This document shows, one piece after another, positions 1-55,456 of a stretch of 55,456 nt of DNA. The notes under the pieces are model-generated. The model was not told where the DNA came from. It saw only the letters and a program-made list of their open reading frames with translations, and did no database searches. This DNA is from Bacteroidota bacterium (lineage in GTDB: Bacteria > Bacteroidota > Bacteroidia > Palsa-948), in the NCBI GenBank assembly GCA_023251675.1, contig JAHEYJ010000003.1:1-55456 (forward strand), in the 5' to 3' direction. A program made the position numbers and the translations under genes. Numbering within the stretch: the first letter of the stretch is position 1; each line of letters starts with the position of its first letter.

Positions 1-2
1 AC

Positions 3-104
3 TATAGACCTCATCAATCACTTAATGGACAAACACCAATAGAATACAAAAAACAAAATCAATTAAAAATCAATCAAATCACTAACTTTGAATTGGCACT
101 ATAA
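3..104 (+). CDS. IS3-type transposase OrfB, C-terminal end only (partial)
   Basis: An open frame entering from the window edge ends at the TAA at 102-104. It begins with YRPHQSLNGQTPIEY, the conserved ending of the rve integrase core of IS3-family transposases, followed by a polar tail. Only about 33 residues lie in the window. The stop codon is in the same frame as the recombinase remnant that follows, so the insertion sequence abuts that gene directly. The terminal inverted repeat could not be pinned down. Family assignment is from the C-terminal motif only. Confidence 0.75.
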   Translation, partial: YRPHQSLNGQTPIEYKKQNQLKINQITNFELAL

Positions 105-110
105 AAAGGG

Positions 111-335
111 ATGCTTACCATTACCCCACATGTGTTCAGGCATACTCTCGCAACACTGCTCCTTGAAAAGGATGTGGATATAAGATACATTCAATCTATC
201 CTTGGGCATAGTTCTATTATGACAACGCAAATTTATACTCATGTAAATCGCAAAAAACAAAGACAAATCCTTACGGCAAAGCATCCGAGAAAAGATTTTT
301 CCATGCCGGATTTAGTTATTCTGAATAAAGGATAA
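111..335 (+). pseudogene. Tyrosine recombinase (XerC/D-like), C-terminal remnant
   Basis: About 70 residues match the end of the catalytic domain of tyrosine recombinases: TPHVFRHTLATLLL carries the HxxRH box, LGHSSIMTTQIYTHV carries the second histidine and the nucleophilic tyrosine, and a basic tail ends in KHPRKDF. The N-terminal domain and the first catalytic arginine are missing because the gene begins directly after the IS3-type transposase end, so this is a decapitated gene. The ATG at 111 is only the first available Met. Its 3' end contributes part of the repeat at 323-345 that lies just upstream of the next gene. The remnant cannot be active by itself. Confidence 0.75.
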
Positions 336-345
336 CTAAGAATTA
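323..345. repeat. Left copy of inverted repeat bounding 351-3023
   Basis: This 23-bp segment contains GGATAACTAAGAATTA and recurs in inverted orientation at 3024-3046 with one mismatch (22 of 23). Each copy sits 4-6 bp before the start codon of an inward-facing gene. The left copy also forms its own inverted arms with TTAGTTAT at 312-319 and ATAACTAA at 332-339 around a 12-bp spacer, the geometry of a tyrosine-recombinase crossover site. A related motif lies between the two genes near 1844-1857. Confidence 0.7.
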
Positions 346-350
346 GCATT

Positions 351-1847
351 ATGTCAAATAAAAATGATTTGATCCCTTTTTCCGACACTGATATTGATTC
401 TATTGCAAATAATCCTTTTCGGAAAGAAATTGATTTTAGCAAGATTTTGCGTATAAAATTTCAAGCAAGAGATATCATCAGCTGTAAGTTATATGGAAAA
501 ATTACCAGTAATCACAACTTTAATAGAGCTAATCTTGTGCAATCTCACTTGTCGGAAATTACCTGTGAAAAAGGAAATTTTAAGTTGGTAGACATTAAGG
601 ATTGTTTTATAGGCAATTCTATTTTTCATAATACAAACTTTGATAGTGGCGCTTGGCTTGAAAATAATATTATCGAATGCAAATTCACCAACTGTCGCAT
701 TACTAATAAATCAATTACAAATACGCAATTTAAAAGGGTTTCATTTTTAAAAGTAGATTTCACAAATATAAATATCAAAGGCTGTGAATTTATCGAATGT
801 ATTTTTGAAGCATGTGTGACTTCAAATAAACTCTTCGAATCCTGTATATTACAAGATTGTGAAATAATTGATACAGTAATTCATATAGAAACAATTACCG
901 AGAATTTTGGACTTACAGCTACTCAAGTAAAGGGAGGAAAAATAATTATTAGTAAAAACAGGAACTCTGCAAAGACATTAACAAAGGAAGATTTAGCACA
1001 AATGTTAGAAAGTCCAGATTTCTTTGATGATATACCGAGATTTCGTTTGGCGTTTTTCCTCAATGGATTAGAAACCTTTTATTCAGATTTTTTTGAAAAT
1101 GCACTTCAAATTTTAAAATGGGCAGAGGGAATGGCAATCGCTTCAAGCTTTACCAATCTCCTTCAATCTTTTTCTAGGTATTTATTATTGCTATTCGATA
1201 AAAATATTTTATCTGTTCACCCATTACTGGTTATGCATCATAATACAGGAATGCTATCAAGACATATGGGTTCAAATTCTAATCCTCATTTTAATACAGT
1301 TATGGGAGTGCATATGACCTTATCTCGAATCGTTGAACAATATTTATCTGCATTAATTCATTTACTTGAAAATATTCAAAATCCAGTTAGATTTTTGGTT
1401 GTGGGGCCAATAGATATTAAATATTATGAAAAAGAACTTGCTTTTCTTTTTACGGGAAAGAGTGTAAGGATTACAAAAGTTATAAAACACAATTCTCCAA
1501 ATGAATTATTTGTTGCATGGTCAGAACTTTCTGGTGTGGCTTCACTTATTGCAATTGCTTTATCTACAAAATGTAATTTTGAGATTGAGAAAATCAAGAA
1601 AAAACAAAATGTGCATTCTAATACCAAGTCCTCAAAAAATAAAAATTTAATAAAGACAAATTCACTCGTTAATTTGTCCCCTATCTCATATTTCAAATTT
1701 TTAATGGGCTTCGAAAAGCAAGACAAAAATGAGTTTCAAATACAACTACTTTCAATACTTCCTGGAGATTTGTTTTTGAAACTTGGACTAAAAATTCATT
1801 CAAAACTGCTTGGTAAAATTTCTAGTATCATTAAAGAAATTTTATAA
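351..1847 (+). CDS. Pentapeptide-repeat-like protein with unknown C-terminal domain
   Basis: The 498-residue product has an N-terminal third (about 20-190) with irregular five-residue periodicity of Phe/Leu/Ile and Asn/Asp/Cys (for example FNRANL, FKLVDI, FHNTNF, FTNCRI, FKRVSF), as expected for a right-handed pentapeptide beta-helix. Residues 220-400 form a mixed helical region ending in a hydrophobic stretch (SGVASLIAIAL), followed by a Lys/Asn-rich linker and an amphipathic C-terminus. I do not recognise this C-terminal domain and propose no function. The gene is AT-rich unlike the core genes, lies just after the recombinase remnant, and converges with the aminotransferase with 3 bp between stop codons. 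The shared repeat before both start codons suggests the pair moves as a unit. Confidence 0.7.
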   Translation: MSNKNDLIPFSDTDIDSIANNPFRKEIDFSKILRIKFQARDIISCKLYGKITSNHNFNRANLVQSHLSEITCEKGNFKLVDIKDCFIGNSIFHNTNFDSGAWLENNIIECKFTNCRITNKSITNTQFKRVSFLKVDFTNINIKGCEFIECIFEACVTSNKLFESCILQDCEIIDTVIHIETITENFGLTATQVKGGKIIISKNRNSAKTLTKEDLAQMLESPDFFDDIPRFRLAFFLNGLETFYSDFFENALQILKWAEGMAIASSFTNLLQSFSRYLLLLFDKNILSVHPLLVMHHNTGMLSRHMGSNSNPHFNTVMGVHMTLSRIVEQYLSALIHLLENIQNPVRFLVVGPIDIKYYEKELAFLFTGKSVRITKVIKHNSPNELFVAWSELSGVASLIAIALSTKCNFEIEKIKKKQNVHSNTKSSKNKNLIKTNSLVNLSPISYFKFLMGFEKQDKNEFQIQLLSILPGDLFLKLGLKIHSKLLGKISSIIKEIL

Positions 1848-1850
1848 TTC

Positions 1851-3023
1851 TTAATTGGTATATTTTTTTAATATCTCAATCCCTTCGAGTATATGAAAAG
1901 GTCTATTATAATAATTTACCCTTATGTGTTCTTCTCCGTTTTCAAATGCAAAACCCATATGCGATCCAAGTAGTATAGGCACTCCTTGCTGAACGCAAAA
2001 TCTTATTAGTTTATTTCTATGGAAAAAATGGTTTTTGCTGCCAAAATTAAGTCTAATAGCACCAAGGTACCCATTGGATGTAGGAATTACGTGCCAATTT
2101 TTTTCTCCTAATAACGACTGTTCAACTTTGGCTCTAATTTTCAGCACCTGCTGATTTGCAATATTCAACAGACTTCTAAACACATCATGTTTTTGTGAAT
2201 GATGATATGCTAACTGTAAACTAAAATAATCTATTGCTCCGCCATACATAGTCGTATGCTCTCGTATTGTAGAAGAAATTGTTTTAGGATGTATAATAAA
2301 GGCAATTCTTGGACCATTAATTCCTAAAGGCTTATAAAAATTTCTAAATCTTATTACTGAATCTAACCTTCCGGATAATCCGCTTAAAAGTGATGGAAAT
2401 TTTTGCTCTACAGCCTCATCAATAACTAAGAAATTGTTTTTCCCCAACATATCAATAATACTTCTTATGTATTTAATATCTTGATCTGTTCCCATTGAAG
2501 CTCTTGGCTGAGTAATCCACACAGCACAAGGAGAGTTATTTTTTATCAGTTTACGGCTAATAGAAAATTGGTAATTATTATGGGAGTATGTAGGAATATA
2601 AATATTTTTAAATCCTAATTTTTTTGACTGAAGAGATGTAGCAAAATATTCTGGGGTTTCAAAAATTATTTTATTTACTCCTAATGATTGTAAAGAAGCT
2701 AATATTATTTGACTGGCCAAGGTTGATGATTGACAGTATGTTATATTAGATAGGTCTAAACTCCGTCCATCTTCCCATTTTTCTATTAATCTTAAGATGG
2801 ATATAAATTTTCTTTTTAATCCGGGATGATTATTGCTGTGATACCAATTAATGTTTTTCCCTTCAAATTGTATTTTCGAAAAGAAACCTTCAAGATCAGA
2901 AGAAGTGTCTGACCAGCCAGAAATGTCTGCGACCAAACGATTTTTATCTAAGATTTGTTTCTTTAATAATTTATCTACTCTTTCGAAATCATCAGATGAA
3001 AAATATTTATTTACCAATTGCAT
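1851..3023 (-). CDS. PLP-dependent aminotransferase, fold type I
   Basis: The 390-residue protein has the class I/II aminotransferase layout. A probable PLP-phosphate site is near CQSSTLASQ (about 97-105), the ring-binding Asp is in VIDEA (D202), the Schiff-base lysine is in FRNFYKPLGINGPRIAF (K231), and a downstream Arg fits PLP phosphate binding (R239). The usual N-P motif appears as QPR near 172-174. It resembles histidinol-phosphate or threonine-phosphate decarboxylase-type enzymes, but the substrate cannot be read from sequence. The gene is AT-rich and lies tail to tail with the pentapeptide gene. The ATG at 3023 is 4 bp from the inverted repeat copy. No biosynthetic neighbours point to a pathway, so a role tied to its cassette partner is only inference. 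Confidence 0.75.
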   Translation of the reverse strand: MQLVNKYFSSDDFERVDKLLKKQILDKNRLVADISGWSDTSSDLEGFFSKIQFEGKNINWYHSNNHPGLKRKFISILRLIEKWEDGRSLDLSNITYCQSSTLASQIILASLQSLGVNKIIFETPEYFATSLQSKKLGFKNIYIPTYSHNNYQFSISRKLIKNNSPCAVWITQPRASMGTDQDIKYIRSIIDMLGKNNFLVIDEAVEQKFPSLLSGLSGRLDSVIRFRNFYKPLGINGPRIAFIIHPKTISSTIREHTTMYGGAIDYFSLQLAYHHSQKHDVFRSLLNIANQQVLKIRAKVEQSLLGEKNWHVIPTSNGYLGAIRLNFGSKNHFFHRNKLIRFCVQQGVPILLGSHMGFAFENGEEHIRVNYYNRPFHILEGIEILKKYTN

Positions 3024-3046
3024 ATAATTCTTAGTTATCCGTTATT
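3024..3046. repeat. Right copy of inverted repeat bounding 351-3023
   Basis: On the minus strand this reads as the same repeat found at 323-345, with the identical 16-bp core GGATAACTAAGAATTA, and it ends 4 bp before the aminotransferase start codon. The flanking sequence differs on the two sides (GCATT before one ATG, TATATG at the other), so the similarity is confined to the repeat. Confidence 0.7.
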
Positions 3047-3188
3047 CGCGAGTAAAAGTATGAAATAATTTACTATACCCTTTGTTACTGCTGGAAAACC
3101 ACATCGCTCTGGACATGTATAATGAAAATTGATATACTGCTATAATAGGGTTTAGATTTCCTTATTATAAAATAACCAAAGTATATAT

Positions 3189-3692
3189 ATGCCTTTAGAA
3201 AAACCAATTCAAACAATAAGAAAAGCAATCAAAGGAACAGCCGAAAATGCCGCAGAAAAAGAATCTCTTGAAAAACCAACATCAAGACATTTTGAACAGA
3301 CTCTATCTTTGTATAAACAAATACGAGATGAGAGCCCCGAAATGCTTGAAAAACTCATAACCGTAACTGCTAAAGCAAAAGAGTTAAAAGATGAACTTGG
3401 CCCATCCTTAGATAGAACATTTAGGAAAGTATGGAGTGAATTGAATGAAAAATATAAAAACGAAATTATTACAAAGGTTGAAAAATTGGAAGATGAAAAT
3501 CTAATCTCCCAAGAATATAAACGTAAACTTGTAACTATTACCGGAAAAATATTTAATAAAATTAGTGAAGAATTCAGAAATGACCCACGCATAATTGTTG
3601 CTTTTACAGAGAAAGAAGAGCTTCTTGAAAAAGCCATTACGTTTTCTACCTCAGGTGCTCTTGAGCTATTTGATATCCCCGGATTAGTTTAA
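3189..3692 (+). CDS. Small all-helical protein of unknown function
   Basis: The 167-residue product is not recognised. It is rich in Lys and Glu and almost wholly predicted helix, with heptad-like stretches at about 35-110 (SRHFEQTLSLYKQIR through VEKLEDENLISQEYKRKL), no signal peptide and no membrane segment. A short hydrophobic C-terminus ends IPGLV. It is AT-rich like the other accessory genes, lies on the opposite strand from both neighbours, and converges with the 88-residue gene across a 52-bp gap. An AT-rich 165-bp upstream region separates it from the divergent aminotransferase and probably holds its promoter, although no clear TTTG/TAnnTTTG pair was found. Confidence 0.6.
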   Translation: MPLEKPIQTIRKAIKGTAENAAEKESLEKPTSRHFEQTLSLYKQIRDESPEMLEKLITVTAKAKELKDELGPSLDRTFRKVWSELNEKYKNEIITKVEKLEDENLISQEYKRKLVTITGKIFNKISEEFRNDPRIIVAFTEKEELLEKAITFSTSGALELFDIPGLV

Positions 3693-3744
3693 ATAAATCA
3701 ACATACTTCCCCGTCCGTATTTGCATAGGAATATCTTACTTATG

Positions 3745-4011
3745 TCATCGTGATCGGCCTTTTTCTTTGCTTTTGACTCGTGACCTTATTATTAAAGGTC
3801 TAATTTCGAGTTTCACGTCTTCTGGTCTAATTTTCTCCCACGTGTTTGTTCTATAATAACCTTGCCGTTCGTACCTCAAAGGAAATTCCTTAACGAATTT
3901 TTCAGCTTCTTCTCTTGTCATTGAACCATCTCCATGACAATCACAAGAGGCGGGAATTCCGTCTGTATTATTAAACACTATATACCTGGTATTTTTATTG
4001 TTGTTTTGCAT
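3745..4011 (-). CDS. Small conserved mobile-element protein, unknown function
   Basis: This 88-residue protein is the last gene of the minus-strand mobilization cluster, 22 bp after the relaxase. It begins with a beta-strand-like segment (TRYIVFNNTDG), continues with a helix (MTREEAEKFVKEFPLRYERQGYY) that resembles small proteins common in Bacteroidota mobile DNA, and finishes with a very basic tail (RSRVKSKEKGRSR). The tail resembles in charge, though not clearly in motif, the C-terminal tail of the relaxase and four small cluster proteins. The CDCHGDG segment could bind a metal but no partner cysteines are evident. Function is unknown. Confidence 0.6.
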   Translation of the reverse strand: MQNNNKNTRYIVFNNTDGIPASCDCHGDGSMTREEAEKFVKEFPLRYERQGYYRTNTWEKIRPEDVKLEIRPLIIRSRVKSKEKGRSR

Positions 4012-4033
4012 TTTGCTATTTTTAAAAATGATT

Positions 4034-4882
4034 TTATCTGTTACGATTAATGTTCTTTTCTTTAGACTTCCCTTTCATTTCACTTAGTTCTTTTCCTCTA
4101 TTTAACGACTTGTTTAATTCATCCAGTTTCTCCTCTGTAAATCCGATTCTTTTCAACCGGAATTTCTTGTTAGCAAAATACACTCCGGAAATTTTATCCC
4201 CTCGCTCATACACTTTCAGTTTACTTGCTTTCAGCAATTCAAAAAAACTTTCTCTGGAACCGGCTTGATTATAGCAGGAATTCAGAATCCCAATCAACTG
4301 CTCCTTCTGCGAAGCCCTCCCTGTCCGTAGTTTCATCTGGTATTCTTTGTCGGTAAGGAGGGCTTTGGCTTTTTTTGAGTGATCAACGACTGATTTTGAT
4401 AATTCCGGAAATGTTTTCTGTTGGAAATGTTGTATGTCTTTCTTCAGCGTTTGAAACTCCGCCTTAGTCATTCTGAGGGCTTTGCCGGTGTGGTATTCTA
4501 AGCCAGAGGCGCAGATGTGAATATGCCAATGATCTGTTGTATTCATATGGGGTATTGCAACATACATTCCTTTGGGATTTCTTAATTTCATGTATTCTCT
4601 CGCCATAGTTTGCATTTTTTCCAAAGAAATATTTTTTACATCATCTTTATGCCAGGAAAGAATCTCATGGGTGAGAGATATACTGTCTTTTCTTTTGATC
4701 TTCCGGTAATTCTCATTTTCTAAAAATTGTTTCACCCAGTTATCAATACTGTCGCCTCTGAGATTATGTGTAATGACAAAACTTTTATTCTGCTCATCAA
4801 ACAAACGATCCTTATCATTCATCATGTAATCAAGAAGCTGCCGGAAACTTGGTTTCTTTCGGGTTTTGATTTTAATGATCAT
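4034..4882 (-). CDS. MOB relaxase (mobilization nuclease)
   Basis: The product would nick the element's transfer origin and lead the strand into a recipient. From the start at 4882 it is 282 residues and opens MIIKIKTRKK, as Bacteroidota relaxases usually do, with a candidate nucleophile Tyr19 (LLDYMMND). The metal-binding triad is plain in TTDHWHIHICASG (H118, H120, H122). A longer frame from 4915 exists but would overlap the upstream gene by 44 bases, whereas the chosen start overlaps its stop by 11, typical of coupled genes. The protein is short for a relaxase, without a helicase or primase domain. Its C-terminus carries RGKELSEMKGKSKEKNINR, the tail shared with the integrase and four small proteins. 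The coupling-protein gene lies two genes upstream. Confidence 0.85.
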   Translation of the reverse strand: MIIKIKTRKKPSFRQLLDYMMNDKDRLFDEQNKSFVITHNLRGDSIDNWVKQFLENENYRKIKRKDSISLTHEILSWHKDDVKNISLEKMQTMAREYMKLRNPKGMYVAIPHMNTTDHWHIHICASGLEYHTGKALRMTKAEFQTLKKDIQHFQQKTFPELSKSVVDHSKKAKALLTDKEYQMKLRTGRASQKEQLIGILNSCYNQAGSRESFFELLKASKLKVYERGDKISGVYFANKKFRLKRIGFTEEKLDELNKSLNRGKELSEMKGKSKEKNINRNR

Positions 4883-5357
4883 GGGAAGATAAAGGAGGGT
4901 TTCTAAAAATCTCACCTAACTGGGCTTCCAGTTTCACTATTCTTTTTTCTATGGCTGCGTATTTGTCATCCCGATCAAAGAAATAACGCTCCTTTTTACT
5001 GACTATGTTTTGAATCTCATTGAGGCAATCGGAAAGAACCTGTTCCAAACGGGCAATTTGGTCTTTGTTGGGGACTATATAGGTACGATTGAGGTAAGAT
5101 AGCGCTGCCTGCCGTATAAACCCTGTAATGGGCATTTTGTGCGTTTTAGCCCCGTATTGTATCCTGCCGTATTCCCCTTTCTCCTGTGAGAAGTTGACTA
5201 TGAATTCCGGCCTGCGCGAGCGCTGACCACGCTTGTATTTGGTGAGATAATCCTTCCGATACGCTTTCTTGGCCGCTTTAATTTCAGCATCAGTGCCGTT
5301 AAGCACTCCCTGATCTTCAAGGTAATCCCACATTTTACTATTGCTTCTTTTACTCAT
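4872..5357 (-). CDS. MobC-like mobilization accessory protein
   Basis: The 161-residue product from the start at 5357 has a basic N-terminal half (KYKRGQRSRRPEF) followed by a short strand and helix pair (KMPITGFIRQAALSYL) that looks like the ribbon-helix-helix of MobC or MbeC-type relaxosome proteins, and then a C-terminal coiled coil. Such proteins bind near oriT and help the relaxase nick. The start was chosen because its ATG overlaps the coupling-protein stop (8 shared bases); an earlier Met at 5402 would extend further into that gene. Its own stop overlaps the relaxase start. Position between coupling protein and relaxase supports the call, although no direct oriT contact can be seen. 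Confidence 0.7.
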   Translation of the reverse strand: MSKRSNSKMWDYLEDQGVLNGTDAEIKAAKKAYRKDYLTKYKRGQRSRRPEFIVNFSQEKGEYGRIQYGAKTHKMPITGFIRQAALSYLNRTYIVPNKDQIARLEQVLSDCLNEIQNIVSKKERYFFDRDDKYAAIEKRIVKLEAQLGEIFRNPPLSSHDH

Positions 5358-6792
5358 GAACTTTTTCAATAGCTGGTAATGGAAGTACCGGCACAGAGTC
5401 AAAACAGGTTTGCGAAATAGTTCTAGGAGCAGGGATCTGGCTTAACCTGCTGTAGCGGAAGTTTTTGTAAAAAGGTTTGAGTTTGGCAAGAATCGGAGGG
5501 CGGTTTCCCGCTATGATAATGGCTTTATTCTCCTTGAGCATCCTGACCTCGGAAGCAGTCATAAGTTCCCGGATTATTTTTTTGTCGTCCTTATCCCTGT
5601 ACTCATAACGACCGAGTATTTGTTCCAGTTCTCTTGAAGTTTCCAAATTCTGTCCGGCAAAGAACATTTTTACATAACAGTTGCTTCGTATGGCTTCTGC
5701 CTCATGCTTGCCGTATTGATGGACGCACTGATCATATGTCTGGTACAGAATTAATATGCCAGCTCGGTGCTTGCGGACATTTGAAACGGCTAATTGCAAG
5801 GTCGGCATGTTCAAACTGGAAGCCTCGTCAATCAGAAAGAAAATATTCTGCTCTTCTTCTTTTGGGAATCTTGAAAGCACAAATGAGAAAAACTGCTCAA
5901 AGAAAATGCTTGTAAGCGTTGAGAAATATTTTTGGTCTGCGACAGAGTTTTGGATAAATAATACCGTTGGTTTATCCCTGAACTGCTGCATATCAATATT
6001 ATCGGTGGAAGTGATCTTTGCCACCGATTCATCGGAAAAAATCTGGAGTGCCGCCTTTACCGTGGAAATCGTGCCGCTAATGACCTTGTCATCTGCGCTT
6101 AAGAAGCTCTTGTATTCATCCCAAAGGTTTTCATCGGCGTATTGGCTGAATAGCTTATCCACCTGCTCAGGGCTTGCTCCCATTTTATTGAGAAGCATGC
6201 GCACGGTATATAAGTTCTGATATTGCGGTTCTTGCTTTTTTAAAATACTGATGAGCATTGACAAAAGCTGGATAGCCGAGTTGTTCCAGAACGGGTCCTT
6301 GGCATTCTTTCCCAGTGCGTTTGAAATTAACATGGATGACACTTTGTTAATCTCGCTTGAAGTGTTAGCGCGTAAAAGAGGATTGAATCCGGATGAAGCG
6401 TCCGGCTTTGAAAAATTTAATTGCTTGACTATAAATCCCTGCTCTTTCAGGTAGCCGCTTGATTTTAAATAATTCTCTCCGCTTGGATCATTCACAATTA
6501 CGCTGGAATTTTTTAGAGAATACAGCGTGGGCAGTAGTATAGTTGTGGTTTTTCCCAAACCAGTGGAGGCAATGACAAGGGCATTTTGATAGCTCAATTT
6601 CAGCGTAAGGTTCTTATCACCTGTCAAACAAAATCCCTTATTCCATGGACTAAGCAAAGACCAGGAACTTGAAAATTCTGCTGTATAGGATTTGTTTTTA
6701 GAATTGGTAAGGACTGATTCTAAAATCTCAACGCCCGCTCTGAGAGTTCCTTCTATTATTGAGATGATAATGTCAAAGAATTTTGTAATCAT
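5350..6792 (-). CDS. VirD4/TraG-type conjugative coupling ATPase
   Basis: Coupling proteins pass the relaxase-DNA complex to a type IV secretion channel. From the start at 6792 this is 480 residues. The Walker A motif is IASTGLGKTTT (about 74-84), NDPSGENYL follows as in TraG/TraD proteins, Walker B is IFFLIDEASSL (about 317-327), and a TraM-recognition-like C-terminal domain runs to the end. The usual N-terminal transmembrane pair is missing; only one amphipathic segment (MITKFFDIIISIIEG) precedes the ATPase. A longer frame from 6870 is possible but would run out of phase across the 42-codon gene just upstream, which could instead supply membrane attachment. No VirB4 or channel genes accompany it, so transfer would use a helper system. 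Confidence 0.85.
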   Translation of the reverse strand: MITKFFDIIISIIEGTLRAGVEILESVLTNSKNKSYTAEFSSSWSLLSPWNKGFCLTGDKNLTLKLSYQNALVIASTGLGKTTTILLPTLYSLKNSSVIVNDPSGENYLKSSGYLKEQGFIVKQLNFSKPDASSGFNPLLRANTSSEINKVSSMLISNALGKNAKDPFWNNSAIQLLSMLISILKKQEPQYQNLYTVRMLLNKMGASPEQVDKLFSQYADENLWDEYKSFLSADDKVISGTISTVKAALQIFSDESVAKITSTDNIDMQQFRDKPTVLFIQNSVADQKYFSTLTSIFFEQFFSFVLSRFPKEEEQNIFFLIDEASSLNMPTLQLAVSNVRKHRAGILILYQTYDQCVHQYGKHEAEAIRSNCYVKMFFAGQNLETSRELEQILGRYEYRDKDDKKIIRELMTASEVRMLKENKAIIIAGNRPPILAKLKPFYKNFRYSRLSQIPAPRTISQTCFDSVPVLPLPAIEKVHE

Positions 6793-6805
6793 GTTGATGG
6801 TTATT

Positions 6806-6934
6806 TTATTTAATAGTATTTTTAAGCAAGTCATTAATAAAATGAAGAATGCCTTCCAATATTCTGCCAACTCCCCAGAGAAGTATTAAGAACAGTTTGG
6901 CGATTGTTTTGACGAGTTTCTCTATTACTTCCAT
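6806..6934 (-). CDS. 42-residue hydrophobic protein before the coupling ATPase
   Basis: This short frame starts with ATG at 6934 and stops at 6806, filling the space between the upstream membrane protein and the coupling ATPase start at 6792. The product MEVIEKLVKTIAKLFLIL-LWGVGRILEGILHFINDLLKN is one hydrophobic or amphipathic helix with lysines at both ends. Its pattern (an Ile/Phe/Leu helix, then G-x-x-ILE) echoes the first 27 residues of the coupling protein. I infer a small membrane subunit, possibly a detached anchor for the ATPase. It could also be a chance open frame, although the 13-bp spacing to the next gene and the absence of another gene here favour a real one. Confidence 0.5.
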   Translation of the reverse strand: MEVIEKLVKTIAKLFLILLWGVGRILEGILHFINDLLKNTIK

Positions 6935-6949
6935 CGTTTTAGTATTTTT

Positions 6950-7660
6950 TTAATCGTTGATGTTTGCTGAAATGTGAACGGTCGCGCCTTTGTCCTCTAA
7001 AAGTTTCTTGTAGAATGCCGTGGCGATTGTAAATGCTTTGTCGCTGTAAGTATCAATCGGCTGGAAAATGAAATACACTTCTATGCCGCCAAGGTTCTGT
7101 AATGTTTCCAACTGATCAAACTGTTTTCTGATTGCTTCGGGATCAGTTTGAAGCAGCGCAAGTGTTTTTTTGTTGTAGAAAGATAAACTGCTCGTATTTT
7201 CCATCAGGTCTGAATAGATAAGCAGGTATTTCTTGTCGGCTTTGCTTTGGGCGAGCCGGTTAAGTTCATTTGCTATGGGAAGATAAATGGAAGAATTCCT
7301 TTTGCCGACAATGGCCTGTTCTGCCTGCGCGAGAATGCCGGCAACACTTTTCTGAAACTGTTTTACCTCATCCTCCCTCTGAAATTCATTGTTCGTCCAC
7401 TGGTTTGCAGTTTCAAGTTTTATTTCCTCCGCGGGATTGAAACTTACCTGCGTGATGTCGGAGAAATGAAACACCGCCCCGTTCCACTTGTTTTGAGCAA
7501 AGTCATACAGGCGCAGAACATCTGCCACGCTTGGCTGGGCAAGCTCTTGATCGGTAATATCCCGAAATACCGCTACTTCTGTAGTAGAGGTTTGGCTTGT
7601 CATCCAGGCAATTATGAAAATGGTTATGCTAAAGAGCAGAATCAGGATTGTTGTTTTCAT
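6950..7660 (-). CDS. Membrane-anchored vWA-like protein of the mobilization cluster
   Basis: A single N-terminal membrane segment (ILILLFSITIFIIAWM, residues 4-19) anchors a soluble domain of about 210 residues that would face the periplasm. The core has a von Willebrand A or Rossmann-like alternation of strands and helices, with YLLIYSDLMENTSS (about 143-156) in the place of a degenerate metal-site motif, then IEVYFIFQP. The canonical DxSxS is absent, so metal binding is doubtful. Its start overlaps the upstream gene by 32 bases, indicating translational coupling. It may form a membrane platform with the 368-residue neighbour; this is inference from position. Confidence 0.6.
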   Translation of the reverse strand: MKTTILILLFSITIFIIAWMTSQTSTTEVAVFRDITDQELAQPSVADVLRLYDFAQNKWNGAVFHFSDITQVSFNPAEEIKLETANQWTNNEFQREDEVKQFQKSVAGILAQAEQAIVGKRNSSIYLPIANELNRLAQSKADKKYLLIYSDLMENTSSLSFYNKKTLALLQTDPEAIRKQFDQLETLQNLGGIEVYFIFQPIDTYSDKAFTIATAFYKKLLEDKGATVHISANIND

Positions 7661-8735
7661 GCGTTTTGTATTTAGTGATGATTGATTGAAAGTTTATATT
7701 TGGAATGTCCAGTTCGGGTATTTCATCGTTAAAACAATCGGGGAAATCCTTTCTGCCCATGCGATTCGCTTTTTTGTATTCATCCACGGATTCCCTGTAC
7801 ATTATTTTTATCCGCTCAATGCAGTACTCTGCTTCCATCAAAGCGCCTATGTACTTACTCAGTGTTTCATTTTTTACTTTTTCATGCTCCTGCAGCTCAT
7901 TTTCTTTTTGTTGTTTTTCCCTTTCAAGCTTTTCAAGCAGCTTCAGCTTATGAAGGCTCTTCCTGTTCTGCTCAATTTCTTCCCTAGTCGGATGGTAGTA
8001 CCATGTTGCAAAGGGGGATATCAGGAAGAAAACTAAGTTAAAGACGGTAAAATAAAAGGGGTTTACCTCTACTCCAATGCGTTGCATAAACGTTGCGCGC
8101 AGTGATGCAATAACTGAAGAAACAATAGCCATGCAAGCAGCCGATACAATGACGACAAGCCATTTTTCAAGTTTTGTTTTTGCATCTTTATATTTCCTGC
8201 CTGCAAAATGCGCTCCCAAGCTTACGCACAGGGAAACCGAGGCTGAAATCATAAGGCAGGAGATCAGGTTATCCCCTGTTACCTGAAAGGCTTTTGTGTT
8301 CAGGTACACCTCGCCGATAAAAATTCCGAAGCCGATCCAAAGTGTTGTCCTGATGCGGGAAGCAATCTCGCTGGGGTTATAGAGAGAAAGTTCCTGTTTT
8401 AATATGCAGATATGCTTTTCTAAATTATTTATGACCTCCCCCAGTTTCTTGCTAACAGCATCTGCCAGATCCTTATACTTTCTGCCTTCGGCAAGTTGTG
8501 ATATCGGCTGGATGATCTGCAGCACTTTCAATACGAGGTTTTCGTACTTCGACTTGAAATGGATATGATGAACCAGTTTGTCTTTTTTTACTAAGGGCTG
8601 GGCTGGTTCTTTCATCCCATCGTGCTTGCCATCGTTATATGCCTCCGCTTTAACCCGGGCATGCTCTGTTTCAATCATGTTTTCAACGTCATGACTTGTT
8701 ATTGTTTTTTTAATTGGAATGATCGATGGTTTCAT
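7629..8735 (-). CDS. Multi-pass membrane protein with cytoplasmic coiled coils
   Basis: The 368-residue protein has a polar N-terminal region with helices (about 1-130), then four hydrophobic segments at about 130-150 (TTLWIGFGIFIGEVYL), 157-174, 190-212 (LVVIVSAACMAIVSSVIASL) and 226-245 (FYFTVFNLVFFLISPFATWYY), and a charged coiled coil from about 247 to 310 (REEIEQNRKSLHKLKLLEKL onward). No enzymatic motif is visible. It overlaps the next gene by 32 bases and belongs to the same minus-strand run as the coupling protein and relaxase. Function unknown; a scaffold for the mobilization complex is a reasonable guess. Confidence 0.6.
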   Translation of the reverse strand: MKPSIIPIKKTITSHDVENMIETEHARVKAEAYNDGKHDGMKEPAQPLVKKDKLVHHIHFKSKYENLVLKVLQIIQPISQLAEGRKYKDLADAVSKKLGEVINNLEKHICILKQELSLYNPSEIASRIRTTLWIGFGIFIGEVYLNTKAFQVTGDNLISCLMISASVSLCVSLGAHFAGRKYKDAKTKLEKWLVVIVSAACMAIVSSVIASLRATFMQRIGVEVNPFYFTVFNLVFFLISPFATWYYHPTREEIEQNRKSLHKLKLLEKLEREKQQKENELQEHEKVKNETLSKYIGALMEAEYCIERIKIMYRESVDEYKKANRMGRKDFPDCFNDEIPELDIPNINFQSIITKYKTHENNNPDSAL

Positions 8736-8747
8736 TTGATTTTGTTT

Positions 8748-9098
8748 TTAACGATTAATTGAAATTTCTTTTGCTTTCTGATTTTTTCTCTCGCGGATTT
8801 TATCGACATCTTCCGCTCTTCGTTCTCGTTTTGCGAGTTCTATGGCGTATTTTTCAAATCCCATCATTATTGTCTGCCATGAAGCCGTAGGAGGGCATAC
8901 CGGAAAATTATCGCAACTTGAAGTAAAATATGTATGATCTCCATTTCTGAATTCACGCTGGCCAACATATCCTAGCCACTTCTTCGATCCATCCGGCATG
9001 ACCTGCCTAACGGCACAATAGCCGCTGCCTGAAGGAAATGGAACGAATTCCAGCTTTATTTCCTGTGGTTCACTTTGCTCCTGTGATTTTCTTTTCAT
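8748..9098 (-). CDS. Small beta-domain protein with shared C-terminal tail (paralog A)
   Basis: The 116-residue product is homologous along its length to the 106-residue protein at 9546-9866. The common parts are a strand-rich N-terminal module with DGSKKWLGYVG, then SWQTIMMGFEKYAIEL against SWSDVENEFERYARRL, then the tail RRAEDVDKIRERKNQKAK. The last 23 residues hold the R-x-x-[DE]-[VIL]-x-x-[IVLM]-[RK] motif found in six proteins of the cluster. There is no signal peptide or membrane segment. The function is unknown. It lies 12 bp upstream of the membrane-protein gene and is probably co-transcribed. Confidence 0.6.
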   Translation of the reverse strand: MKRKSQEQSEPQEIKLEFVPFPSGSGYCAVRQVMPDGSKKWLGYVGQREFRNGDHTYFTSSCDNFPVCPPTASWQTIMMGFEKYAIELAKRERRAEDVDKIRERKNQKAKEISINR

Positions 9099-9134
9099 GC
9101 TCTCTTTGATTTTTATGGTTGCTGTTTGATTTAT

Positions 9135-9530
9135 TTATCGGAATAATTCCCGGCCTTTATTTTTAAAATATTTCTTTTGCCTGATATTTTTTACATCCTG
9201 TTCCCTGTCACTTTTCCCCGCAGCAAGGCCAACTACTGAATCCAAGACACCGCGGGAATGCTTCATGCTGTTTTCCATGAATACCTCCGCATCCTGTTGC
9301 ATCGAGTGGTTTTTTTTCTGAGGGCTTTTACTCTGTCTTATTTGATTTATTTCCTTTTCCCTTTTGGAAGAAAGATCCGACAGGTCTTTGGTTAAATTGA
9401 AAGTTATTTCCTGAAGCTTCTCTTTTACTGTCGGATTTTCTTTTCTTTCCCTGATTTGCTTTTGTATGGCGAGCTCCGGATTTTTTGGCTCATCCCATTT
9501 CTCTTTAGGTGTTTGGACTATTTTTCTCAT
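9135..9530 (-). CDS. Basic orphan protein with shared C-terminal tail (B)
   Basis: This 131-residue, strongly charged protein has long predicted helices (LQEITFNLTKDLSDLSSKRE) and no beta module, so it is unrelated in body to its neighbours. It nevertheless ends with REQDVKNIRQKKYFKNKG, matching the common tail starting 23 residues from the C-terminus. The presence of the tail on an unrelated body shows that the tail is modular. Many Lys and Gln residues suggest a possible DNA- or protein-binding role, but nothing specific is recognisable. Confidence 0.55.
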   Translation of the reverse strand: MRKIVQTPKEKWDEPKNPELAIQKQIRERKENPTVKEKLQEITFNLTKDLSDLSSKREKEINQIRQSKSPQKKNHSMQQDAEVFMENSMKHSRGVLDSVVGLAAGKSDREQDVKNIRQKKYFKNKGRELFR

Positions 9531-9545
9531 GACTGTAATTTTTAA

Positions 9546-9866
9546 TTAATGAGTGATTGCCAGTTTGAGTTCCTTGAGATTCCTTTGCTCTCGTATCGCT
9601 TCAATTTCTTCTGCCCTTTCTATTTGCTCCAGCCTTCTCGCGTACCGCTCAAATTCATTCTCTACATCCGACCATGATGTGGTTTTGAGAAATGCATCTT
9701 CTGAATCCCTATTGTGGGAGACATATTCCACACAACCATCCTCGCTGCACTCTTGTGAAACAGAGCCGATGATTTCTTTCTTCCCATTAGATAATAGTCT
9801 GCTCACGATAATGCAATCCACGGCACTGAGCGGTACGCTGAACCGGGCATAAGTTTTTGCTTCCAT
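9546..9866 (-). CDS. Small beta-domain protein with shared C-terminal tail (paralog C)
   Basis: The 106-residue product is a diverged paralog of the protein at 8748-9098: the N-terminal module has SNGKKEIIGSVSQE where that one has DGSKKWLGYVG, followed by SWSDVENEFERYA and the tail RAEEIEAIREQRNLKEL beginning 23 residues from the end. There are no catalytic motifs, no signal peptide and no known domain. It lies in the run of five small minus-strand genes between the integrase and the membrane proteins; the next gene upstream starts only 4 bp away. Confidence 0.6.
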   Translation of the reverse strand: MEAKTYARFSVPLSAVDCIIVSRLLSNGKKEIIGSVSQECSEDGCVEYVSHNRDSEDAFLKTTSWSDVENEFERYARRLEQIERAEEIEAIREQRNLKELKLAITH

Positions 9867-9870
9867 GTTT

Positions 9871-10272
9871 CTATCGTTCTATTTGTTGTCCTTTATCTTT
9901 TTTTGAACTGCGAACATTCTTGAGTTCTCCTACCCGTGATTCTCCAATACTTTCCTTTTCAACTTGGTTTTGAGGAGTTTCAGGTGCAAGAATTTTTTCA
10001 TTCTGGATGAATTGATTTTTTAGTTCGTAAAGTTTTTCAGTTGGTTCGAATATGGCTTTGCCTTCGCGATCAACTGCTGTGTAGATGTATTTGTTCGCAT
10101 CTTGATTGTAGGTTTTAAAAACCTTTCCCATGAAGACTTTTTTACCATCTACCCTGGTCGCTACAGTCATAAAATGCTGTCCTTGTTTAGCATAAGCGTA
10201 TTCTGTGAATACGATTCTGCTATAAGCGAAAGGAGATCGCTGTTTTTTGGTTTGATCTTGTTGTGTTTCCAT
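9871..10272 (-). CDS. Small beta-domain protein with shared C-terminal tail (D)
   Basis: The 133-residue product has a strand-rich N-terminal half (HFMTVATRVDGKKVFMGKVF, then YIYTAVDREGKAIF) whose DGKKxxxGxV pattern fits paralogs A and C, a helix (EKLYELKNQFIQNEKIL), a Gln/Glu-rich linker and the tail RVGELKNVRSSKKDKGQQIER starting 21 residues from the C-terminus. It stands immediately downstream of the integrase gene on the same strand (37-bp gap). Function unknown. A role in the mobilization complex is inferred only from the tail and neighbours. Confidence 0.6.
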   Translation of the reverse strand: METQQDQTKKQRSPFAYSRIVFTEYAYAKQGQHFMTVATRVDGKKVFMGKVFKTYNQDANKYIYTAVDREGKAIFEPTEKLYELKNQFIQNEKILAPETPQNQVEKESIGESRVGELKNVRSSKKDKGQQIER

Positions 10273-10309
10273 TGTGATTTGTTTTTATTGGTTGATTTAT
10301 AATTGATTG

Positions 10310-11695
10310 TTATTTCTCCAGTGATATTCCGTTGGATGATTTTCTCAGATCGTGTAATTCGTTCTGCCTTGATTCATTTTGCTCTGGGAATACGGAAAAA
10401 TTTTTGGCGGTCTGCCCGATTATTTTATCCGAAACATAATGGTCAGATAAAATTTTTGTACTTGAGTGCTGTGAAATAATCTGCGCGTTTGAAATTCCGA
10501 TGGCCGCAGATAATGAGCTTAGGTAGGTTTTACGGAGATTTTTATAAGTAGCCTCTTTTGAAAAGCTTAATTGCTTCCAGTAGTGGGTAAAGGAACGCGC
10601 CATAAATTTCCGCATGGTCTCCCTGTTCATCGTTTCGTCATCCGCCAGAATATATTTATCACTTCCCTTGAATTTCTCGTAGCCGAGTTCAATCAGTAAT
10701 TGTTTTAGATCTACTGTTATCGGCACGGATATTTTCTTGGGATTCTTCTCTAATCTCCCCTGCTGGCGTGATACTTTGAAGTCTGTTGCATTTACCGCTA
10801 ACAGTTCTCCCTGATTATTTAATACAATGTCTTTCCAGCGCATTTGAATAATTTCCTCGCTTCTGCGTCCGGTCATAAGCCCTAATTGTATTCCGTCTTT
10901 GACCCATGGGCGGTAAAAGTTTTTTATTTCTTTTCCTACTTTTTGAAGCCCAAGTTCAAGTATCTGCACTATGTCAAGCAAGGCATTGTATTCCTCTTTC
11001 GTTAAAACCTCTATGTTGTGCGTCTCAAGTTTTCTTACAACCCCTGCAAAGGGATTGATAGTCGCAAGCCCCTCTTGAATTAAGTGGTTATAGAGGGAAT
11101 ACATTCTCGTCATCCTGATGTTGTATGATCTCGCTCCCAGATTTTTTGACTCGATGTTCGCGTGGAATTTTCCGACCATAGGCTGGTCAACCTGCTTCGC
11201 CGTGAGTTCCTTTACGTTGTAGTGTTTCTTTAAACTCTTTATGAACTCGATAAATATTTTTTCTACCTCCCTGCAATATTTTTCTCCGCGCTTTCTGCGC
11301 TTGTGCTCCGGTGTGGATTCTCCTCCCCTGAGAAAATCCACGTACCGGCTCATGGCCTCAATGAGAAGCAGCGAACCCTCCTCTTTTTCCAGAGTGGGTA
11401 CTTGGAATTTTTCCCTGTGATGTTTGCCCTCTTTGACCTCTTGATAAAAAGCTGCTGATTGTGCCAATGCTTCTTTTAAAATTCTCGTGTCTAACTTCAT
11501 TGTCCTACGCTTGTCTGAATTTTTCTCGTATTCGACTGCCTTAAAAAATAAATCCGCTGGATGTAGACATTTTTGAAGCGGTTCTCCGGTTGCTTTGCAT
11601 GTATCAAATACAAGGGTGTTGCAGTACTTGCAGTAAACCTTCAAGCCGAATTCTCTTTTGTCTTTTGGTATGTACAGCGGTTTCATTTTTTGCAT
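10310..11695 (-). CDS. Tyrosine-type integrase with N-terminal Cys motif
   Basis: The 461-residue recombinase most likely integrates and excises the island. The N-terminus has a zinc-ribbon-like set (C22, C25, C33 and C43 or H45), a SAM-like core-binding region spans about 110-225, and the catalytic domain about 226-435. Catalytic residues visible are R278 (GLMTGRRSEEI), K308 or nearby lysines in FKVSR, R388 (YKNLRKTYLS), H410 (IISQHSS) and Y420 (SDHYVS). The first histidine of the HxxR box is replaced by lysine (K385), a variation seen in some active enzymes. The last 19 residues carry RQNELHDLRKSSNGISLEK, the tail shared with relaxase and small proteins, which is unusual for an integrase. 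The gene is 25 bp from the excisionase-like gene. Confidence 0.85.
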   Translation of the reverse strand: MQKMKPLYIPKDKREFGLKVYCKYCNTLVFDTCKATGEPLQKCLHPADLFFKAVEYEKNSDKRRTMKLDTRILKEALAQSAAFYQEVKEGKHHREKFQVPTLEKEEGSLLLIEAMSRYVDFLRGGESTPEHKRRKRGEKYCREVEKIFIEFIKSLKKHYNVKELTAKQVDQPMVGKFHANIESKNLGARSYNIRMTRMYSLYNHLIQEGLATINPFAGVVRKLETHNIEVLTKEEYNALLDIVQILELGLQKVGKEIKNFYRPWVKDGIQLGLMTGRRSEEIIQMRWKDIVLNNQGELLAVNATDFKVSRQQGRLEKNPKKISVPITVDLKQLLIELGYEKFKGSDKYILADDETMNRETMRKFMARSFTHYWKQLSFSKEATYKNLRKTYLSSLSAAIGISNAQIISQHSSTKILSDHYVSDKIIGQTAKNFSVFPEQNESRQNELHDLRKSSNGISLEK

Positions 11696-11720
11696 CGTGC
11701 GAGTCTAACTCGTACTTTAT

Positions 11721-12092
11721 TTATTGTCCAGTAAGTTCCTTGTTGATTTCATTAAGGAAACGTTGCTGAGTTTTACTTTTCGGAATTGCCTTTTGTTTTA
11801 CAGTAGGTTTCTTCTTGTCTTGCTCAATTTCATCAAGGGCAGATTGAAGTTGAGCGAAGAGATTCATTTCGGATTTCAAAACTTCCATCCAGCGGTCTTG
11901 GTATTTTGCTTTGAGGTGGTTTATTCTTTCCTGTAGTTGAGCACGTTTAAACTGCGTTGCCAGCACATAGCGCGTTTTACCGGCTCCAAGAATTTCTATC
12001 TTATTCCTCTGTAGGTAATCAGATAAAGACCTGGAGTCCCGGTAAGGAAGCTCGGACTTTAAATCGCGGAAATATATTATCTCGATATTCAT
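11721..12092 (-). CDS. Putative excisionase-like DNA-binding protein
   Basis: The 123-residue product begins with a segment shaped like a helix-turn-helix of excisionase type: a helix (FRDLKSEL), a second helix (DSRSLSDYLQRNKI), then a wing-like strand pair with a glycine turn (EILGAGKTRYVLATQF). A long helical coiled coil follows (AQLQERINHLKAKYQDRW onward) and a basic tail. Its location just before the integrase gene on the same strand suggests a recombination directionality factor or transcription regulator. The assignment rests on fold pattern and context, not on a recognised family. Its ATG overlaps the stop of the upstream 52-codon gene (ATGA), so translation is likely coupled. Confidence 0.5.
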   Translation of the reverse strand: MNIEIIYFRDLKSELPYRDSRSLSDYLQRNKIEILGAGKTRYVLATQFKRAQLQERINHLKAKYQDRWMEVLKSEMNLFAQLQSALDEIEQDKKKPTVKQKAIPKSKTQQRFLNEINKELTGQ

Positions 12093-12247
12093 TTACCCGC
12101 TTTCCTTTTTGATTTCTTCTTTTTTCTTTTAGGAAAAATTTTTTTACAAAAATTCTCTCTCAGGAGTGCATCGAGATTTAAATACCTGGCCTTGCTCTTT
12201 TGGAGCATCTTGAAAATTTGATCTTCGGATAATTTCTGTTTTTTCAT
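12089..12247 (-). CDS. 52-residue basic protein upstream of the excisionase-like gene
   Basis: This short frame reads from ATG at 12247 to TGA at 12089 and shares the ATGA overlap with the start of the next gene at 12092. The product begins MKKQKLSEDQIFKMLQKSKA, a short amphipathic helix, and ends in a lysine/arginine cluster (FPKRKKKKSKRKAGK). The exact stop/start overlap and the lack of any other gene here support it as real. Such a small, basic protein could bind DNA with its neighbours. Function unknown. Confidence 0.6.
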   Translation of the reverse strand: MKKQKLSEDQIFKMLQKSKARYLNLDALLRENFCKKIFPKRKKKKSKRKAGK

Positions 12248-12290
12248 TTGACTTAGGTTTTTTCTAAGGCAAATTTAACCAAAGGAAAAT

Positions 12291-12959
12291 TTAAAAGCGA
12301 GGAGTTTGTTCACTGAAAATTATTTTTAGTTCCGATGAACTTTCAGTGAACATTTTGGAGAGAACTATAAATATGCAGTTATTTAAAGTGTAGTTTGGAT
12401 TCTTTTCCTGCGCTTCTCTTACTTTTTTTCTCAATTCATTAGCTTCTTTTTTGATACTCCCAGAATTAAGAGGGTCTTCAGGATTATGACTTAGAAAAAG
12501 TGCGGGTATAATCATGTGCGGGCGTTGATCTTTGTGTATGATTCCTGCCCACCTCAGGGCTTCAAGAAAATATGCAGTATGTTTATTTTTTCTGTTATGA
12601 AGTTTAAATCCTTTTGGCAAAGCTTCATTGCGAATTCCGTCAATGTCAAAATTGTTTTCAAATTCATTGAATTGCTGCCGGACAATAATATTTTCTCTTT
12701 TAGTAAAAACATTATAGATAGCATTCAATATATTCTTGTCTTTAATCTTTAGAATTATTTTTTCTTTTGATTCTAGTAAAAATTCTTTTTGTGGATTATT
12801 TCTATAAGAGTGTTTTTCTATACTTATAAGTATCTTGTTTGCCAATAAAACCTCTTTGCTCAATTTTAAATGAAGCCGATTAATTTTAACATGGCTCCTC
12901 TTTAACTCTGCGAGTTCCGATTTAAGATTATATGTATGATCTTCTTGCATGACACACAC
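12291..12959 (-). CDS. Protein of unknown function in the mobilizable element
   Basis: The 222-residue product (or 219 from the fourth codon, MQEDHTYNL) starts with a coiled coil (LKSELAELKRSHVKINRLHL), continues with a region of alternating helices containing HTAYFLEALRWAGIIH and ends with a short helix and strand. No known domain is recognised. It is AT-rich and is probably the first gene of the minus-strand cluster; the 225-bp space upstream contains hairpins and a divergent promoter. Confidence 0.5.
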   Translation of the reverse strand: MCVMQEDHTYNLKSELAELKRSHVKINRLHLKLSKEVLLANKILISIEKHSYRNNPQKEFLLESKEKIILKIKDKNILNAIYNVFTKRENIIVRQQFNEFENNFDIDGIRNEALPKGFKLHNRKNKHTAYFLEALRWAGIIHKDQRPHMIIPALFLSHNPEDPLNSGSIKKEANELRKKVREAQEKNPNYTLNNCIFIVLSKMFTESSSELKIIFSEQTPRF

Positions 12960-13109
12960 TTATTGTGGTCTTTGCAAGAAACAGGGTTGGGCTTGACAAA
13001 CGAAAATCTATATAGATAATTAGACTGTTTGTAGCAAGAAGCCTTATTTCTTGCGCAGACCTCGGGGAAAACGCCTCGGGAACCCGCCATTGCAAGTGGC
13101 GGGTTAAAT
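12960..13109. other. Intergenic region with two hairpins (candidate oriT or att region)
   Basis: This is the largest gene-free stretch within the element. It contains one hairpin GCAAGAA-gccttat-TTCTTGC at 13034-13054, a direct repeat CCTCGGG twice near 13060-13081, and a strong 9-bp stem AACCCGCCA/TGGCGGGTT with a 7-nt loop at 13081-13105. The divergent genes on both sides rule out a simple terminator role. Inverted repeats next to mobilization genes are typical of transfer origins, but no nic consensus is recognisable. Confidence 0.35.
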
Positions 13110-13139
13110 TTTGCCCAATACTTTTTCCCTGTATCTTTG
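13110..13139 (+). promoter_or_regulatory. Bacteroidota-type promoter for the gene at 13185
   Basis: TTTG at 13110-13113 and TATCTTTG at 13132-13139 match the -33 and -7 boxes of the Bacteroidota primary sigma factor, with an 18-bp spacer (19 is usual). Transcription would begin around 13146. Confidence 0.65.
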
Positions 13140-13184
13140 TCTATCGGAATGCAAGATAGTTCATTATAAAATATAATACAAAAA

Positions 13185-14432
13185 ATGCTGTGGAATTCCA
13201 GAGAATTCCTGTTTCTTCCTATGGATAAAGAAGAATTGGCAAATAGAAGAAAAGTATATATGAGATTTGTTTTGGATCATCTCCAAGACAATATGAATAT
13301 ATTAATTGAAAAAGATATTTATTCAATTAATTCCTTAATAGAAAGTCCAAAAAAATTTACTCGTTTTTCAGAAGGTTCAGAAAAAACATTCCGTGATGCT
13401 TTCAAACTTTTAAAGACCCCAGCGGATAAAACTTTAGAAACAATACAAAAAGTATTTAAAATTCCCATTTCATTTGGGGAATTTGAAGCCGAATTAGAAA
13501 AACCGAATTCTAAATACGCAAAATACAATCAAGAAGCGGGAAAAGAATCTTTAGAACAAATTAAAGAAGTTAAAGAGAGAAAAAATGTTAAAGAAAAGAA
13601 GAAACAAGTAGATTTTCATGATGACTTTCAAAAAGCTGTTTACACTTATCATAAAAAATTCAAAAATGATTGTTTTACTTGGGAAAGTGTAAATAACAAA
13701 ATAATTGAAGACTTATACATCTTAATAAAGTTAATGTATATCAAAAGAAAGTATGTAGACTGCATAGAATATATTCACGAACTAGGTCCATATATCCCTT
13801 GGAATTGGCGTTACTGGCTACATTCATTACAAGCATTTTGCTTGTTCAATCTAAAGGAATATAAACATGCGTTAAAAAATATACAAATTCCATATGATGA
13901 AAATCTTGATCTCAGTAATCACAATCATGACTTTGTTGACGATGAATTTGACAATGACGATGATAACACCTTTAATGGCATTAATCTACTTCTTGAAGGA
14001 GTAATTTATTACTTTCTAAATGATGCAAATCATGCATTAGAGAGATTTGATACAGCAATAAGTGTAGCACTTAATGACAGCTTATATACGATGTCGTTTA
14101 TGCAAGATGATTTTGAACTACATAAATCCGATAATAATTTACTGCTTTGTTTATATAGCAGCAAATATTTAATGTGTTTAGAATTAAATCTAATTCGGGA
14201 CGCAAATGATACGCTATCAAAATATGCTGATCTGCGAAAAAATTGCATTGATTGTTGGCACAAACATTCACACGCTGAAATAAAATTTCACTGGAAAAAT
14301 AAAAAAAAGAAAATAGCAAAAGAAGCAACCAAGTTAATGCTGAAAGAACATTTACTTTGGGTTGCGAATGGATTTCAGAAAGAATTAAATGTTGTAGGTA
14401 TAGAAGTTTATGAAGACTATGAAAATTTGTAA
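13185..14432 (+). CDS. TPR-like protein of unknown function
   Basis: The 415-residue protein is all helical. The N-terminal third is charged (KEVKERKNVKEKKKQ near 130). From about 165 on it has helix pairs like tetratricopeptide repeats (YIHELGPYIPWNWRYWLHSL; LLEGVIYYFLNDANHALERF) interrupted by an acidic loop (about 247-259, rich in Asp and Asn). The family is not recognised. A start at 13221 (MDKEELANRRK) is an alternative. It is the last intact gene of the island, AT-rich, with its own promoter, and lies next to the truncated tRNA-Val. TPR proteins often assemble complexes, and island cargo of this kind is often defensive, but nothing in the sequence proves that. Confidence 0.6.
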   Translation: MLWNSREFLFLPMDKEELANRRKVYMRFVLDHLQDNMNILIEKDIYSINSLIESPKKFTRFSEGSEKTFRDAFKLLKTPADKTLETIQKVFKIPISFGEFEAELEKPNSKYAKYNQEAGKESLEQIKEVKERKNVKEKKKQVDFHDDFQKAVYTYHKKFKNDCFTWESVNNKIIEDLYILIKLMYIKRKYVDCIEYIHELGPYIPWNWRYWLHSLQAFCLFNLKEYKHALKNIQIPYDENLDLSNHNHDFVDDEFDNDDDNTFNGINLLLEGVIYYFLNDANHALERFDTAISVALNDSLYTMSFMQDDFELHKSDNNLLLCLYSSKYLMCLELNLIRDANDTLSKYADLRKNCIDCWHKHSHAEIKFHWKNKKKKIAKEATKLMLKEHLLWVANGFQKELNVVGIEVYEDYENL

Positions 14433-14559
14433 TTCAACAATTATTTTTAATTGTATTTGAGTGCGGTTTTAAGTGCGGTCTTTTGCTGGCTTTTGTGGGG
14501 ATTTGCAAAGTTGAATATTGAAAAACAGAGAAGATTTAAGGAAAGTAAAACTAAATTTC

Positions 14560-14601
14560 GCTTGTAAGGCAGATGCTCTGAACCAGCTGAGCTAAACTCC
14601 C
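14560..14601 (-). pseudogene. tRNA-Val(TAC), 5' half only
   Basis: Read on the minus strand from 14601 the sequence GGGAGTTTAGCTCAGCTGG continues through a complete D-arm, the 5' side of the anticodon stem (TCTGC), the loop CTTACAA with anticodon TAC, and two bases of the 3' stem strand. It then diverges completely into AT-rich DNA, with no variable loop, T-arm or 3' acceptor strand. The break just after the anticodon loop is the classic crossover position of tRNA-targeting tyrosine integrases, so this probably marks the right boundary of the island. Confidence 0.8.
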
Positions 14602-14633
14602 AATATTTTTTTTCCTCTCCGAACTTTCCGTTT

Positions 14634-14680
14634 CCACTCGATATTCTCTGAACCATCCGTCAGCTGACGGATAAACTCCC
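14634..14680 (-). pseudogene. Degenerate second tRNA-Val-like 5' half with a palindrome in the D-arm
   Basis: The minus strand from 14680 starts GGGAGTTT exactly as the first copy and later has GGTTCAGAG, but the nine bases between (AGCTCAGCT in the intact D-arm) are replaced by the 18-bp perfect palindrome ATCCGTCAGCTGACGGAT. After the D-arm the resemblance fades. Its start is 79 bp upstream of the first copy, about one tRNA length plus spacer, so the two were once tandem genes. Confidence 0.6.
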
Positions 14681-14728
14681 AAAAAGGAGTGCAAATATAG
14701 ATAGTTTGGCAAAACGAGAAAAAAGAAA

Positions 14729-15775
14729 TCACTTGTCATCTTTATAGATGCCGATCCACGGTTTCCCGTCGCTTTTGATATATCCCCTGTACATTCCGGG
14801 AGTATTAAACGGCATCGTAATGTTTCCTTTGGAATCCATGGCGATCAGCCCGCCTTCGGCTTCCTGCGCTTTCAGTTTTTTCATCACCACTTCGTTTGCA
14901 GCCTGGTCAACGGTCATGCCTTTGTATTCCATCAGCGCGGAAACATCGTACGCCACCACGTTGCGGATGAAATACTCGCCGTGCCCGGTGCACGATACGC
15001 CGCAGGTTTTATTGTTCGCATACGTTCCGGCGCCAATGATCGGCGAATCACCGATGCGTCCCCATTTTTTGTTGGTCATGCCACCGGTGGAGGTCCCCGC
15101 CGCGAGGTTCCCGTATTTATCGAGCGCCACGCAGCCTACCGTTCCGAACTTCTTATCTCCGCTGAACTCAATATCGGTTGGCTTCACATAACCGGATGTA
15201 TCCGAAGAATGGTCGAGTTTAATATCGTCCTTCTTTTTCATTTCCTGGAACTGCTTCCATCTTTTTTCATCATAGAAATATTTCGGGTCTTCAATTTTCA
15301 AACCTTGCTCTTTAGCGAACTTATCCGCTCCGTCGCCCGACAGCATTACATGCGGAGATTTTTCCATCACGGCACGGGCGGCTTCAATGGGATTGCGGAC
15401 CGTATGCACTCCGGCCACCGCCCCGGCCTTGTTTGTTTTTCCATCCATAACAGCGGCGTCCATAGAATTGGTCCCGTCATTGGCAAACACCGCTCCTTTG
15501 CCGGCATTGAACAGCGGCGAATCTTCCATCACTTTAATGGTTGCGATCACGGCGTCCATGGAAGTGCCGCCTTTGCTGAGAATATCGTAACCGGTTTTCA
15601 TCGCTTCGTTGAGCTTGTCTTTGTACTGCTGTTCCAGTTCAGGCGACATATTTTCTTTGAGGATAGTACCGGCTCCTCCGTGAATTATAATGGCGAAGTT
15701 TTCCATGGGTTTGGTTTGTGCAAAGATTCCCGAAAAAATCCCTGCTGCGAATAATGTGGAGATTATTTTTTTCAT
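14729..15775 (-). CDS. iaaA: Isoaspartyl peptidase / L-asparaginase (Ntn hydrolase)
   Basis: The enzyme would cleave isoaspartyl dipeptides or asparagine and is made as a precursor that cuts itself. From the start at 15775 it is 348 residues with a signal peptide (MKKIISTLFAAGIFSGIFAQ), so it is exported to the periplasm. Landmarks are HGGAG (32-36), GDG near 147, the autocleavage site before the catalytic threonine T212 in GTVGCVALD, and the substrate loop GTSTGGMTNKKWGRIGDSP with GAGTYA. A longer frame from 15838 would hide the signal peptide behind 21 polar residues and is rejected. It is divergently arranged with the methyltransferase gene. Confidence 0.9.
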   Translation of the reverse strand: MKKIISTLFAAGIFSGIFAQTKPMENFAIIIHGGAGTILKENMSPELEQQYKDKLNEAMKTGYDILSKGGTSMDAVIATIKVMEDSPLFNAGKGAVFANDGTNSMDAAVMDGKTNKAGAVAGVHTVRNPIEAARAVMEKSPHVMLSGDGADKFAKEQGLKIEDPKYFYDEKRWKQFQEMKKKDDIKLDHSSDTSGYVKPTDIEFSGDKKFGTVGCVALDKYGNLAAGTSTGGMTNKKWGRIGDSPIIGAGTYANNKTCGVSCTGHGEYFIRNVVAYDVSALMEYKGMTVDQAANEVVMKKLKAQEAEGGLIAMDSKGNITMPFNTPGMYRGYIKSDGKPWIGIYKDDK

Positions 15776-15822
15776 TTGTCCAAATGTAGAAAAATTCAAA
15801 CTTGATTTAGTATTTTCGCCCT

Positions 15823-16641
15823 GTGAAGAATCTTGCATTCCTTATCAAGTACATCCGATATCAGTTTTCCGCCAAAACCGCGCACGGGATCCATTCCCCG
15901 TTCGTGTTCCAGCTGTACAATGAAGTGATCAATCATAAAGCGAACTATTACGCCTTTGACCGGATCGAACTTTTGCGAAATAAACTTCTCCAATCCAACG
16001 ATGAAATTGAAGTTAAAGATCTCGGCACCGGAACGTCAGGAAAAAGAAAAATAAGCCTAATCGCCGAACGCGCGGCAAAGAATAAAAAATACGGAGAACT
16101 GCTTTACCGGCTCGTTAACCGGTTCAAACCTGAAATCATCCTTGAACTCGGCACGTCGCTCGGCATCAGCACGGCATACCTGGCTTCTGCCAATCCGAAT
16201 TCCAAAGTAATCACTATCGAAGGCTGTCCGAGTACTGCCGGCGCGGCAAAAAAATGTTTTGAAGCGCTGGGATTAAAAAATATAGAGTCAGTTATAGGGA
16301 ATTTTGATTTTGAACTTAAAAATGTTTTAGAATCAGGTATCCTCGCCTCAGCGAGTCCGTCCTCTGGCGGAAGGAATCAGGAATCAAGGATTGACTTTGT
16401 ATTTTTCGATGGCAATCACAAGAAAGAGCCAACGTTAAACTATTTCACCCAATGCCTTGAATACGCACACAACGATTCCGTTTTTGTTTTTGACGACATC
16501 CACTGGTCGGATGAAATGGAAGAAGCATGGGAAGAGATAAAAAAACATCCGAAGGTGACGGTGACCATTGATCTGTTCTTCCTGGGGATCGTATTCTTCC
16601 GAAAGGAGCAGGTCAAGGAGAATTTTATTTTAAAGATGTAA
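15823..16641 (+). CDS. SAM-dependent methyltransferase of class I
   Basis: The 272-residue protein opens with FLIKYIRYQFSAKTAHGIHSPFVF, a conserved beginning of a Bacteroidota methyltransferase family, and has the SAM-binding glycine loop in ILELGTSLGISTAYL (about 106-120), an acidic strand end (VITIEG) and FVFFDGNHKKEPTL after the fourth strand. The start is GTG at 15823; TATTTTCG just upstream resembles a -7 box and would give an almost leaderless mRNA. Between strands lies an odd segment (ESGILASASPSSGGRNQES) encoded by repeat-like DNA with the palindrome TCCGTCCTCTGGCGGA. Substrate unknown. Confidence 0.8.
   Translation: MKNLAFLIKYIRYQFSAKTAHGIHSPFVFQLYNEVINHKANYYAFDRIELLRNKLLQSNDEIEVKDLGTGTSGKRKISLIAERAAKNKKYGELLYRLVNRFKPEIILELGTSLGISTAYLASANPNSKVITIEGCPSTAGAAKKCFEALGLKNIESVIGNFDFELKNVLESGILASASPSSGGRNQESRIDFVFFDGNHKKEPTLNYFTQCLEYAHNDSVFVFDDIHWSDEMEEAWEEIKKHPKVTVTIDLFFLGIVFFRKEQVKENFILKM
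16331..16391. repeat. Repeat-derived in-frame insert in the methyltransferase gene
   Basis: The segment contains the imperfect palindrome TCCGTCCTCTGGCGGA, flanked by GAATCAGG on the left and GGAATCAGGAATCAAGG on the right. The right flank is like the short-repeat insert in argS at 44832-44872, and the palindrome resembles that in the tRNA-like copy at 14653-14670. It adds about 18 residues between two core strands of the methyltransferase without breaking the frame. Confidence 0.6.
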
Positions 16642-16667
16642 TTCCTGAATTCTGTACGCTTAGTGCA

Positions 16668-16745
16668 ACTACGTGTTCTTAGTGCCTAAGTGGTAAAGGC
16701 TGTTTCACCACTAAGCCACGCAGGACACTAAGAAACACTAAGAAA
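16668..16745. repeat. Imperfect palindrome of CACTAAG motifs
   Basis: The interval between the methyltransferase and the ABC ATPase holds CTTAGTG and CTAAGTGGT on the left and ACCACTAAG, GACACTAAG and ACACTAAG on the right, giving an imperfect stem-loop around AAAGGCTGTTTC. It looks like an interspersed noncoding repeat rather than a terminator, since no T-run follows. Confidence 0.5.
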
Positions 16746-16788
16746 ATAATAGCAACTTACTTTTTTCCTTTTACCTTTATACATCCAA

Positions 16789-17511
16789 ATGGAATCCGTC
16801 ATCTCACTCCGCGACATCGGCCGTTCTTATAAAGTAGGAACCGAGGTGATCCACGCACTGCGTTCGGTTACACTGGATATTTATAAAAACGAATACGTGG
16901 CGCTGATGGGCCCGTCCGGTTCCGGAAAATCCACGCTGATGAATACGCTGGGCTGCCTGGATACTCCTTCAAAAGGAGAATACATTTTAAATGGTCATTC
17001 CGTGGCCCGCATGAGCGACAACCAGCTGGCTGAAGTGCGTAACAAAGAAATTGGTTTTGTATTTCAGACATTCAATCTTATGCCTCGCTTATCTGCTTTA
17101 GAAAACGTAACCGTTCCTCTCGTATACTCCGGCATAAATAAAAAAGAAAGGATCCAGCGTGCCATGCAGTCTCTGGAACATGTGGGTCTTGGCGACCGTG
17201 TGAAGCATAAACCGAATGAACTCTCAGGCGGACAGAAACAGCGTGTGGCCGTTGCACGGGCTTTGGTGAACAAGCCTTCCATCATTCTGGCGGATGAACC
17301 TACCGGAAATCTTGACTCAAAAACTTCAGAGGAAATAATGGGATTATTCGAAGAAATTCACAAACAGGGAAATACGATCATCCTCGTTACGCACGAAGAA
17401 GACATTGCCCAGCATGCTCACCGTATCGTGAGATTGAAAGACGGACTGGTGGAATCAGATAAAAAGAATGAAAATATCTTTACAGTTACGAAAGCACAAC
17501 AACTGGCGTAA
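16789..17511 (+). CDS. ABC transporter ATPase of the MacB/LolD type
   Basis: The 240-residue ATPase has Walker [10 protein letters not shown] (about 41-49), a Q-loop [18 protein letters not shown], the signature LSGGQKQR and Walker [13 protein letters not shown] followed by a switch histidine in LVTHEED. These fit the subfamily that powers MacB-like, FtsE-like or LolCDE-type inner-membrane systems moving lipoproteins or peptides. No permease gene is adjacent; the next gene, which overlaps its stop by one base, encodes cobalamin adenosyltransferase. It must pair with a permease encoded elsewhere. The C-terminal 20 residues are variable. Confidence 0.85.
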
Positions 17512-18059
17512 TGAAGATCTATACAAAGACAGGTGACAAAGGTGAAACATCATTGCTCGGCGGAACGCGGGTTTCAAAATCTCATATTCGGATTGAGGCA
17601 TACGGCACAGTAGATGAACTGAATTCATGGATCGGCCTGATCCGTGACCAGCCCATAGAGGCAAGCACAAAGAATTTTCTCATTCATATCCAGGACCGGT
17701 TATTCACCCTTGGCTCTCATCTTGCCTCCGACCCACTTAAAAAAGGAATAAAGATTCCGGATATTCATGAGGATAATATCACTGCGCTTGAAAAGGAAAT
17801 GGATAAGATGAATGAATCGCTTCCTGAAATGAAAAATTTTGTTCTGCCCGGCGGCCACAACCTGGTCTCCTATTGCCATATTGCCCGCTGTGTGTGCAGA
17901 AGGGCGGAACGGTGTGTGGTGCTTCTTGCCGGAAAAGAGAAAGTGGAAGAGATCATCATCCGCTACCTGAACCGCCTGTCGGATTATCTGTTTGTGCTCT
18001 CCCGGAAATTTTCACACGGCCTGAAAGCGGAAGAGATCCCCTGGAAACCCCGACCTTAA
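17511..18059 (+). CDS. pduO: Cob(I)alamin adenosyltransferase, PduO type
   Basis: The enzyme transfers the adenosyl group of ATP to cob(I)alamin, making coenzyme B12 for mutases such as methylmalonyl-CoA mutase. The 182 residues show the family hallmarks: the ATP-binding N-terminus YTKTGDKGETSLLGG (4-18), AYGTVDELNSWIG (30-42), the motif CRRAERCVV (about 128-136) and LNRLSDYLFVLSR near the end. The ATG overlaps the ABC ATPase stop (TAATG), so the two genes are translationally coupled though functionally unrelated as far as known. Length is normal for the family. Confidence 0.9.
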   Translation: MKIYTKTGDKGETSLLGGTRVSKSHIRIEAYGTVDELNSWIGLIRDQPIEASTKNFLIHIQDRLFTLGSHLASDPLKKGIKIPDIHEDNITALEKEMDKMNESLPEMKNFVLPGGHNLVSYCHIARCVCRRAERCVVLLAGKEKVEEIIIRYLNRLSDYLFVLSRKFSHGLKAEEIPWKPRP

Positions 18060-18127
18060 CCCTGAATCATACGCATTACCCCAGTAAATCGGGGGAGAAA
18101 ATTGCAATAAAATTTTTTCACTTTTCC

Positions 18128-18157
18128 TTTGGCCGGTAACAGAAATTTTTATCTTCG
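18128..18157 (+). promoter_or_regulatory. Bacteroidota-type promoter for the DUF2795 gene
   Basis: TTTG at 18128-18131 and TATCTTCG at 18150-18157 (one mismatch to TAnnTTTG) are separated by 18 bp, about 70 bp upstream of the start codon at 18227. Confidence 0.55.
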
Positions 18158-18226
18158 CGCACGATTTGACCAAGGTCAAAAACTTTTTTCAGAAAATCAT
18201 TCGTTAACAAATAAAACTGCCCCAAC

Positions 18227-18448
18227 ATGTACTGGACTCTCGAATTAGCCTCTTACCTTGAAGACGCTCCCTGGCCAGCCACCAAAGACGAACTGATTGA
18301 CTTTGCTCTCCGGACAGGTACGCCGATGGAAGTGATCGAAAATCTTCAGGAGATCGAAGACGATGAAGAGGTATTTGAATCCATTGATGATATCTGGCCT
18401 GACTATCCTACCAAAGAGGATTTCTTCTTCAACGAAGACGAGTACTAG
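18227..18448 (+). CDS. DUF2795 family protein
   Basis: The 73-residue acidic protein (MYWTLELASYLEDAPWPATK at the N-terminus, an Asp/Glu-rich C-terminus with DIWPDYPTKEDFFF) matches the small DUF2795 proteins that are strongly conserved in Bacteroidota. The fold is a helical, reiterated winged-helix-like domain of unknown role. It has its own promoter and stands alone, followed by a tandem-repeat block. No operon partner is evident. Confidence 0.8.
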   Translation: MYWTLELASYLEDAPWPATKDELIDFALRTGTPMEVIENLQEIEDDEEVFESIDDIWPDYPTKEDFFFNEDEY

Positions 18449-18886
18449 GTTACGAATAGCGAATCATTTACGAATATTACAAATCATTGCCGGAAGCGGC
18501 TGCTTATACGTAACATTCGTAACGATTGGTAATTGGCAAACCTAATTGTCCCGCAGATCCACCACTTACGAATAACGAATCTTTACGAAGAGTACAAATC
18601 ACAGCAGTAAGCGGCTGCTTATACGTAACATTCGTAACGATTGGTAATTGGTAAACCTAATTGCCCCACAGATCTGCCACTTACGAAGAGTACAAATCAC
18701 AGCAGGAAGCGGCTGCGTATTCGTAACATTCGTAAATGATTGGTAATTGGCAAACCTAATTGCCCCACAGATCTGCCACTTACGAATAGTACGAATCACA
18801 GCAGGAAGCGGCTGCGTATTCGTAACATTCGTAAATGATTGGTAATTGGTAAACCTAATTGTCCCGCAGATCCACCACCTCCACTC
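18449..18886. repeat. Tandem repeat, four diverged copies of the lolA 3' end and flank
   Basis: Between the DUF2795 and lolA stop codons lie four direct copies of a unit of about 98-119 bp. Each has TTACGAA runs, a segment AGCGGCTGC, a GTAACATTCGTAA block, GATTGGTAATTGG, AAACCTAATTG and CAGATC(C/T)(A/G)CCAC. The last block is the reverse complement of the lolA codons for VVDLRDN-stop, so the end of that gene has been copied along with its downstream sequence. Copies differ at scattered positions and in unit length, so the array is not recent. There is no gene in this 406-bp stretch. Confidence 0.75.
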
Positions 18887-19541
18887 CTTTGTAATCTTCC
18901 TTGTTGAAGGTGAACATGGCATCCGGCATATCTGAGTTGGTTACAAAGTTCTTCACCGTAATGGTATTGGATGTTCCGTTCTTGTTCATGATCTTTACGG
19001 CAATGATCTGCTTCTTTGTCTTATCAATGGTGAGGCGGATGGTATGGTAAGCTTTTTTGTCGGGATCCAACGGATAAAGGTTTATTACGTCGACTTTCGC
19101 ACCTCCGACAACATCTTCCTTTTCATACTTATACTTATACCCTTTTTCATACAGAGTAAAAATATTTACCGGGTTGATGTTGTCCGTTGCTTTGGGATCA
19201 GGAGCGTTGTTCACCTGCACTTCATTGGATTCCTTGATGTAGGTCCATTGGGTTTTGCTGTCGCAAAATATAGTCTGCCCTTTGAAACCCAGTTTGTATT
19301 TTGATCCTTTAAGTTCGAGCGTGCCGGACTGGGTTTCTGTGACTTTTGACTCCACATTGGTCACCTGTTTTTCGGTAGAATTGGTAAACTCTGTTTTAAT
19401 GGAAGTATAGGTTTTCGTTTGTTTCGCAACCTCATCAAGTATTGCTTTTGCCTTTGCATCGATCACTTCTTTTGGCTGTTGTGCGAAAGAAGTGGTTGAA
19501 ATAAATAATAATGCTGTCAGAAAGGAAAATAAATTGCGCAT
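18855..19541 (-). CDS. lolA: Outer-membrane lipoprotein carrier protein LolA
   Basis: LolA shuttles lipoproteins across the periplasm. From the start at 19541 the 228-residue product has a signal peptide (MRNLFSFLTALLFISTTSFAQ) and the LolA-like half-barrel: an N-terminal helix (DAKAKAILDEVAKQTKTYTS), strands with SGTLELKGSKYKL and the conserved tail ITVKNFVTNSDMPDAMFTFN. The longer frame from 19574 would start inside the spacer after ftsK and bury the signal peptide. The gene follows ftsK by 19 bp, as in many Bacteroidota. Its last codons are repeated downstream in the tandem array. Confidence 0.88.
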   Translation of the reverse strand: MRNLFSFLTALLFISTTSFAQQPKEVIDAKAKAILDEVAKQTKTYTSIKTEFTNSTEKQVTNVESKVTETQSGTLELKGSKYKLGFKGQTIFCDSKTQWTYIKESNEVQVNNAPDPKATDNINPVNIFTLYEKGYKYKYEKEDVVGGAKVDVINLYPLDPDKKAYHTIRLTIDKTKKQIIAVKIMNKNGTSNTITVKNFVTNSDMPDAMFTFNKEDYKGVEVVDLRDN

Positions 19542-19560
19542 ATTATTCGCCAGGTTAAAT

Positions 19561-22269
19561 TTAGAGGTTGCCATTTATGCCGGGGATATCATTTTCCGAT
19601 GACCTAGACAATAACTGTTCCAAAGCAGCCGGATCTTTAATAAGTACTTCACGCGCTTTACTGCCTTTAAAAGGTCCAATAATATGGGCTGCTTCCAGTT
19701 GGTCCACAATTCTGCCGGCGCGGTTGTAACCCAGTTTAAGTTTTCGCTGCAATAACGATGCTGAACCCTGCTGGTGCGTAACGACGATGCGTGCTGCCTC
19801 TTCAAAGAAAGCATCTCTGTCTGATGAGTCAAGCTCTCCCATTTCATCTGCGTTCTCATCTATGTATTCCGGAAGTTGAAACGCTTGCGGATAGGCACGC
19901 TGGTTACCAATGAAATCGGTTACATTCTCTACTTCAGAAGTATCCACAAACGGACATTGTAAACGGATCAGTTCGCTGCCTAATGAGAAGAGCATGTCTC
20001 CTTTTCCTACCAGCTGGTCGGCACCACCTTCGTCGAGAATTGTGCGTGAGTCTATCTTTGATTGTACCCGGAAGGCGATCCGAGCAGGGAAGTTCGCTTT
20101 GATGAGACCTGTTACCACGTTCACTGACGGGCGCTGTGTGGCGATGATAAGATGGATCCCGGTGGCGCGGGCAACAGCAGCCAGCCGTGTAAGAGGCGTT
20201 TCTATTTCCTTTCCGGCCTGTGCGATCAGATCTCCAAATTCATCCACAACCACTACTATATAAGGAAGAAACTTATGTCCTTTCTTCGGGTTCAGTTTCC
20301 TGGCAATGAATTTTGTATTGTATTCTTTTACATTCCGGACCATCGCCGTATTGAAAAGAGTCAAACGGTCATCCATCTCCATACAGAGCGACTTGAGCGT
20401 ATGGATCACTTTTGTTGTGTCGGTGATGATGGCGCTTTCCGAATTAGGAAGCATGGCCAGGAAATGCCTTTCGATCTTATTGAAGAGTGTAAGTTCAACG
20501 CGTTTCGGGTCGATCAATACAAACTTTACCTGGGCAGGATGTTTTTTATAAAGAAGCGACGTGAGGATCACATTCAGCCCTACTGATTTACCCTGGCCGG
20601 TTGTTCCGGCAACGAGCAAGTGAGGCATTTTGGTCAGATCCGCTATAAAGGTTTCGTTCGAGATCGTTTTTCCTAAGCCAAACGGCAATTCAAAATTGGT
20701 GCTCTGAAACCGTTCAGAAGCGATGATGGAACGCATGGAAACCAATTCGGGGTTCCGGTTGGGAACTTCAATGCCGATGGTTCCTTTTCCGGGCATGGGC
20801 GCGATGATGCGGATGCCGAGTGCCGCCAGCGAAAGAGCGATATCGTCTTCCAGGTTCTTGATCTTTGAAATGCGCACACCTTCCGCCGGTATGATCTCGT
20901 AAAGCGTAACGGTCGGGCCAATGGTCGCTTTGATCTTTGCTATCTCAATCCCGAAATTTTTGAGCGTGCTCAGGATCCGGTCTTTGTTGGCGACCAGTTC
21001 TTCCTGGTTTACGGTTGCTTCACTCTGCCCGTAATCTTTCAGAAGATCGATGGATGGTTTCTGGTAATCGGAAAGCTCAAGCGTAGGATCAAATTCACCG
21101 AAGGAAGAAAGGTCGTCTTCGTTTTCTTCAACAACCGCCTCTTCTTTTGCTTTTGCAACGGTGAACTGAACCTTCTCATCACCCGTTTTTTCTTCTTCCG
21201 TTTCTTCCGTAGTTTCAGGCACCATTTCAAAGGAGATCGGTTTCTGTTCCACAATTATTTCCGGTTCATGAATGGATTCCACTAAAGGAAGTTCTTCTTT
21301 TGATTCCGGCTTCTTCTCTGAAACCGGTTCCATCCCAAATACTTCCATGTGAACGTTTTTAGCAGGGAGCACTTCCTCTTCCTCCATGGCATCAAGCGAT
21401 TCCATCTGGGCTTCCGCCGGTTTACTTCTGAACCAGTCAAACGCATAGTTGAACGATATCGCCATAAACCCAAAGAACGTGAACACCATCAAAAATCCGG
21501 TTCCGATGATGCCGAGTGTATTGTTCAGCCATAGGCTGGATTGATAGCCGAACGTGCCGCCAAGGAAAAAATAATCGTTATGAAAAATATATCCGAGCCC
21601 GACAGAGCTCCAAATCATGATGAAGGCGGATCTTTTGAAAAAATTTCTTAATGGGAACAGGGATGTTTTAAAAAGTATTCTGAACCCGGCAAGAAAAGCA
21701 AAGGCGACAAAAAAGTAAGAGGCGACACCGAATCCTTTATGAATAAAAAGGTGGGAAACAACAGCTCCCACTTTTCCAAGCCAGTTTTCAACGCCCGTTT
21801 GCGCAAGAGGCGCTGCGGTTTCATCAGAAGCAAAAAACAAATGCCTCCACGAACCCATTACTTTATCCTGATCGGCCTGCCAGGTGAACAGGAACGAAGT
21901 AAAAGCGACGAGCAAATAAATAGAGGCAAGAATCAGGGTTAAGCCCGCGATCTTGTGCAAGCGCTCATCTTTGAAAAAATTAATTACCGGCTGAAGAGGG
22001 TTTACCTTCTCCTTCGGTGCTTTGCGTTTGCGTTTAGGCTGGGCAGGAGATTCGCTTTCATCTTCGGAATTTTCAACTACCGTCTCCTTGCGGGCTGCGT
22101 TCTTCGCGCGGGGTTTTTCCTCTTCTTCCGTTTCATCTTCTATCAGGTTGCCCTCCTCTTCCGTATCTTCTTCCTCAACAGCCTTCTGCTTGCGCGATTT
22201 TCTGAACTCATTGCGGGCCGCCTTGAACTTATTGGTTGAGGAGGTTATTTCAATTTCGTCTTCTGCCAT
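19561..22269 (-). CDS. ftsK: DNA translocase FtsK
   Basis: FtsK pumps DNA through the division septum during chromosome segregation. From MAEDEIEITSS at 22269 it has 902 residues: a charged start, four membrane segments (about 110-275, for example LTLILASIYLLVAFTSFLF), an acidic linker to about 400, the RecA-like motor with Walker A GTTGQGKSVG (about 552-562) and Walker B YIVVVVDEFGDL (about 670), and a C-terminal winged-helix gamma domain (ASLLQRKLKLGYNRAGRIVD) that reads KOPS-like sequences. An upstream Met at 22362 would add 31 residues before the usual start and is less likely. The next gene, lolA, is probably co-transcribed. Confidence 0.93.
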   Translation of the reverse strand: MAEDEIEITSSTNKFKAARNEFRKSRKQKAVEEEDTEEEGNLIEDETEEEEKPRAKNAARKETVVENSEDESESPAQPKRKRKAPKEKVNPLQPVINFFKDERLHKIAGLTLILASIYLLVAFTSFLFTWQADQDKVMGSWRHLFFASDETAAPLAQTGVENWLGKVGAVVSHLFIHKGFGVASYFFVAFAFLAGFRILFKTSLFPLRNFFKRSAFIMIWSSVGLGYIFHNDYFFLGGTFGYQSSLWLNNTLGIIGTGFLMVFTFFGFMAISFNYAFDWFRSKPAEAQMESLDAMEEEEVLPAKNVHMEVFGMEPVSEKKPESKEELPLVESIHEPEIIVEQKPISFEMVPETTEETEEEKTGDEKVQFTVAKAKEEAVVEENEDDLSSFGEFDPTLELSDYQKPSIDLLKDYGQSEATVNQEELVANKDRILSTLKNFGIEIAKIKATIGPTVTLYEIIPAEGVRISKIKNLEDDIALSLAALGIRIIAPMPGKGTIGIEVPNRNPELVSMRSIIASERFQSTNFELPFGLGKTISNETFIADLTKMPHLLVAGTTGQGKSVGLNVILTSLLYKKHPAQVKFVLIDPKRVELTLFNKIERHFLAMLPNSESAIITDTTKVIHTLKSLCMEMDDRLTLFNTAMVRNVKEYNTKFIARKLNPKKGHKFLPYIVVVVDEFGDLIAQAGKEIETPLTRLAAVARATGIHLIIATQRPSVNVVTGLIKANFPARIAFRVQSKIDSRTILDEGGADQLVGKGDMLFSLGSELIRLQCPFVDTSEVENVTDFIGNQRAYPQAFQLPEYIDENADEMGELDSSDRDAFFEEAARIVVTHQQGSASLLQRKLKLGYNRAGRIVDQLEAAHIIGPFKGSKAREVLIKDPAALEQLLSRSSENDIPGINGNL

Positions 22270-22451
22270 GTTGAATGAAGTAAAATCCTTGCCATCTGCA
22301 GGGATGAATTCATGTTTGATTTCATCAAAAATAGGAAGCAATAACTGTATGAACTTTATCATAGGGTATTACTTGTTAACGAGCAGATGTTAAGAAAGAG
22401 AAGCAGAGAAGGAAGTCGATTTCCTTAAAACGTGAAGCAGGATGTAATATT

Positions 22452-23168
22452 TCAGTTCCCGGAAGGGTTCAGTTCAATAAGGATTTTTTCCAATTCGGGG
22501 AAAGGGATCTTCTTGTGATCATCCGTAATCACAAAGACATTGTCATCAATTTCCTGGGCTACCACCTGTTTAGCTTTCAGATGCATCGCAAGGCCATAAC
22601 GCTCCATTTGAAAATCCATAAGTACTCCATCTATTTTCTTGTAAGGGTTAGACCAGTTCGGGTTAGTAATGCCGATATCGTTGGTATAATAGGCATATAT
22701 GGTTTCTCCGCTCTTTAATGTTACAATGGCTTCTTTGCATTTAAAACCGGCAAGTTCCTTTACATTCTTGCCCGCTTCTACTTTGCTGATATAATCTGAA
22801 TTCATCTTATTCATTTCCTCTTCCGTGATCTGAGCAGCATATTTCTTATTGATAAGGGTGAGTGTTTGGGCAACCGATTTTGAAGATTGTTTCGAAATAT
22901 AAGTAATGCTGATGAGCCCCATCATTCCCGACATATCGTTCACCATATCATTATTCTTGAAACGGAGGTATGCTTTATCCGGCAAGCCCTGCACCATCAT
23001 GCTGTTGGGATCCATCTTCGGATACGTGATGTCATATTCAATTACGCCTTCAGAAATAACTTTCCCTCCGATAATTTTTTTGAAAAGTTTTCCGTCTTTA
23101 TAGAAATAAAGAAAAACTGCAGTACCCGCCACTAAAAGGAGGAAAATCAGGAATAACTTCTTCTTCAT
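22452..23168 (-). CDS. Exported or membrane-anchored protein of unknown function
   Basis: The 238-residue product has one N-terminal hydrophobic segment (KLFLIFLLLVAGTAVFLYFY) and a periplasmic domain rich in beta strands (VISEGVIEYDITYPKM; ETIYAYYTNDIG). It resembles DUF4412/GLPGLI-type Bacteroidota proteins in pattern: an early strand with YDITYP, methionine-rich loops, a conserved AGFKCKEAIVTL segment and a late strand. Function is unknown. A TATATTTG at 23195-23202 (minus strand) could be its -7 promoter box. It is separated from ftsK by about 180 bp and may be independent. Confidence 0.65.
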   Translation of the reverse strand: MKKKLFLIFLLLVAGTAVFLYFYKDGKLFKKIIGGKVISEGVIEYDITYPKMDPNSMMVQGLPDKAYLRFKNNDMVNDMSGMMGLISITYISKQSSKSVAQTLTLINKKYAAQITEEEMNKMNSDYISKVEAGKNVKELAGFKCKEAIVTLKSGETIYAYYTNDIGITNPNWSNPYKKIDGVLMDFQMERYGLAMHLKAKQVVAQEIDDNVFVITDDHKKIPFPELEKILIELNPSGN

Positions 23169-23272
23169 AAATAATACCCGCTTTTTATAAAGGGCAAATA
23201 TAAGCGCATAATTTAATCATACGATATTACAATAGAAATATGTTTTTGCCTAATATTTGTAAAAATCAGCTA

Positions 23273-23303
23273 TTTGCAAATCACTGATATATTTTTACCT
23301 TTG
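23273..23303 (+). promoter_or_regulatory. Perfect Bacteroidota promoter for the T9SS cargo gene
   Basis: TTTG at 23273-23276 and TACCTTTG at 23296-23303 are separated by exactly 19 bp, the full consensus. Transcription would start near 23310, leaving a leader of about 80 nt before the start codon at 23390. Confidence 0.8.
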
Positions 23304-23389
23304 ATATCCTTTGCATGCATCTTCAAAAGTTAATGCAACTTATATCGGATGAGTTACATCTATTTTAATCAAACGCTAAAACAATTACT

Positions 23390-24331
23390 ATGAAAAAACC
23401 ATTACTTACCTTTTTGATTTCAGGAGCAATGACAATAGGTTTTGCTCAATCTCCAACTTTTGATTTTGAAAACTGGACTGGCACCGGAGCAAACATTGAA
23501 CCCACCGGATGGTTAAGTGAAAATGCCGTCGTACTGCCTCCACTTTATAATAATCCGCAGTCGGTGTTTCAAGCAACCGGAGCGGATGTGCATAGCGGTA
23601 CTTACGCTATGAAGATCCTTTCTGTGTTAATGACGAGTCCTGTCGCCGGGCTGCCAAATCCTATCGGGCTGGCAGCGCCCGGTCAGTTAGCCGGCTTTGC
23701 ACCTAAATTTGGCTATCCCAATTCCTTACGCCCAAATACCATGACATTCTGGTGTAAGTATACGCCTGCTGCTGGTGACACCGCCGAATGCGGCATAACC
23801 ATGTGGAAAGGAACAGATACAATCGCCACAGGTATCTGGAAATTAAGTTCTGCTATTGGCACCTATACACAGCAAACCGTTACTTTGGTTTATAATCCTG
23901 CTTTCTCAACGGAACAACCCGATTCAATGGGTTTGACTTTTTCCTCTACCCGATTACTGAATCCAAATTACACCTTGTGCTCCAATTGCGGAACAGCAGG
24001 CAGCATTCTTTGGATCGATGATATTGCATTCAACGGATGGAACGGCATAAACGAAAACCCAGGCGCTGAAGGCGTTACGTTGTTCCCTAACCCGGCAAAA
24101 GATCAGGCAACGATTTATGTTGATGCGCTCAATGAGGCGTTCTCCGTAATAACATTTGATGCGTTGGGCAGGGTGGTTTCGTCAACTCCGCTTGCTTCCT
24201 CTACGAATGGAATGAACCGCAAGAACGGTGTGATCAATACCTCCGGGATGTCAGCAGGATTATATTCCTATTCTGTAAATGACAAGAACGGAAAACCGCT
24301 TCGGTCCGGTAAGTTCAGTGTTGTGAAATAA
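23390..24331 (+). CDS. Secreted T9SS cargo protein, type A sorting domain
   Basis: The 313-residue product has a signal peptide (MKKPLLTFLISGAMTIGFAQ), a jelly-roll-like domain of about 200 residues (FDFENWTGTG at its start, ILWIDDIAFNGWNG at its end) that resembles carbohydrate-binding PCMD-type modules, and a C-terminal type A sorting domain: VTLFPNPAKDQATIYVD, ITFDALGRVV, INTSGMSAGLYSYSV and a terminal KFSVVK. It would pass the outer membrane through the type IX secretion system and stay on the surface or be released. It has its own consensus promoter and a strong terminator, so it is a single-gene unit. Confidence 0.88.
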   Translation: MKKPLLTFLISGAMTIGFAQSPTFDFENWTGTGANIEPTGWLSENAVVLPPLYNNPQSVFQATGADVHSGTYAMKILSVLMTSPVAGLPNPIGLAAPGQLAGFAPKFGYPNSLRPNTMTFWCKYTPAAGDTAECGITMWKGTDTIATGIWKLSSAIGTYTQQTVTLVYNPAFSTEQPDSMGLTFSSTRLLNPNYTLCSNCGTAGSILWIDDIAFNGWNGINENPGAEGVTLFPNPAKDQATIYVDALNEAFSVITFDALGRVVSSTPLASSTNGMNRKNGVINTSGMSAGLYSYSVNDKNGKPLRSGKFSVVK

Positions 24332-24352
24332 AAAGAACCTTTGATAAAAAAG

Positions 24353-24382
24353 AAACCCCGGCATTCCTGCCGGGGTTTTTTA
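24353..24382 (+). terminator. Rho-independent terminator of the T9SS cargo gene
   Basis: An 11-bp perfect stem AAACCCCGGCA/TGCCGGGGTTT with loop TTCC is followed by a T-rich run, 20 bp after the stop codon. Confidence 0.85.
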
Positions 24383-24400
24383 TTTCCAATTTTCAAAAAT

Positions 24401-24440
24401 AAAAAAGGCGCTCTGATTTTGTTCAGAACGCCTTTTTTTT
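24401..24440. terminator. Bidirectional terminator before the SWIB gene end
   Basis: AAGGCG-C-TCTGA pairs with TCAGA-A-CGCCTT around a short T-rich loop, with A-runs on the left and T-runs on the right, so it can stop transcripts from either strand. It ends 14 bp from the SWIB stop codon and likely serves that minus-strand gene. Confidence 0.75.
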
Positions 24441-24454
24441 AAACCGAAAGAAGA

Positions 24455-24721
24455 TTACTTCTTGAGGTGCTTAGAAACGAGCGATGTCATTTCGAACATG
24501 CTAACTGTTTTCTTTCCGCCGAAGATGGCTTTAAGTGTGTCGTCCGCATTGATGTTGCGACGGTTCTTTTTGTCCTGAAGATTGTGCTTCTTGATGTACG
24601 CCCACATTTTTTTTGCTACTTCGGTGCGTGGAAGTGGTTTGCTGCCAGTTACGGGTGCAAGTGTTGCGCTGGGAGTGAGGGGCGCCATGAATTTTGCGTT
24701 CGGTTTTCTTTTTGCTGCCAT
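24455..24721 (-). CDS. SWIB/MDM2 domain protein
   Basis: The 88-residue basic protein has a short Lys/Pro-rich start and a SWIB domain: KPLPRTEVAKKMWAYIKKHN, LQDKKNRRNINADDTLKAIF and a closing helix VSMFEMTSLVSKHLKK. SWIB proteins occur in eukaryotic remodelling complexes; in bacteria they occur as small DNA-associated proteins, in Chlamydia fused to topoisomerase. The high charge is consistent with nucleoid binding. Its upstream region has repeated CATAGGGAAAACT motifs that could be operator-like. Confidence 0.85.
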   Translation of the reverse strand: MAAKRKPNAKFMAPLTPSATLAPVTGSKPLPRTEVAKKMWAYIKKHNLQDKKNRRNINADDTLKAIFGGKKTVSMFEMTSLVSKHLKK

Positions 24722-24791
24722 TGTGTTTTTGTTTTAATTGTTAAACGTTGTTGTTTAATAAAGCGAAAATAGGTCAATTCCCCTGTGATTC

Positions 24792-24852
24792 CATAGGGAA
24801 AACTCGATTGTTGATAACTTTTTCATAGGGAAAACTGAAAAACTCCCTATGA
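24792..24852. repeat. CATAGGGAAAACT direct repeats and inverted partner
   Basis: CATAGGGAAAACT occurs at 24792-24804 and 24824-24836, and TCCCTATGA at 24844-24852 pairs with TCATAGGGA at 24823-24831 to form a 9-bp stem with a 12-nt loop. The block lies between the SWIB gene start and the O-methyltransferase stop. Confidence 0.6.
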
Positions 24853-24873
24853 GATTCCTGCCTTTGCCGGCAG
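24852..24873. repeat. Interspersed palindrome CCTGCCTTTGCCGGCAGTCAGG
   Basis: An imperfect palindrome of GC-rich arms around GCCGGC lies immediately after the O-methyltransferase stop codon. It looks like a member of the short GC-rich palindromes dispersed in Bacteroidota genomes. No T-run follows it. Confidence 0.5.
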
Positions 24874-24878
24874 TCAGG

Positions 24879-25520
24879 TCATTTTTTTCTGGAAATCATG
24901 AGCCCGTCCCGCAGGGGAAACAGCACATTTTCCACCCTGGAATCGGTCTGTATCTTATGATTATAATCATGGAGCGCTTTCGTCTCAATGTCCATTTTCA
25001 TAGGGGAATTGAGGATTTTCCCGCTCCAGAGCACATTATCCGCTATGATAAAACCACCTTGCCTGACTCGGGGAAACACCAGGTCATAGTAGATGCTGTA
25101 GTTCTCCTTATCGGCATCGATAAATACCAGGTCGAACTCCTCTTTCAGGGCGGGTAAGATATTAACAGCGTCCCCTATATGAAGCGTGATTTTCCCCTGT
25201 AAACCTGCTTCCTTTATATATCGTGTGATGATTTTCTTAAACTCTTCATTCACATCAATGGTATGCAACAGGCCTCCTTCCTGCAATCCCTGGGCCAGGC
25301 AAATGGCAGAATACCCTGTGAAAGTTCCGATCTCCAGGATATTTTTGGGCCGGATCATCTTGCTGAAGAACTGCAGCATGAGTCCCTGCATATGTCCTGA
25401 AAGCATCTGTGGCATGGTCATTTTCAAATGTGTTTCGCGGTTCAGGCGCTTCAGCACTTCCAACTCAGCATCTGAATTCTTTAACGCGTAATCTTCTATA
25501 TCCTTTGGGAGAAAATTCAT
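24879..25520 (-). CDS. O-methyltransferase family 3 protein
   Basis: The 213-residue enzyme has the catechol- or caffeoyl-CoA-type layout: NRETHLKMTMPQMLSGHMQG (about 28-47), the SAM loop in ILEIGTFTGYSAICLAQGL (about 61-79), an acidic strand end (HTIDVNEE), GDA near 116, the metal-binding VFIDADKENY (about 132-141) and ADNVLWSG (about 159-166). It would methylate a hydroxyl on a small molecule using a divalent metal; the substrate is unknown. It lies 5 bp after the small membrane protein gene and is probably co-transcribed with it. Confidence 0.88.
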   Translation of the reverse strand: MNFLPKDIEDYALKNSDAELEVLKRLNRETHLKMTMPQMLSGHMQGLMLQFFSKMIRPKNILEIGTFTGYSAICLAQGLQEGGLLHTIDVNEEFKKIITRYIKEAGLQGKITLHIGDAVNILPALKEEFDLVFIDADKENYSIYYDLVFPRVRQGGFIIADNVLWSGKILNSPMKMDIETKALHDYNHKIQTDSRVENVLFPLRDGLMISRKK

Positions 25521-25525
25521 AGTAA

Positions 25526-25873
25526 TTATTTTTCTTTTTCTTCTAAATGAAATTTATGTAAGAAGCGATGCGCAACGGGTGAAAGAACAAAAGCAATCGT
25601 AGTGAGGAATACCACCCCGCTGAAAAGCGCATAGAACGATGCGAATAATTTTCCGGCGGCAGTTATCATTGGGTTTACAGGGCCCATTCCGGTGAGGATC
25701 ATGGAAGCGTTGAGCAATGAATCAAGCCATCCTATGTTCTCCGTGAAATGATAGCCAAGGATCCCAATGAAAAGAGAAAATGCCACGATCACTCCTCCCC
25801 ATAAAAAATTCCAGAATAAACGCTGATAGAATTTCTTCTTCGGAAGAAGCGGATGGGTATGATGTTCGTACAT
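25526..25873 (-). CDS. Two-transmembrane protein, potassium-channel-like fold
   Basis: The 115-residue product has two membrane helices (FLWGGVIVAFSLFIGILGYHF at about 24-44 and LFASFYALFSGVVFLTTIAFVL at about 76-97) with a re-entrant-looking segment between them (LLNASMILTGMGPVNPM). That is the layout of a pore-loop channel subunit, but the usual selectivity filter TVGYG is absent; TGMGP sits in its place. It may be a channel relative with altered selectivity or a conserved orphan. Function is uncertain. Confidence 0.6.
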   Translation of the reverse strand: MYEHHTHPLLPKKKFYQRLFWNFLWGGVIVAFSLFIGILGYHFTENIGWLDSLLNASMILTGMGPVNPMITAAGKLFASFYALFSGVVFLTTIAFVLSPVAHRFLHKFHLEEKEK

Positions 25874-25902
25874 AAGATCAGAATAAGGTTGATGTATTAT
25901 AA

Positions 25903-26763
25903 TTATTTATTGGAAACTACTGCCAGTTTTTTCCCATCCGGACTGATCGCTATTCGTGTAATTTTTGCCAGGCCGTATGAACTGAAATTAACGATCTCAT
26001 CGGCACCTTCTTTACTGCTCATGTATCCAGAAACAATTGTGTTATCAGAACAGGACCAAATTTCATTTGTTCCTCTAAAACAATAATCTTCGCTTTCGAT
26101 CACTCCTTTTAATAGGGAAGTCTTCGACTTAAAGGAGTATTCAAAGACATTATTAAAGTGCCCGGACGAAGTAGTGTACCATAAATTTCCATTGTGCATC
26201 CGCATACACCTGCCGATACTGTCGGCAATAATTTTTGCCTTCTGTGTATGAATGTTTGCAATTTGCAACGTGAAAGCCGGTTTTGTCAACACATGAACAG
26301 CAACACTGTCTTTATTTATCCAATAAAAATAGCCGATGGAATCCACAGTCTTCATGATGCATTCCGGCGATCCACCCGCTAGAGGAAATTTCCATAAACG
26401 CTGTGCCGAATCTTTCTCCACCATCACTACCGAAACATATTTCCCGTCAGGACTAAAAGTAGGTGAGTATTCGCTGGCAGGTGTTTTAGTGAACCGGGTG
26501 GTTTTTTTTGTAGTCAGGTCATACCTATATATATCGGTAGTTCCGGTACTGTCACGCTGAGAAGAAAAGAGGATGTACTTCCCGTCAGGTGAAAAGGCAG
26601 GTTGATTGTCATAACCTTTCCGGTTGGTGATATTTTCTCCATTCCGGGTCAATATTTTCCCTGCACTGTCTTTGATGTCGAAAAGCCAAATGTCACCATC
26701 CGGCAGCTGACAAAATAAATAAGAAGTAAGAAGTAGGAAGACAGATGTAAATATCCATTTCAT
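25903..26763 (-). CDS. TolB/WD40-like beta-propeller protein, exported
   Basis: After a signal peptide (MKWIFTSVFLLLTSYLFCQ) the 286-residue product has PD40-type blades: QPAFSPDGKYILFSSQRD, SPTFSPDGKYVSVVMVEKD, and near the end RIAISPDGKKLAVVSNK. Six blades are typical and about five are discernible. Proteins like this sit in the periplasm or outer surface and bind peptides or polymers; none of its residues suggests catalysis. The start at 26763 overlaps by 2 bases the longest frame of the divergent gene. Confidence 0.8.
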   Translation of the reverse strand: MKWIFTSVFLLLTSYLFCQLPDGDIWLFDIKDSAGKILTRNGENITNRKGYDNQPAFSPDGKYILFSSQRDSTGTTDIYRYDLTTKKTTRFTKTPASEYSPTFSPDGKYVSVVMVEKDSAQRLWKFPLAGGSPECIMKTVDSIGYFYWINKDSVAVHVLTKPAFTLQIANIHTQKAKIIADSIGRCMRMHNGNLWYTTSSGHFNNVFEYSFKSKTSLLKGVIESEDYCFRGTNEIWSCSDNTIVSGYMSSKEGADEIVNFSSYGLAKITRIAISPDGKKLAVVSNK

Positions 26764-26809
26764 GAATCAATATTACAAAGAAAATCTATCTTCGAATAAA
26801 ATATTAAGG

Positions 26810-27229
26810 ATGAAAAATTGGGCTGTATCAATAATTACGGTTTGCTGCTTGATCACTTCTGCGTTTTCTCAAATGAAGGTGGCGCTTGCCACCCGGCAAA
26901 AAACATTTGGAGGAGTTGGGGGGATCTTTATGAACTATACGGTAGGAATAAAGAGCAAATGGAATGATAGTATTGTCATTGACTCCGTAAAAACAATTGC
27001 TGATACCGCTTCAATCCAGGTTTACTACAATAAAACAGAAAAAAAATATTGTGAATTCGCTTTCAGTCAAGCGATGGCGGCTCCTGTAAAATGCGGAACA
27101 TGCCCGCATCCTATTCCGGTTTATTTCAATTGCTCCAAAGGAATTACGGTTTATGTAAGCCAGGGAAAGAAAAGAACTTCTTTCAAGGTGAAAAAATTCA
27201 AACAGTTACAGGACCTCCAACTCCCTTAG
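26810..27229 (+). CDS. Secreted protein of unknown function
   Basis: From the start at 26810 the product has 139 residues: a signal peptide (MKNWAVSIITVCCLITSAFSQ) and a beta-rich domain with four cysteines, two in CGTCPHP. An earlier Met at 26762 gives 16 more polar residues before the hydrophobic segment and is less likely. The gene converges with fadE (overlap of 4 bases at their stops), and no homologous family is recognised. Confidence 0.6.
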   Translation: MKNWAVSIITVCCLITSAFSQMKVALATRQKTFGGVGGIFMNYTVGIKSKWNDSIVIDSVKTIADTASIQVYYNKTEKKYCEFAFSQAMAAPVKCGTCPHPIPVYFNCSKGITVYVSQGKKRTSFKVKKFKQLQDLQLP

Positions 27230-29022
27230 TAACAATATTTATTCTCGCTGATCAGCTTTGCCGCTACCGTTCTTCTCGCTTCCTTGACGTTAAAAGGTTC
27301 TGTTTTAGTGAACCGTTTCAATCCCATCAGCATCATACGAAGTTCATCTCCTGAAGCAAAAGAACAAATGGCATCTTTCCCGTTCTTATTGATCCGGTCA
27401 GCGGCATCATTGATACACACCCGCATCATGGCGATCTGTTCTTTGCAGGCTTCTTCGCCTTTCATCGAAACCAGCTTCTCCACCCTCAGCTGAACGGATT
27501 CCGATACGTACAGATCGATCAGCATGTCGGCAATGTTCATCAGGACTTCCTGTTCCTTTGCCAGTTCCATCATCAGTTTTTGCGCTGCCCCTCCTGCTAC
27601 CATCAATACTGCTTTCTTGAAATTCTTCAGGTATTTTTTCTCTGGGGCGAACAACGCCGTGTCTTCGCCTCCAAAATCAGGAATGCTCATCAGTTCACCG
27701 GCAATTTTTGTTGCCGGGCCCATAAGATCCAATTCTCCTTTCATGGCGCGTTTCAGCATCATATCCACGATCAGCATGCGGTTGATCTCATTGGTCCCTT
27801 CAAAGATCCTGTTGATGCGTGAATCGCGGTAAGCGCGGTCCATAGGTGCATCAGCAGAATAACCCATTCCTCCGTAGATCTGAACGCCTTCATCCACCAC
27901 GTAATCCAATGCTTCACTTCCGGCAACTTTAAGGATCGCTGCTTCCGGCGCAAACTGTTCTACACCTTTCAGGATCGCTTTTCCGTATTCCATTCCGCCT
28001 TCAGCCAGCGCATGAATAGAATCTTCAATATTCTGAGAAGCACGATACACTGCCGCTTCGGCTGCATAAATTCGTATTGCCTGCTCCGCAATTTTATAAC
28101 GGATGGCTCCGTATTTCGAAATGGGCCGTCCGAACTGATTTCTCTCGTTGGCATATTGGATCGCTTTTGAAGAAACTTGTTTTGAGGCGCCGACAGCCGC
28201 TGCTCCGAGTTTCACCCTACCTATATTCAAAATATTCACAGCGATCTTAAACCCGTTTTGCCTGTCGCTCAACAGGTTTTCAACCGGAACTTTACAATCG
28301 TTAAAGAAAACCTGCCGCGTTGAACTTCCTTTGATCCCCATTTTATGCTCTTCAGGGTTCAAAGTGATCCCGCCAAAACTTTTTTCTACGATGAAGGCAG
28401 AAAGATTTTCGTCATTATCAATTTTTGCGAACACGGTGAACACATCGGCAAACCCCCCGTTGGTGATCCACATTTTCTGCCCGTTCAATATGTAATGTTT
28501 TCCATCGGCAGAAAGAACTGCTTTTGTTTTTCCCGAGTTCGCGTCAGAACCGGCACTCGGTTCGGTCAGGCAGTAGCAGGCTTTCCATTCGCCGCTGGCG
28601 AGTTTGGGCATGTATTTTTTTTTCTGTGCTTCAGTGCCGTAATATAAGATCGGAAGTGTTCCAATGCCGGTATGTGCAGAGATAGCAACTGCAAATGAAT
28701 AGCCTGCACCAAGAACTTCCGTGGCCAGCATTCCGGTGACAAAATCCTTTTCAAATCCGCCGTACTGCTCAGGCACATTCAACCCGAGCAAACCAAGGTC
28801 AGCGGCTTTGTTCAGAAGCTTTACGATGAGCCCTTCTTCCTGCGCGTCAATCTTGTCGAGGTTAGGCCATACTTCCTGCGCGAGGAAGTCGGTGCATGAT
28901 TGCGCGATCATCTTTTGCTCTTCATTCCACTGCTCAGGGATGAAAATAGATTGTGCTTCGGTTTCTTTGATAAGGAATTCTCCGCCTTTTAAAGCAGCGG
29001 TTAGATTTTGGATGTTAGACAT
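27226..29022 (-). CDS. fadE: Acyl-CoA dehydrogenase (long form, FadE-like)
   Basis: The flavoprotein carries out the first, FAD-linked oxidation of acyl-CoA. Its 598 residues include the N-terminal helical region (GGEFLIKETEAQSIFIPEQW), the middle sheet with CYCLTEPSAGSDAN (about 152-165) and KMWITNGGFADVF, the C-terminal helical domain with the glutamate-containing segment EGVQIYGGMGYSADAPMDRAYRDSRINRIFEGTNEI, and an additional C-terminal domain that makes it longer than the usual 380-residue enzymes, matching Bacillus FadE-like proteins. It lies in a minus-strand run with fadA, a FadN-type fusion and an acyl-CoA ligase. The N-terminus MSNIQNL is coded by repeat-like DNA. Confidence 0.9.
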   Translation of the reverse strand: MSNIQNLTAALKGGEFLIKETEAQSIFIPEQWNEEQKMIAQSCTDFLAQEVWPNLDKIDAQEEGLIVKLLNKAADLGLLGLNVPEQYGGFEKDFVTGMLATEVLGAGYSFAVAISAHTGIGTLPILYYGTEAQKKKYMPKLASGEWKACYCLTEPSAGSDANSGKTKAVLSADGKHYILNGQKMWITNGGFADVFTVFAKIDNDENLSAFIVEKSFGGITLNPEEHKMGIKGSSTRQVFFNDCKVPVENLLSDRQNGFKIAVNILNIGRVKLGAAAVGASKQVSSKAIQYANERNQFGRPISKYGAIRYKIAEQAIRIYAAEAAVYRASQNIEDSIHALAEGGMEYGKAILKGVEQFAPEAAILKVAGSEALDYVVDEGVQIYGGMGYSADAPMDRAYRDSRINRIFEGTNEINRMLIVDMMLKRAMKGELDLMGPATKIAGELMSIPDFGGEDTALFAPEKKYLKNFKKAVLMVAGGAAQKLMMELAKEQEVLMNIADMLIDLYVSESVQLRVEKLVSMKGEEACKEQIAMMRVCINDAADRINKNGKDAICSFASGDELRMMLMGLKRFTKTEPFNVKEARRTVAAKLISENKYCY

Positions 29023-29049
29023 TGGATAGTAGAAATTGTATTGTGAGTA

Positions 29050-29406
29050 TTATTTTTTAAGAGTGGTTATTAGTGAGTTAATCATTTTCTCAAGCTTTGT
29101 TAAGTTGTTTTGAATTGTTTCAAGTTCTTCCTTTTTCAAATATCCGAATTCATTTGCTAACAGAAGTTGTGTTTCGAGTTCAAAGGAAGAACCGAGCGAA
29201 ACAAACAAGAACTGGATAAATTCTTTATTTCCTCCTCTTCCCGCACCTTCCGCAATATTCGAAGGAATTGAAACCGCCGCTCTGTTTATCTGCGATGTTA
29301 ATCCGTATTGTTCAGAAGAAGGAAAGGTTTTCGTCAATTTGTAAACCGATTTTGTAATTCCCATCGCGTCCTTCCAAATATTTAACTCTCTGAAGTTATG
29401 CATCAC
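29050..29406 (-). CDS. Four-helix-bundle protein of the S23/IVP family
   Basis: The 118-residue product (MMHNFRELNIWKDAMGITK, then QINRAAVSIPSNIAEGAGRG) matches the 23S rRNA intervening-sequence protein family. Those genes live inside 23S rRNA insertions but also occur alone. Here it sits between fadA (36 bp) and fadE (27 bp) on the same strand, so it is read with the beta-oxidation genes. The flanks carry inverted relatives of ATTCCAATATCCAACATC, suggesting arrival on a repeat-bounded fragment. The function is not known; a five-fold symmetric helical ring that binds nucleic acid has been described for the family. Confidence 0.85.
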   Translation of the reverse strand: MMHNFRELNIWKDAMGITKSVYKLTKTFPSSEQYGLTSQINRAAVSIPSNIAEGAGRGGNKEFIQFLFVSLGSSFELETQLLLANEFGYLKKEELETIQNNLTKLEKMINSLITTLKK

Positions 29407-29442
29407 TTTTATCTATACTCCATATTCCAATATCCAACATCT

Positions 29443-30621
29443 TTATTCCAACATCTCGAAGATCCCGGCCGCCCCTTGTCCCGTTCCCACACACATGGAA
29501 ACAATTCCGTATTTCTTTTTGCGGCGGCGGAGTTCGTTAAACAACTGGACCGAAAGTTTTGCCCCGGTACATCCGAGCGGATGGCCGAGTGCTATTGCAC
29601 CGCCGTTCACATTCACGATCTCGGGATTTAATTTCAGTTCACCGACCACGGCGAGTGACTGCGATGCAAAGGCTTCGTTCAATTCCACTAAATCGATTTG
29701 ATCTTGTTTTAAACCGGCCAGCTTCAACGCTTTTGGAATGGCAGCCACCGGGCCGATTCCCATCACACGCGGAGGAACGCCCGCTGCAGCATAACTCACC
29801 AGGCGGCCGATCGGTTTGAGATTATTTGCTTTCATGAATTTCTCGCTCACCACCATTACAAACGCAGCCCCATCGGAGGTCTGGGAAGAATTTCCGGCTG
29901 TCACCACTCCGTTAGCAGCGAAAACCGGTTTCAATTTTGCAAGTGATTCCAGATTTGTATCAGCGCGCGGCCCTTCATCGGTGGTTACCACCAGCTCGCG
30001 GGTTTTCTTTTTTTCGTTTTCATCCAGATAGGTTTCAGAAATTTTTATCGGAACAATTTCGTCTTTAAACTTATCCGCTTTGATTGCCGCTACGGCTTTC
30101 AGGTGTGAGTTCAGTGAAAATTTATCCTGGTCTTCGCGTGATACTTTATATTCTTTGGCAACTGCTTCAGCCGTCAGTCCCATTCCCCAGTAATAATCAG
30201 GATGAACTTTTGCAACTTCAAAATTCGGAACGATGCGCCAGCCGCCCATCGGGATCAGGCTCATGCTTTCGGCGCCGCCGGCAATGATACATTCTGCCAG
30301 TCCGGCATTTATTTTCGCGCTTGCAATCGCTATGGATTCCAATCCGGATGCACAATAACGATTCACCGTCATTCCCGGAACTTTGTCTGAATCAAATGCC
30401 AGAAGAGAAATGAATCTCGACATATTCAATCCTTGTTCGGCTTCCGGCATTGCATTCCCGACGATCAGGTCATCCACCTGGTCCTTGTTCACGTTCGGAA
30501 CTGATTTCATTAGGTGACGAATAACTTCTGCTGCCAGGTCATCGGTCCGTTTAAAACGGAAACCGCCCTTGTTGGCTTTCCCAACTGCACTTCTGAATCC
30601 CGCGACTATGTATGTGTTCAT
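29443..30621 (-). CDS. fadA: Acetyl-CoA acyltransferase (thiolase)
   Basis: The thiolase cuts 3-ketoacyl-CoA with CoA to release acetyl-CoA in beta-oxidation. The 392 residues carry the three active-site landmarks: the nucleophile Cys90 in NRYCASGLESIA, the histidine in GGAIALGHPLGCTGA (about 345) and the second cysteine in MCVGTGQGAAGIF (about 376). The type with NRYCASG and the gene context (FadE- and FadN-like neighbours) fits the Bacillus FadA set. It precedes the IVP gene and fadE on the same strand; an AT-rich 145-bp upstream region probably has the promoter. Confidence 0.92.
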   Translation of the reverse strand: MNTYIVAGFRSAVGKANKGGFRFKRTDDLAAEVIRHLMKSVPNVNKDQVDDLIVGNAMPEAEQGLNMSRFISLLAFDSDKVPGMTVNRYCASGLESIAIASAKINAGLAECIIAGGAESMSLIPMGGWRIVPNFEVAKVHPDYYWGMGLTAEAVAKEYKVSREDQDKFSLNSHLKAVAAIKADKFKDEIVPIKISETYLDENEKKKTRELVVTTDEGPRADTNLESLAKLKPVFAANGVVTAGNSSQTSDGAAFVMVVSEKFMKANNLKPIGRLVSYAAAGVPPRVMGIGPVAAIPKALKLAGLKQDQIDLVELNEAFASQSLAVVGELKLNPEIVNVNGGAIALGHPLGCTGAKLSVQLFNELRRRKKKYGIVSMCVGTGQGAAGIFEMLE

Positions 30622-30766
30622 ATTTTAAATTGTGAAGTATGAAACTTTCTTTTTAAGTATTAAAAATGTTTTCAAAGTTAAACAAATTCTATCCTTAGAA
30701 GAGATGTTTTTTGCAAGAAGTTTAAGGTAATTTCTGTAGTGAAAATACGCGGATTCAACCAGTAAA

Positions 30767-31114
30767 TCATTTTCTGTTTTTCTTCTTTTTACTGTTCTTC
30801 TCTTTTACCAGGTCATAAGAATGATCGATCCAGCCACGAATTAATTTAATATCCACGGTGCCATCTACAATTACTGTGTTCCAATGTTTTTTGTTCATAT
30901 GGTACCCCGGAATAACGCAGCTGTACTGTTCCCTGAGTTCAAGCGCCAGCGCCGGATCGCATTTTACATTGAACTGCAGCGGCACCTCTTCGATTCCGCA
31001 GATGAGAAATACTCTTCCGGCCGTTTTAAATAAAAGGATGTCTGCTCCGAAGGAAGAACTTTCTTCCACATCGGGTTTTGAAATACAATACTCCCGCAAC
31101 TCGTCGATCCGCAT
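30767..31114 (-). CDS. MmcQ/YjbR family protein
   Basis: The 115-residue product has the CyaY-like fold pattern of the YjbR family: a helix MRIDELREYCISKPDVEES, strands RVFLICGIEEVPLQFNVK, PGYHMNKKHWNTVIVDG and a C-terminal helix with a Lys-rich tail. These proteins are annotated as DNA-binding, with no enzyme role proven. It lies upstream of the thiolase by 145 bp and is followed upstream by the SDR gene on the same strand (24 bp), possibly one transcript. Confidence 0.85.
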   Translation of the reverse strand: MRIDELREYCISKPDVEESSSFGADILLFKTAGRVFLICGIEEVPLQFNVKCDPALALELREQYSCVIPGYHMNKKHWNTVIVDGTVDIKLIRGWIDHSYDLVKEKNSKKKKNRK

Positions 31115-31138
31115 GAATGCTTGGGTATTTTGAAATGA

Positions 31139-31867
31139 TCAGCTTCCGGAATTCATCCGCACAAAAACTTTTTGCAGGTCATCGGGACCGGCCTTTGCCA
31201 TTCCGTCGCTCATTCCGAATGTAATCGTTGTCTTTCCTTCTTTCAATTGTTCAAAGACTGATGCAACAAATTCACTTACCGGGGGAGCGTGATCGTGCAG
31301 GCCTTTTCCGCCGAGATCGGTGTTCAGCGCCGGCGGGATCAGTTCAATGACCTCAATATTTTTTTGTTTGAGCGACTGACGCAGCGAAAGCGTGAAGGAA
31401 TGAAAAAAAGCTTTTGTCGCACAATACACCGGAACTTTCACCAGCGGAACAAAAGCAAGTCCTGACGTTACATTTATAATGGTATCCAGTGATTTCAGGT
31501 TTATAAATAAGGAAGTAAGATGAAGCGGCGCTTCTATATTAATAGCGATCTCATCTTTCGCGCGCAAATAAAAATTCCGTTCGCTGACCGACATCCACTG
31601 CTGAATGCCTGCATTGTTGATCAGCACGTTCAGATCGCTGTGCTTGTCAGATATCCAGTTGTAAAGTTCTTCCCTTCCCTCAGGATTTGAAAGATCACAT
31701 GCTTTTGTAATGATCGATGAATGTTTCGCTGAAATTTCTCTTAGAAGAGATTCCCTTCTTCCGCAAACGATAACAGTGTTGTTCTCTTTGAGAAACTGTT
31801 CAGCAAGTCCATAGCCGATACCGGAAGCACCGCCGGTGATCAATATTTTATTATTTGAAATTTTCAT
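31139..31867 (-). CDS. Short-chain dehydrogenase/reductase
   Basis: The 242-residue enzyme (start at 31867, MKISNNKILITGG) has the SDR marks: cofactor loop TGGASGIGYG (about 12-21), CGRR at the end of the second strand, which favours NADP(H), LINNAGIQ, a serine in VTSGLAF and the catalytic pair YCATK. The closest pattern is the DltE-like classical SDR group. Substrate unknown. The previous Met, two codons upstream, is an equal alternative. Confidence 0.88.
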   Translation of the reverse strand: MKISNNKILITGGASGIGYGLAEQFLKENNTVIVCGRRESLLREISAKHSSIITKACDLSNPEGREELYNWISDKHSDLNVLINNAGIQQWMSVSERNFYLRAKDEIAINIEAPLHLTSLFINLKSLDTIINVTSGLAFVPLVKVPVYCATKAFFHSFTLSLRQSLKQKNIEVIELIPPALNTDLGGKGLHDHAPPVSEFVASVFEQLKEGKTTITFGMSDGMAKAGPDDLQKVFVRMNSGS

Positions 31868-31996
31868 GTGCAAGGTTAATTAAAAATCAATGGCCGAAGA
31901 AATGGTTCCCATTAAAACTTTGCAGGAACTGATAATTATTTTGGAAATCCTACAATATTGTGCAGGTTATTCCGACTATATTAGCATACGATCCTT

Positions 31997-33253
31997 ATGA
32001 CGCCGCATTCCCTTATCCCGCGCCTGTTGCTTATTTTAGGTGTTATCTTTCTCCTCGATCTTTATATTTTTTCGGGAATTAGGGATGCATTTTCATCCGC
32101 CCGTTCCCGCTTTTTTGTTTCACTCGGATACTGGGGGCTGACGATCGCTTTTTATTTGCTTGCGATCTATATGTTTCTTTCTTTCTCACGGGATGAAGGC
32201 CCGGCTGCTCCTCCGGTAAAATGGACCATGGGCATGCTGATGTTCCTGTATATTCCGAAGATCGTGATGCTTTTCTTTTTCGGTGTGGAAGATATCTATC
32301 GTTTATTTCGTGCGGGAGGTGTCGGCATTTACAAGCTGACCGGATTCACAACCGATGTCCCGTACTTTGAATCAAGGCGGCAATTCATCGGCTGGATGGC
32401 CGGGTTTGTGGCAGCCATTCCTGCGCTTGGAATTCTGCACGGGATCGTAAAAGGAAAATATAATTTCAAAGTACACCGTTCGGAACTTTCATTCAAAGAC
32501 CTGCCGGATGCTTTTCACGGAATGACGATCACGCAGATCTCCGACCTGCACATAGGAAGTTTTGACGATGCAGAAGCGGTGAACCATGCCGTTAATCTTA
32601 TCAATGAACAGAAGTCTGATATTATTTTTTTCACCGGCGACCTGGTGAACGACAAAGCAACGGAAATGGAACCGTGGGCGGATGTGTTCAGCAAACTGAA
32701 AGCGCCGATGGGAAAATATTCCATTCTCGGCAATCACGATTACGGCGATTATTTGCAATGGCCTTCGGCACAAGCCAAACAGGAAAATATGCAGCGTCTT
32801 TTCAAAACACATGAGCAGCTTGGATTCAAACTGCTGCGGAACGAGAACACCCGAATAGAAAAAGACGGAGAGCATCTTGAACTTCTCGGAATGGAAAACT
32901 GGGGAAAAGGTTTTGCGCAGTACGGCGATTTTAATAAAACATTGAAAGGAACTAAAGACGGTGCGTTCAAGATCCTGCTCTCGCACGATCCCTCGCACTG
33001 GGAAGAACAGGTGATGAACCATAAAACGCATATACACCTTACACTCGCCGGACACACACACGGGGCACAGTTTGGTTTGGAGATTCCGGGCTTACGGTTT
33101 TCTCCTGCGCAGTTAAAATACAAACGCTGGGCAGGTTTGTACGAAGAAAATAATCGGTACCTCTACGTGAACCGCGGGCTTGGCTTCATTGGTTTCCCCG
33201 GCAGGGTTGGAATCTGGCCGGAAGTAACAGTAATTACACTGAAGAAGGCGTAA
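31997..33253 (+). CDS. Membrane-anchored metallophosphoesterase
   Basis: The N-terminal 150 residues contain about four membrane helices (RLLLILGVIFLLDLYIF; WGLTIAFYLLAIYMFLSF; MLMFLYIPKIVMLFFFG; WMAGFVAAIPALGILHG), followed by a calcineurin-type domain with the metal ligands in ISDLHIGSFDD, FTGDLVND, LGNHDYGDY, LLSHDPSHW and AGHTHGAQFG. It belongs to the group once called YkoQ/YaeI-like phosphoesterases, some of which cleave lipid phosphate groups such as UDP-sugar lipids. The substrate here is unknown. It is divergent from the SDR gene. Confidence 0.88.
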   Translation: MTPHSLIPRLLLILGVIFLLDLYIFSGIRDAFSSARSRFFVSLGYWGLTIAFYLLAIYMFLSFSRDEGPAAPPVKWTMGMLMFLYIPKIVMLFFFGVEDIYRLFRAGGVGIYKLTGFTTDVPYFESRRQFIGWMAGFVAAIPALGILHGIVKGKYNFKVHRSELSFKDLPDAFHGMTITQISDLHIGSFDDAEAVNHAVNLINEQKSDIIFFTGDLVNDKATEMEPWADVFSKLKAPMGKYSILGNHDYGDYLQWPSAQAKQENMQRLFKTHEQLGFKLLRNENTRIEKDGEHLELLGMENWGKGFAQYGDFNKTLKGTKDGAFKILLSHDPSHWEEQVMNHKTHIHLTLAGHTHGAQFGLEIPGLRFSPAQLKYKRWAGLYEENNRYLYVNRGLGFIGFPGRVGIWPEVTVITLKKA

Positions 33254-33375
33254 GCTGATTTCATTTCCTCTTCCCTCCTTTTCCTGCTGATCCAACTCGC
33301 ATGAATGAGCGACCCGGCTTTGAATGAGTTGTATGTTTCAAAGGAATCTTCAAAAAAACAATGTAAATTTGTTAG

Positions 33376-34377
33376 ATGAAAAATTACCTCCCAATGCAAT
33401 TGGTTGTTTCATTGGTTTTTATTTTTCCTATTATTTCTTACGCACAGAAAACAGATAGTGTAGCAACCAATACTTCTATACCAAAATTTGCTACGCTCTA
33501 TATTTATCACCCTAAAGGCGATTTTGTTGGTGATTTTAAAATTCACCTTGGCGATTCAGTAATTTGCAAATCAAAATACAACTCAAAACATGAAATAAAA
33601 CTTTATAAAGAGGGTAAAACCGAATTGCGGGTCAACTCTAGACAAGAAAACACTGTAACGATTGATGTAAAATTTGGTGAAAAATATTTTTTAAAATGCA
33701 GGCTTCTTTCGTCGGACAACTCATTAATACCGACAATCAAATTAACGGATACTCTCAGAGGAAGAATAGAATATCAAGAAATCAGAAAGGTGCGGGATTC
33801 CCTAAAAACTATAAAAGCTCTTGACACTGTTCCGCAAAGAAATACCATTTACATGGAGCTATGCGGACAAGCAGGTATTTACTCGTTTTCTTACGACTGG
33901 CTTTTTCGGATAAACAAAAAAGTAAAAAATTCTGTTTCTTTTGGCTTGGCAATTATTCCAGCACACTGGGATCTTTTTGTTATTGCACCCGTTTCCTACA
34001 ACTTTTTATTCGGAAAGAAAAACAATCATTTAGAATTAGGGATTGGGCCAACATTTTTTTTTCAAAAATTTACTAATTGGGAGTACACAAATTCTTCCGT
34101 TGGATATTTAACCGTTAGAAAAGATTATTTTTTATTCGCCTCACCAAAGGTGGGTTATCGCTATCAAAAACTTCACGGAGGTCTCTTTTTCAAAGCCACT
34201 CTTTCCCCAATAATCAATATTGTTCAGTACTTTGGAGTTGTTAAGTTTAAAAATGCAAGCCGGTTCAATTTACCTGGTTCAATTCGATTTTTTGAACCTT
34301 GGGGTGAATTGGGCCCTGTGTTGCCATGGACAGGCGTAAGTATTGGGTACTCATTTGATTTTAAGAAAAAAAAATAA
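33376..34377 (+). CDS. Exported protein of unknown function, probable outer-membrane barrel
   Basis: The 333-residue product has a signal peptide (MKNYLPMQLVVSLVFIFPIISYAQ), a small beta domain to about 120 (FKIHLGDSVICKSKYNSKHE; LKCRLLSSD) and then amphipathic strands with aromatic ends (YMELCGQAGIYSFSYDW; LGIGPTFFFQKFTN; VSIGYSFDFKKKK) typical of an outer-membrane beta-barrel. It is more AT-rich than neighbours, suggesting transfer. TAAATTTG at 33364-33371 could be the -7 box; it is only 4 bp before the ATG, so the transcript would be leaderless or nearly so. Function not recognised. Confidence 0.6.
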   Translation: MKNYLPMQLVVSLVFIFPIISYAQKTDSVATNTSIPKFATLYIYHPKGDFVGDFKIHLGDSVICKSKYNSKHEIKLYKEGKTELRVNSRQENTVTIDVKFGEKYFLKCRLLSSDNSLIPTIKLTDTLRGRIEYQEIRKVRDSLKTIKALDTVPQRNTIYMELCGQAGIYSFSYDWLFRINKKVKNSVSFGLAIIPAHWDLFVIAPVSYNFLFGKKNNHLELGIGPTFFFQKFTNWEYTNSSVGYLTVRKDYFLFASPKVGYRYQKLHGGLFFKATLSPIINIVQYFGVVKFKNASRFNLPGSIRFFEPWGELGPVLPWTGVSIGYSFDFKKKK

Positions 34378-34387
34378 TGATGCCATC

Positions 34388-34440
34388 AATTCCTCAAAAC
34401 TTTCCCGCCAACAAGAGTAGATAGATACGCTCCAGTGTTG
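34388..34440. repeat. Left direct repeat: degenerate copy of fadN 3' end
   Basis: The first 29 bases (34388-34416) are identical to 35750-35778, which encode the C-terminus of the FadN-type protein; the following 24 bases are partly similar. This remnant and the intact copy bracket the AAA/DUF4143 gene. Confidence 0.7.
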
Positions 34441-34452
34441 TTTATAAAAAAA

Positions 34453-35634
34453 TCAAAACAACTTACCCGGGTCCATTTTCAGAAACTCCTGCCACTTTAT
34501 TCCAGAGTCGCCTACCAAAAGGATTTTATCGGGTTTATAAAAATTTTGAAAAGCGACTGCACCCTGCATACTTGCTGAAGCATTTGTTTTTACTTCAAGT
34601 GCAATAAGCTTCTTGTTCTTACGTAAAACAAAATCCATTTCATCGTTGCGATGGCGCCAGTAATATACCGTATACCCTCCTGCGTCGGAACAATTCACTA
34701 AGTGGGCACCTATTGCCGACTCCACATGCCTTCCCCAAACTGCAGGTTGTTTGATGGCCTCGGCATAATTTATCCCGCTGAAAACAGAAAGTAAGGCCGT
34801 GTCTTTTGCTTGCAATTTCGGGCTTGATGAACGGGTTTGCACAGCACTTCCTGAATATTTTTCTATACCGCAAAGCAATCCTGCCGTATCGAGTAATTCC
34901 AGGTAATGAGCAAGGGTAGTTGTATTTCCCGCTTCCTGCAATTGCCCCAGCATTTTATTATACGAAAGTATTTGTCCGGAATACGTACAACCCAATTCAA
35001 AAAGATGGCGGAGCAAAGCCGGTTTATCTACTCTGTTTAACATTAAAATATCCTTGGAGATGGTTGTTTCGATTAATGAATGCAGAATGTAATCCTTCCA
35101 GCGATTGGCATCATCCATTAGTGAAGCAGCGCCGGGATAGCCGCCAAACCATACAAATTCCTCCGGAGTATAATCGAACGCGGACCTCATTTCAGAAAAA
35201 GACCAATGCGAAAGTTTTGTGATCTCAAACCTTCCGGCAAGTGATTCGGTAAGTCCTTTTTGGATCAGGAGTTGTGATGAGCCGAGCAAAACAACTTTCA
35301 CTTTTACTTTATTCCGGCTGTCGCTGTCCCAGTTTTTTTTAACTGTTTGACTCCAGTTATGAATTTTTTGAATTTCATCTATAACAAGCACTATTCCCTT
35401 TGTGTCCTTGATTTTCAACCGCGCAGCTTCCCATTGCTGATCGATCCACACTGAACGTAAATCGCCCGATTCGTCAGCTGAAACATAATGAGAGGAAATT
35501 TTTATCTTTTTGAGACACTGAAGAGTAAGGGTTGTTTTTCCCACCTGCCGCGGGCCGGCAATTACCTGTATAAACCTGCGCGGCTCTTCAAGGCGGGAGA
35601 CAATTCTTTTAAACTGTTCACGGGTAAACCTCAT
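34453..35634 (-). CDS. AAA ATPase with DUF4143 domain
   Basis: The 393-residue protein has an N-terminal ATPase with Walker A AGPRQVGKTT (about 27-36) and Walker B IVLVIDEIQKI, and a C-terminal DUF4143 nuclease-like domain (AKDTALLSVFSG, then YYWRHRNDEMDFVLRKNKKLIALEVK with the D-x(n)-ExK pattern of restriction-type folds). Such genes are abundant, mobile and of unknown role. This copy lies between two direct copies of the fadN 3' end and has AT-rich upstream DNA with a palindromic operator-like site at 35662-35679, so it appears to be an independent, self-regulated insertion. Confidence 0.85.
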   Translation of the reverse strand: MRFTREQFKRIVSRLEEPRRFIQVIAGPRQVGKTTLTLQCLKKIKISSHYVSADESGDLRSVWIDQQWEAARLKIKDTKGIVLVIDEIQKIHNWSQTVKKNWDSDSRNKVKVKVVLLGSSQLLIQKGLTESLAGRFEITKLSHWSFSEMRSAFDYTPEEFVWFGGYPGAASLMDDANRWKDYILHSLIETTISKDILMLNRVDKPALLRHLFELGCTYSGQILSYNKMLGQLQEAGNTTTLAHYLELLDTAGLLCGIEKYSGSAVQTRSSSPKLQAKDTALLSVFSGINYAEAIKQPAVWGRHVESAIGAHLVNCSDAGGYTVYYWRHRNDEMDFVLRKNKKLIALEVKTNASASMQGAVAFQNFYKPDKILLVGDSGIKWQEFLKMDPGKLF

Positions 35635-35661
35635 TTTGTTATTTTGTTCGAATATACAAAA

Positions 35662-35695
35662 TACTCAATATACTGAGTAAAAATACTCAATATAT
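35662..35695. promoter_or_regulatory. Palindromic operator-like repeats upstream of the AAA/DUF4143 gene
   Basis: TACTCAATATACTGAGTA at 35662-35679 is an inverted repeat with TACTCA/TGAGTA arms, and TACTCAATATAT repeats one arm at 35684-35695. It lies about 28 bp upstream of the start codon, where a repressor would block transcription. Confidence 0.5.
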
Positions 35696-35747
35696 AATTC
35701 AAATTGTTTGAATTGGAGATCGCTTTGGGCAATAAAGCTTACTGACT

Positions 35748-38120
35748 CTAATTCCTCAAAACTTTCCCGCCAACAAGAATAGACTGGATCCGTTCCAGCG
35801 TTTTCTTTTCACCGGCAAGTGACATGAACGCTTCCCGTTCCAGATCCAGTAAATATTGTTCGCTTACCAACGTCGGCGAAGAAAGATCGCCGCCGCAGAG
35901 AACATACGCCAGCTTCTGAGAGATCTTCACATCGTGTTCTGAAATATAATTTCCGTTCAGCATGGAATCGGCACCTAAGTAGGCAAGCCCAAGCGCCTGC
36001 CTGCCCAGCACACGGATATCTTTTCTCGGAACCGGCTGGCTGTAGCCGACAGAAAGTTTCAGGCATTCTGCTTTTGCTTCTGCCAGCAAACGAGGATACG
36101 AAACCACCACGCGGTCAATTCCTTTCCGGAGATAACCAAGGTCAAATGCCTCGTATGCCGATGTTCCGACCTTCGCCTGGCCGATGGTCAAAAATTTATC
36201 GCGAAAATTATTCAACTCTACATCGCCTTCCTGCAGTTCATCCGAAAGACGAACGGCAAATTCTTTTGAACCGCCGCCACCGGGAATGAGTCCAACACCA
36301 AATTCTACAAGTCCCATATAGGTTTCCGCATGCGCCACCACTTTATCGGAATGCATGCTCATTTCACACGCGCCGCCGAGCGCCAAATTATGCGGAGCCA
36401 CCACCACGGGAATCGACGAGTAACGCACGCGCATCATCGCGTTCTGAAATGCTTTCACGGCAAAGTTCAGTTCGTCCCACTCCTGCTCCACTGCCAGCAT
36501 GAAGATCATTCCTACGTTTGCTCCGGCAGAGAAATTGGCGCCTTCGTTGGAGATCACCAGTCCTTTGAAATCTTTTTCCGCGATCTCGATCGCTTTGTTC
36601 ACACCTTCGATCACTTCACCGCCGATGGAATTCATTTTCGTGTTCCATTCCAGGTTAATGATACCATCGCCAATATCCGTAACAGTCGCTCCGGAATTTT
36701 TCCAAACGGTTTTTGTCGGACGGATGATCTCAAGAGAAATATAATCTTCCGTTCCGGGAATTGCTTTATACGATTTTGAAGGGATGTCGTAATATTTTTT
36801 GGAATTATTTTCTACCGCATAAAAAGAATTTTTCCCTAAAGCAATAAGATCATAAACCCATTTCGCAGGCTTGCTTCCGGATTTCTCCATGAACGCAACC
36901 GTTTCTTTCACGCCCAGCGCATCCCAGTATTCGAACGGGCCGAGCTCCCATCCGAAACCGGCTTTCATGGCATCGTCAATTTTATAAAGCTCATCCGAAA
37001 TTTCAGGAATGCGGTTCGAAACGTACTGGAACAATCCGAAGAACGACGCGCGGTAAAAATCACCGGCTTTGTCTTTTCCTGCGATCATCACTTTCAAACG
37101 GTCCTTCAGATTATCGATCGGCTTGGTTTGTTCAAGTGTTGCGAATTTTACTTTTTGAGAGGGTTTGTATTCCAGCGTTTTCAGATCCATCGCCTGGATC
37201 TCTGATTTTCCTCCGGCCGATTTTACTTTTTTATAAAATCCTTGCCCTGTTTTATCCCCCAGCCATTTATTTTCACTCATCTTCGCAACGTACGCAGGTA
37301 GTTTAAAAAACTCCTTCGATTCATCGTTCTGGACTCCCTGCGCCAAACCGTTTGCCACATGAATCAGCGTATCCAATCCAACCACATCGCAGGTGCGGAA
37401 GGTTGCAGATTTCGGCCGGCCAAGAACCGGGCCGGTAAGTTTATCGACTTCCTCCACCGTCAATCCCATTTTTTCAACAAGGTGGAACAAACTCATGATC
37501 CCAAAAACTCCGATACGATTGGCGATGAACGCAGGTGTGTCTTTGCAGAGAACTGTGGTCTTGCCAAGATAAAGATCGCCGTAGTGCATGAAAAAATCCA
37601 AAACATCCTGTGACGTTTTCGGAGTTGGAATTATCTCAAGAAGCTTTAAATATCTCGGCGGATTGAAAAAATGTGATCCGCAGAAATTTTTCTGAAAGTC
37701 CTCACTTCTTCCTTCCAGCATCAAGTGAATTGGTATTCCAGAAGTGTTGGAAGTGATAAGCGAGCCCGGTTTGCGGAACTTCTCTACGTTATCGAAAACA
37801 ATTTTCTTAATGTCCAGTCTTTCCACCACCACCTCAATGATCCAGTCGCAGGTGGAAATATTTTTCATATCGTCTTCGAAATTTCCCGTAGTAATTCTAT
37901 TGGCAAAAGATTTTTTGTAGATCGGCGAGGGGTTCGACTTCAGCGCAAACGCCAGCGCATCGTTCACAATTTTGTTGCGCGATTTTTTATCCGCTGCTGC
38001 ATCCTTGGGAACAATGTCCAGCAAAAGAACTTCCACCCCGATATTTGCAAAATGACAGGCAATCCGGCTTCCCATAACTCCCGAGCCGAGAACGGCTACT
38101 TTTTTTATTACTTTTTTCAT
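35748..38120 (-). CDS. fadN: FadN-type 3-hydroxyacyl-CoA dehydrogenase/enoyl-CoA hydratase
   Basis: One polypeptide performs hydration and NAD-linked dehydrogenation in beta-oxidation. From the start at 38120 the product has 790 residues with the dehydrogenase first: NAD loop VAVLGSGVMGSRIACHFANIG (about 7-27), GSHFFNPPRYLKLLEIIPT, and KSATFRTCDVVGLD; then a crotonase-type domain from about 490 with FSAGANVGMIF, HNLALGGACEMSMHSD and FGVGLIPGGGGSKEF. This order and length match Bacillus FadN, which works with FadA and FadE, rather than E. coli FadJ, where the hydratase is first. The longer frame from 38147 adds nine residues of repeat-derived DNA. Confidence 0.92.
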   Translation of the reverse strand: MKKVIKKVAVLGSGVMGSRIACHFANIGVEVLLLDIVPKDAAADKKSRNKIVNDALAFALKSNPSPIYKKSFANRITTGNFEDDMKNISTCDWIIEVVVERLDIKKIVFDNVEKFRKPGSLITSNTSGIPIHLMLEGRSEDFQKNFCGSHFFNPPRYLKLLEIIPTPKTSQDVLDFFMHYGDLYLGKTTVLCKDTPAFIANRIGVFGIMSLFHLVEKMGLTVEEVDKLTGPVLGRPKSATFRTCDVVGLDTLIHVANGLAQGVQNDESKEFFKLPAYVAKMSENKWLGDKTGQGFYKKVKSAGGKSEIQAMDLKTLEYKPSQKVKFATLEQTKPIDNLKDRLKVMIAGKDKAGDFYRASFFGLFQYVSNRIPEISDELYKIDDAMKAGFGWELGPFEYWDALGVKETVAFMEKSGSKPAKWVYDLIALGKNSFYAVENNSKKYYDIPSKSYKAIPGTEDYISLEIIRPTKTVWKNSGATVTDIGDGIINLEWNTKMNSIGGEVIEGVNKAIEIAEKDFKGLVISNEGANFSAGANVGMIFMLAVEQEWDELNFAVKAFQNAMMRVRYSSIPVVVAPHNLALGGACEMSMHSDKVVAHAETYMGLVEFGVGLIPGGGGSKEFAVRLSDELQEGDVELNNFRDKFLTIGQAKVGTSAYEAFDLGYLRKGIDRVVVSYPRLLAEAKAECLKLSVGYSQPVPRKDIRVLGRQALGLAYLGADSMLNGNYISEHDVKISQKLAYVLCGGDLSSPTLVSEQYLLDLEREAFMSLAGEKKTLERIQSILVGGKVLRN

Positions 38121-38132
38121 AAAATAATTTTT

Positions 38133-38243
38133 CGTCATTGCGAGCAACTCGCCTTCGCGAAGCGCTTTGGCGAAGCAAGGAGCGAAGCAATCTCAAAAAT
38201 AATTCTGTGAGATTGCTTCGTCGCTCCGCTCCTCGCAATGACG
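38133..38243. repeat. MITE-like hairpin element with 12-bp perfect terminal inverted repeats
   Basis: CGTCATTGCGAG at 38133-38144 is the inverse of CTCGCAATGACG at 38232-38243, and inside lie GCGAAGCAATCTCA and TGAGATTGCTTCG, so the 111-bp interval folds into a long hairpin. It abuts the TAA of the acyl-CoA ligase gene. Short open frames in it are artefacts of the palindrome. Confidence 0.8.
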
Positions 38244-40001
38244 TTATTCATTGTATATTTTTGTTATCAGGTTTTTATTCGCTTCTAAGATCACTTTCCG
38301 TTTTAACGAAAGCTTTGGGGTCATTTCTCCGCTGTCAACGGTCCAGTCATGCGGAAGAAGTTCAAACTTTTTAATGGATTCGTATTGCGCCAGGCTCTTA
38401 TTTACTTTCTCGATACCCTCATGGATCATTCTAATTACTTCCGGATTTTTTATTGCTTCTTCGTTTGTGGTAAATGTTTTTCCCTGCTTCGCATACATTT
38501 CTTTTATTTTGATGAACGAAGGGACAATAAGCGCAGAAGCGAATTTCTGATTCTCACCGATGATCATCGCCTGCTCGATCAGCGAAACTTCCTTCAGTTT
38601 GTTCTCGATCATCTGCGGAGCGATGTATTTTCCGCCCGACGTTTTGAAAATTTCTTTTTTGCGGTCAGTGATCTTCAGAAATTTTCCGTCTTCAATAATT
38701 CCGATATCGCCCGTATGAAACCAGCCATCTTTGTCGATCACTTCGGCCGTTGCTTCCGGACGTTTGTAATAACCGATCATCACATTCGGGCCTTTGCAAA
38801 GTATTTCTCCGTCTTCCGCAATTTTCACTTTTACGTTTTCGATCACCGGCCCTACCGTTCCAAATTTTGTACCGTTAGGCTTTAAGTTGTTTACTGCAAT
38901 AACCGGGGAAGTTTCTGTCAATCCGTATCCCTCTAGAATAGGAATTTGTGCGCTCCAGAAGATCCGTGCAAGCCGCGGATTCAAAGCAGCGCCTCCGGAA
39001 ACTGCCGCTCGCACATTTCCACCCAGGGCTTCCCTCCATTTGGAAAAAATTAATTTGTTGGCGATTCCCAATTGAAAATTATACCACCAACTTCCTTTGC
39101 CGACACCTTCAAATTTCTCTCCCAGCGCAAGCGCCCAGAAAAATAATTTATGCTTCACGCCGGTGAGTTCCGATCCTTTTGCAATAATTTTATCGTACAC
39201 TTTTTCCAGCAACCGGGGAACGCATGAAAAAACCTGCGGCTTTATTTCGCGGAGATTATCGGCAATTGTATCCAGGCTTTCTGCATAGTAAATTGAAACA
39301 CCCAGGTACATGTACGTGTAATTAAGCATCCGCTCATAAATGTGATTGAGCGGAAGGAAACTCAGGCAGCGGTCGTGGTAACCGGCAGGAGGAAGTTCCC
39401 GCACCGCATATACATTTGAAAAAAGATTGTCGTGAGAAAGCATCACGCCTTTAGGAGTTCCGGTAGTTCCCGATGTATATAATATAGTAACAAGGTCCAA
39501 TCCTTTTATAGAATCTTTTATTGATTTCAGTTTGGCTTCGTTGTGGTTTTTTTTCCCAAATTCAACAAGGTCAGTAAAATGTTTTGCATTCGGAACATTA
39601 TTGAACGTATAGATCTCCTGGATGCTTGAAACACCGGATGCGATCGTTTTAAGTTTTTTAAATAATTCCTCGCTTGAAACAAAAACAAATTTTACCTGCG
39701 CATCGTTCAGAATAAAGGTAAGGTCATGTTCCGAAATCGTAGGATAGATCGGGATGCTTACCGCGCCGCTCATCTGGATGCCCATGTCGGCAAAATTCCA
39801 TTCGGGGCGGTTGTTGGCGATGATGGCGATCTTGTCTTCGCGCTGTACACCCAGTGCAAGCAACCCACAGGCGAGATTTTCTGAGTAGTCAATAAAATCC
39901 TGCGTGGAATAAGAAATCCATTTCCCGTTTTCCTTTTTGGAAAGGCAATCTTGTTTTGGAAATTTTGAATGGAACTGGTACAGGATCTCGAATAATCTCA
40001 T
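38244..40001 (-). CDS. fadD: Long-chain fatty acid--CoA ligase
   Basis: The enzyme activates fatty acids with ATP and CoA. The 585 residues carry the AMP-binding signature ILYTSGTTGTPKGVMLSH (about 172-189), YGLTETSPV, the WFHTGDIG hinge aspartate and the KEIFKTSGGKYIAPQMIEN region in the C-terminal domain. The long-chain type (also used by eukaryotic ACSL) is indicated by the insert between the two sections and by TGVKHKLFFWAL. It is the first gene of the minus-strand beta-oxidation set. Only 123 bp separate it from fadN, and that space is filled by the hairpin element. Confidence 0.9.
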   Translation of the reverse strand: MRLFEILYQFHSKFPKQDCLSKKENGKWISYSTQDFIDYSENLACGLLALGVQREDKIAIIANNRPEWNFADMGIQMSGAVSIPIYPTISEHDLTFILNDAQVKFVFVSSEELFKKLKTIASGVSSIQEIYTFNNVPNAKHFTDLVEFGKKNHNEAKLKSIKDSIKGLDLVTILYTSGTTGTPKGVMLSHDNLFSNVYAVRELPPAGYHDRCLSFLPLNHIYERMLNYTYMYLGVSIYYAESLDTIADNLREIKPQVFSCVPRLLEKVYDKIIAKGSELTGVKHKLFFWALALGEKFEGVGKGSWWYNFQLGIANKLIFSKWREALGGNVRAAVSGGAALNPRLARIFWSAQIPILEGYGLTETSPVIAVNNLKPNGTKFGTVGPVIENVKVKIAEDGEILCKGPNVMIGYYKRPEATAEVIDKDGWFHTGDIGIIEDGKFLKITDRKKEIFKTSGGKYIAPQMIENKLKEVSLIEQAMIIGENQKFASALIVPSFIKIKEMYAKQGKTFTTNEEAIKNPEVIRMIHEGIEKVNKSLAQYESIKKFELLPHDWTVDSGEMTPKLSLKRKVILEANKNLITKIYNE

Positions 40002-40111
40002 GGCTAAAGAATAAAAAGGACGTAAATATACTCAATCGTTCAAAACATCTTTATAAATTCTAAAGGATTTTACCTGATATTTTCTACTTTAGTTCCTGTA
40101 ATTCTCATCTC

Positions 40112-41959
40112 ATGTTTTTCAGCCGCGACGATAAAAAGAAGGAACAAAATCCTGAACAGAAAAGCCAGCCGGAAGGAAATTCCTCCAAACAAATGGCGAT
40201 CAAATACAAGTTCAGGGACCTGAAGGTCCACTCATCGGATGAATGGATGGCAGACGGCACAAAAAAATACCGTAAAGTATTTGACCGCTACGAAACCACC
40301 TATATGCGGACTGAACTTTCTTTCTTCAATAAACTCTTTGACGAAGAAGACTGGGAAGCATCTTTCCGGCTGAAATGTTTTTTCATTAATGGAAGTCAGA
40401 AAAATGAGCTATGCAATCTTGATCAGAAAAGAAAGATCCTGAAAGAAGAAAATGTGGTGTACGTCCGTGATGCATGGGGAAATGCCACACTCGGCGCGTA
40501 TTGGCTCCGGGGAGATTACGTGTGGGAAGCGTATGTCGATGAAGTTAAGATCGGGGAAGCAAAATTTTATGTGGAGGATGTCGGAAAAGTAAAGATCGGG
40601 GAGAACCCCTACTTTGAAATTGAATCCGTCAAACTTTTTGAAGGAGACGGGCAAGGCTCAACGCAACCGGTAAAAAAATACCTGAACAAGTTCAGCCAGA
40701 AAGATACGCGGTTCCTTTGGGGAGAATTCAATTTCAAAAATAAAACGCAGAAAGATTATTACGCAGAAATCATTTTTAATTTCTACGATGATGCGCTTCA
40801 GCCCAAAGGAAAAAACTCAGTACTGAAATATGTGACCGCCAACACGGCCGGCCAGATCTATTCCCTTTATCCCGGATGGGGAAGCGACGCTCCCGGAACC
40901 TGGAAAGAAGGGCGATATACCATGGATGCTGTTTTCATGGATACGCTGATCGCCACCATTCCTTTTGAAGTTGGAAATTCTTTTGAAGAAGGAGGCGTAG
41001 CGGTAATCACCGAGAACCAGCAATCGGTGAAGGCGGCAAAAACCACTGTCACTAACGATAAATCGAAAGACCTTGATACGATCCTGAATGAAAGCATGGC
41101 AGAGCTGAATGCATTGACCGGCATGAACAACATCAAAAAAGAAGTGAATGAATTGGTGAAGCTGGTTCGCTTCTACCAGGAAACCGGGAAAGATGTGCTG
41201 AATAAATTTTCGCTGCACACCGTGTTTACCGGAAATCCCGGAACGGGAAAGACAACCGTAGCCCGCATTCTTTCAAGGATTTATAAAGGGCTTGGCATCC
41301 TGGAGAAAGGCCATTTGGTGGAAGTCGACCGCGAAGGATTGGTGGCAGGCTATGTCGGGCAAACCGCCATCAAGACCGGAGATAAGATCAACGAAGCCAT
41401 GGGAGGAATTCTTTTTATCGACGAGGCTTATTCGCTCTCGCAAGGAAAGGGTTCACAGTATGATTTTGGCAGTGAATCCATCCAGGTGATCCTGAAACGC
41501 ATGGAAGATTTCCGCGGAAAGTTCGGCGTGATCGTGGCCGGCTATTCGGAGAACATGCAGGAGTTCATCCTTTCAAACCCTGGTTTGAAATCCCGTTTCG
41601 ACCGGTACTTTCTGTTTGAAGATTACTCGCCGGAAGAAATGTTTGCCATTTCTCTTTCTCAGTTCAAACGGGAAGAAGTTATTCCCGACGAGGCTGCGGT
41701 GTCCTACCTGAAAAAATATTTCGAATTCCTGTACAGCAACAAAGACAAATATTTCGGCAATGCGCGAACGATCAGGCAGGTTTGCTCCGAAGCGGTCAAA
41801 AACCAGAACCTCCGCCTGGCTTCTATGCAAAAAGAAGAACGCACCAAAGAAATGCTTGAAACCATAATTTGGGATGATGTAAAAGAATTTGAGATAAAAG
41901 AAGCAGATTCAGGAAGAGGTAAAGTTGGTTTCAAGTTCGGGCAAGGCAACCAGGATTGA
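40112..41959 (+). CDS. AAA ATPase of the CbbX/SpoVK type with N-terminal beta domain
   Basis: The 615-residue protein has an N-terminal strand-rich region (40-300, with repeated aromatic segments such as YVREAWGNATLGAYWLRGDY-like and FYDDALQPKGK) probably of two beta domains, then a CbxX/CfxQ AAA module: TGNPGTGKTTVARILSRIYK (about 374-393), AGYVGQTAIKTGDKI, Walker B GILFIDEAYSL and sensor FEDYSPEEMF. Such ATPases remodel partner proteins; CbbX acts on Rubisco and SpoVK in sporulation, neither of which applies here. The substrate is unknown. It has no close operon partner, and the lipoprotein gene downstream has its own promoter. Confidence 0.8.
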   Translation: MFFSRDDKKKEQNPEQKSQPEGNSSKQMAIKYKFRDLKVHSSDEWMADGTKKYRKVFDRYETTYMRTELSFFNKLFDEEDWEASFRLKCFFINGSQKNELCNLDQKRKILKEENVVYVRDAWGNATLGAYWLRGDYVWEAYVDEVKIGEAKFYVEDVGKVKIGENPYFEIESVKLFEGDGQGSTQPVKKYLNKFSQKDTRFLWGEFNFKNKTQKDYYAEIIFNFYDDALQPKGKNSVLKYVTANTAGQIYSLYPGWGSDAPGTWKEGRYTMDAVFMDTLIATIPFEVGNSFEEGGVAVITENQQSVKAAKTTVTNDKSKDLDTILNESMAELNALTGMNNIKKEVNELVKLVRFYQETGKDVLNKFSLHTVFTGNPGTGKTTVARILSRIYKGLGILEKGHLVEVDREGLVAGYVGQTAIKTGDKINEAMGGILFIDEAYSLSQGKGSQYDFGSESIQVILKRMEDFRGKFGVIVAGYSENMQEFILSNPGLKSRFDRYFLFEDYSPEEMFAISLSQFKREEVIPDEAAVSYLKKYFEFLYSNKDKYFGNARTIRQVCSEAVKNQNLRLASMQKEERTKEMLETIIWDDVKEFEIKEADSGRGKVGFKFGQGNQD

Positions 41960-41994
41960 CTTTTTTATTTCTCTTCTTCCGCTGCAAACCCGCT

Positions 41995-42025
41995 TTTGCA
42001 AGTATTGAATGTTTGAGTATCTTTG
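41995..42025 (+). promoter_or_regulatory. Perfect Bacteroidota promoter for the lipoprotein gene
   Basis: TTTG at 41995-41998 and TATCTTTG at 42018-42025 with an exact 19-bp spacer, about 20 bp before the start codon at 42047. Confidence 0.8.
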
Positions 42026-42046
42026 GCTTTAATATAACCTAACGAC

Positions 42047-42517
42047 ATGAAATCAATTTTACCTGTTTCACTAAGCGCAGTCATGGCAGCGGCATTGCTT
42101 GGTTTTTATTCCTGTGGTTCTGAAAATACAGAAGAGAACATCACAGAAGCCCGCGATTCTGTTGCTACTTCCGTAAAAGATACCGGCAGCCTGACAAGTG
42201 ATTTTTTCTATTCACTGCCTTCTCCGCTCATGCTGGTAAAAGTGTTCAAAAAGACGGGACTGAAATACATGGATGGGATTGCGAATTCACCTGATAATGT
42301 TTCGAAATATGCTTCTACCGAAAGCAAGACACTGAACCTCGGCGTTTACAGCTCGGACCTGGCCTATACCGTACTGAACAAACAGACGCAGCACGCATCA
42401 AAATACATGGAAGCGATCAAGCGCCTTTCAGATGACTTGGGCATGTCGGCGATTTTTGATGCTGATGATTATCTCAAACGCTTTAAAGACAACCTGAACA
42501 ATGTATATGAAGGATAA
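42047..42517 (+). CDS. Lipoprotein of unknown function, N-terminal half of a probably split gene
   Basis: The 156-residue product has a lipoprotein signal with lipobox-like LGFYSCGS (Cys23) and then a helical domain (SSPLMLVKVFKKTGLKYMDG; YSSDLAYTVLNKQTQHASKY) that stops abruptly at NNVYEG. The next frame (42501) overlaps by 17 bases and continues with the same helical style (AWVENMYIATQLTKDA), which in relatives I recall forms the second half of one protein of about 260 residues. So either the two chains assemble or a frameshift has split the gene. The gene has its own consensus promoter. Confidence 0.65.
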   Translation: MKSILPVSLSAVMAAALLGFYSCGSENTEENITEARDSVATSVKDTGSLTSDFFYSLPSPLMLVKVFKKTGLKYMDGIANSPDNVSKYASTESKTLNLGVYSSDLAYTVLNKQTQHASKYMEAIKRLSDDLGMSAIFDADDYLKRFKDNLNNVYEG

Positions 42518-42848
42518 CGAAAAAGAAAAGCAAACCCTGATGATCTTTATCGGCGCATGGGTCGAAAACATGTATATCGCCACGCAGCTTACCAAAGATG
42601 CCAATAAGGAAAAAGTCGCCCTTCGCATTGCCGAACAAAAATACATTCTGAACAGCCTGATGAATGTGGTAGCCAATTTCCAGAATGATCCGGAGTTCAA
42701 GAATTTATATTTAAAGCTCAGCGACCTGAAGAACCTTTTCAATAACCTCACCGTACAAGGAGACGATGAAAAGATCGTGATGGATGAACTTCAGCTGAAA
42801 GCGATCACGGAAAAAACTCAAATTCTCAGAAAAGAAATTGTAGGATAA
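42501..42848 (+). CDS. C-terminal half of the split lipoprotein gene
   Basis: The 115-residue frame begins inside the end of the preceding gene in a shifted phase and encodes three or four helices (LMIFIGAWVENMYIATQL; AEQKYILNSLMNVVANFQND; FNNLTVQGDDEKIVM). It has no signal peptide of its own although its apparent partner is exported, which argues that it is a displaced C-terminal half. A reading-frame shift near 42500 would join them. Ribosomal coupling of two real genes is the alternative. Confidence 0.6.
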   Translation: MYMKDNEKEKQTLMIFIGAWVENMYIATQLTKDANKEKVALRIAEQKYILNSLMNVVANFQNDPEFKNLYLKLSDLKNLFNNLTVQGDDEKIVMDELQLKAITEKTQILRKEIVG

Positions 42849-42864
42849 ATAATAATCAATTGTC

Positions 42865-43329
42865 ATGATGAAAAACTTTTTCATACGGGTTGCTGCAGGT
42901 TCTTTTGCTTTGCTTTCTTTTCTTTCCATGCCAGAACTTTCGGCGCAGCAGTGCAAAGTGAAGCCCATCGTAAAATCCTGTATGCCGCTCATGGCGCCTT
43001 TTCAATACGACAGTTATGTGATCAAAGAAATAAGCTACGGACCAAAACCAAAGAAAGAGTCGCTGGACTTCCAGGTCTTTTCCAACGAAGAATACAAACT
43101 TGTTTTCGGCCAGACCGTTCTTCCCCAGGAAGTGAACATTACCATTTACGGAATGGAGAAAGGCAAAAAGAAGATTTTGTATTTTGACGAGAGCGGAAAA
43201 AAATCGTCCTCGACCTTTAATTTCAACCCGAACAAAACCGGCACGTACTATATCGAATACGAAATACCGGCGGCAACGGCAGCCAACCAGAAAGGTTGTT
43301 TTGTGGTTCTCATCGGCATCAAGGAATAG
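42865..43329 (+). CDS. Secreted protein of unknown function
   Basis: The 154-residue product has a signal peptide (FFIRVAAGSFALLSFLSMPELSAQ) and an Ig-like, strand-rich domain: FQYDSYVIKEISYGP, LDFQVFSNEEYKLVFGQTVL, VNITIYGMEKGKK, KTGTYYIEYEIP. Four cysteines include a probable disulfide pair. It is 16 bp after the split lipoprotein pair on the same strand, suggesting one transcription unit from the promoter at 41995. No function is recognised. Confidence 0.65.
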   Translation: MMKNFFIRVAAGSFALLSFLSMPELSAQQCKVKPIVKSCMPLMAPFQYDSYVIKEISYGPKPKKESLDFQVFSNEEYKLVFGQTVLPQEVNITIYGMEKGKKKILYFDESGKKSSSTFNFNPNKTGTYYIEYEIPAATAANQKGCFVVLIGIKE

Positions 43330-43357
43330 AAGCCCCAACCCTAAAGGGAGAACTTAC

Positions 43358-45169
43358 TTACATACGCTCCGGCACATCAATTCCAAGTAGTTTTAGAGAA
43401 TTTTTCAGCACGTCTGAAGTTGCTGCAGAAAGTTGTAGCCGGAAATTCTTTTCTTCTTCTTTTTCCGCTTTTAATATCGGACACTCGTGATAGAACTGAT
43501 TGTATTCCTTTGCCAGGTCATATACATAATTGGCAACATGCCCTGGATTGTAGGTTTCTGCGGATTCGGAAATCACTTTCGGAAAATCATGAAGCAGTTT
43601 TATTACACTCTTTTCATTAGGATGCAGGCTGTTGGCTGGGGTTTGTGATTTGGGACTTGGAATTGGGGATTTGCGCATTACTGACTTTATGCGCGCATAT
43701 GTATACTGAATGAACGGGCCCGTATTTCCGTTGAAATCAATCGACTCTTCCGGATTGAACAGCATTCTCTTTTTTGGATCCACTTTAAGAATAAAATATT
43801 TGAGAGCGGCCATCCCGATCATCCGGTACAGGTTCTCCGCTTCTTCTGCCGAAAGATCATCGGCTTTTCCGAGCTCCTGCGTTTTTGCTTTTGCCGTATG
43901 GATCATTTCATCGATGAGGTCATCCGCATCCACCACGGTTCCCTCGCGCGATTTCATTTTTCCCGAAGGAAGATCCACCATGCCGTATGAAAGATGGAAT
44001 AGTGAGGCCCCACCTAAATCCTCCCCGAAGGGGAGGACTTTTGCACCAGCAAGTTTTTTAATAATTAAGAATAACACTTTGAAATGATAGTCCTGTTCAT
44101 TTCCAACTACGTAAATGAGCTTGTTTATTTTAGATTCCTTAAAATCCTCTAACCGCTGCATTACCGTTCCAATATCCTGCGTGATATACACCGAGGTTCC
44201 GTCGGATCTCAATAAAAGTTTTTCATCTAATCCGTCTCCAGTCAGATCAACCCAGACAGAACCGTCATCTCTCTTTTTGAAAATTCCTTTACTTACTCCT
44301 TCTTCTACAATTTGTTTTCCCAGTAAGTACGTTTCTGATTCATAATAGGTTTTTTCGAATTCAACGCCGAGGTCTTTATAAGTTTTTGAAAATCCATCAT
44401 ACACCCATCCGTTCATTTTTTTCCAAAGCTCAATGGTTTTGGGATCGCCTGATTCCCATTTGCGGAGCATTTCTTGAATTTCTACTCTCAATGGCATTGA
44501 AGCTTTCTCTAATGCCCAATGCCCGTCTGGAAGGGATGCTTCTTGCTTTTTGAACTCTTGATCAAACATAACATAGTACTTTCCCACAAGGTGATCGCCT
44601 TTCATTTTGCTCGACTCCGGCGTTTCCCCGTTCCCCCATTTCTGCCACGCCAGCATGGATTTGCAAATGTGAATGCCCCGGTCGTTCACCAGGTTCACGC
44701 GGATCACTTTTTTTCCTGCAGCTTTTAATATTTCAGAAACAGAAATACCGAGTAAATTATTACGGATATGCCCGAGGTGAAGCGGCTTGTTTGTGTTGGG
44801 GGAAGAAAATTCTACCATGACTGTTTCCGTGGCCGGCTCCTGATTCTTGATACTTGATTCCTGATTCTCTAAATACTTTATCCAGTACTCATCTCCGATC
44901 ACCAGGTTCAGAAAACCTTTTACAACATTGTAAGCAGTTACTTCCGGAACATTTGCTTTCAGATAATTTCCAATTGCTTCCGCTGTCTGCTCCGGAGATT
45001 TTTTAGAAACTTTTGTGAGCGGGAAAACGAGCAAAGTGATATCTCCTTCAAACTCCGGTTTGGTTTTCTGAAACGTGATCTGGTTGGGAGACACGGATTG
45101 ATCGAAACGGTTTTTTATCGCCTCGATGGATTTCGCCGTCAGTATATTTTCTATTCGTAATTCGTGCAT
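43358..45169 (-). CDS. argS: Arginine--tRNA ligase with repeat-derived inserts
   Basis: The enzyme charges tRNA-Arg. The 603 residues contain the HIGH-type motif SSPNTNKPLHLGHIRNN (HLGH at 131-134), the KMSKS-type SGKMKSREGTV (about 400-410) and the C-terminal anticodon-binding helices. Three segments look unlike other ArgS proteins: ENQESSIKNQEPATE (about 101-115), AKVLPFGEDLGGAS (about 375-388) and KSPIPSPKSQTPANS (about 497-512). All are in frame and coded by short-repeat DNA. The ATG at 45169 lies inside an ATTCGTAATTCGT repeat 19 bp from the arginase stop codon. The gene is followed by arginase and arginine decarboxylase genes. Confidence 0.93.
   Translation of the reverse strand: MHELRIENILTAKSIEAIKNRFDQSVSPNQITFQKTKPEFEGDITLLVFPLTKVSKKSPEQTAEAIGNYLKANVPEVTAYNVVKGFLNLVIGDEYWIKYLENQESSIKNQEPATETVMVEFSSPNTNKPLHLGHIRNNLLGISVSEILKAAGKKVIRVNLVNDRGIHICKSMLAWQKWGNGETPESSKMKGDHLVGKYYVMFDQEFKKQEASLPDGHWALEKASMPLRVEIQEMLRKWESGDPKTIELWKKMNGWVYDGFSKTYKDLGVEFEKTYYESETYLLGKQIVEEGVSKGIFKKRDDGSVWVDLTGDGLDEKLLLRSDGTSVYITQDIGTVMQRLEDFKESKINKLIYVVGNEQDYHFKVLFLIIKKLAGAKVLPFGEDLGGASLFHLSYGMVDLPSGKMKSREGTVVDADDLIDEMIHTAKAKTQELGKADDLSAEEAENLYRMIGMAALKYFILKVDPKKRMLFNPEESIDFNGNTGPFIQYTYARIKSVMRKSPIPSPKSQTPANSLHPNEKSVIKLLHDFPKVISESAETYNPGHVANYVYDLAKEYNQFYHECPILKAEKEEEKNFRLQLSAATSDVLKNSLKLLGIDVPERM
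43633..43678. repeat. Short-repeat insert 1 within argS
   Basis: The plus strand has GGGTTTGTGATTTGGGACTTGG, then AATTGGGGATTTG. It is a degenerate array of 7-mers of the GATTTGG type that codes for a Pro/Ser-rich loop in ArgS. Confidence 0.6.
44007..44042. repeat. Short palindromic insert 2 within argS
   Basis: The interval contains CCTCCCCGAAGGGGAGG, a perfect palindrome of 17 bp, with flanks GGCCCCACCTAAAT and ACTTTTGC. The same sort of CCTCCCC palindrome is common between genes in Bacteroidota. It supplies the residues LPFGEDLGG. Confidence 0.65.
44832..44872. repeat. Short-repeat insert 3 within argS
   Basis: TCCTGATTCTTGATACTTGA and TTCCTGATTCTC are arrays of an 8-11 bp unit CTTGATTCCTGATTC, the same repeat as in the methyltransferase insert at 16373-16391. 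It encodes ENQESSIKNQE. Confidence 0.6.
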
Positions 45170-45188
45170 ATTCGTAATTCGTAGTATT

Positions 45189-46142
45189 CTAAAAATCGTT
45201 TACCAGTTGGTTTGTGGCTTTCAGCAAGATCTCAAAAGCATTTTCTGCCATCAGGTTCTCTTTGTCGAGCGTGGGATTTATCTCCACAATTTCGAAACAA
45301 CAAACCTTTTTGCTTTTCAGCAAATGCAAGATCAGGTTACCCGCTTCTTTCTCGGTAAGTCCGCCGGGAACAGGCGTTCCGGTGCCTTTTGAAATTTCCG
45401 GATCCATACAATCCACATCAAATGAAATGTAGATCAGGTCATACGCTTCAAACGCAGTAAGGATCATTTCCGAGATGCGCTCAACGCCCCGGTTCCGGAG
45501 CTCGTCAACAGTAATATTCCGGATACCGTGCTTTTTTAAAAGGTATTCTTCCTGGCGCTCAAAATCCCGCAGCGAAACAAATACGATATCTTCATAGTGG
45601 ATCTTCGGACATATCCCTCCCAGGTTCTTTATTTTCTCCCAGTAATCGATCGTTTCCTTTGCCGGTCTGTTAATCTGAAGTTCCTTGTTGTCCTCGTTCA
45701 GCAGCGCGGCGATCGGCATTCCGTGCATGTTGCCGGAAGGAGACGTGTACGGCGTATGAAGATCGGCATGCGCATCGATCCAGACAATACCCAGTTTTTT
45801 TTCAGGATGCGCCATCCGGATCCCCGAAGCAACGCCGATCGCGGAGGTATGATCTCCGGCCAGCACAACAGGAAATGTTCCTGCCTCCCTGCTGAACTTA
45901 GCCACCTGGTCCGCAAGTCTTTCACTTAATGAATAAACGGCATTGATTCTTTTTGCGAAATCATGCGTGCACGGTTCAAAGAGAAGTTTGTTTTCATTGG
46001 GGACTTCCACCGTTTCGTGCCTGTTAAAGAATGAACTTCCGAAATCGAGCGACGCGATCTTAATGGCATCCACGCCCATGCCTGCTCCGCGCGTTCCGGC
46101 GCCGATCTCACTTTTTACTTCTATGAGTTTTATTCTTTTCAT
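45189..46142 (-). CDS. rocF: Arginase / ureohydrolase family enzyme
   Basis: The manganese enzyme splits arginine to ornithine and urea; a formimidoylglutamase or agmatinase role cannot be ruled out from sequence alone. The 317 residues hold all metal-ligand motifs: AGDHTSAIG (D97, H98), VWIDAHADLHTP (D123, H125, D127), SGNMHGMP and SFDVDCMDPE (D242, D244). The SGNMHGMP loop fits true arginases best. It lies between argS and a divergent arginine decarboxylase gene, which supports arginine as the substrate. Length is normal. Confidence 0.88.
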   Translation of the reverse strand: MKRIKLIEVKSEIGAGTRGAGMGVDAIKIASLDFGSSFFNRHETVEVPNENKLLFEPCTHDFAKRINAVYSLSERLADQVAKFSREAGTFPVVLAGDHTSAIGVASGIRMAHPEKKLGIVWIDAHADLHTPYTSPSGNMHGMPIAALLNEDNKELQINRPAKETIDYWEKIKNLGGICPKIHYEDIVFVSLRDFERQEEYLLKKHGIRNITVDELRNRGVERISEMILTAFEAYDLIYISFDVDCMDPEISKGTGTPVPGGLTEKEAGNLILHLLKSKKVCCFEIVEINPTLDKENLMAENAFEILLKATNQLVNDF

Positions 46143-46434
46143 TCCTGGTTACTAATTAACAAATCCATTGCGAATGTTACAAATTGCTCACGGTGTTATT
46201 CGTAATATTCGTTACTGATTCGTTTATTTGTATGCAGACAACCTGTTTTATATAAAATCCGAGTTACTTACATCACCAAAAAAAAGTCAATCCAAGTTAC
46301 TTACTTTGACAAATTATTCTCAACTTCGCGCCACTACTAATTACGAATTGCAAACGAATGTACAAATGAATACAAAAAGCAAATGCAATAATTCATTATT
46401 CGTAACATTAGTAAAAATTCGCTATTCGTAACCT
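46143..46434. repeat. Intergenic block of ATTCGTAA-type repeats
   Basis: The 292-bp space between the arginase and arginine decarboxylase starts contains TTATTCGTAATATTCGTTAC near 46198, ACGAATGTACAAATGAATAC near 46349, and TTATTCGTAACATTAGT and GCTATTCGTAACC near 46396-46434. The same motif occurs at the argS start and in the lolA tandem array. The promoters of both genes should lie here, but no clear TTTG/TAnnTTTG pair stands out and no gene is seen. Confidence 0.55.
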
Positions 46435-47832
46435 ATGAAGAACAGATACCGCGACCTTATCCAGCAAACATTCCACTTTCCGCAGGAAGGATTCAACGTG
46501 ATCGATGGAGATCTCCATTTCTGCGATGTTCCGCTGATGGACATCATCAAACAGTACGGAACTCCGCTGAAGATCACGTATCTTCCGAAGATCGGGCAGC
46601 AGATCCAAAAAGCCAAAAAACTTTTCAATGTTGCTATGGCAAAGGCCGATTACAAAGGTAGCTATACTTACTGTTACTGCACCAAGTCGTCCCATTTTTC
46701 TTTTGTGATGGATGAGGCAATAAAGAACGGAGCGCACCTTGAAACTTCGTCTGCCTATGACATTCCGATCATCAAAGAATTATACCGCACGGGAAAGATC
46801 GACAAGAACACCTACGTGATCTGCAACGGATACAAACGCAAACCTTATCCGCAATATATTGTTGATCTCATCAACAGCGGCTATAAGAATGTAATTCCGA
46901 TCCTGGACAACAAAAGCGAGCTGGAATATTACAAACGCTACGTAAAAGGAACGTGCAACCTCGGCATCCGCATTGCATCAGAAGAAGAACCGACGTATGA
47001 TTATTATACTTCCCGTTTGGGAATCCGCTATAAGGAAATTGTTCCTTTTTATAAAGAACGCATCAAGGGAAACAAAAAGCTGAAACTGAAAATGCTTCAC
47101 TTCTTTGTGAGCGCCGGAATAAAAGACACCATCTATTACTGGACTGAACTCGCCAAATGCCTGAGCGTGTATGCAGAGTTGAAGCGGATTTGCCCTGAAC
47201 TTGATTCGCTGAATGTGGGCGGCGGACTTCCGATCCGTACTTCACTAGGCTTTGAATTTGATTATGAGTATATCATTGAAGAAATTGTTTCGCAGATAAA
47301 AACTTTCTGCAAGCAGAATAAAATAAAAGAACCGAATATTTTCACCGAGTTCGGATCGTTCACGGTAGGAGAAAGCGGGGCCGCACTTTATTCGGTAGCG
47401 GACCAGAAACAACAGAACGACCGCGAACTCTGGTACATGATCGATTCATCGTTCATCACTACGCTGCCGGATACATGGGGAATTAATCAGCGGTTCATTC
47501 TTCTTGCCGTAAACCACTGGGACAAAGAATACCAGCGGGTGAACCTGGGCGGGATGAGCTGTGATGGGCTCGACTATTACAACACCGAAGCCCATACAGA
47601 ACAAATTTATCTCCCGAAGATCGGCCACGGATCGGATGGTCCGCTTTATATTGGATTCTTTCACACAGGAGCATACCAGGAAGCATTGGCCGGTTATGGC
47701 GGAATTCAACACTGCCTGATCCCATCGCCCAAGCATGTGCTGATCGACCGCGATGAGAACGGAGAGATCACAACAAAACTTTTTGCAAAGGAACAGACCT
47801 ACAAGTCGATGCTAAAAACACTGGGGTATTGA
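46435..47832 (+). CDS. speA: Arginine decarboxylase (fold III PLP enzyme)
   Basis: The enzyme converts arginine to agmatine, the start of polyamine synthesis. Its 465 residues belong to the alanine-racemase/ornithine decarboxylase fold: the PLP lysine is K84 in YCYCTKSSHFSF, a glycine-rich phosphate loop is SLNVGGGLPIRTS (about 258-270) and FTEFGSFTVGESGAALY follows (about 302-318). The late CDGLDYYNTE motif is the active-site cysteine segment. It is shorter than the 630-residue E. coli SpeA but typical for Bacteroidota. It faces away from arginase and argS, which together use arginine as substrate. Confidence 0.88.
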   Translation: MKNRYRDLIQQTFHFPQEGFNVIDGDLHFCDVPLMDIIKQYGTPLKITYLPKIGQQIQKAKKLFNVAMAKADYKGSYTYCYCTKSSHFSFVMDEAIKNGAHLETSSAYDIPIIKELYRTGKIDKNTYVICNGYKRKPYPQYIVDLINSGYKNVIPILDNKSELEYYKRYVKGTCNLGIRIASEEEPTYDYYTSRLGIRYKEIVPFYKERIKGNKKLKLKMLHFFVSAGIKDTIYYWTELAKCLSVYAELKRICPELDSLNVGGGLPIRTSLGFEFDYEYIIEEIVSQIKTFCKQNKIKEPNIFTEFGSFTVGESGAALYSVADQKQQNDRELWYMIDSSFITTLPDTWGINQRFILLAVNHWDKEYQRVNLGGMSCDGLDYYNTEAHTEQIYLPKIGHGSDGPLYIGFFHTGAYQEALAGYGGIQHCLIPSPKHVLIDRDENGEITTKLFAKEQTYKSMLKTLGY

Positions 47833-47983
47833 TTTTTTCCTGATTCTCTCTCTTTCACTTTAATTATTGCATTTGTGATATGCAACTAAAAAGGTATTGA
47901 TTTCGTCTTTAACCTAGCTGTTGCTTAAATTTTTTACCCTCAGAAAAATATTACTTCCTTTGCCCTAATCTTCTAAAAGCGAA

Positions 47984-50900
47984 ATGGCACGAAAAATACG
48001 AAATGAGTTTTTTTCTTTGAGCATAGTACGCTTCCTGTTTACTTTTTCCTTTTTAATTTTTACTTTCTGCTTCTGTGACGCCCAACGCGGAAAAAGCGGC
48101 ACTCCTCCTGCCATAACTACTTCTACTGTTGTTAATGAATATACTTCACTCACTGCCAATGCAGCAGCGGGGGCAACCACTATTACGGTAGCCGCCAGTA
48201 CATTAAATGCTAACGGAAGATTTCCGGCAGTCCTTGCCGCCGGAGACCTTATCCTGATCATCCAGTTGCAGGGAGCAACGATCAGCGCCCGCGACTCCAA
48301 CCAGTGGGATCCTAACCAGGCCCCCAGAGACAGTTCCTGGGGCATGATCAACAATTACAGCAACTGCGGAAAATGGGAATTCGGAGAGGTGTATAGTGTG
48401 CCTAACGGGACATCTATCACGCTGGACTGTCAGTTGAAAAACAATTACACTGCAGGAGGCAAAGTCATCGTGGTCCGCGTTCCAAGATATGCATCATTAA
48501 CTATTAACAACGGCGGCACTATTACCTGCGATGCCTGGAACGGTACCATCGGAGGAATTTGTGCCATCGAAGTTCAGAATAACACAACCATAAATGCCGG
48601 CGGTTTCATAGATGCCACCGGAAAAGGATTCAGAGGAGGAAGTACGCATGTGCAAAATAATTCTTTTTGGAATCTAAATGAATCGGCAAAAAAAGATGAC
48701 TCCATGGGTGCTGAAAAAGGCGAAGGAGTTGTTGGTTACCAGGCGGCCGGTTATAATATTTATGGAGGAATGTACTGCAGAGGTGCCGGTGGGAATGCCG
48801 GCGGCGGCGGCGATGCACATAACTGCGGTGGCGGTGGCGGAGCAAATGCTGGTGATACTACACTTTGGAACGGACATGGAAATCCGGATAATTCGGTAGC
48901 AGGCTATTCAACTGCATGGGATCGTCAGTGGGTAAATTTTTCTGCGAACACTTCCTCCGGGGGAGGACAGGGAGGATATTCTTTTTCTGCCAGTGACCGC
49001 AACCCAACGACAACATCCCCGGGCAATACATCATGGGGAGGTGACAACCGCCATCCTTACGGAGGCCTTGGAGGAAGGCCCGTTGATTATTCAACAGGAA
49101 GATTATTTCTCGGCGGCGGCGGCGGATCAGGAGATCAGGATGACAATGACGGAGGTAAGGGTGGAAACGGAGGGGCATTAATTTACCTGATGAATTACGG
49201 AACTGTTTCCGGCGCAGGAACCATCCGTTCAAACGGGAACAACGGTTCTAATACAACCGGCGCAGGAATAGATGGAGCAGGTGGCGGAGGTGCAGGAGGA
49301 ACGATCGTAATAAATTCTGTCGGAACTTGTTCGACAAGCATAACGATAAATGCGAATGGTGGAATCGGAGGAACCCAGACCGTTAATACAATTACAACGA
49401 CTGAAGCTGAAGGTCCTGGAGGAGGAGGAGGAGGAGGGTATATTGCTGTATCATCAGGCACGCCAACCCGAACGGCAACCGGAGGGACAAACGGAACGAC
49501 CAATTCTCCGGGCGTAAATCCACAATTTCCCCCTAACGGTGCAACCAAAGGAGGAACAGGAAATAACAATGCAGTGGTAACAAACTTCGTCATCAATGCG
49601 CCGAATGTTACCATCTGCGCGGGACAAGCGGCAACACTTACAGCAACACTTACCGGAACAGTACCGCTGGGAACAACCATTGTTTGGTACGATGCACTTG
49701 TTGCGGGAAATGTAATCGGGAATGGAAGCCCGTTCATTACTCCGGTTCTTTCAGCCGGAACTTATACTTTTTATGTTGGTACTTGCCCCGGCACCTACCA
49801 TCAGCCGGTAATCGTCACTGCAACGTTGAACGGAATTATTTCAGCAGGGGCCGATGTAACGGTATGCAGTTCAGCCAGCACAACACTGAATGCTTCGGGC
49901 GCATCCACCTATACCTGGTCACCAACAACCGGGTTAAGCAATCCGAATATTTCTAACCCGGTTGCTACACCTGCTGCAACGACCACTTATATATGTTCGG
50001 CTACAACTTCCTGCGGGACTGCAAAAGATACAGTGGTGGTGAATGTAACTTCAAATGCTGTAGCTGGAATTTCAGGCAACACCACGATCTGTTCAGGCGG
50101 CACAACCACACTGACGGCCAGCGGAGGAGGAAATTATTCCTGGACAACAGGCTCTACCGGTTCTTCCATCACCGTTTCTCCTACCACTAATACCACTTAT
50201 TCTTTATTTGCCGGCAGCGGGGCCTGCGCTGATACAGCCAGTGTTACGGTGACCGTTTCAAGCGGGATCACCGCAAGTATTTCCGGCAACACCACCATTT
50301 GTCCGGGCAGCCCGACAACACTCACCGCAACCGGAGGAAGCAGTTATTCCTGGAGTACAACGTCCACGTCAGCTTCTATCACAGTTTCTCCAACTGCTAC
50401 TTCCACTTATTCGGTAATTGCATCCTCGGGTACCTGCGCCGATACAGCCAGCATCACACTTACCATTTCCAATAATATTACGGCAGTCATTACAGGCGCA
50501 ACAACCATTTGTACAGGAGGAAGCGCCATTCTGAACGCATCGGGAGGAAATAATTATTCGTGGACAACGGGTTCAACCGGTTCTACCATTACTGTATCAC
50601 CTACAACGAACACTACCTATTCTGTCATTGCCTCCTCCGGAACCTGTGCCGATACGGCAAGCGCAACGGTAACAGTTTCAAATGGGATCACAGCAAGCAT
50701 TTCAGGAAATACAACCATTTGCCCGGGCAGCCCGACAACACTCACTGCAACCGGAGGAAGCAGTTATTCGTGGAGTACTACTTCAACCGCAGCCCAAATA
50801 ACTGTATCACCAACTGCTACTTCAACTTATTCTGTTATTGCTTCATCGGGAACCTGCGCCGATACAACCAGCATCACAATTACAATTTCCAATAATGTTG

Positions 50901-52459
50901 CTGCAGCAATTTCCGGAGCAACCACTATTTGTTCAGGTGGCAGCATCACGTTAACTGCATCAGGAGGGAATAATTATTCTTGGACAACAGGCTCAACCGG
51001 TTCATCAATAACCGTTTCACCTACTGCAAATACAACCTACTCTGTCATTGCGTCTTCCGGGGCCTGTGCTGATACTGCGTCAGCCACAGTCACCGTTGCT
51101 TCCAACATCGTTGGAGCCATAGCAGGAAATCTGATCGTCTGTGGCGGCAGCAGCACAACGCTTACTGCAAATGGCGGAACGAATTATTCCTGGAGCAACG
51201 GTTCAACAGATGTGTCGATTATCGTTTCACCTACATCGAACACAACCTATTCTGTCATTGCTTCCTCCGGGGCATGTGCAGATACCGTTGCTTCCACCGT
51301 CACTTTTGTTTCGTCTGTTACCGCTTCCATTTCAGGGAACCTGACCGTATGCGCCGGAAGCAGTACAACACTGAACGCATCGGGTGGAACAAATTATTCC
51401 TGGAGCAATGGCAACACCAATGCGGTTATCTCTGTTTCACCTACCGGTGCAACTTCGTATTCAGTGATCGTTTCAACCGGTACGTGTGCTGATACAACCT
51501 CCGCTTCAGTAAATGTATTGCCCGTTCCAACTCCAAGCATGACCGCTACCAATCTTACGATCTGCGGAGGAAATCCTACAACGCTCTCTGCTAGCGGCGG
51601 AACCACCTATCAGTGGAGTAATGGCCAAACGACAGCGACAATTATAATAACACCCGGCAGCACAACTACCTATTCGGTTGTAGCCGGCAATGGAATTTGT
51701 ACCGGAACAACAAGTGTGACGGTGAATGTGCTTCCATCTCCAAATGCAGTCATTAATGGTAATCTGAATATATGCCAGGGATCTGCCGCATCACTTACCG
51801 CTTCCGGCGGAACATCCTATTCGTGGAGTACGGGTCAAACAACTGCCGGAATAAATCCATCTGCACCGGGATCCTATTCCGTTGTGGCGACAACAGGCTC
51901 CTGCTCCGATGCTGCCGTTGCCAATGTTGTGGTGCATCCATTACCGACTGCAACTGCTTTTTCAAATGTGCTTATTATCCAGGGACAAAGTACCAATCTC
52001 ACTGCGACAGGCGGGGTTTCCTATTTATGGACCAACAACATGACCGGAAGCAGCATTACGGTTTCACCGCAAACAACTACTTATTATTGTGTGACCGCAA
52101 CGGATGGTAACGGATGTTCCGACACGGCCTGCGTAACGGTTACCGTTGAACATTGCACGGGTACACTTTTTTTGCCCAATGCCTTTTCACCAAACGGTGA
52201 TGGAGACAACGACTCCCTGCAGATCTATTACAGGATTCCTCAATGCATTGAATCGCTCAAACTGATCATCTATAACCGTTGGGGAGAAAAAGTTTATGAA
52301 ACAAACGACCGTGCTTTCCGGTGGAGCGGAATTTACAATAGCGGACTTCTACAAAACACGATGGTTGGCGGACATGAAGTATATGCATACTACCTTGAGG
52401 TTAAAATGGTAGATGGCCAATCCATTTCCAAAAAAGGAAATATCAGCCTGTTGAAATAA
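47984..52459 (+). CDS. Large T9SS surface protein with Ig-like repeats, type B (CHU_C) domain
   Basis: The 1491-residue protein is exported through the type IX system and held outside the cell. It has a signal peptide (about 1-34), a Gly/Asn-rich region (about 180-540, strings such as GGGGAGGTIVINSVG typical of beta-helix adhesins), one PKD-like domain at about 605-688, ten tandem Ig/PKD-like units of about 70 residues (about 689-1390) and a C-terminal gliding-motility-associated sorting domain with NAFSPNGDGDNDSLQI, IYNRWGEKVYET and YYLEVKMVDG. The units alternate between two types (TGSTGSSITVSPTTNTTYS and TTSTSASITVSPTATSTYS), revealing dimer-wise duplication. A role in adhesion or polymer binding is inferred. 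Confidence 0.92.
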   Translation: MARKIRNEFFSLSIVRFLFTFSFLIFTFCFCDAQRGKSGTPPAITTSTVVNEYTSLTANAAAGATTITVAASTLNANGRFPAVLAAGDLILIIQLQGATISARDSNQWDPNQAPRDSSWGMINNYSNCGKWEFGEVYSVPNGTSITLDCQLKNNYTAGGKVIVVRVPRYASLTINNGGTITCDAWNGTIGGICAIEVQNNTTINAGGFIDATGKGFRGGSTHVQNNSFWNLNESAKKDDSMGAEKGEGVVGYQAAGYNIYGGMYCRGAGGNAGGGGDAHNCGGGGGANAGDTTLWNGHGNPDNSVAGYSTAWDRQWVNFSANTSSGGGQGGYSFSASDRNPTTTSPGNTSWGGDNRHPYGGLGGRPVDYSTGRLFLGGGGGSGDQDDNDGGKGGNGGALIYLMNYGTVSGAGTIRSNGNNGSNTTGAGIDGAGGGGAGGTIVINSVGTCSTSITINANGGIGGTQTVNTITTTEAEGPGGGGGGGYIAVSSGTPTRTATGGTNGTTNSPGVNPQFPPNGATKGGTGNNNAVVTNFVINAPNVTICAGQAATLTATLTGTVPLGTTIVWYDALVAGNVIGNGSPFITPVLSAGTYTFYVGTCPGTYHQPVIVTATLNGIISAGADVTVCSSASTTLNASGASTYTWSPTTGLSNPNISNPVATPAATTTYICSATTSCGTAKDTVVVNVTSNAVAGISGNTTICSGGTTTLTASGGGNYSWTTGSTGSSITVSPTTNTTYSLFAGSGACADTASVTVTVSSGITASISGNTTICPGSPTTLTATGGSSYSWSTTSTSASITVSPTATSTYSVIASSGTCADTASITLTISNNITAVITGATTICTGGSAILNASGGNNYSWTTGSTGSTITVSPTTNTTYSVIASSGTCADTASATVTVSNGITASISGNTTICPGSPTTLTATGGSSYSWSTTSTAAQITVSPTATSTYSVIASSGTCADTTSITITISNNVAAAISGATTICSGGSITLTASGGNNYSWTTGSTGSSITVSPTANTTYSVIASSGACADTASATVTVASNIVGAIAGNLIVCGGSSTTLTANGGTNYSWSNGSTDVSIIVSPTSNTTYSVIASSGACADTVASTVTFVSSVTASISGNLTVCAGSSTTLNASGGTNYSWSNGNTNAVISVSPTGATSYSVIVSTGTCADTTSASVNVLPVPTPSMTATNLTICGGNPTTLSASGGTTYQWSNGQTTATIIITPGSTTTYSVVAGNGICTGTTSVTVNVLPSPNAVINGNLNICQGSAASLTASGGTSYSWSTGQTTAGINPSAPGSYSVVATTGSCSDAAVANVVVHPLPTATAFSNVLIIQGQSTNLTATGGVSYLWTNNMTGSSITVSPQTTTYYCVTATDGNGCSDTACVTVTVEHCTGTLFLPNAFSPNGDGDNDSLQIYYRIPQCIESLKLIIYNRWGEKVYETNDRAFRWSGIYNSGLLQNTMVGGHEVYAYYLEVKMVDGQSISKKGNISLLK
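50048..52149. repeat. Tandem DNA repeat of about 210 bp, ten units
   Basis: Each unit codes for one Ig-like module; units 2 and 4 are nearly identical, and units 1, 3 and 5 are close to each other, so a 420-bp dimer was duplicated. Later units (6-10) have diverged more, with 68-71 residues each. Confidence 0.85.
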
Positions 52460-52573
52460 TTATCTCTTCGGTACGATTTTGGATATTGTTTGGTATACTT
52501 TTAAATCCAAATCAAAGTAACCAGCTCTTCAAAAACAATTTTACGACAGTTAAAACTTTCCAAAAAAGAATAT

Positions 52574-52996
52574 ATGGACAGAAGAAATTTTTTCAGGACA
52601 TCCTTTCTTGTAGGGGGATTAGGAGTGGCCGGCACTGTAGCTTTCCTGGAAAGTTGTAAAAAAAATAATACACCACCATCACCCCAGGGCCCTACAGTAA
52701 ATTTCACCCTTGACCTTACGCTGCCGGCAAACGCTTCCTTGAACAATCCCGGGGGATCTTTATCTTCCAACGGGGTAGTTATAGCCAATGTGGGCGGATC
52801 GTATATTGCCGTTGCGCAAAGCTGCACGCACAATGGCTGCAGTGTAGGATACAATTCCGGCGGCAATAATTTTGTTTGTCCCTGCCACAGTGGTGTTTTC
52901 GATACGAATGGAAATGTAGTTTCCGGGCCGCCGCCGGCGCCGCTTAAAAAATATTCGGCAGTTAAGAATGGAAATATTCTGACGATTTCCGGATAA
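52574..52996 (+). CDS. Rieske [2Fe-2S] domain lipoprotein
   Basis: The 140-residue product has a twin-arginine-type start (MDRRNFFRTSFLVGGLGVAG), a probable lipobox (LESC, Cys28), and a Rieske cluster: the pairs CTHNGC (about 83-88) and CPCHSG (about 98-103) bind the iron-sulfur centre. It would sit at the membrane after folding in the cytoplasm and carry electrons, as in cytochrome bc or arsenite oxidase small subunits. No partner oxidoreductase gene is adjacent, so the partner is unknown. Confidence 0.88.
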   Translation: MDRRNFFRTSFLVGGLGVAGTVAFLESCKKNNTPPSPQGPTVNFTLDLTLPANASLNNPGGSLSSNGVVIANVGGSYIAVAQSCTHNGCSVGYNSGGNNFVCPCHSGVFDTNGNVVSGPPPAPLKKYSAVKNGNILTISG

Positions 52997-53018
52997 CAAC
53001 AACAAAACTTTTTTTCAG

Positions 53019-54065
53019 TTATTCCCTTTCCCGGGAATAGGCCTTTAAAGGATTGGCTGAAATTTCTTTTTCGCCTTTTCGTGTTGAAAAAATATCACAG
53101 GCAAGATAGACTGCCGAACGAAAAGAGTTTTCGCTGGCTTTGTTCTGTCCTGCAATATCATAACCCACTCCATGGTCGGGCGAAGTGCGGACAACCGGAA
53201 GTCCTGCTGTGTAATTCACCCCTGAATCGAATGCCAGCGTTTTGAACGGCGCCAATCCCTGATCATGATACATGGCCAGTACGGCATCAAATTTCAAATG
53301 CATCGCCGTTCCGAAAAATCCATCGGCAGAATAGGGACCGAACACGGTGGCGCCTTCGGCCTTGGCTTTTGCAATGGCAGGAACAATTACCGCCTGTTCT
53401 TCTCCTCCCAACGTTCCGTTATCGCCGGCATGCGGGTTTAATCCGAGCACGGCAATTTTTGGTTTGCGAATGGCAAAATCCTCTGTTAGTGATTTGCTCA
53501 GCAGCTTTATTTTCTGAACAATTTTATCCTGGTTAATAAGCGCAGAAACATTTGCCAGCGGAACATGGCCCGTGACGACCCCAACCCGGAAATGATCCGA
53601 ACACATGAGCATGAGAGCGGTACTGTTAAAACGGGTTTCTAAATATTCGGTGTGTCCTTTGAACTGAAACTGTTCCGACTGAATATTATGTTTATTGACC
53701 GGGGCGGTAACCAGCACATCTATTTTTTTTTGCTCCAGCGCTTCGCAGGCGGCATCGATGGATTTCACTGCAAACTTCCCTGCCATCTCCGTTGATTTTC
53801 CAAATTCAATGTTTACTTCTTCTTCATATACGTTGCAGATATTGAATTGCTTGGGCAACGACTGCTCGGCACTTCTGACCTGGTTGAAACGCATATCCAG
53901 ATTCAATACCTTACGGTGATAGGAAAATGTTTTCTGAGAGCCGAAAAGGACAGGCGTACATACTTCAAGCATGGAAGGATCAAAAAATGTTTTAATGATC
54001 ACTTCAAGCCCGATCCCGTTCAGGTCACCTTGTGTTATTCCTACCTTTATTTTTTCTGAAGACAT
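53019..54065 (-). CDS. pdxA: 4-hydroxythreonine-4-phosphate dehydrogenase
   Basis: PdxA oxidises 4-phosphohydroxy-L-threonine during pyridoxal phosphate synthesis. From the start at 54065 (MSSEKIKVGITQGDLNGIG) it has 348 residues with the expected marks: GDLNGIGLEVIIKTF, TAPVNKHNIQ, the metal-binding histidine in FKGHTEYLETR (about 132-142), GLNPHAGDNGTLG, AMYHDQGLAPFK with the second histidine and PVVRTSPDHGVGYDIAG near the end. The frame from 54092 adds nine residues and is less likely. No other vitamin B6 gene is adjacent. The nearby aminopeptidase is probably unrelated. Confidence 0.93.
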   Translation of the reverse strand: MSSEKIKVGITQGDLNGIGLEVIIKTFFDPSMLEVCTPVLFGSQKTFSYHRKVLNLDMRFNQVRSAEQSLPKQFNICNVYEEEVNIEFGKSTEMAGKFAVKSIDAACEALEQKKIDVLVTAPVNKHNIQSEQFQFKGHTEYLETRFNSTALMLMCSDHFRVGVVTGHVPLANVSALINQDKIVQKIKLLSKSLTEDFAIRKPKIAVLGLNPHAGDNGTLGGEEQAVIVPAIAKAKAEGATVFGPYSADGFFGTAMHLKFDAVLAMYHDQGLAPFKTLAFDSGVNYTAGLPVVRTSPDHGVGYDIAGQNKASENSFRSAVYLACDIFSTRKGEKEISANPLKAYSRERE

Positions 54066-54163
54066 ATTTTTTGAATATCGAATACGGAACAAGGAATGAT
54101 GAATACTGAAATTTTATTTTATTTCAACATTCATTATTTTTTGTTCGCTATTCATGATTATAA

Positions 54164-55456
54164 TTAATAATTTTTAAGAAAATCAAATAGAAGACGAACC
54201 CCTGTACCGGTACCGCCTTTTCCCCTATAGGAATCTTTTGTATGTAAAAAAGCGGGCCCTGCAATATCCAGGTGAATCCATGGATAATCGGTGAAACGTG
54301 CCAGGAATTTTCCAGCGGTAATCGCTCCGCCGAAAGGGCCGCCGATATTTTTCATGTCGGCAATATCCGATTTAATAAGTTCATCGTATTCCTCCCAGAA
54401 AGGAAATTCGGCTATTCGCTCGTAAACTTTATTTCCGCTGTTCTTTAATTTATTCTTTTGTGATTCGCCGGCTGTTCCCATTGCTACAATTCCAAGAGGG
54501 CCTACAGCGGCGGCGGCTGCACCGGTAAGCGTTGCCAGGTCGATCACCAGTTCAGGAGAATATTGTTTTGCCCACGAAAGTGCATCGGCCAGGATCATTC
54601 TTCCTTCCGCATCGGCATTTAACATCTCTACCATCTGCCCGTCATGCATTTTTATCACATCTCCCGGCGCATAGGCATTTCCTCCCGGACGGTTATCCGT
54701 TGAAGGCACCAATCCGATCACATGCATGGGAAGTTTTGCTTTTGCAACGGCATACATCGCTCCGCCTACAGCGGCAGCGCCTGCCATGTCGCACTTCATA
54801 TAATCCATTGAATTCCCGGTTGGCTTCAGGCTCAATCCACCGGTATCATACACCACTCCTTTTCCGACAAGCACAACCGGTTTTTTATTTTTCACCCGTT
54901 TGGGTTTCCATTCCATTATCGTAAATGTCGGCGGATCAATGCTTCCTAAATTAACCGCGAGCAGCCCTCCCATTTTAAGCGATTGAATTTTTGCTTTATC
55001 AAACACCGTAACCTTAAAACCCGCTTCTTTTCCAAGCTGAAGAAATTCTTTGGCAAGCTGCGTGGCATTGAGCGTGCTCACCGGTTCGTTGACAAGCGTT
55101 TTTGCTCGTGCAACTGCGTCAACTGTTATTTGTATTTGTTCTACTTCTTTTACATTTACTTTTTTACTGCTGATATAAATACTTTTAAGTGTATTGCTTT
55201 CTTTCAGCACATCTTTCGTTTTGTATTTAATAAACTGGTAATTACCCAGTGCAATCCCTTCCGTTAATGCCAGCGTTGATTTTGTGTCGCCAATTGCATC
55301 TACAACCACAACCGATTCTTTTTTCGCTTCGTTGAGCAGCATCGCAATTTTATCTCCTGTTTTTCTGCAGGCTTCGAGGGTAGGCGATTCTTTATCTTTT
55401 TTATCCAGAACAGATAAAATGACCAGGCGCCTCAGCTGATTAATGACAACTAATTT
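54164..55456 (-). CDS. pepA: Leucyl aminopeptidase M17, 5' end beyond the window
   Basis: The frame is open from the window edge to the stop at 54164. The 430 residues visible have the M17 catalytic domain: LVGKGVVYDTGGLSLKPT with the metal-binding lysine and aspartate, KCDMAGAAAVGGAM, the signature LNADAEGRMILADAL (normally NTDAEGRL, with Ala in place of Thr), and DLATLTGAAAAAVG. It cleaves N-terminal residues in the cytoplasm with two divalent metals. The N-terminal regulatory domain is only partly included. The internal Met at 55342 is not the start. Confidence 0.9.
   Translation of the reverse strand, partial: KLVVINQLRRLVILSVLDKKDKESPTLEACRKTGDKIAMLLNEAKKESVVVVDAIGDTKSTLALTEGIALGNYQFIKYKTKDVLKESNTLKSIYISSKKVNVKEVEQIQITVDAVARAKTLVNEPVSTLNATQLAKEFLQLGKEAGFKVTVFDKAKIQSLKMGGLLAVNLGSIDPPTFTIMEWKPKRVKNKKPVVLVGKGVVYDTGGLSLKPTGNSMDYMKCDMAGAAAVGGAMYAVAKAKLPMHVIGLVPSTDNRPGGNAYAPGDVIKMHDGQMVEMLNADAEGRMILADALSWAKQYSPELVIDLATLTGAAAAAVGPLGIVAMGTAGESQKNKLKNSGNKVYERIAEFPFWEEYDELIKSDIADMKNIGGPFGGAITAGKFLARFTDYPWIHLDIAGPAFLHTKDSYRGKGGTGTGVRLLFDFLKNY

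Follow-up and report, generated by a model that had tools for sequence, protein, structure and literature searches.

A conserved C-terminal tag on the relaxase, integrase, ArdC and small orphan proteins of a Bacteroidota mobile-element family, a candidate transfer signal

We analyzed a window of 55,456 nucleotides (contig JAHEYJ010000003.1, positions 1 to 55,456) from a Bacteroidota bacterium. On its minus strand, at 3.7-12.1 kb, lies an element with the gene order p88, relaxase, MobC/NikA-like protein, VirD4-type ATPase, p236, p368, four orphans, integrase and a small protein. A relaxase, a coupling ATPase and an integrase thus stand in one cluster, as in a MOBP IME. Six of the proteins end in a common tail, hereafter the tag:

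4034-4915, minus strand: MOBP relaxase (PF03432, E=6e-13)
4037-4099, minus strand: relaxase tag, core RGKELSEMK at 4073-4099, ending in NRNR; kept in relaxases to about 23% identity
4872-5402, minus strand: MobC/NikA-like mobilisation accessory, untagged; NikA-like only at E=0.11, position conserved in modules
5350-6870, minus strand: VirD4-type coupling ATPase, untagged (PF02534, E=8.5e-52); nearest NCBIfam family CD1115
6950-7660, minus strand: p236, membrane-anchored or lipoprotein VWA-fold protein, untagged; pLDDT 90.9, many VWA fold matches
7629-8735, minus strand: p368, on our own reading a multi-pass membrane/coiled-coil protein, untagged; fused to p236 in L035
8748-9098, minus strand: s116, small beta-domain orphan
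8751-8819, minus strand: s116 tag, core RAEDVDKIR at 8793-8819; neither motif arginine varies within the s116/s106 family
9135-9530, minus strand: s131, orphan
9138-9206, minus strand: s131 terminal tag, core REQDVKNIR at 9180-9206
9336-9362, minus strand: s131 internal tag copy, REKEINQIR
9546-9866, minus strand: s106, paralog of s116
9549-9617, minus strand: s106 tag, core RAEEIEAIR at 9591-9617
9871-10272, minus strand: s133, small beta-domain orphan; body modelled confidently by AlphaFold2, tail with low confidence
9874-9936, minus strand: s133 tag, core RVGELKNVR at 9910-9936, ending in QQIER
10310-11695, minus strand: tyrosine recombinase/integrase (PF00589, PF13102)
10313-10369, minus strand: integrase tag, core RQNELHDLR at 10343-10369, ending in SLEK
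11721-12092, minus strand: small protein upstream of the integrase, untagged; no family match

In the AlphaFold2 model of p236, an N-terminal helix precedes a confidently predicted VWA fold. A VWA protein is unusual for conjugation, and in tagged modules p236 always adjoins the coupling ATPase. Many loci have a recurrent ORF for a membrane peptide of 50-67 residues between these two genes (e.g., L049 7860-8015), which might represent a membrane anchor split off from the ATPase. Relatives encode a short protein at the same place upstream of the integrase, which makes the small protein found here a candidate excisionase or regulator. A search for attL/attR at the element boundaries returned short imperfect repeats only. 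At the edge of the window (111-335) lies the C-terminal part of another tyrosine recombinase (PF00589).

The cores begin 19 (integrase), 21 (relaxase and s133) or 23 (s116, s131 and s106) residues from the C-terminus. The original prediction, made from the letters of the window, had named these six motifs at 19-23 residues from the C-terminus, and all six lie where it had located them. When the last 40 residues of each of the six proteins were shuffled 20,000 times, no shuffle gave more than two of six proteins matching the motif. The DNA of the six tails showed no mutual similarity, which rules out a common 3′ end of DNA and points to conservation or convergence at the protein level. The internal core of s131 stands 75 residues before its C-terminus. 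The integrase has one internal match (RSEEIIQMR), probably due to chance, and the coupling ATPase also matches internally (ETSRELEQTLG), in a stretch that is conserved in this protein and that we judged unrelated to the tag.

It had also been claimed that three or four of the tagged bodies were unrelated. The window does hold four distinct bodies, namely the relaxase, the integrase, s131 and the s133/s116/s106 fold, and relatives add ArdC and more orphans; the claim needs tempering in that three of the four orphans appear paralogous, so that their shared tails are partly inherited. Specifically, s116 and s106 are paralogs with a common small beta-rich body, and s133 probably belongs with them according to our own reading of the aligned patterns. 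Natural fusions of s106-like and s133-like proteins occur (L052 5106-5999 and L179 53-955), each with one strong tag, at its end. Searches of the orphans against Pfam, NCBIfam and PADLOC gave no family that passed any cut-off, and the s133 model had no significant structural match among PDB or viral structures.

We investigated the distribution of the module in relatives drawn from about 300 sampled genomes and one contig scan, mostly draft MAGs. Relatives of the relaxase were found in 16 of 198 related genomes and on 21 named MAG contigs (Bacteroidetes, Bacteroidales, Chitinophagaceae, Lentimicrobiaceae and Flavobacteriales), with contigs recurring in both sets counted once. Alignment A1 proved too heterogeneous for scanning contigs; the seven-sequence alignment A2 worked for genomes, and a search of IMG/VR with the A2 profile gave no match. 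The sole plasmid match of the relaxase search was a relaxase at 29% identity. Gene order of the module was conserved across the relatives, and relaxases at 23-60% identity still ended in the tag. The relaxases of L054 and L063 have an extended linker (330-339 aa compared with about 282 aa) and carry the tag at the very end, indicating that it is held at the terminus. The tag is not a general trait of Bacteroidota MOBP relaxases, as nearly all of the more distant ones are untagged (L206 is borderline).

Several other features were noted among these loci. The distant Bacteroidota MOBP relaxases of L190-L215 were mostly untagged, many with polybasic KKKK/RKKK ends. The relaxase gene is split into two ORFs in L041 (9806-10656) and L140 (4161-4987), as is the ATPase gene in L052 (8105-9553), and these may be decaying copies or sequencing errors. 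Large serine recombinases replace the tyrosine integrase in the related relaxase/ATPase modules of L067 (6269-8023), L068 (6317-8020) and L216 (10647-12173).

A PSSM trained on the relaxase tails alone was run on all other ORFs, with score thresholds of our choosing. Matches of 8 bits or more were C-terminal in 39 cases, compared with 8.7 expected under uniform spread. Near the module, 31 of 697 ORFs on the element strand reached 10 bits or more, whereas the opposite strand yielded 1 of 770 (Fisher p=2e-9), and because sequences within a family are related, Fisher p-values such as this overstate independence; kinship was corrected, by tree count, for the integrases only. The shuffles and the strand control together rule out a chance origin of the tag. 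Carriers of the tag were integrases, ArdC, the s133 family, the s116/s106 family, s131 and further orphans (in L028, L039, L043 and L044), and MobC, the coupling ATPase, p236 and p368 were untagged, as was the small protein that lies upstream of the integrase. In the s116/s106 family, aligned independently of the PSSM, both tag arginines were among eight invariant columns.

Across its carriers, the tag has three parts: the core R-x-x-[ED]-[LI]-x-x-[ILVM]-R, placed some 22 residues before the C-terminus, a linker whose charge varies, and a terminal [IL]-x-[R/K]. Among 48 non-relaxase tags, R1 was present in 46 and R9 in 47, together with E/D4, L/I5 and I/L/V/M8, these core frequencies being partly produced by the score-based selection. 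The mean start of the core in these tags was 21.6-23.2 residues from the end, depending on the family. The terminal [ILMV]-x-[RK] lies outside the PSSM and was hence scored separately; it was found in 28 of the 48 tagged non-relaxases and in 82 of 1028 other (background) ORFs (p=2e-17). Counted from core to C-terminus, members had net charges between −9 and +7, with an acidic average for the s133 tails (mean −2.5). The basic stretch expected after the motif is therefore not a property of the tag, a simple polybasic signal is ruled out and the tail is not of the arginine-rich, net positive VirB/VirD4 type. The proposed likeness to basic C-terminal signals is accordingly weak, whereas ordinary Bacteroidota MOBP relaxases do have polybasic ends that are untagged.

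In two other respects, the tag behaves as type IV signals do: the relaxase shares it with further proteins of its element, and it sits at the C-terminus of its carriers, with extra internal copies in s131 and in seven long s133 proteins. These copies indicate that the motif is not strictly terminal, and it may also work inside a chain. With about 22 residues, and with a low-confidence tail behind the confident beta body in the s133 model, the tag does not form a folded C-terminal domain of the BID/XVIPCD type; the low confidence fits the expectation for a linear motif.

ArdC and the integrases tie the tag to the module rather than to the protein that bears it. ArdC homologs were assigned by PF08401 and PF18818 (E=1.4e-28 and 2.7e-36 in L028; E=7e-32 and 5e-37 in L031). 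Of 11 non-redundant ArdC proteins that adjoin the module, directly downstream of the relaxase, 10 were tagged (nine by a score of 6 or more and that of L050 by eye), and the one in L055 was untagged. Scores below 0 were obtained for all of the roughly 24 ArdC homologs located elsewhere, among them a second one in the L028 genome (p=8e-8). Similarly, the integrase family had 10 tagged members, all from module-owning genomes, and 13 of its 16 untagged members came from genomes without the module (p=1e-4); the integrase tree, with tails left out, required at least four changes of tag state. The tag is thus conserved and independent of the body, and it depends on the module, since these families lack it in other contexts. 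This strongly supports the modular-tag part of the original prediction and is the opposite of the outcome that had been named as counting against it. Some tagged integrases stood on retrieved stretches that contained neither a relaxase nor an ATPase (L137 2953-4380, L142 7450-8880, L138 9081-10538, L145 1412-3106 and L141 1384-2826). Such lone integrases were always in genomes with a module elsewhere, and they may be remnants, or else satellites relying on its receptor in trans.

Analogy and gene content suggest candidates for what reads the tag. Type IV systems with VirD4-type receptors recruit relaxases and effectors by C-terminal signals (PMC10025392), which makes the VirD4-type ATPase the obvious candidate partner. 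All clearly tagged modules that were seen in full had p236 and p368 (remote in L040). In L067 and L068, which belong to one MAG, the relaxase is untagged, the ATPase and MobC are kept, p236 and p368 are absent, and a serine recombinase adjoins; this suggests that the reader may be a larger receptor than the ATPase alone, namely the ATPase with p368/p236. An exception is L216, which lacks p236 and p368 and yet is weakly tagged.

Considering these patterns together, we find it reasonably probable that the tag is a bipartite linear docking signal on the substrates of a compact mobilisation machine, read by a VirD4-like receptor. The core would form a short amphipathic helix, followed by a flexible linker and the C-terminal [IL]-x-[R/K], and the machine would comprise the VirD4-type ATPase, MobC, the membrane protein p368 and the VWA protein p236. 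The tag of the relaxase would bring the nicked strand to the receptor, and the tags of the integrase, ArdC and the orphans would lead the same receptor to load these proteins into the recipient. There, recircularisation by the relaxase, re-integration by the integrase, and anti-restriction and other establishment functions of ArdC and the orphans would be needed at once. We infer the helix, the binding and the export from sequence patterns; export is the favored reading because the tagged set corresponds to what a recipient needs and the untagged set to what a donor needs. The original prediction that integrase and helpers travel with the relaxase-DNA complex thereby gains strong circumstantial support from the tagged ArdC and the untagged donor-side proteins, with export itself still a deduction. 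Weighing against this reading are the additional internal copies in s131 and seven long s133 proteins, the coupling ATPase that persists beside the untagged relaxases of L067 and L068, and the scarcity of VirB4 described next.

A bolder proposal, which we hold only tentatively, is that the tag is an undescribed code by which a machine lacking VirB4 (ATPase, p368 and p236) loads the relaxase, the integrase and an establishment kit, the lone integrases being satellites served in trans. A VirB4-type ATPase (TIGR03783 or PF19044) was absent from 14 of the 15 draft genomes with the module (G000, G068, G005, G088, G195, G004, G072, G174 and seven others), where data may be missing; since the base rate of VirB4 in relatives is 8-11%, this absence is not significantly low, and a transient helper is possible. 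Possibly, p368 and p236 build a mating channel of another kind.

The same tails could instead serve assembly in the donor: docked at its membrane on a common scaffold, either p368/p236 or MobC, the tagged proteins would couple excision, nicking and loading, and the helpers would not be exported. We regard this as rather unlikely. It would suit the loss of the tag in L067/L068, which coincides with missing p236/p368 while the ATPase and MobC remain, and the internal copies in s131 and long s133 proteins, which suit avidity; however, the former correlation comes from one MAG, and L216 is weakly tagged without either protein. Moreover, the untagged small protein upstream of the integrase is a candidate for a donor-side excision factor, and ArdC works on incoming DNA in the recipient (PMC7213743), so that it would gain little from docking in the donor.

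The ArdC protein of R388 exerts its function in the recipient. That it is transferred alongside the T-strand has been proposed from its likeness to TraC1 and is not excluded; expression in the recipient works, whereas expression in the donor does not rescue transfer (PMC7213743). Export of ArdC is thus no general rule. Maintenance proteins are delivered by conjugation systems, those of the F type conveying SSB, PsiB and Par proteins (PMC8406263).

A role apart from transfer, in which the tag governs how stable the element proteins are or where they localise by binding some other common partner (a host chaperone, a protease adaptor, or DNA/RNA), seems improbable to us. Short terminal motifs may act as degrons or adaptor sites, but ArdC and integrases of the same families are untagged without the module, donor-side proteins of the same operon are untagged and the relaxase is the most consistent carrier. 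Coincidence, or copying of one ancestral gene's 3′ end, is hardly credible and already refuted for the whole set, since the paralogy of three of the four small proteins touches only part of it, whereas the bodies (relaxase, integrase, ArdC and several orphans) are unrelated, the tails lack DNA similarity and the enrichment is strong.

If the docking signal is indeed an export signal, the protein cargo of this Bacteroidota mobile-element family would be readable from genomes. Two ideas would become testable, i.e., that ArdC is delivered with the DNA, as proposed for pSa/TraC1 and left unsettled by R388, and that the integrase is delivered as a protein and integrates before the genes of the element are expressed. 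Every tagged orphan would then be a candidate recipient-acting protein, which would offer a route to new establishment factors. As an export signal, the tag would also provide a small portable label for protein-delivery work in Bacteroidota.

The original prediction knew of no description of the tag, and our search of open-licence papers found none. By sequence, it is probably a new class of C-terminal transfer signal, with docking and export as its probable functions. Its closest counterparts are the signals of VirB/VirD4 systems (Agrobacterium VirF and VirE2; relaxases), which likewise place a short C-terminal signal on relaxase and helpers, use a VirD4-type receptor and depend on arginines. 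Those signals are arginine-rich and positively charged (PMC10025392), whereas here a patterned core, R-x-x-[ED]-[LI]-x-x-[ILVM]-R, is joined to a terminal [IL]-x-[R/K] by a linker that can be acidic. The BID module, which occurs in Bep effectors of Bartonella and in some conjugative relaxases, and the XVIPCD module of Xanthomonas resemble the tag in that one C-terminal module is found on different bodies. BID and XVIPCD are folded domains, and their descriptions set them apart from a motif of about 22 residues. They can also occur in several copies (PMC10025392). Another short C-terminal motif with glutamate belongs to a different secretion system, the glutamate-rich E-block of Legionella Dot/Icm effectors (PMC10025392). 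ArdC of the IncW plasmids R388/pSa and the TraC1 primase of RP4 have their counterpart in the ArdC homologs of these elements. To our knowledge, the E-block has no paired arginines at a fixed spacing. For R388, export of ArdC was not shown to be required; here, the module-adjacent ArdC ends in a relaxase-like tail. As a whole, the element resembles IMEs that have their own coupling protein, with an integrase, a relaxase, a VirD4-type ATPase and no recognised mating-pair genes. Compared with such IMEs, the Bacteroidota module adds two conserved membrane/VWA proteins and a common substrate tag.
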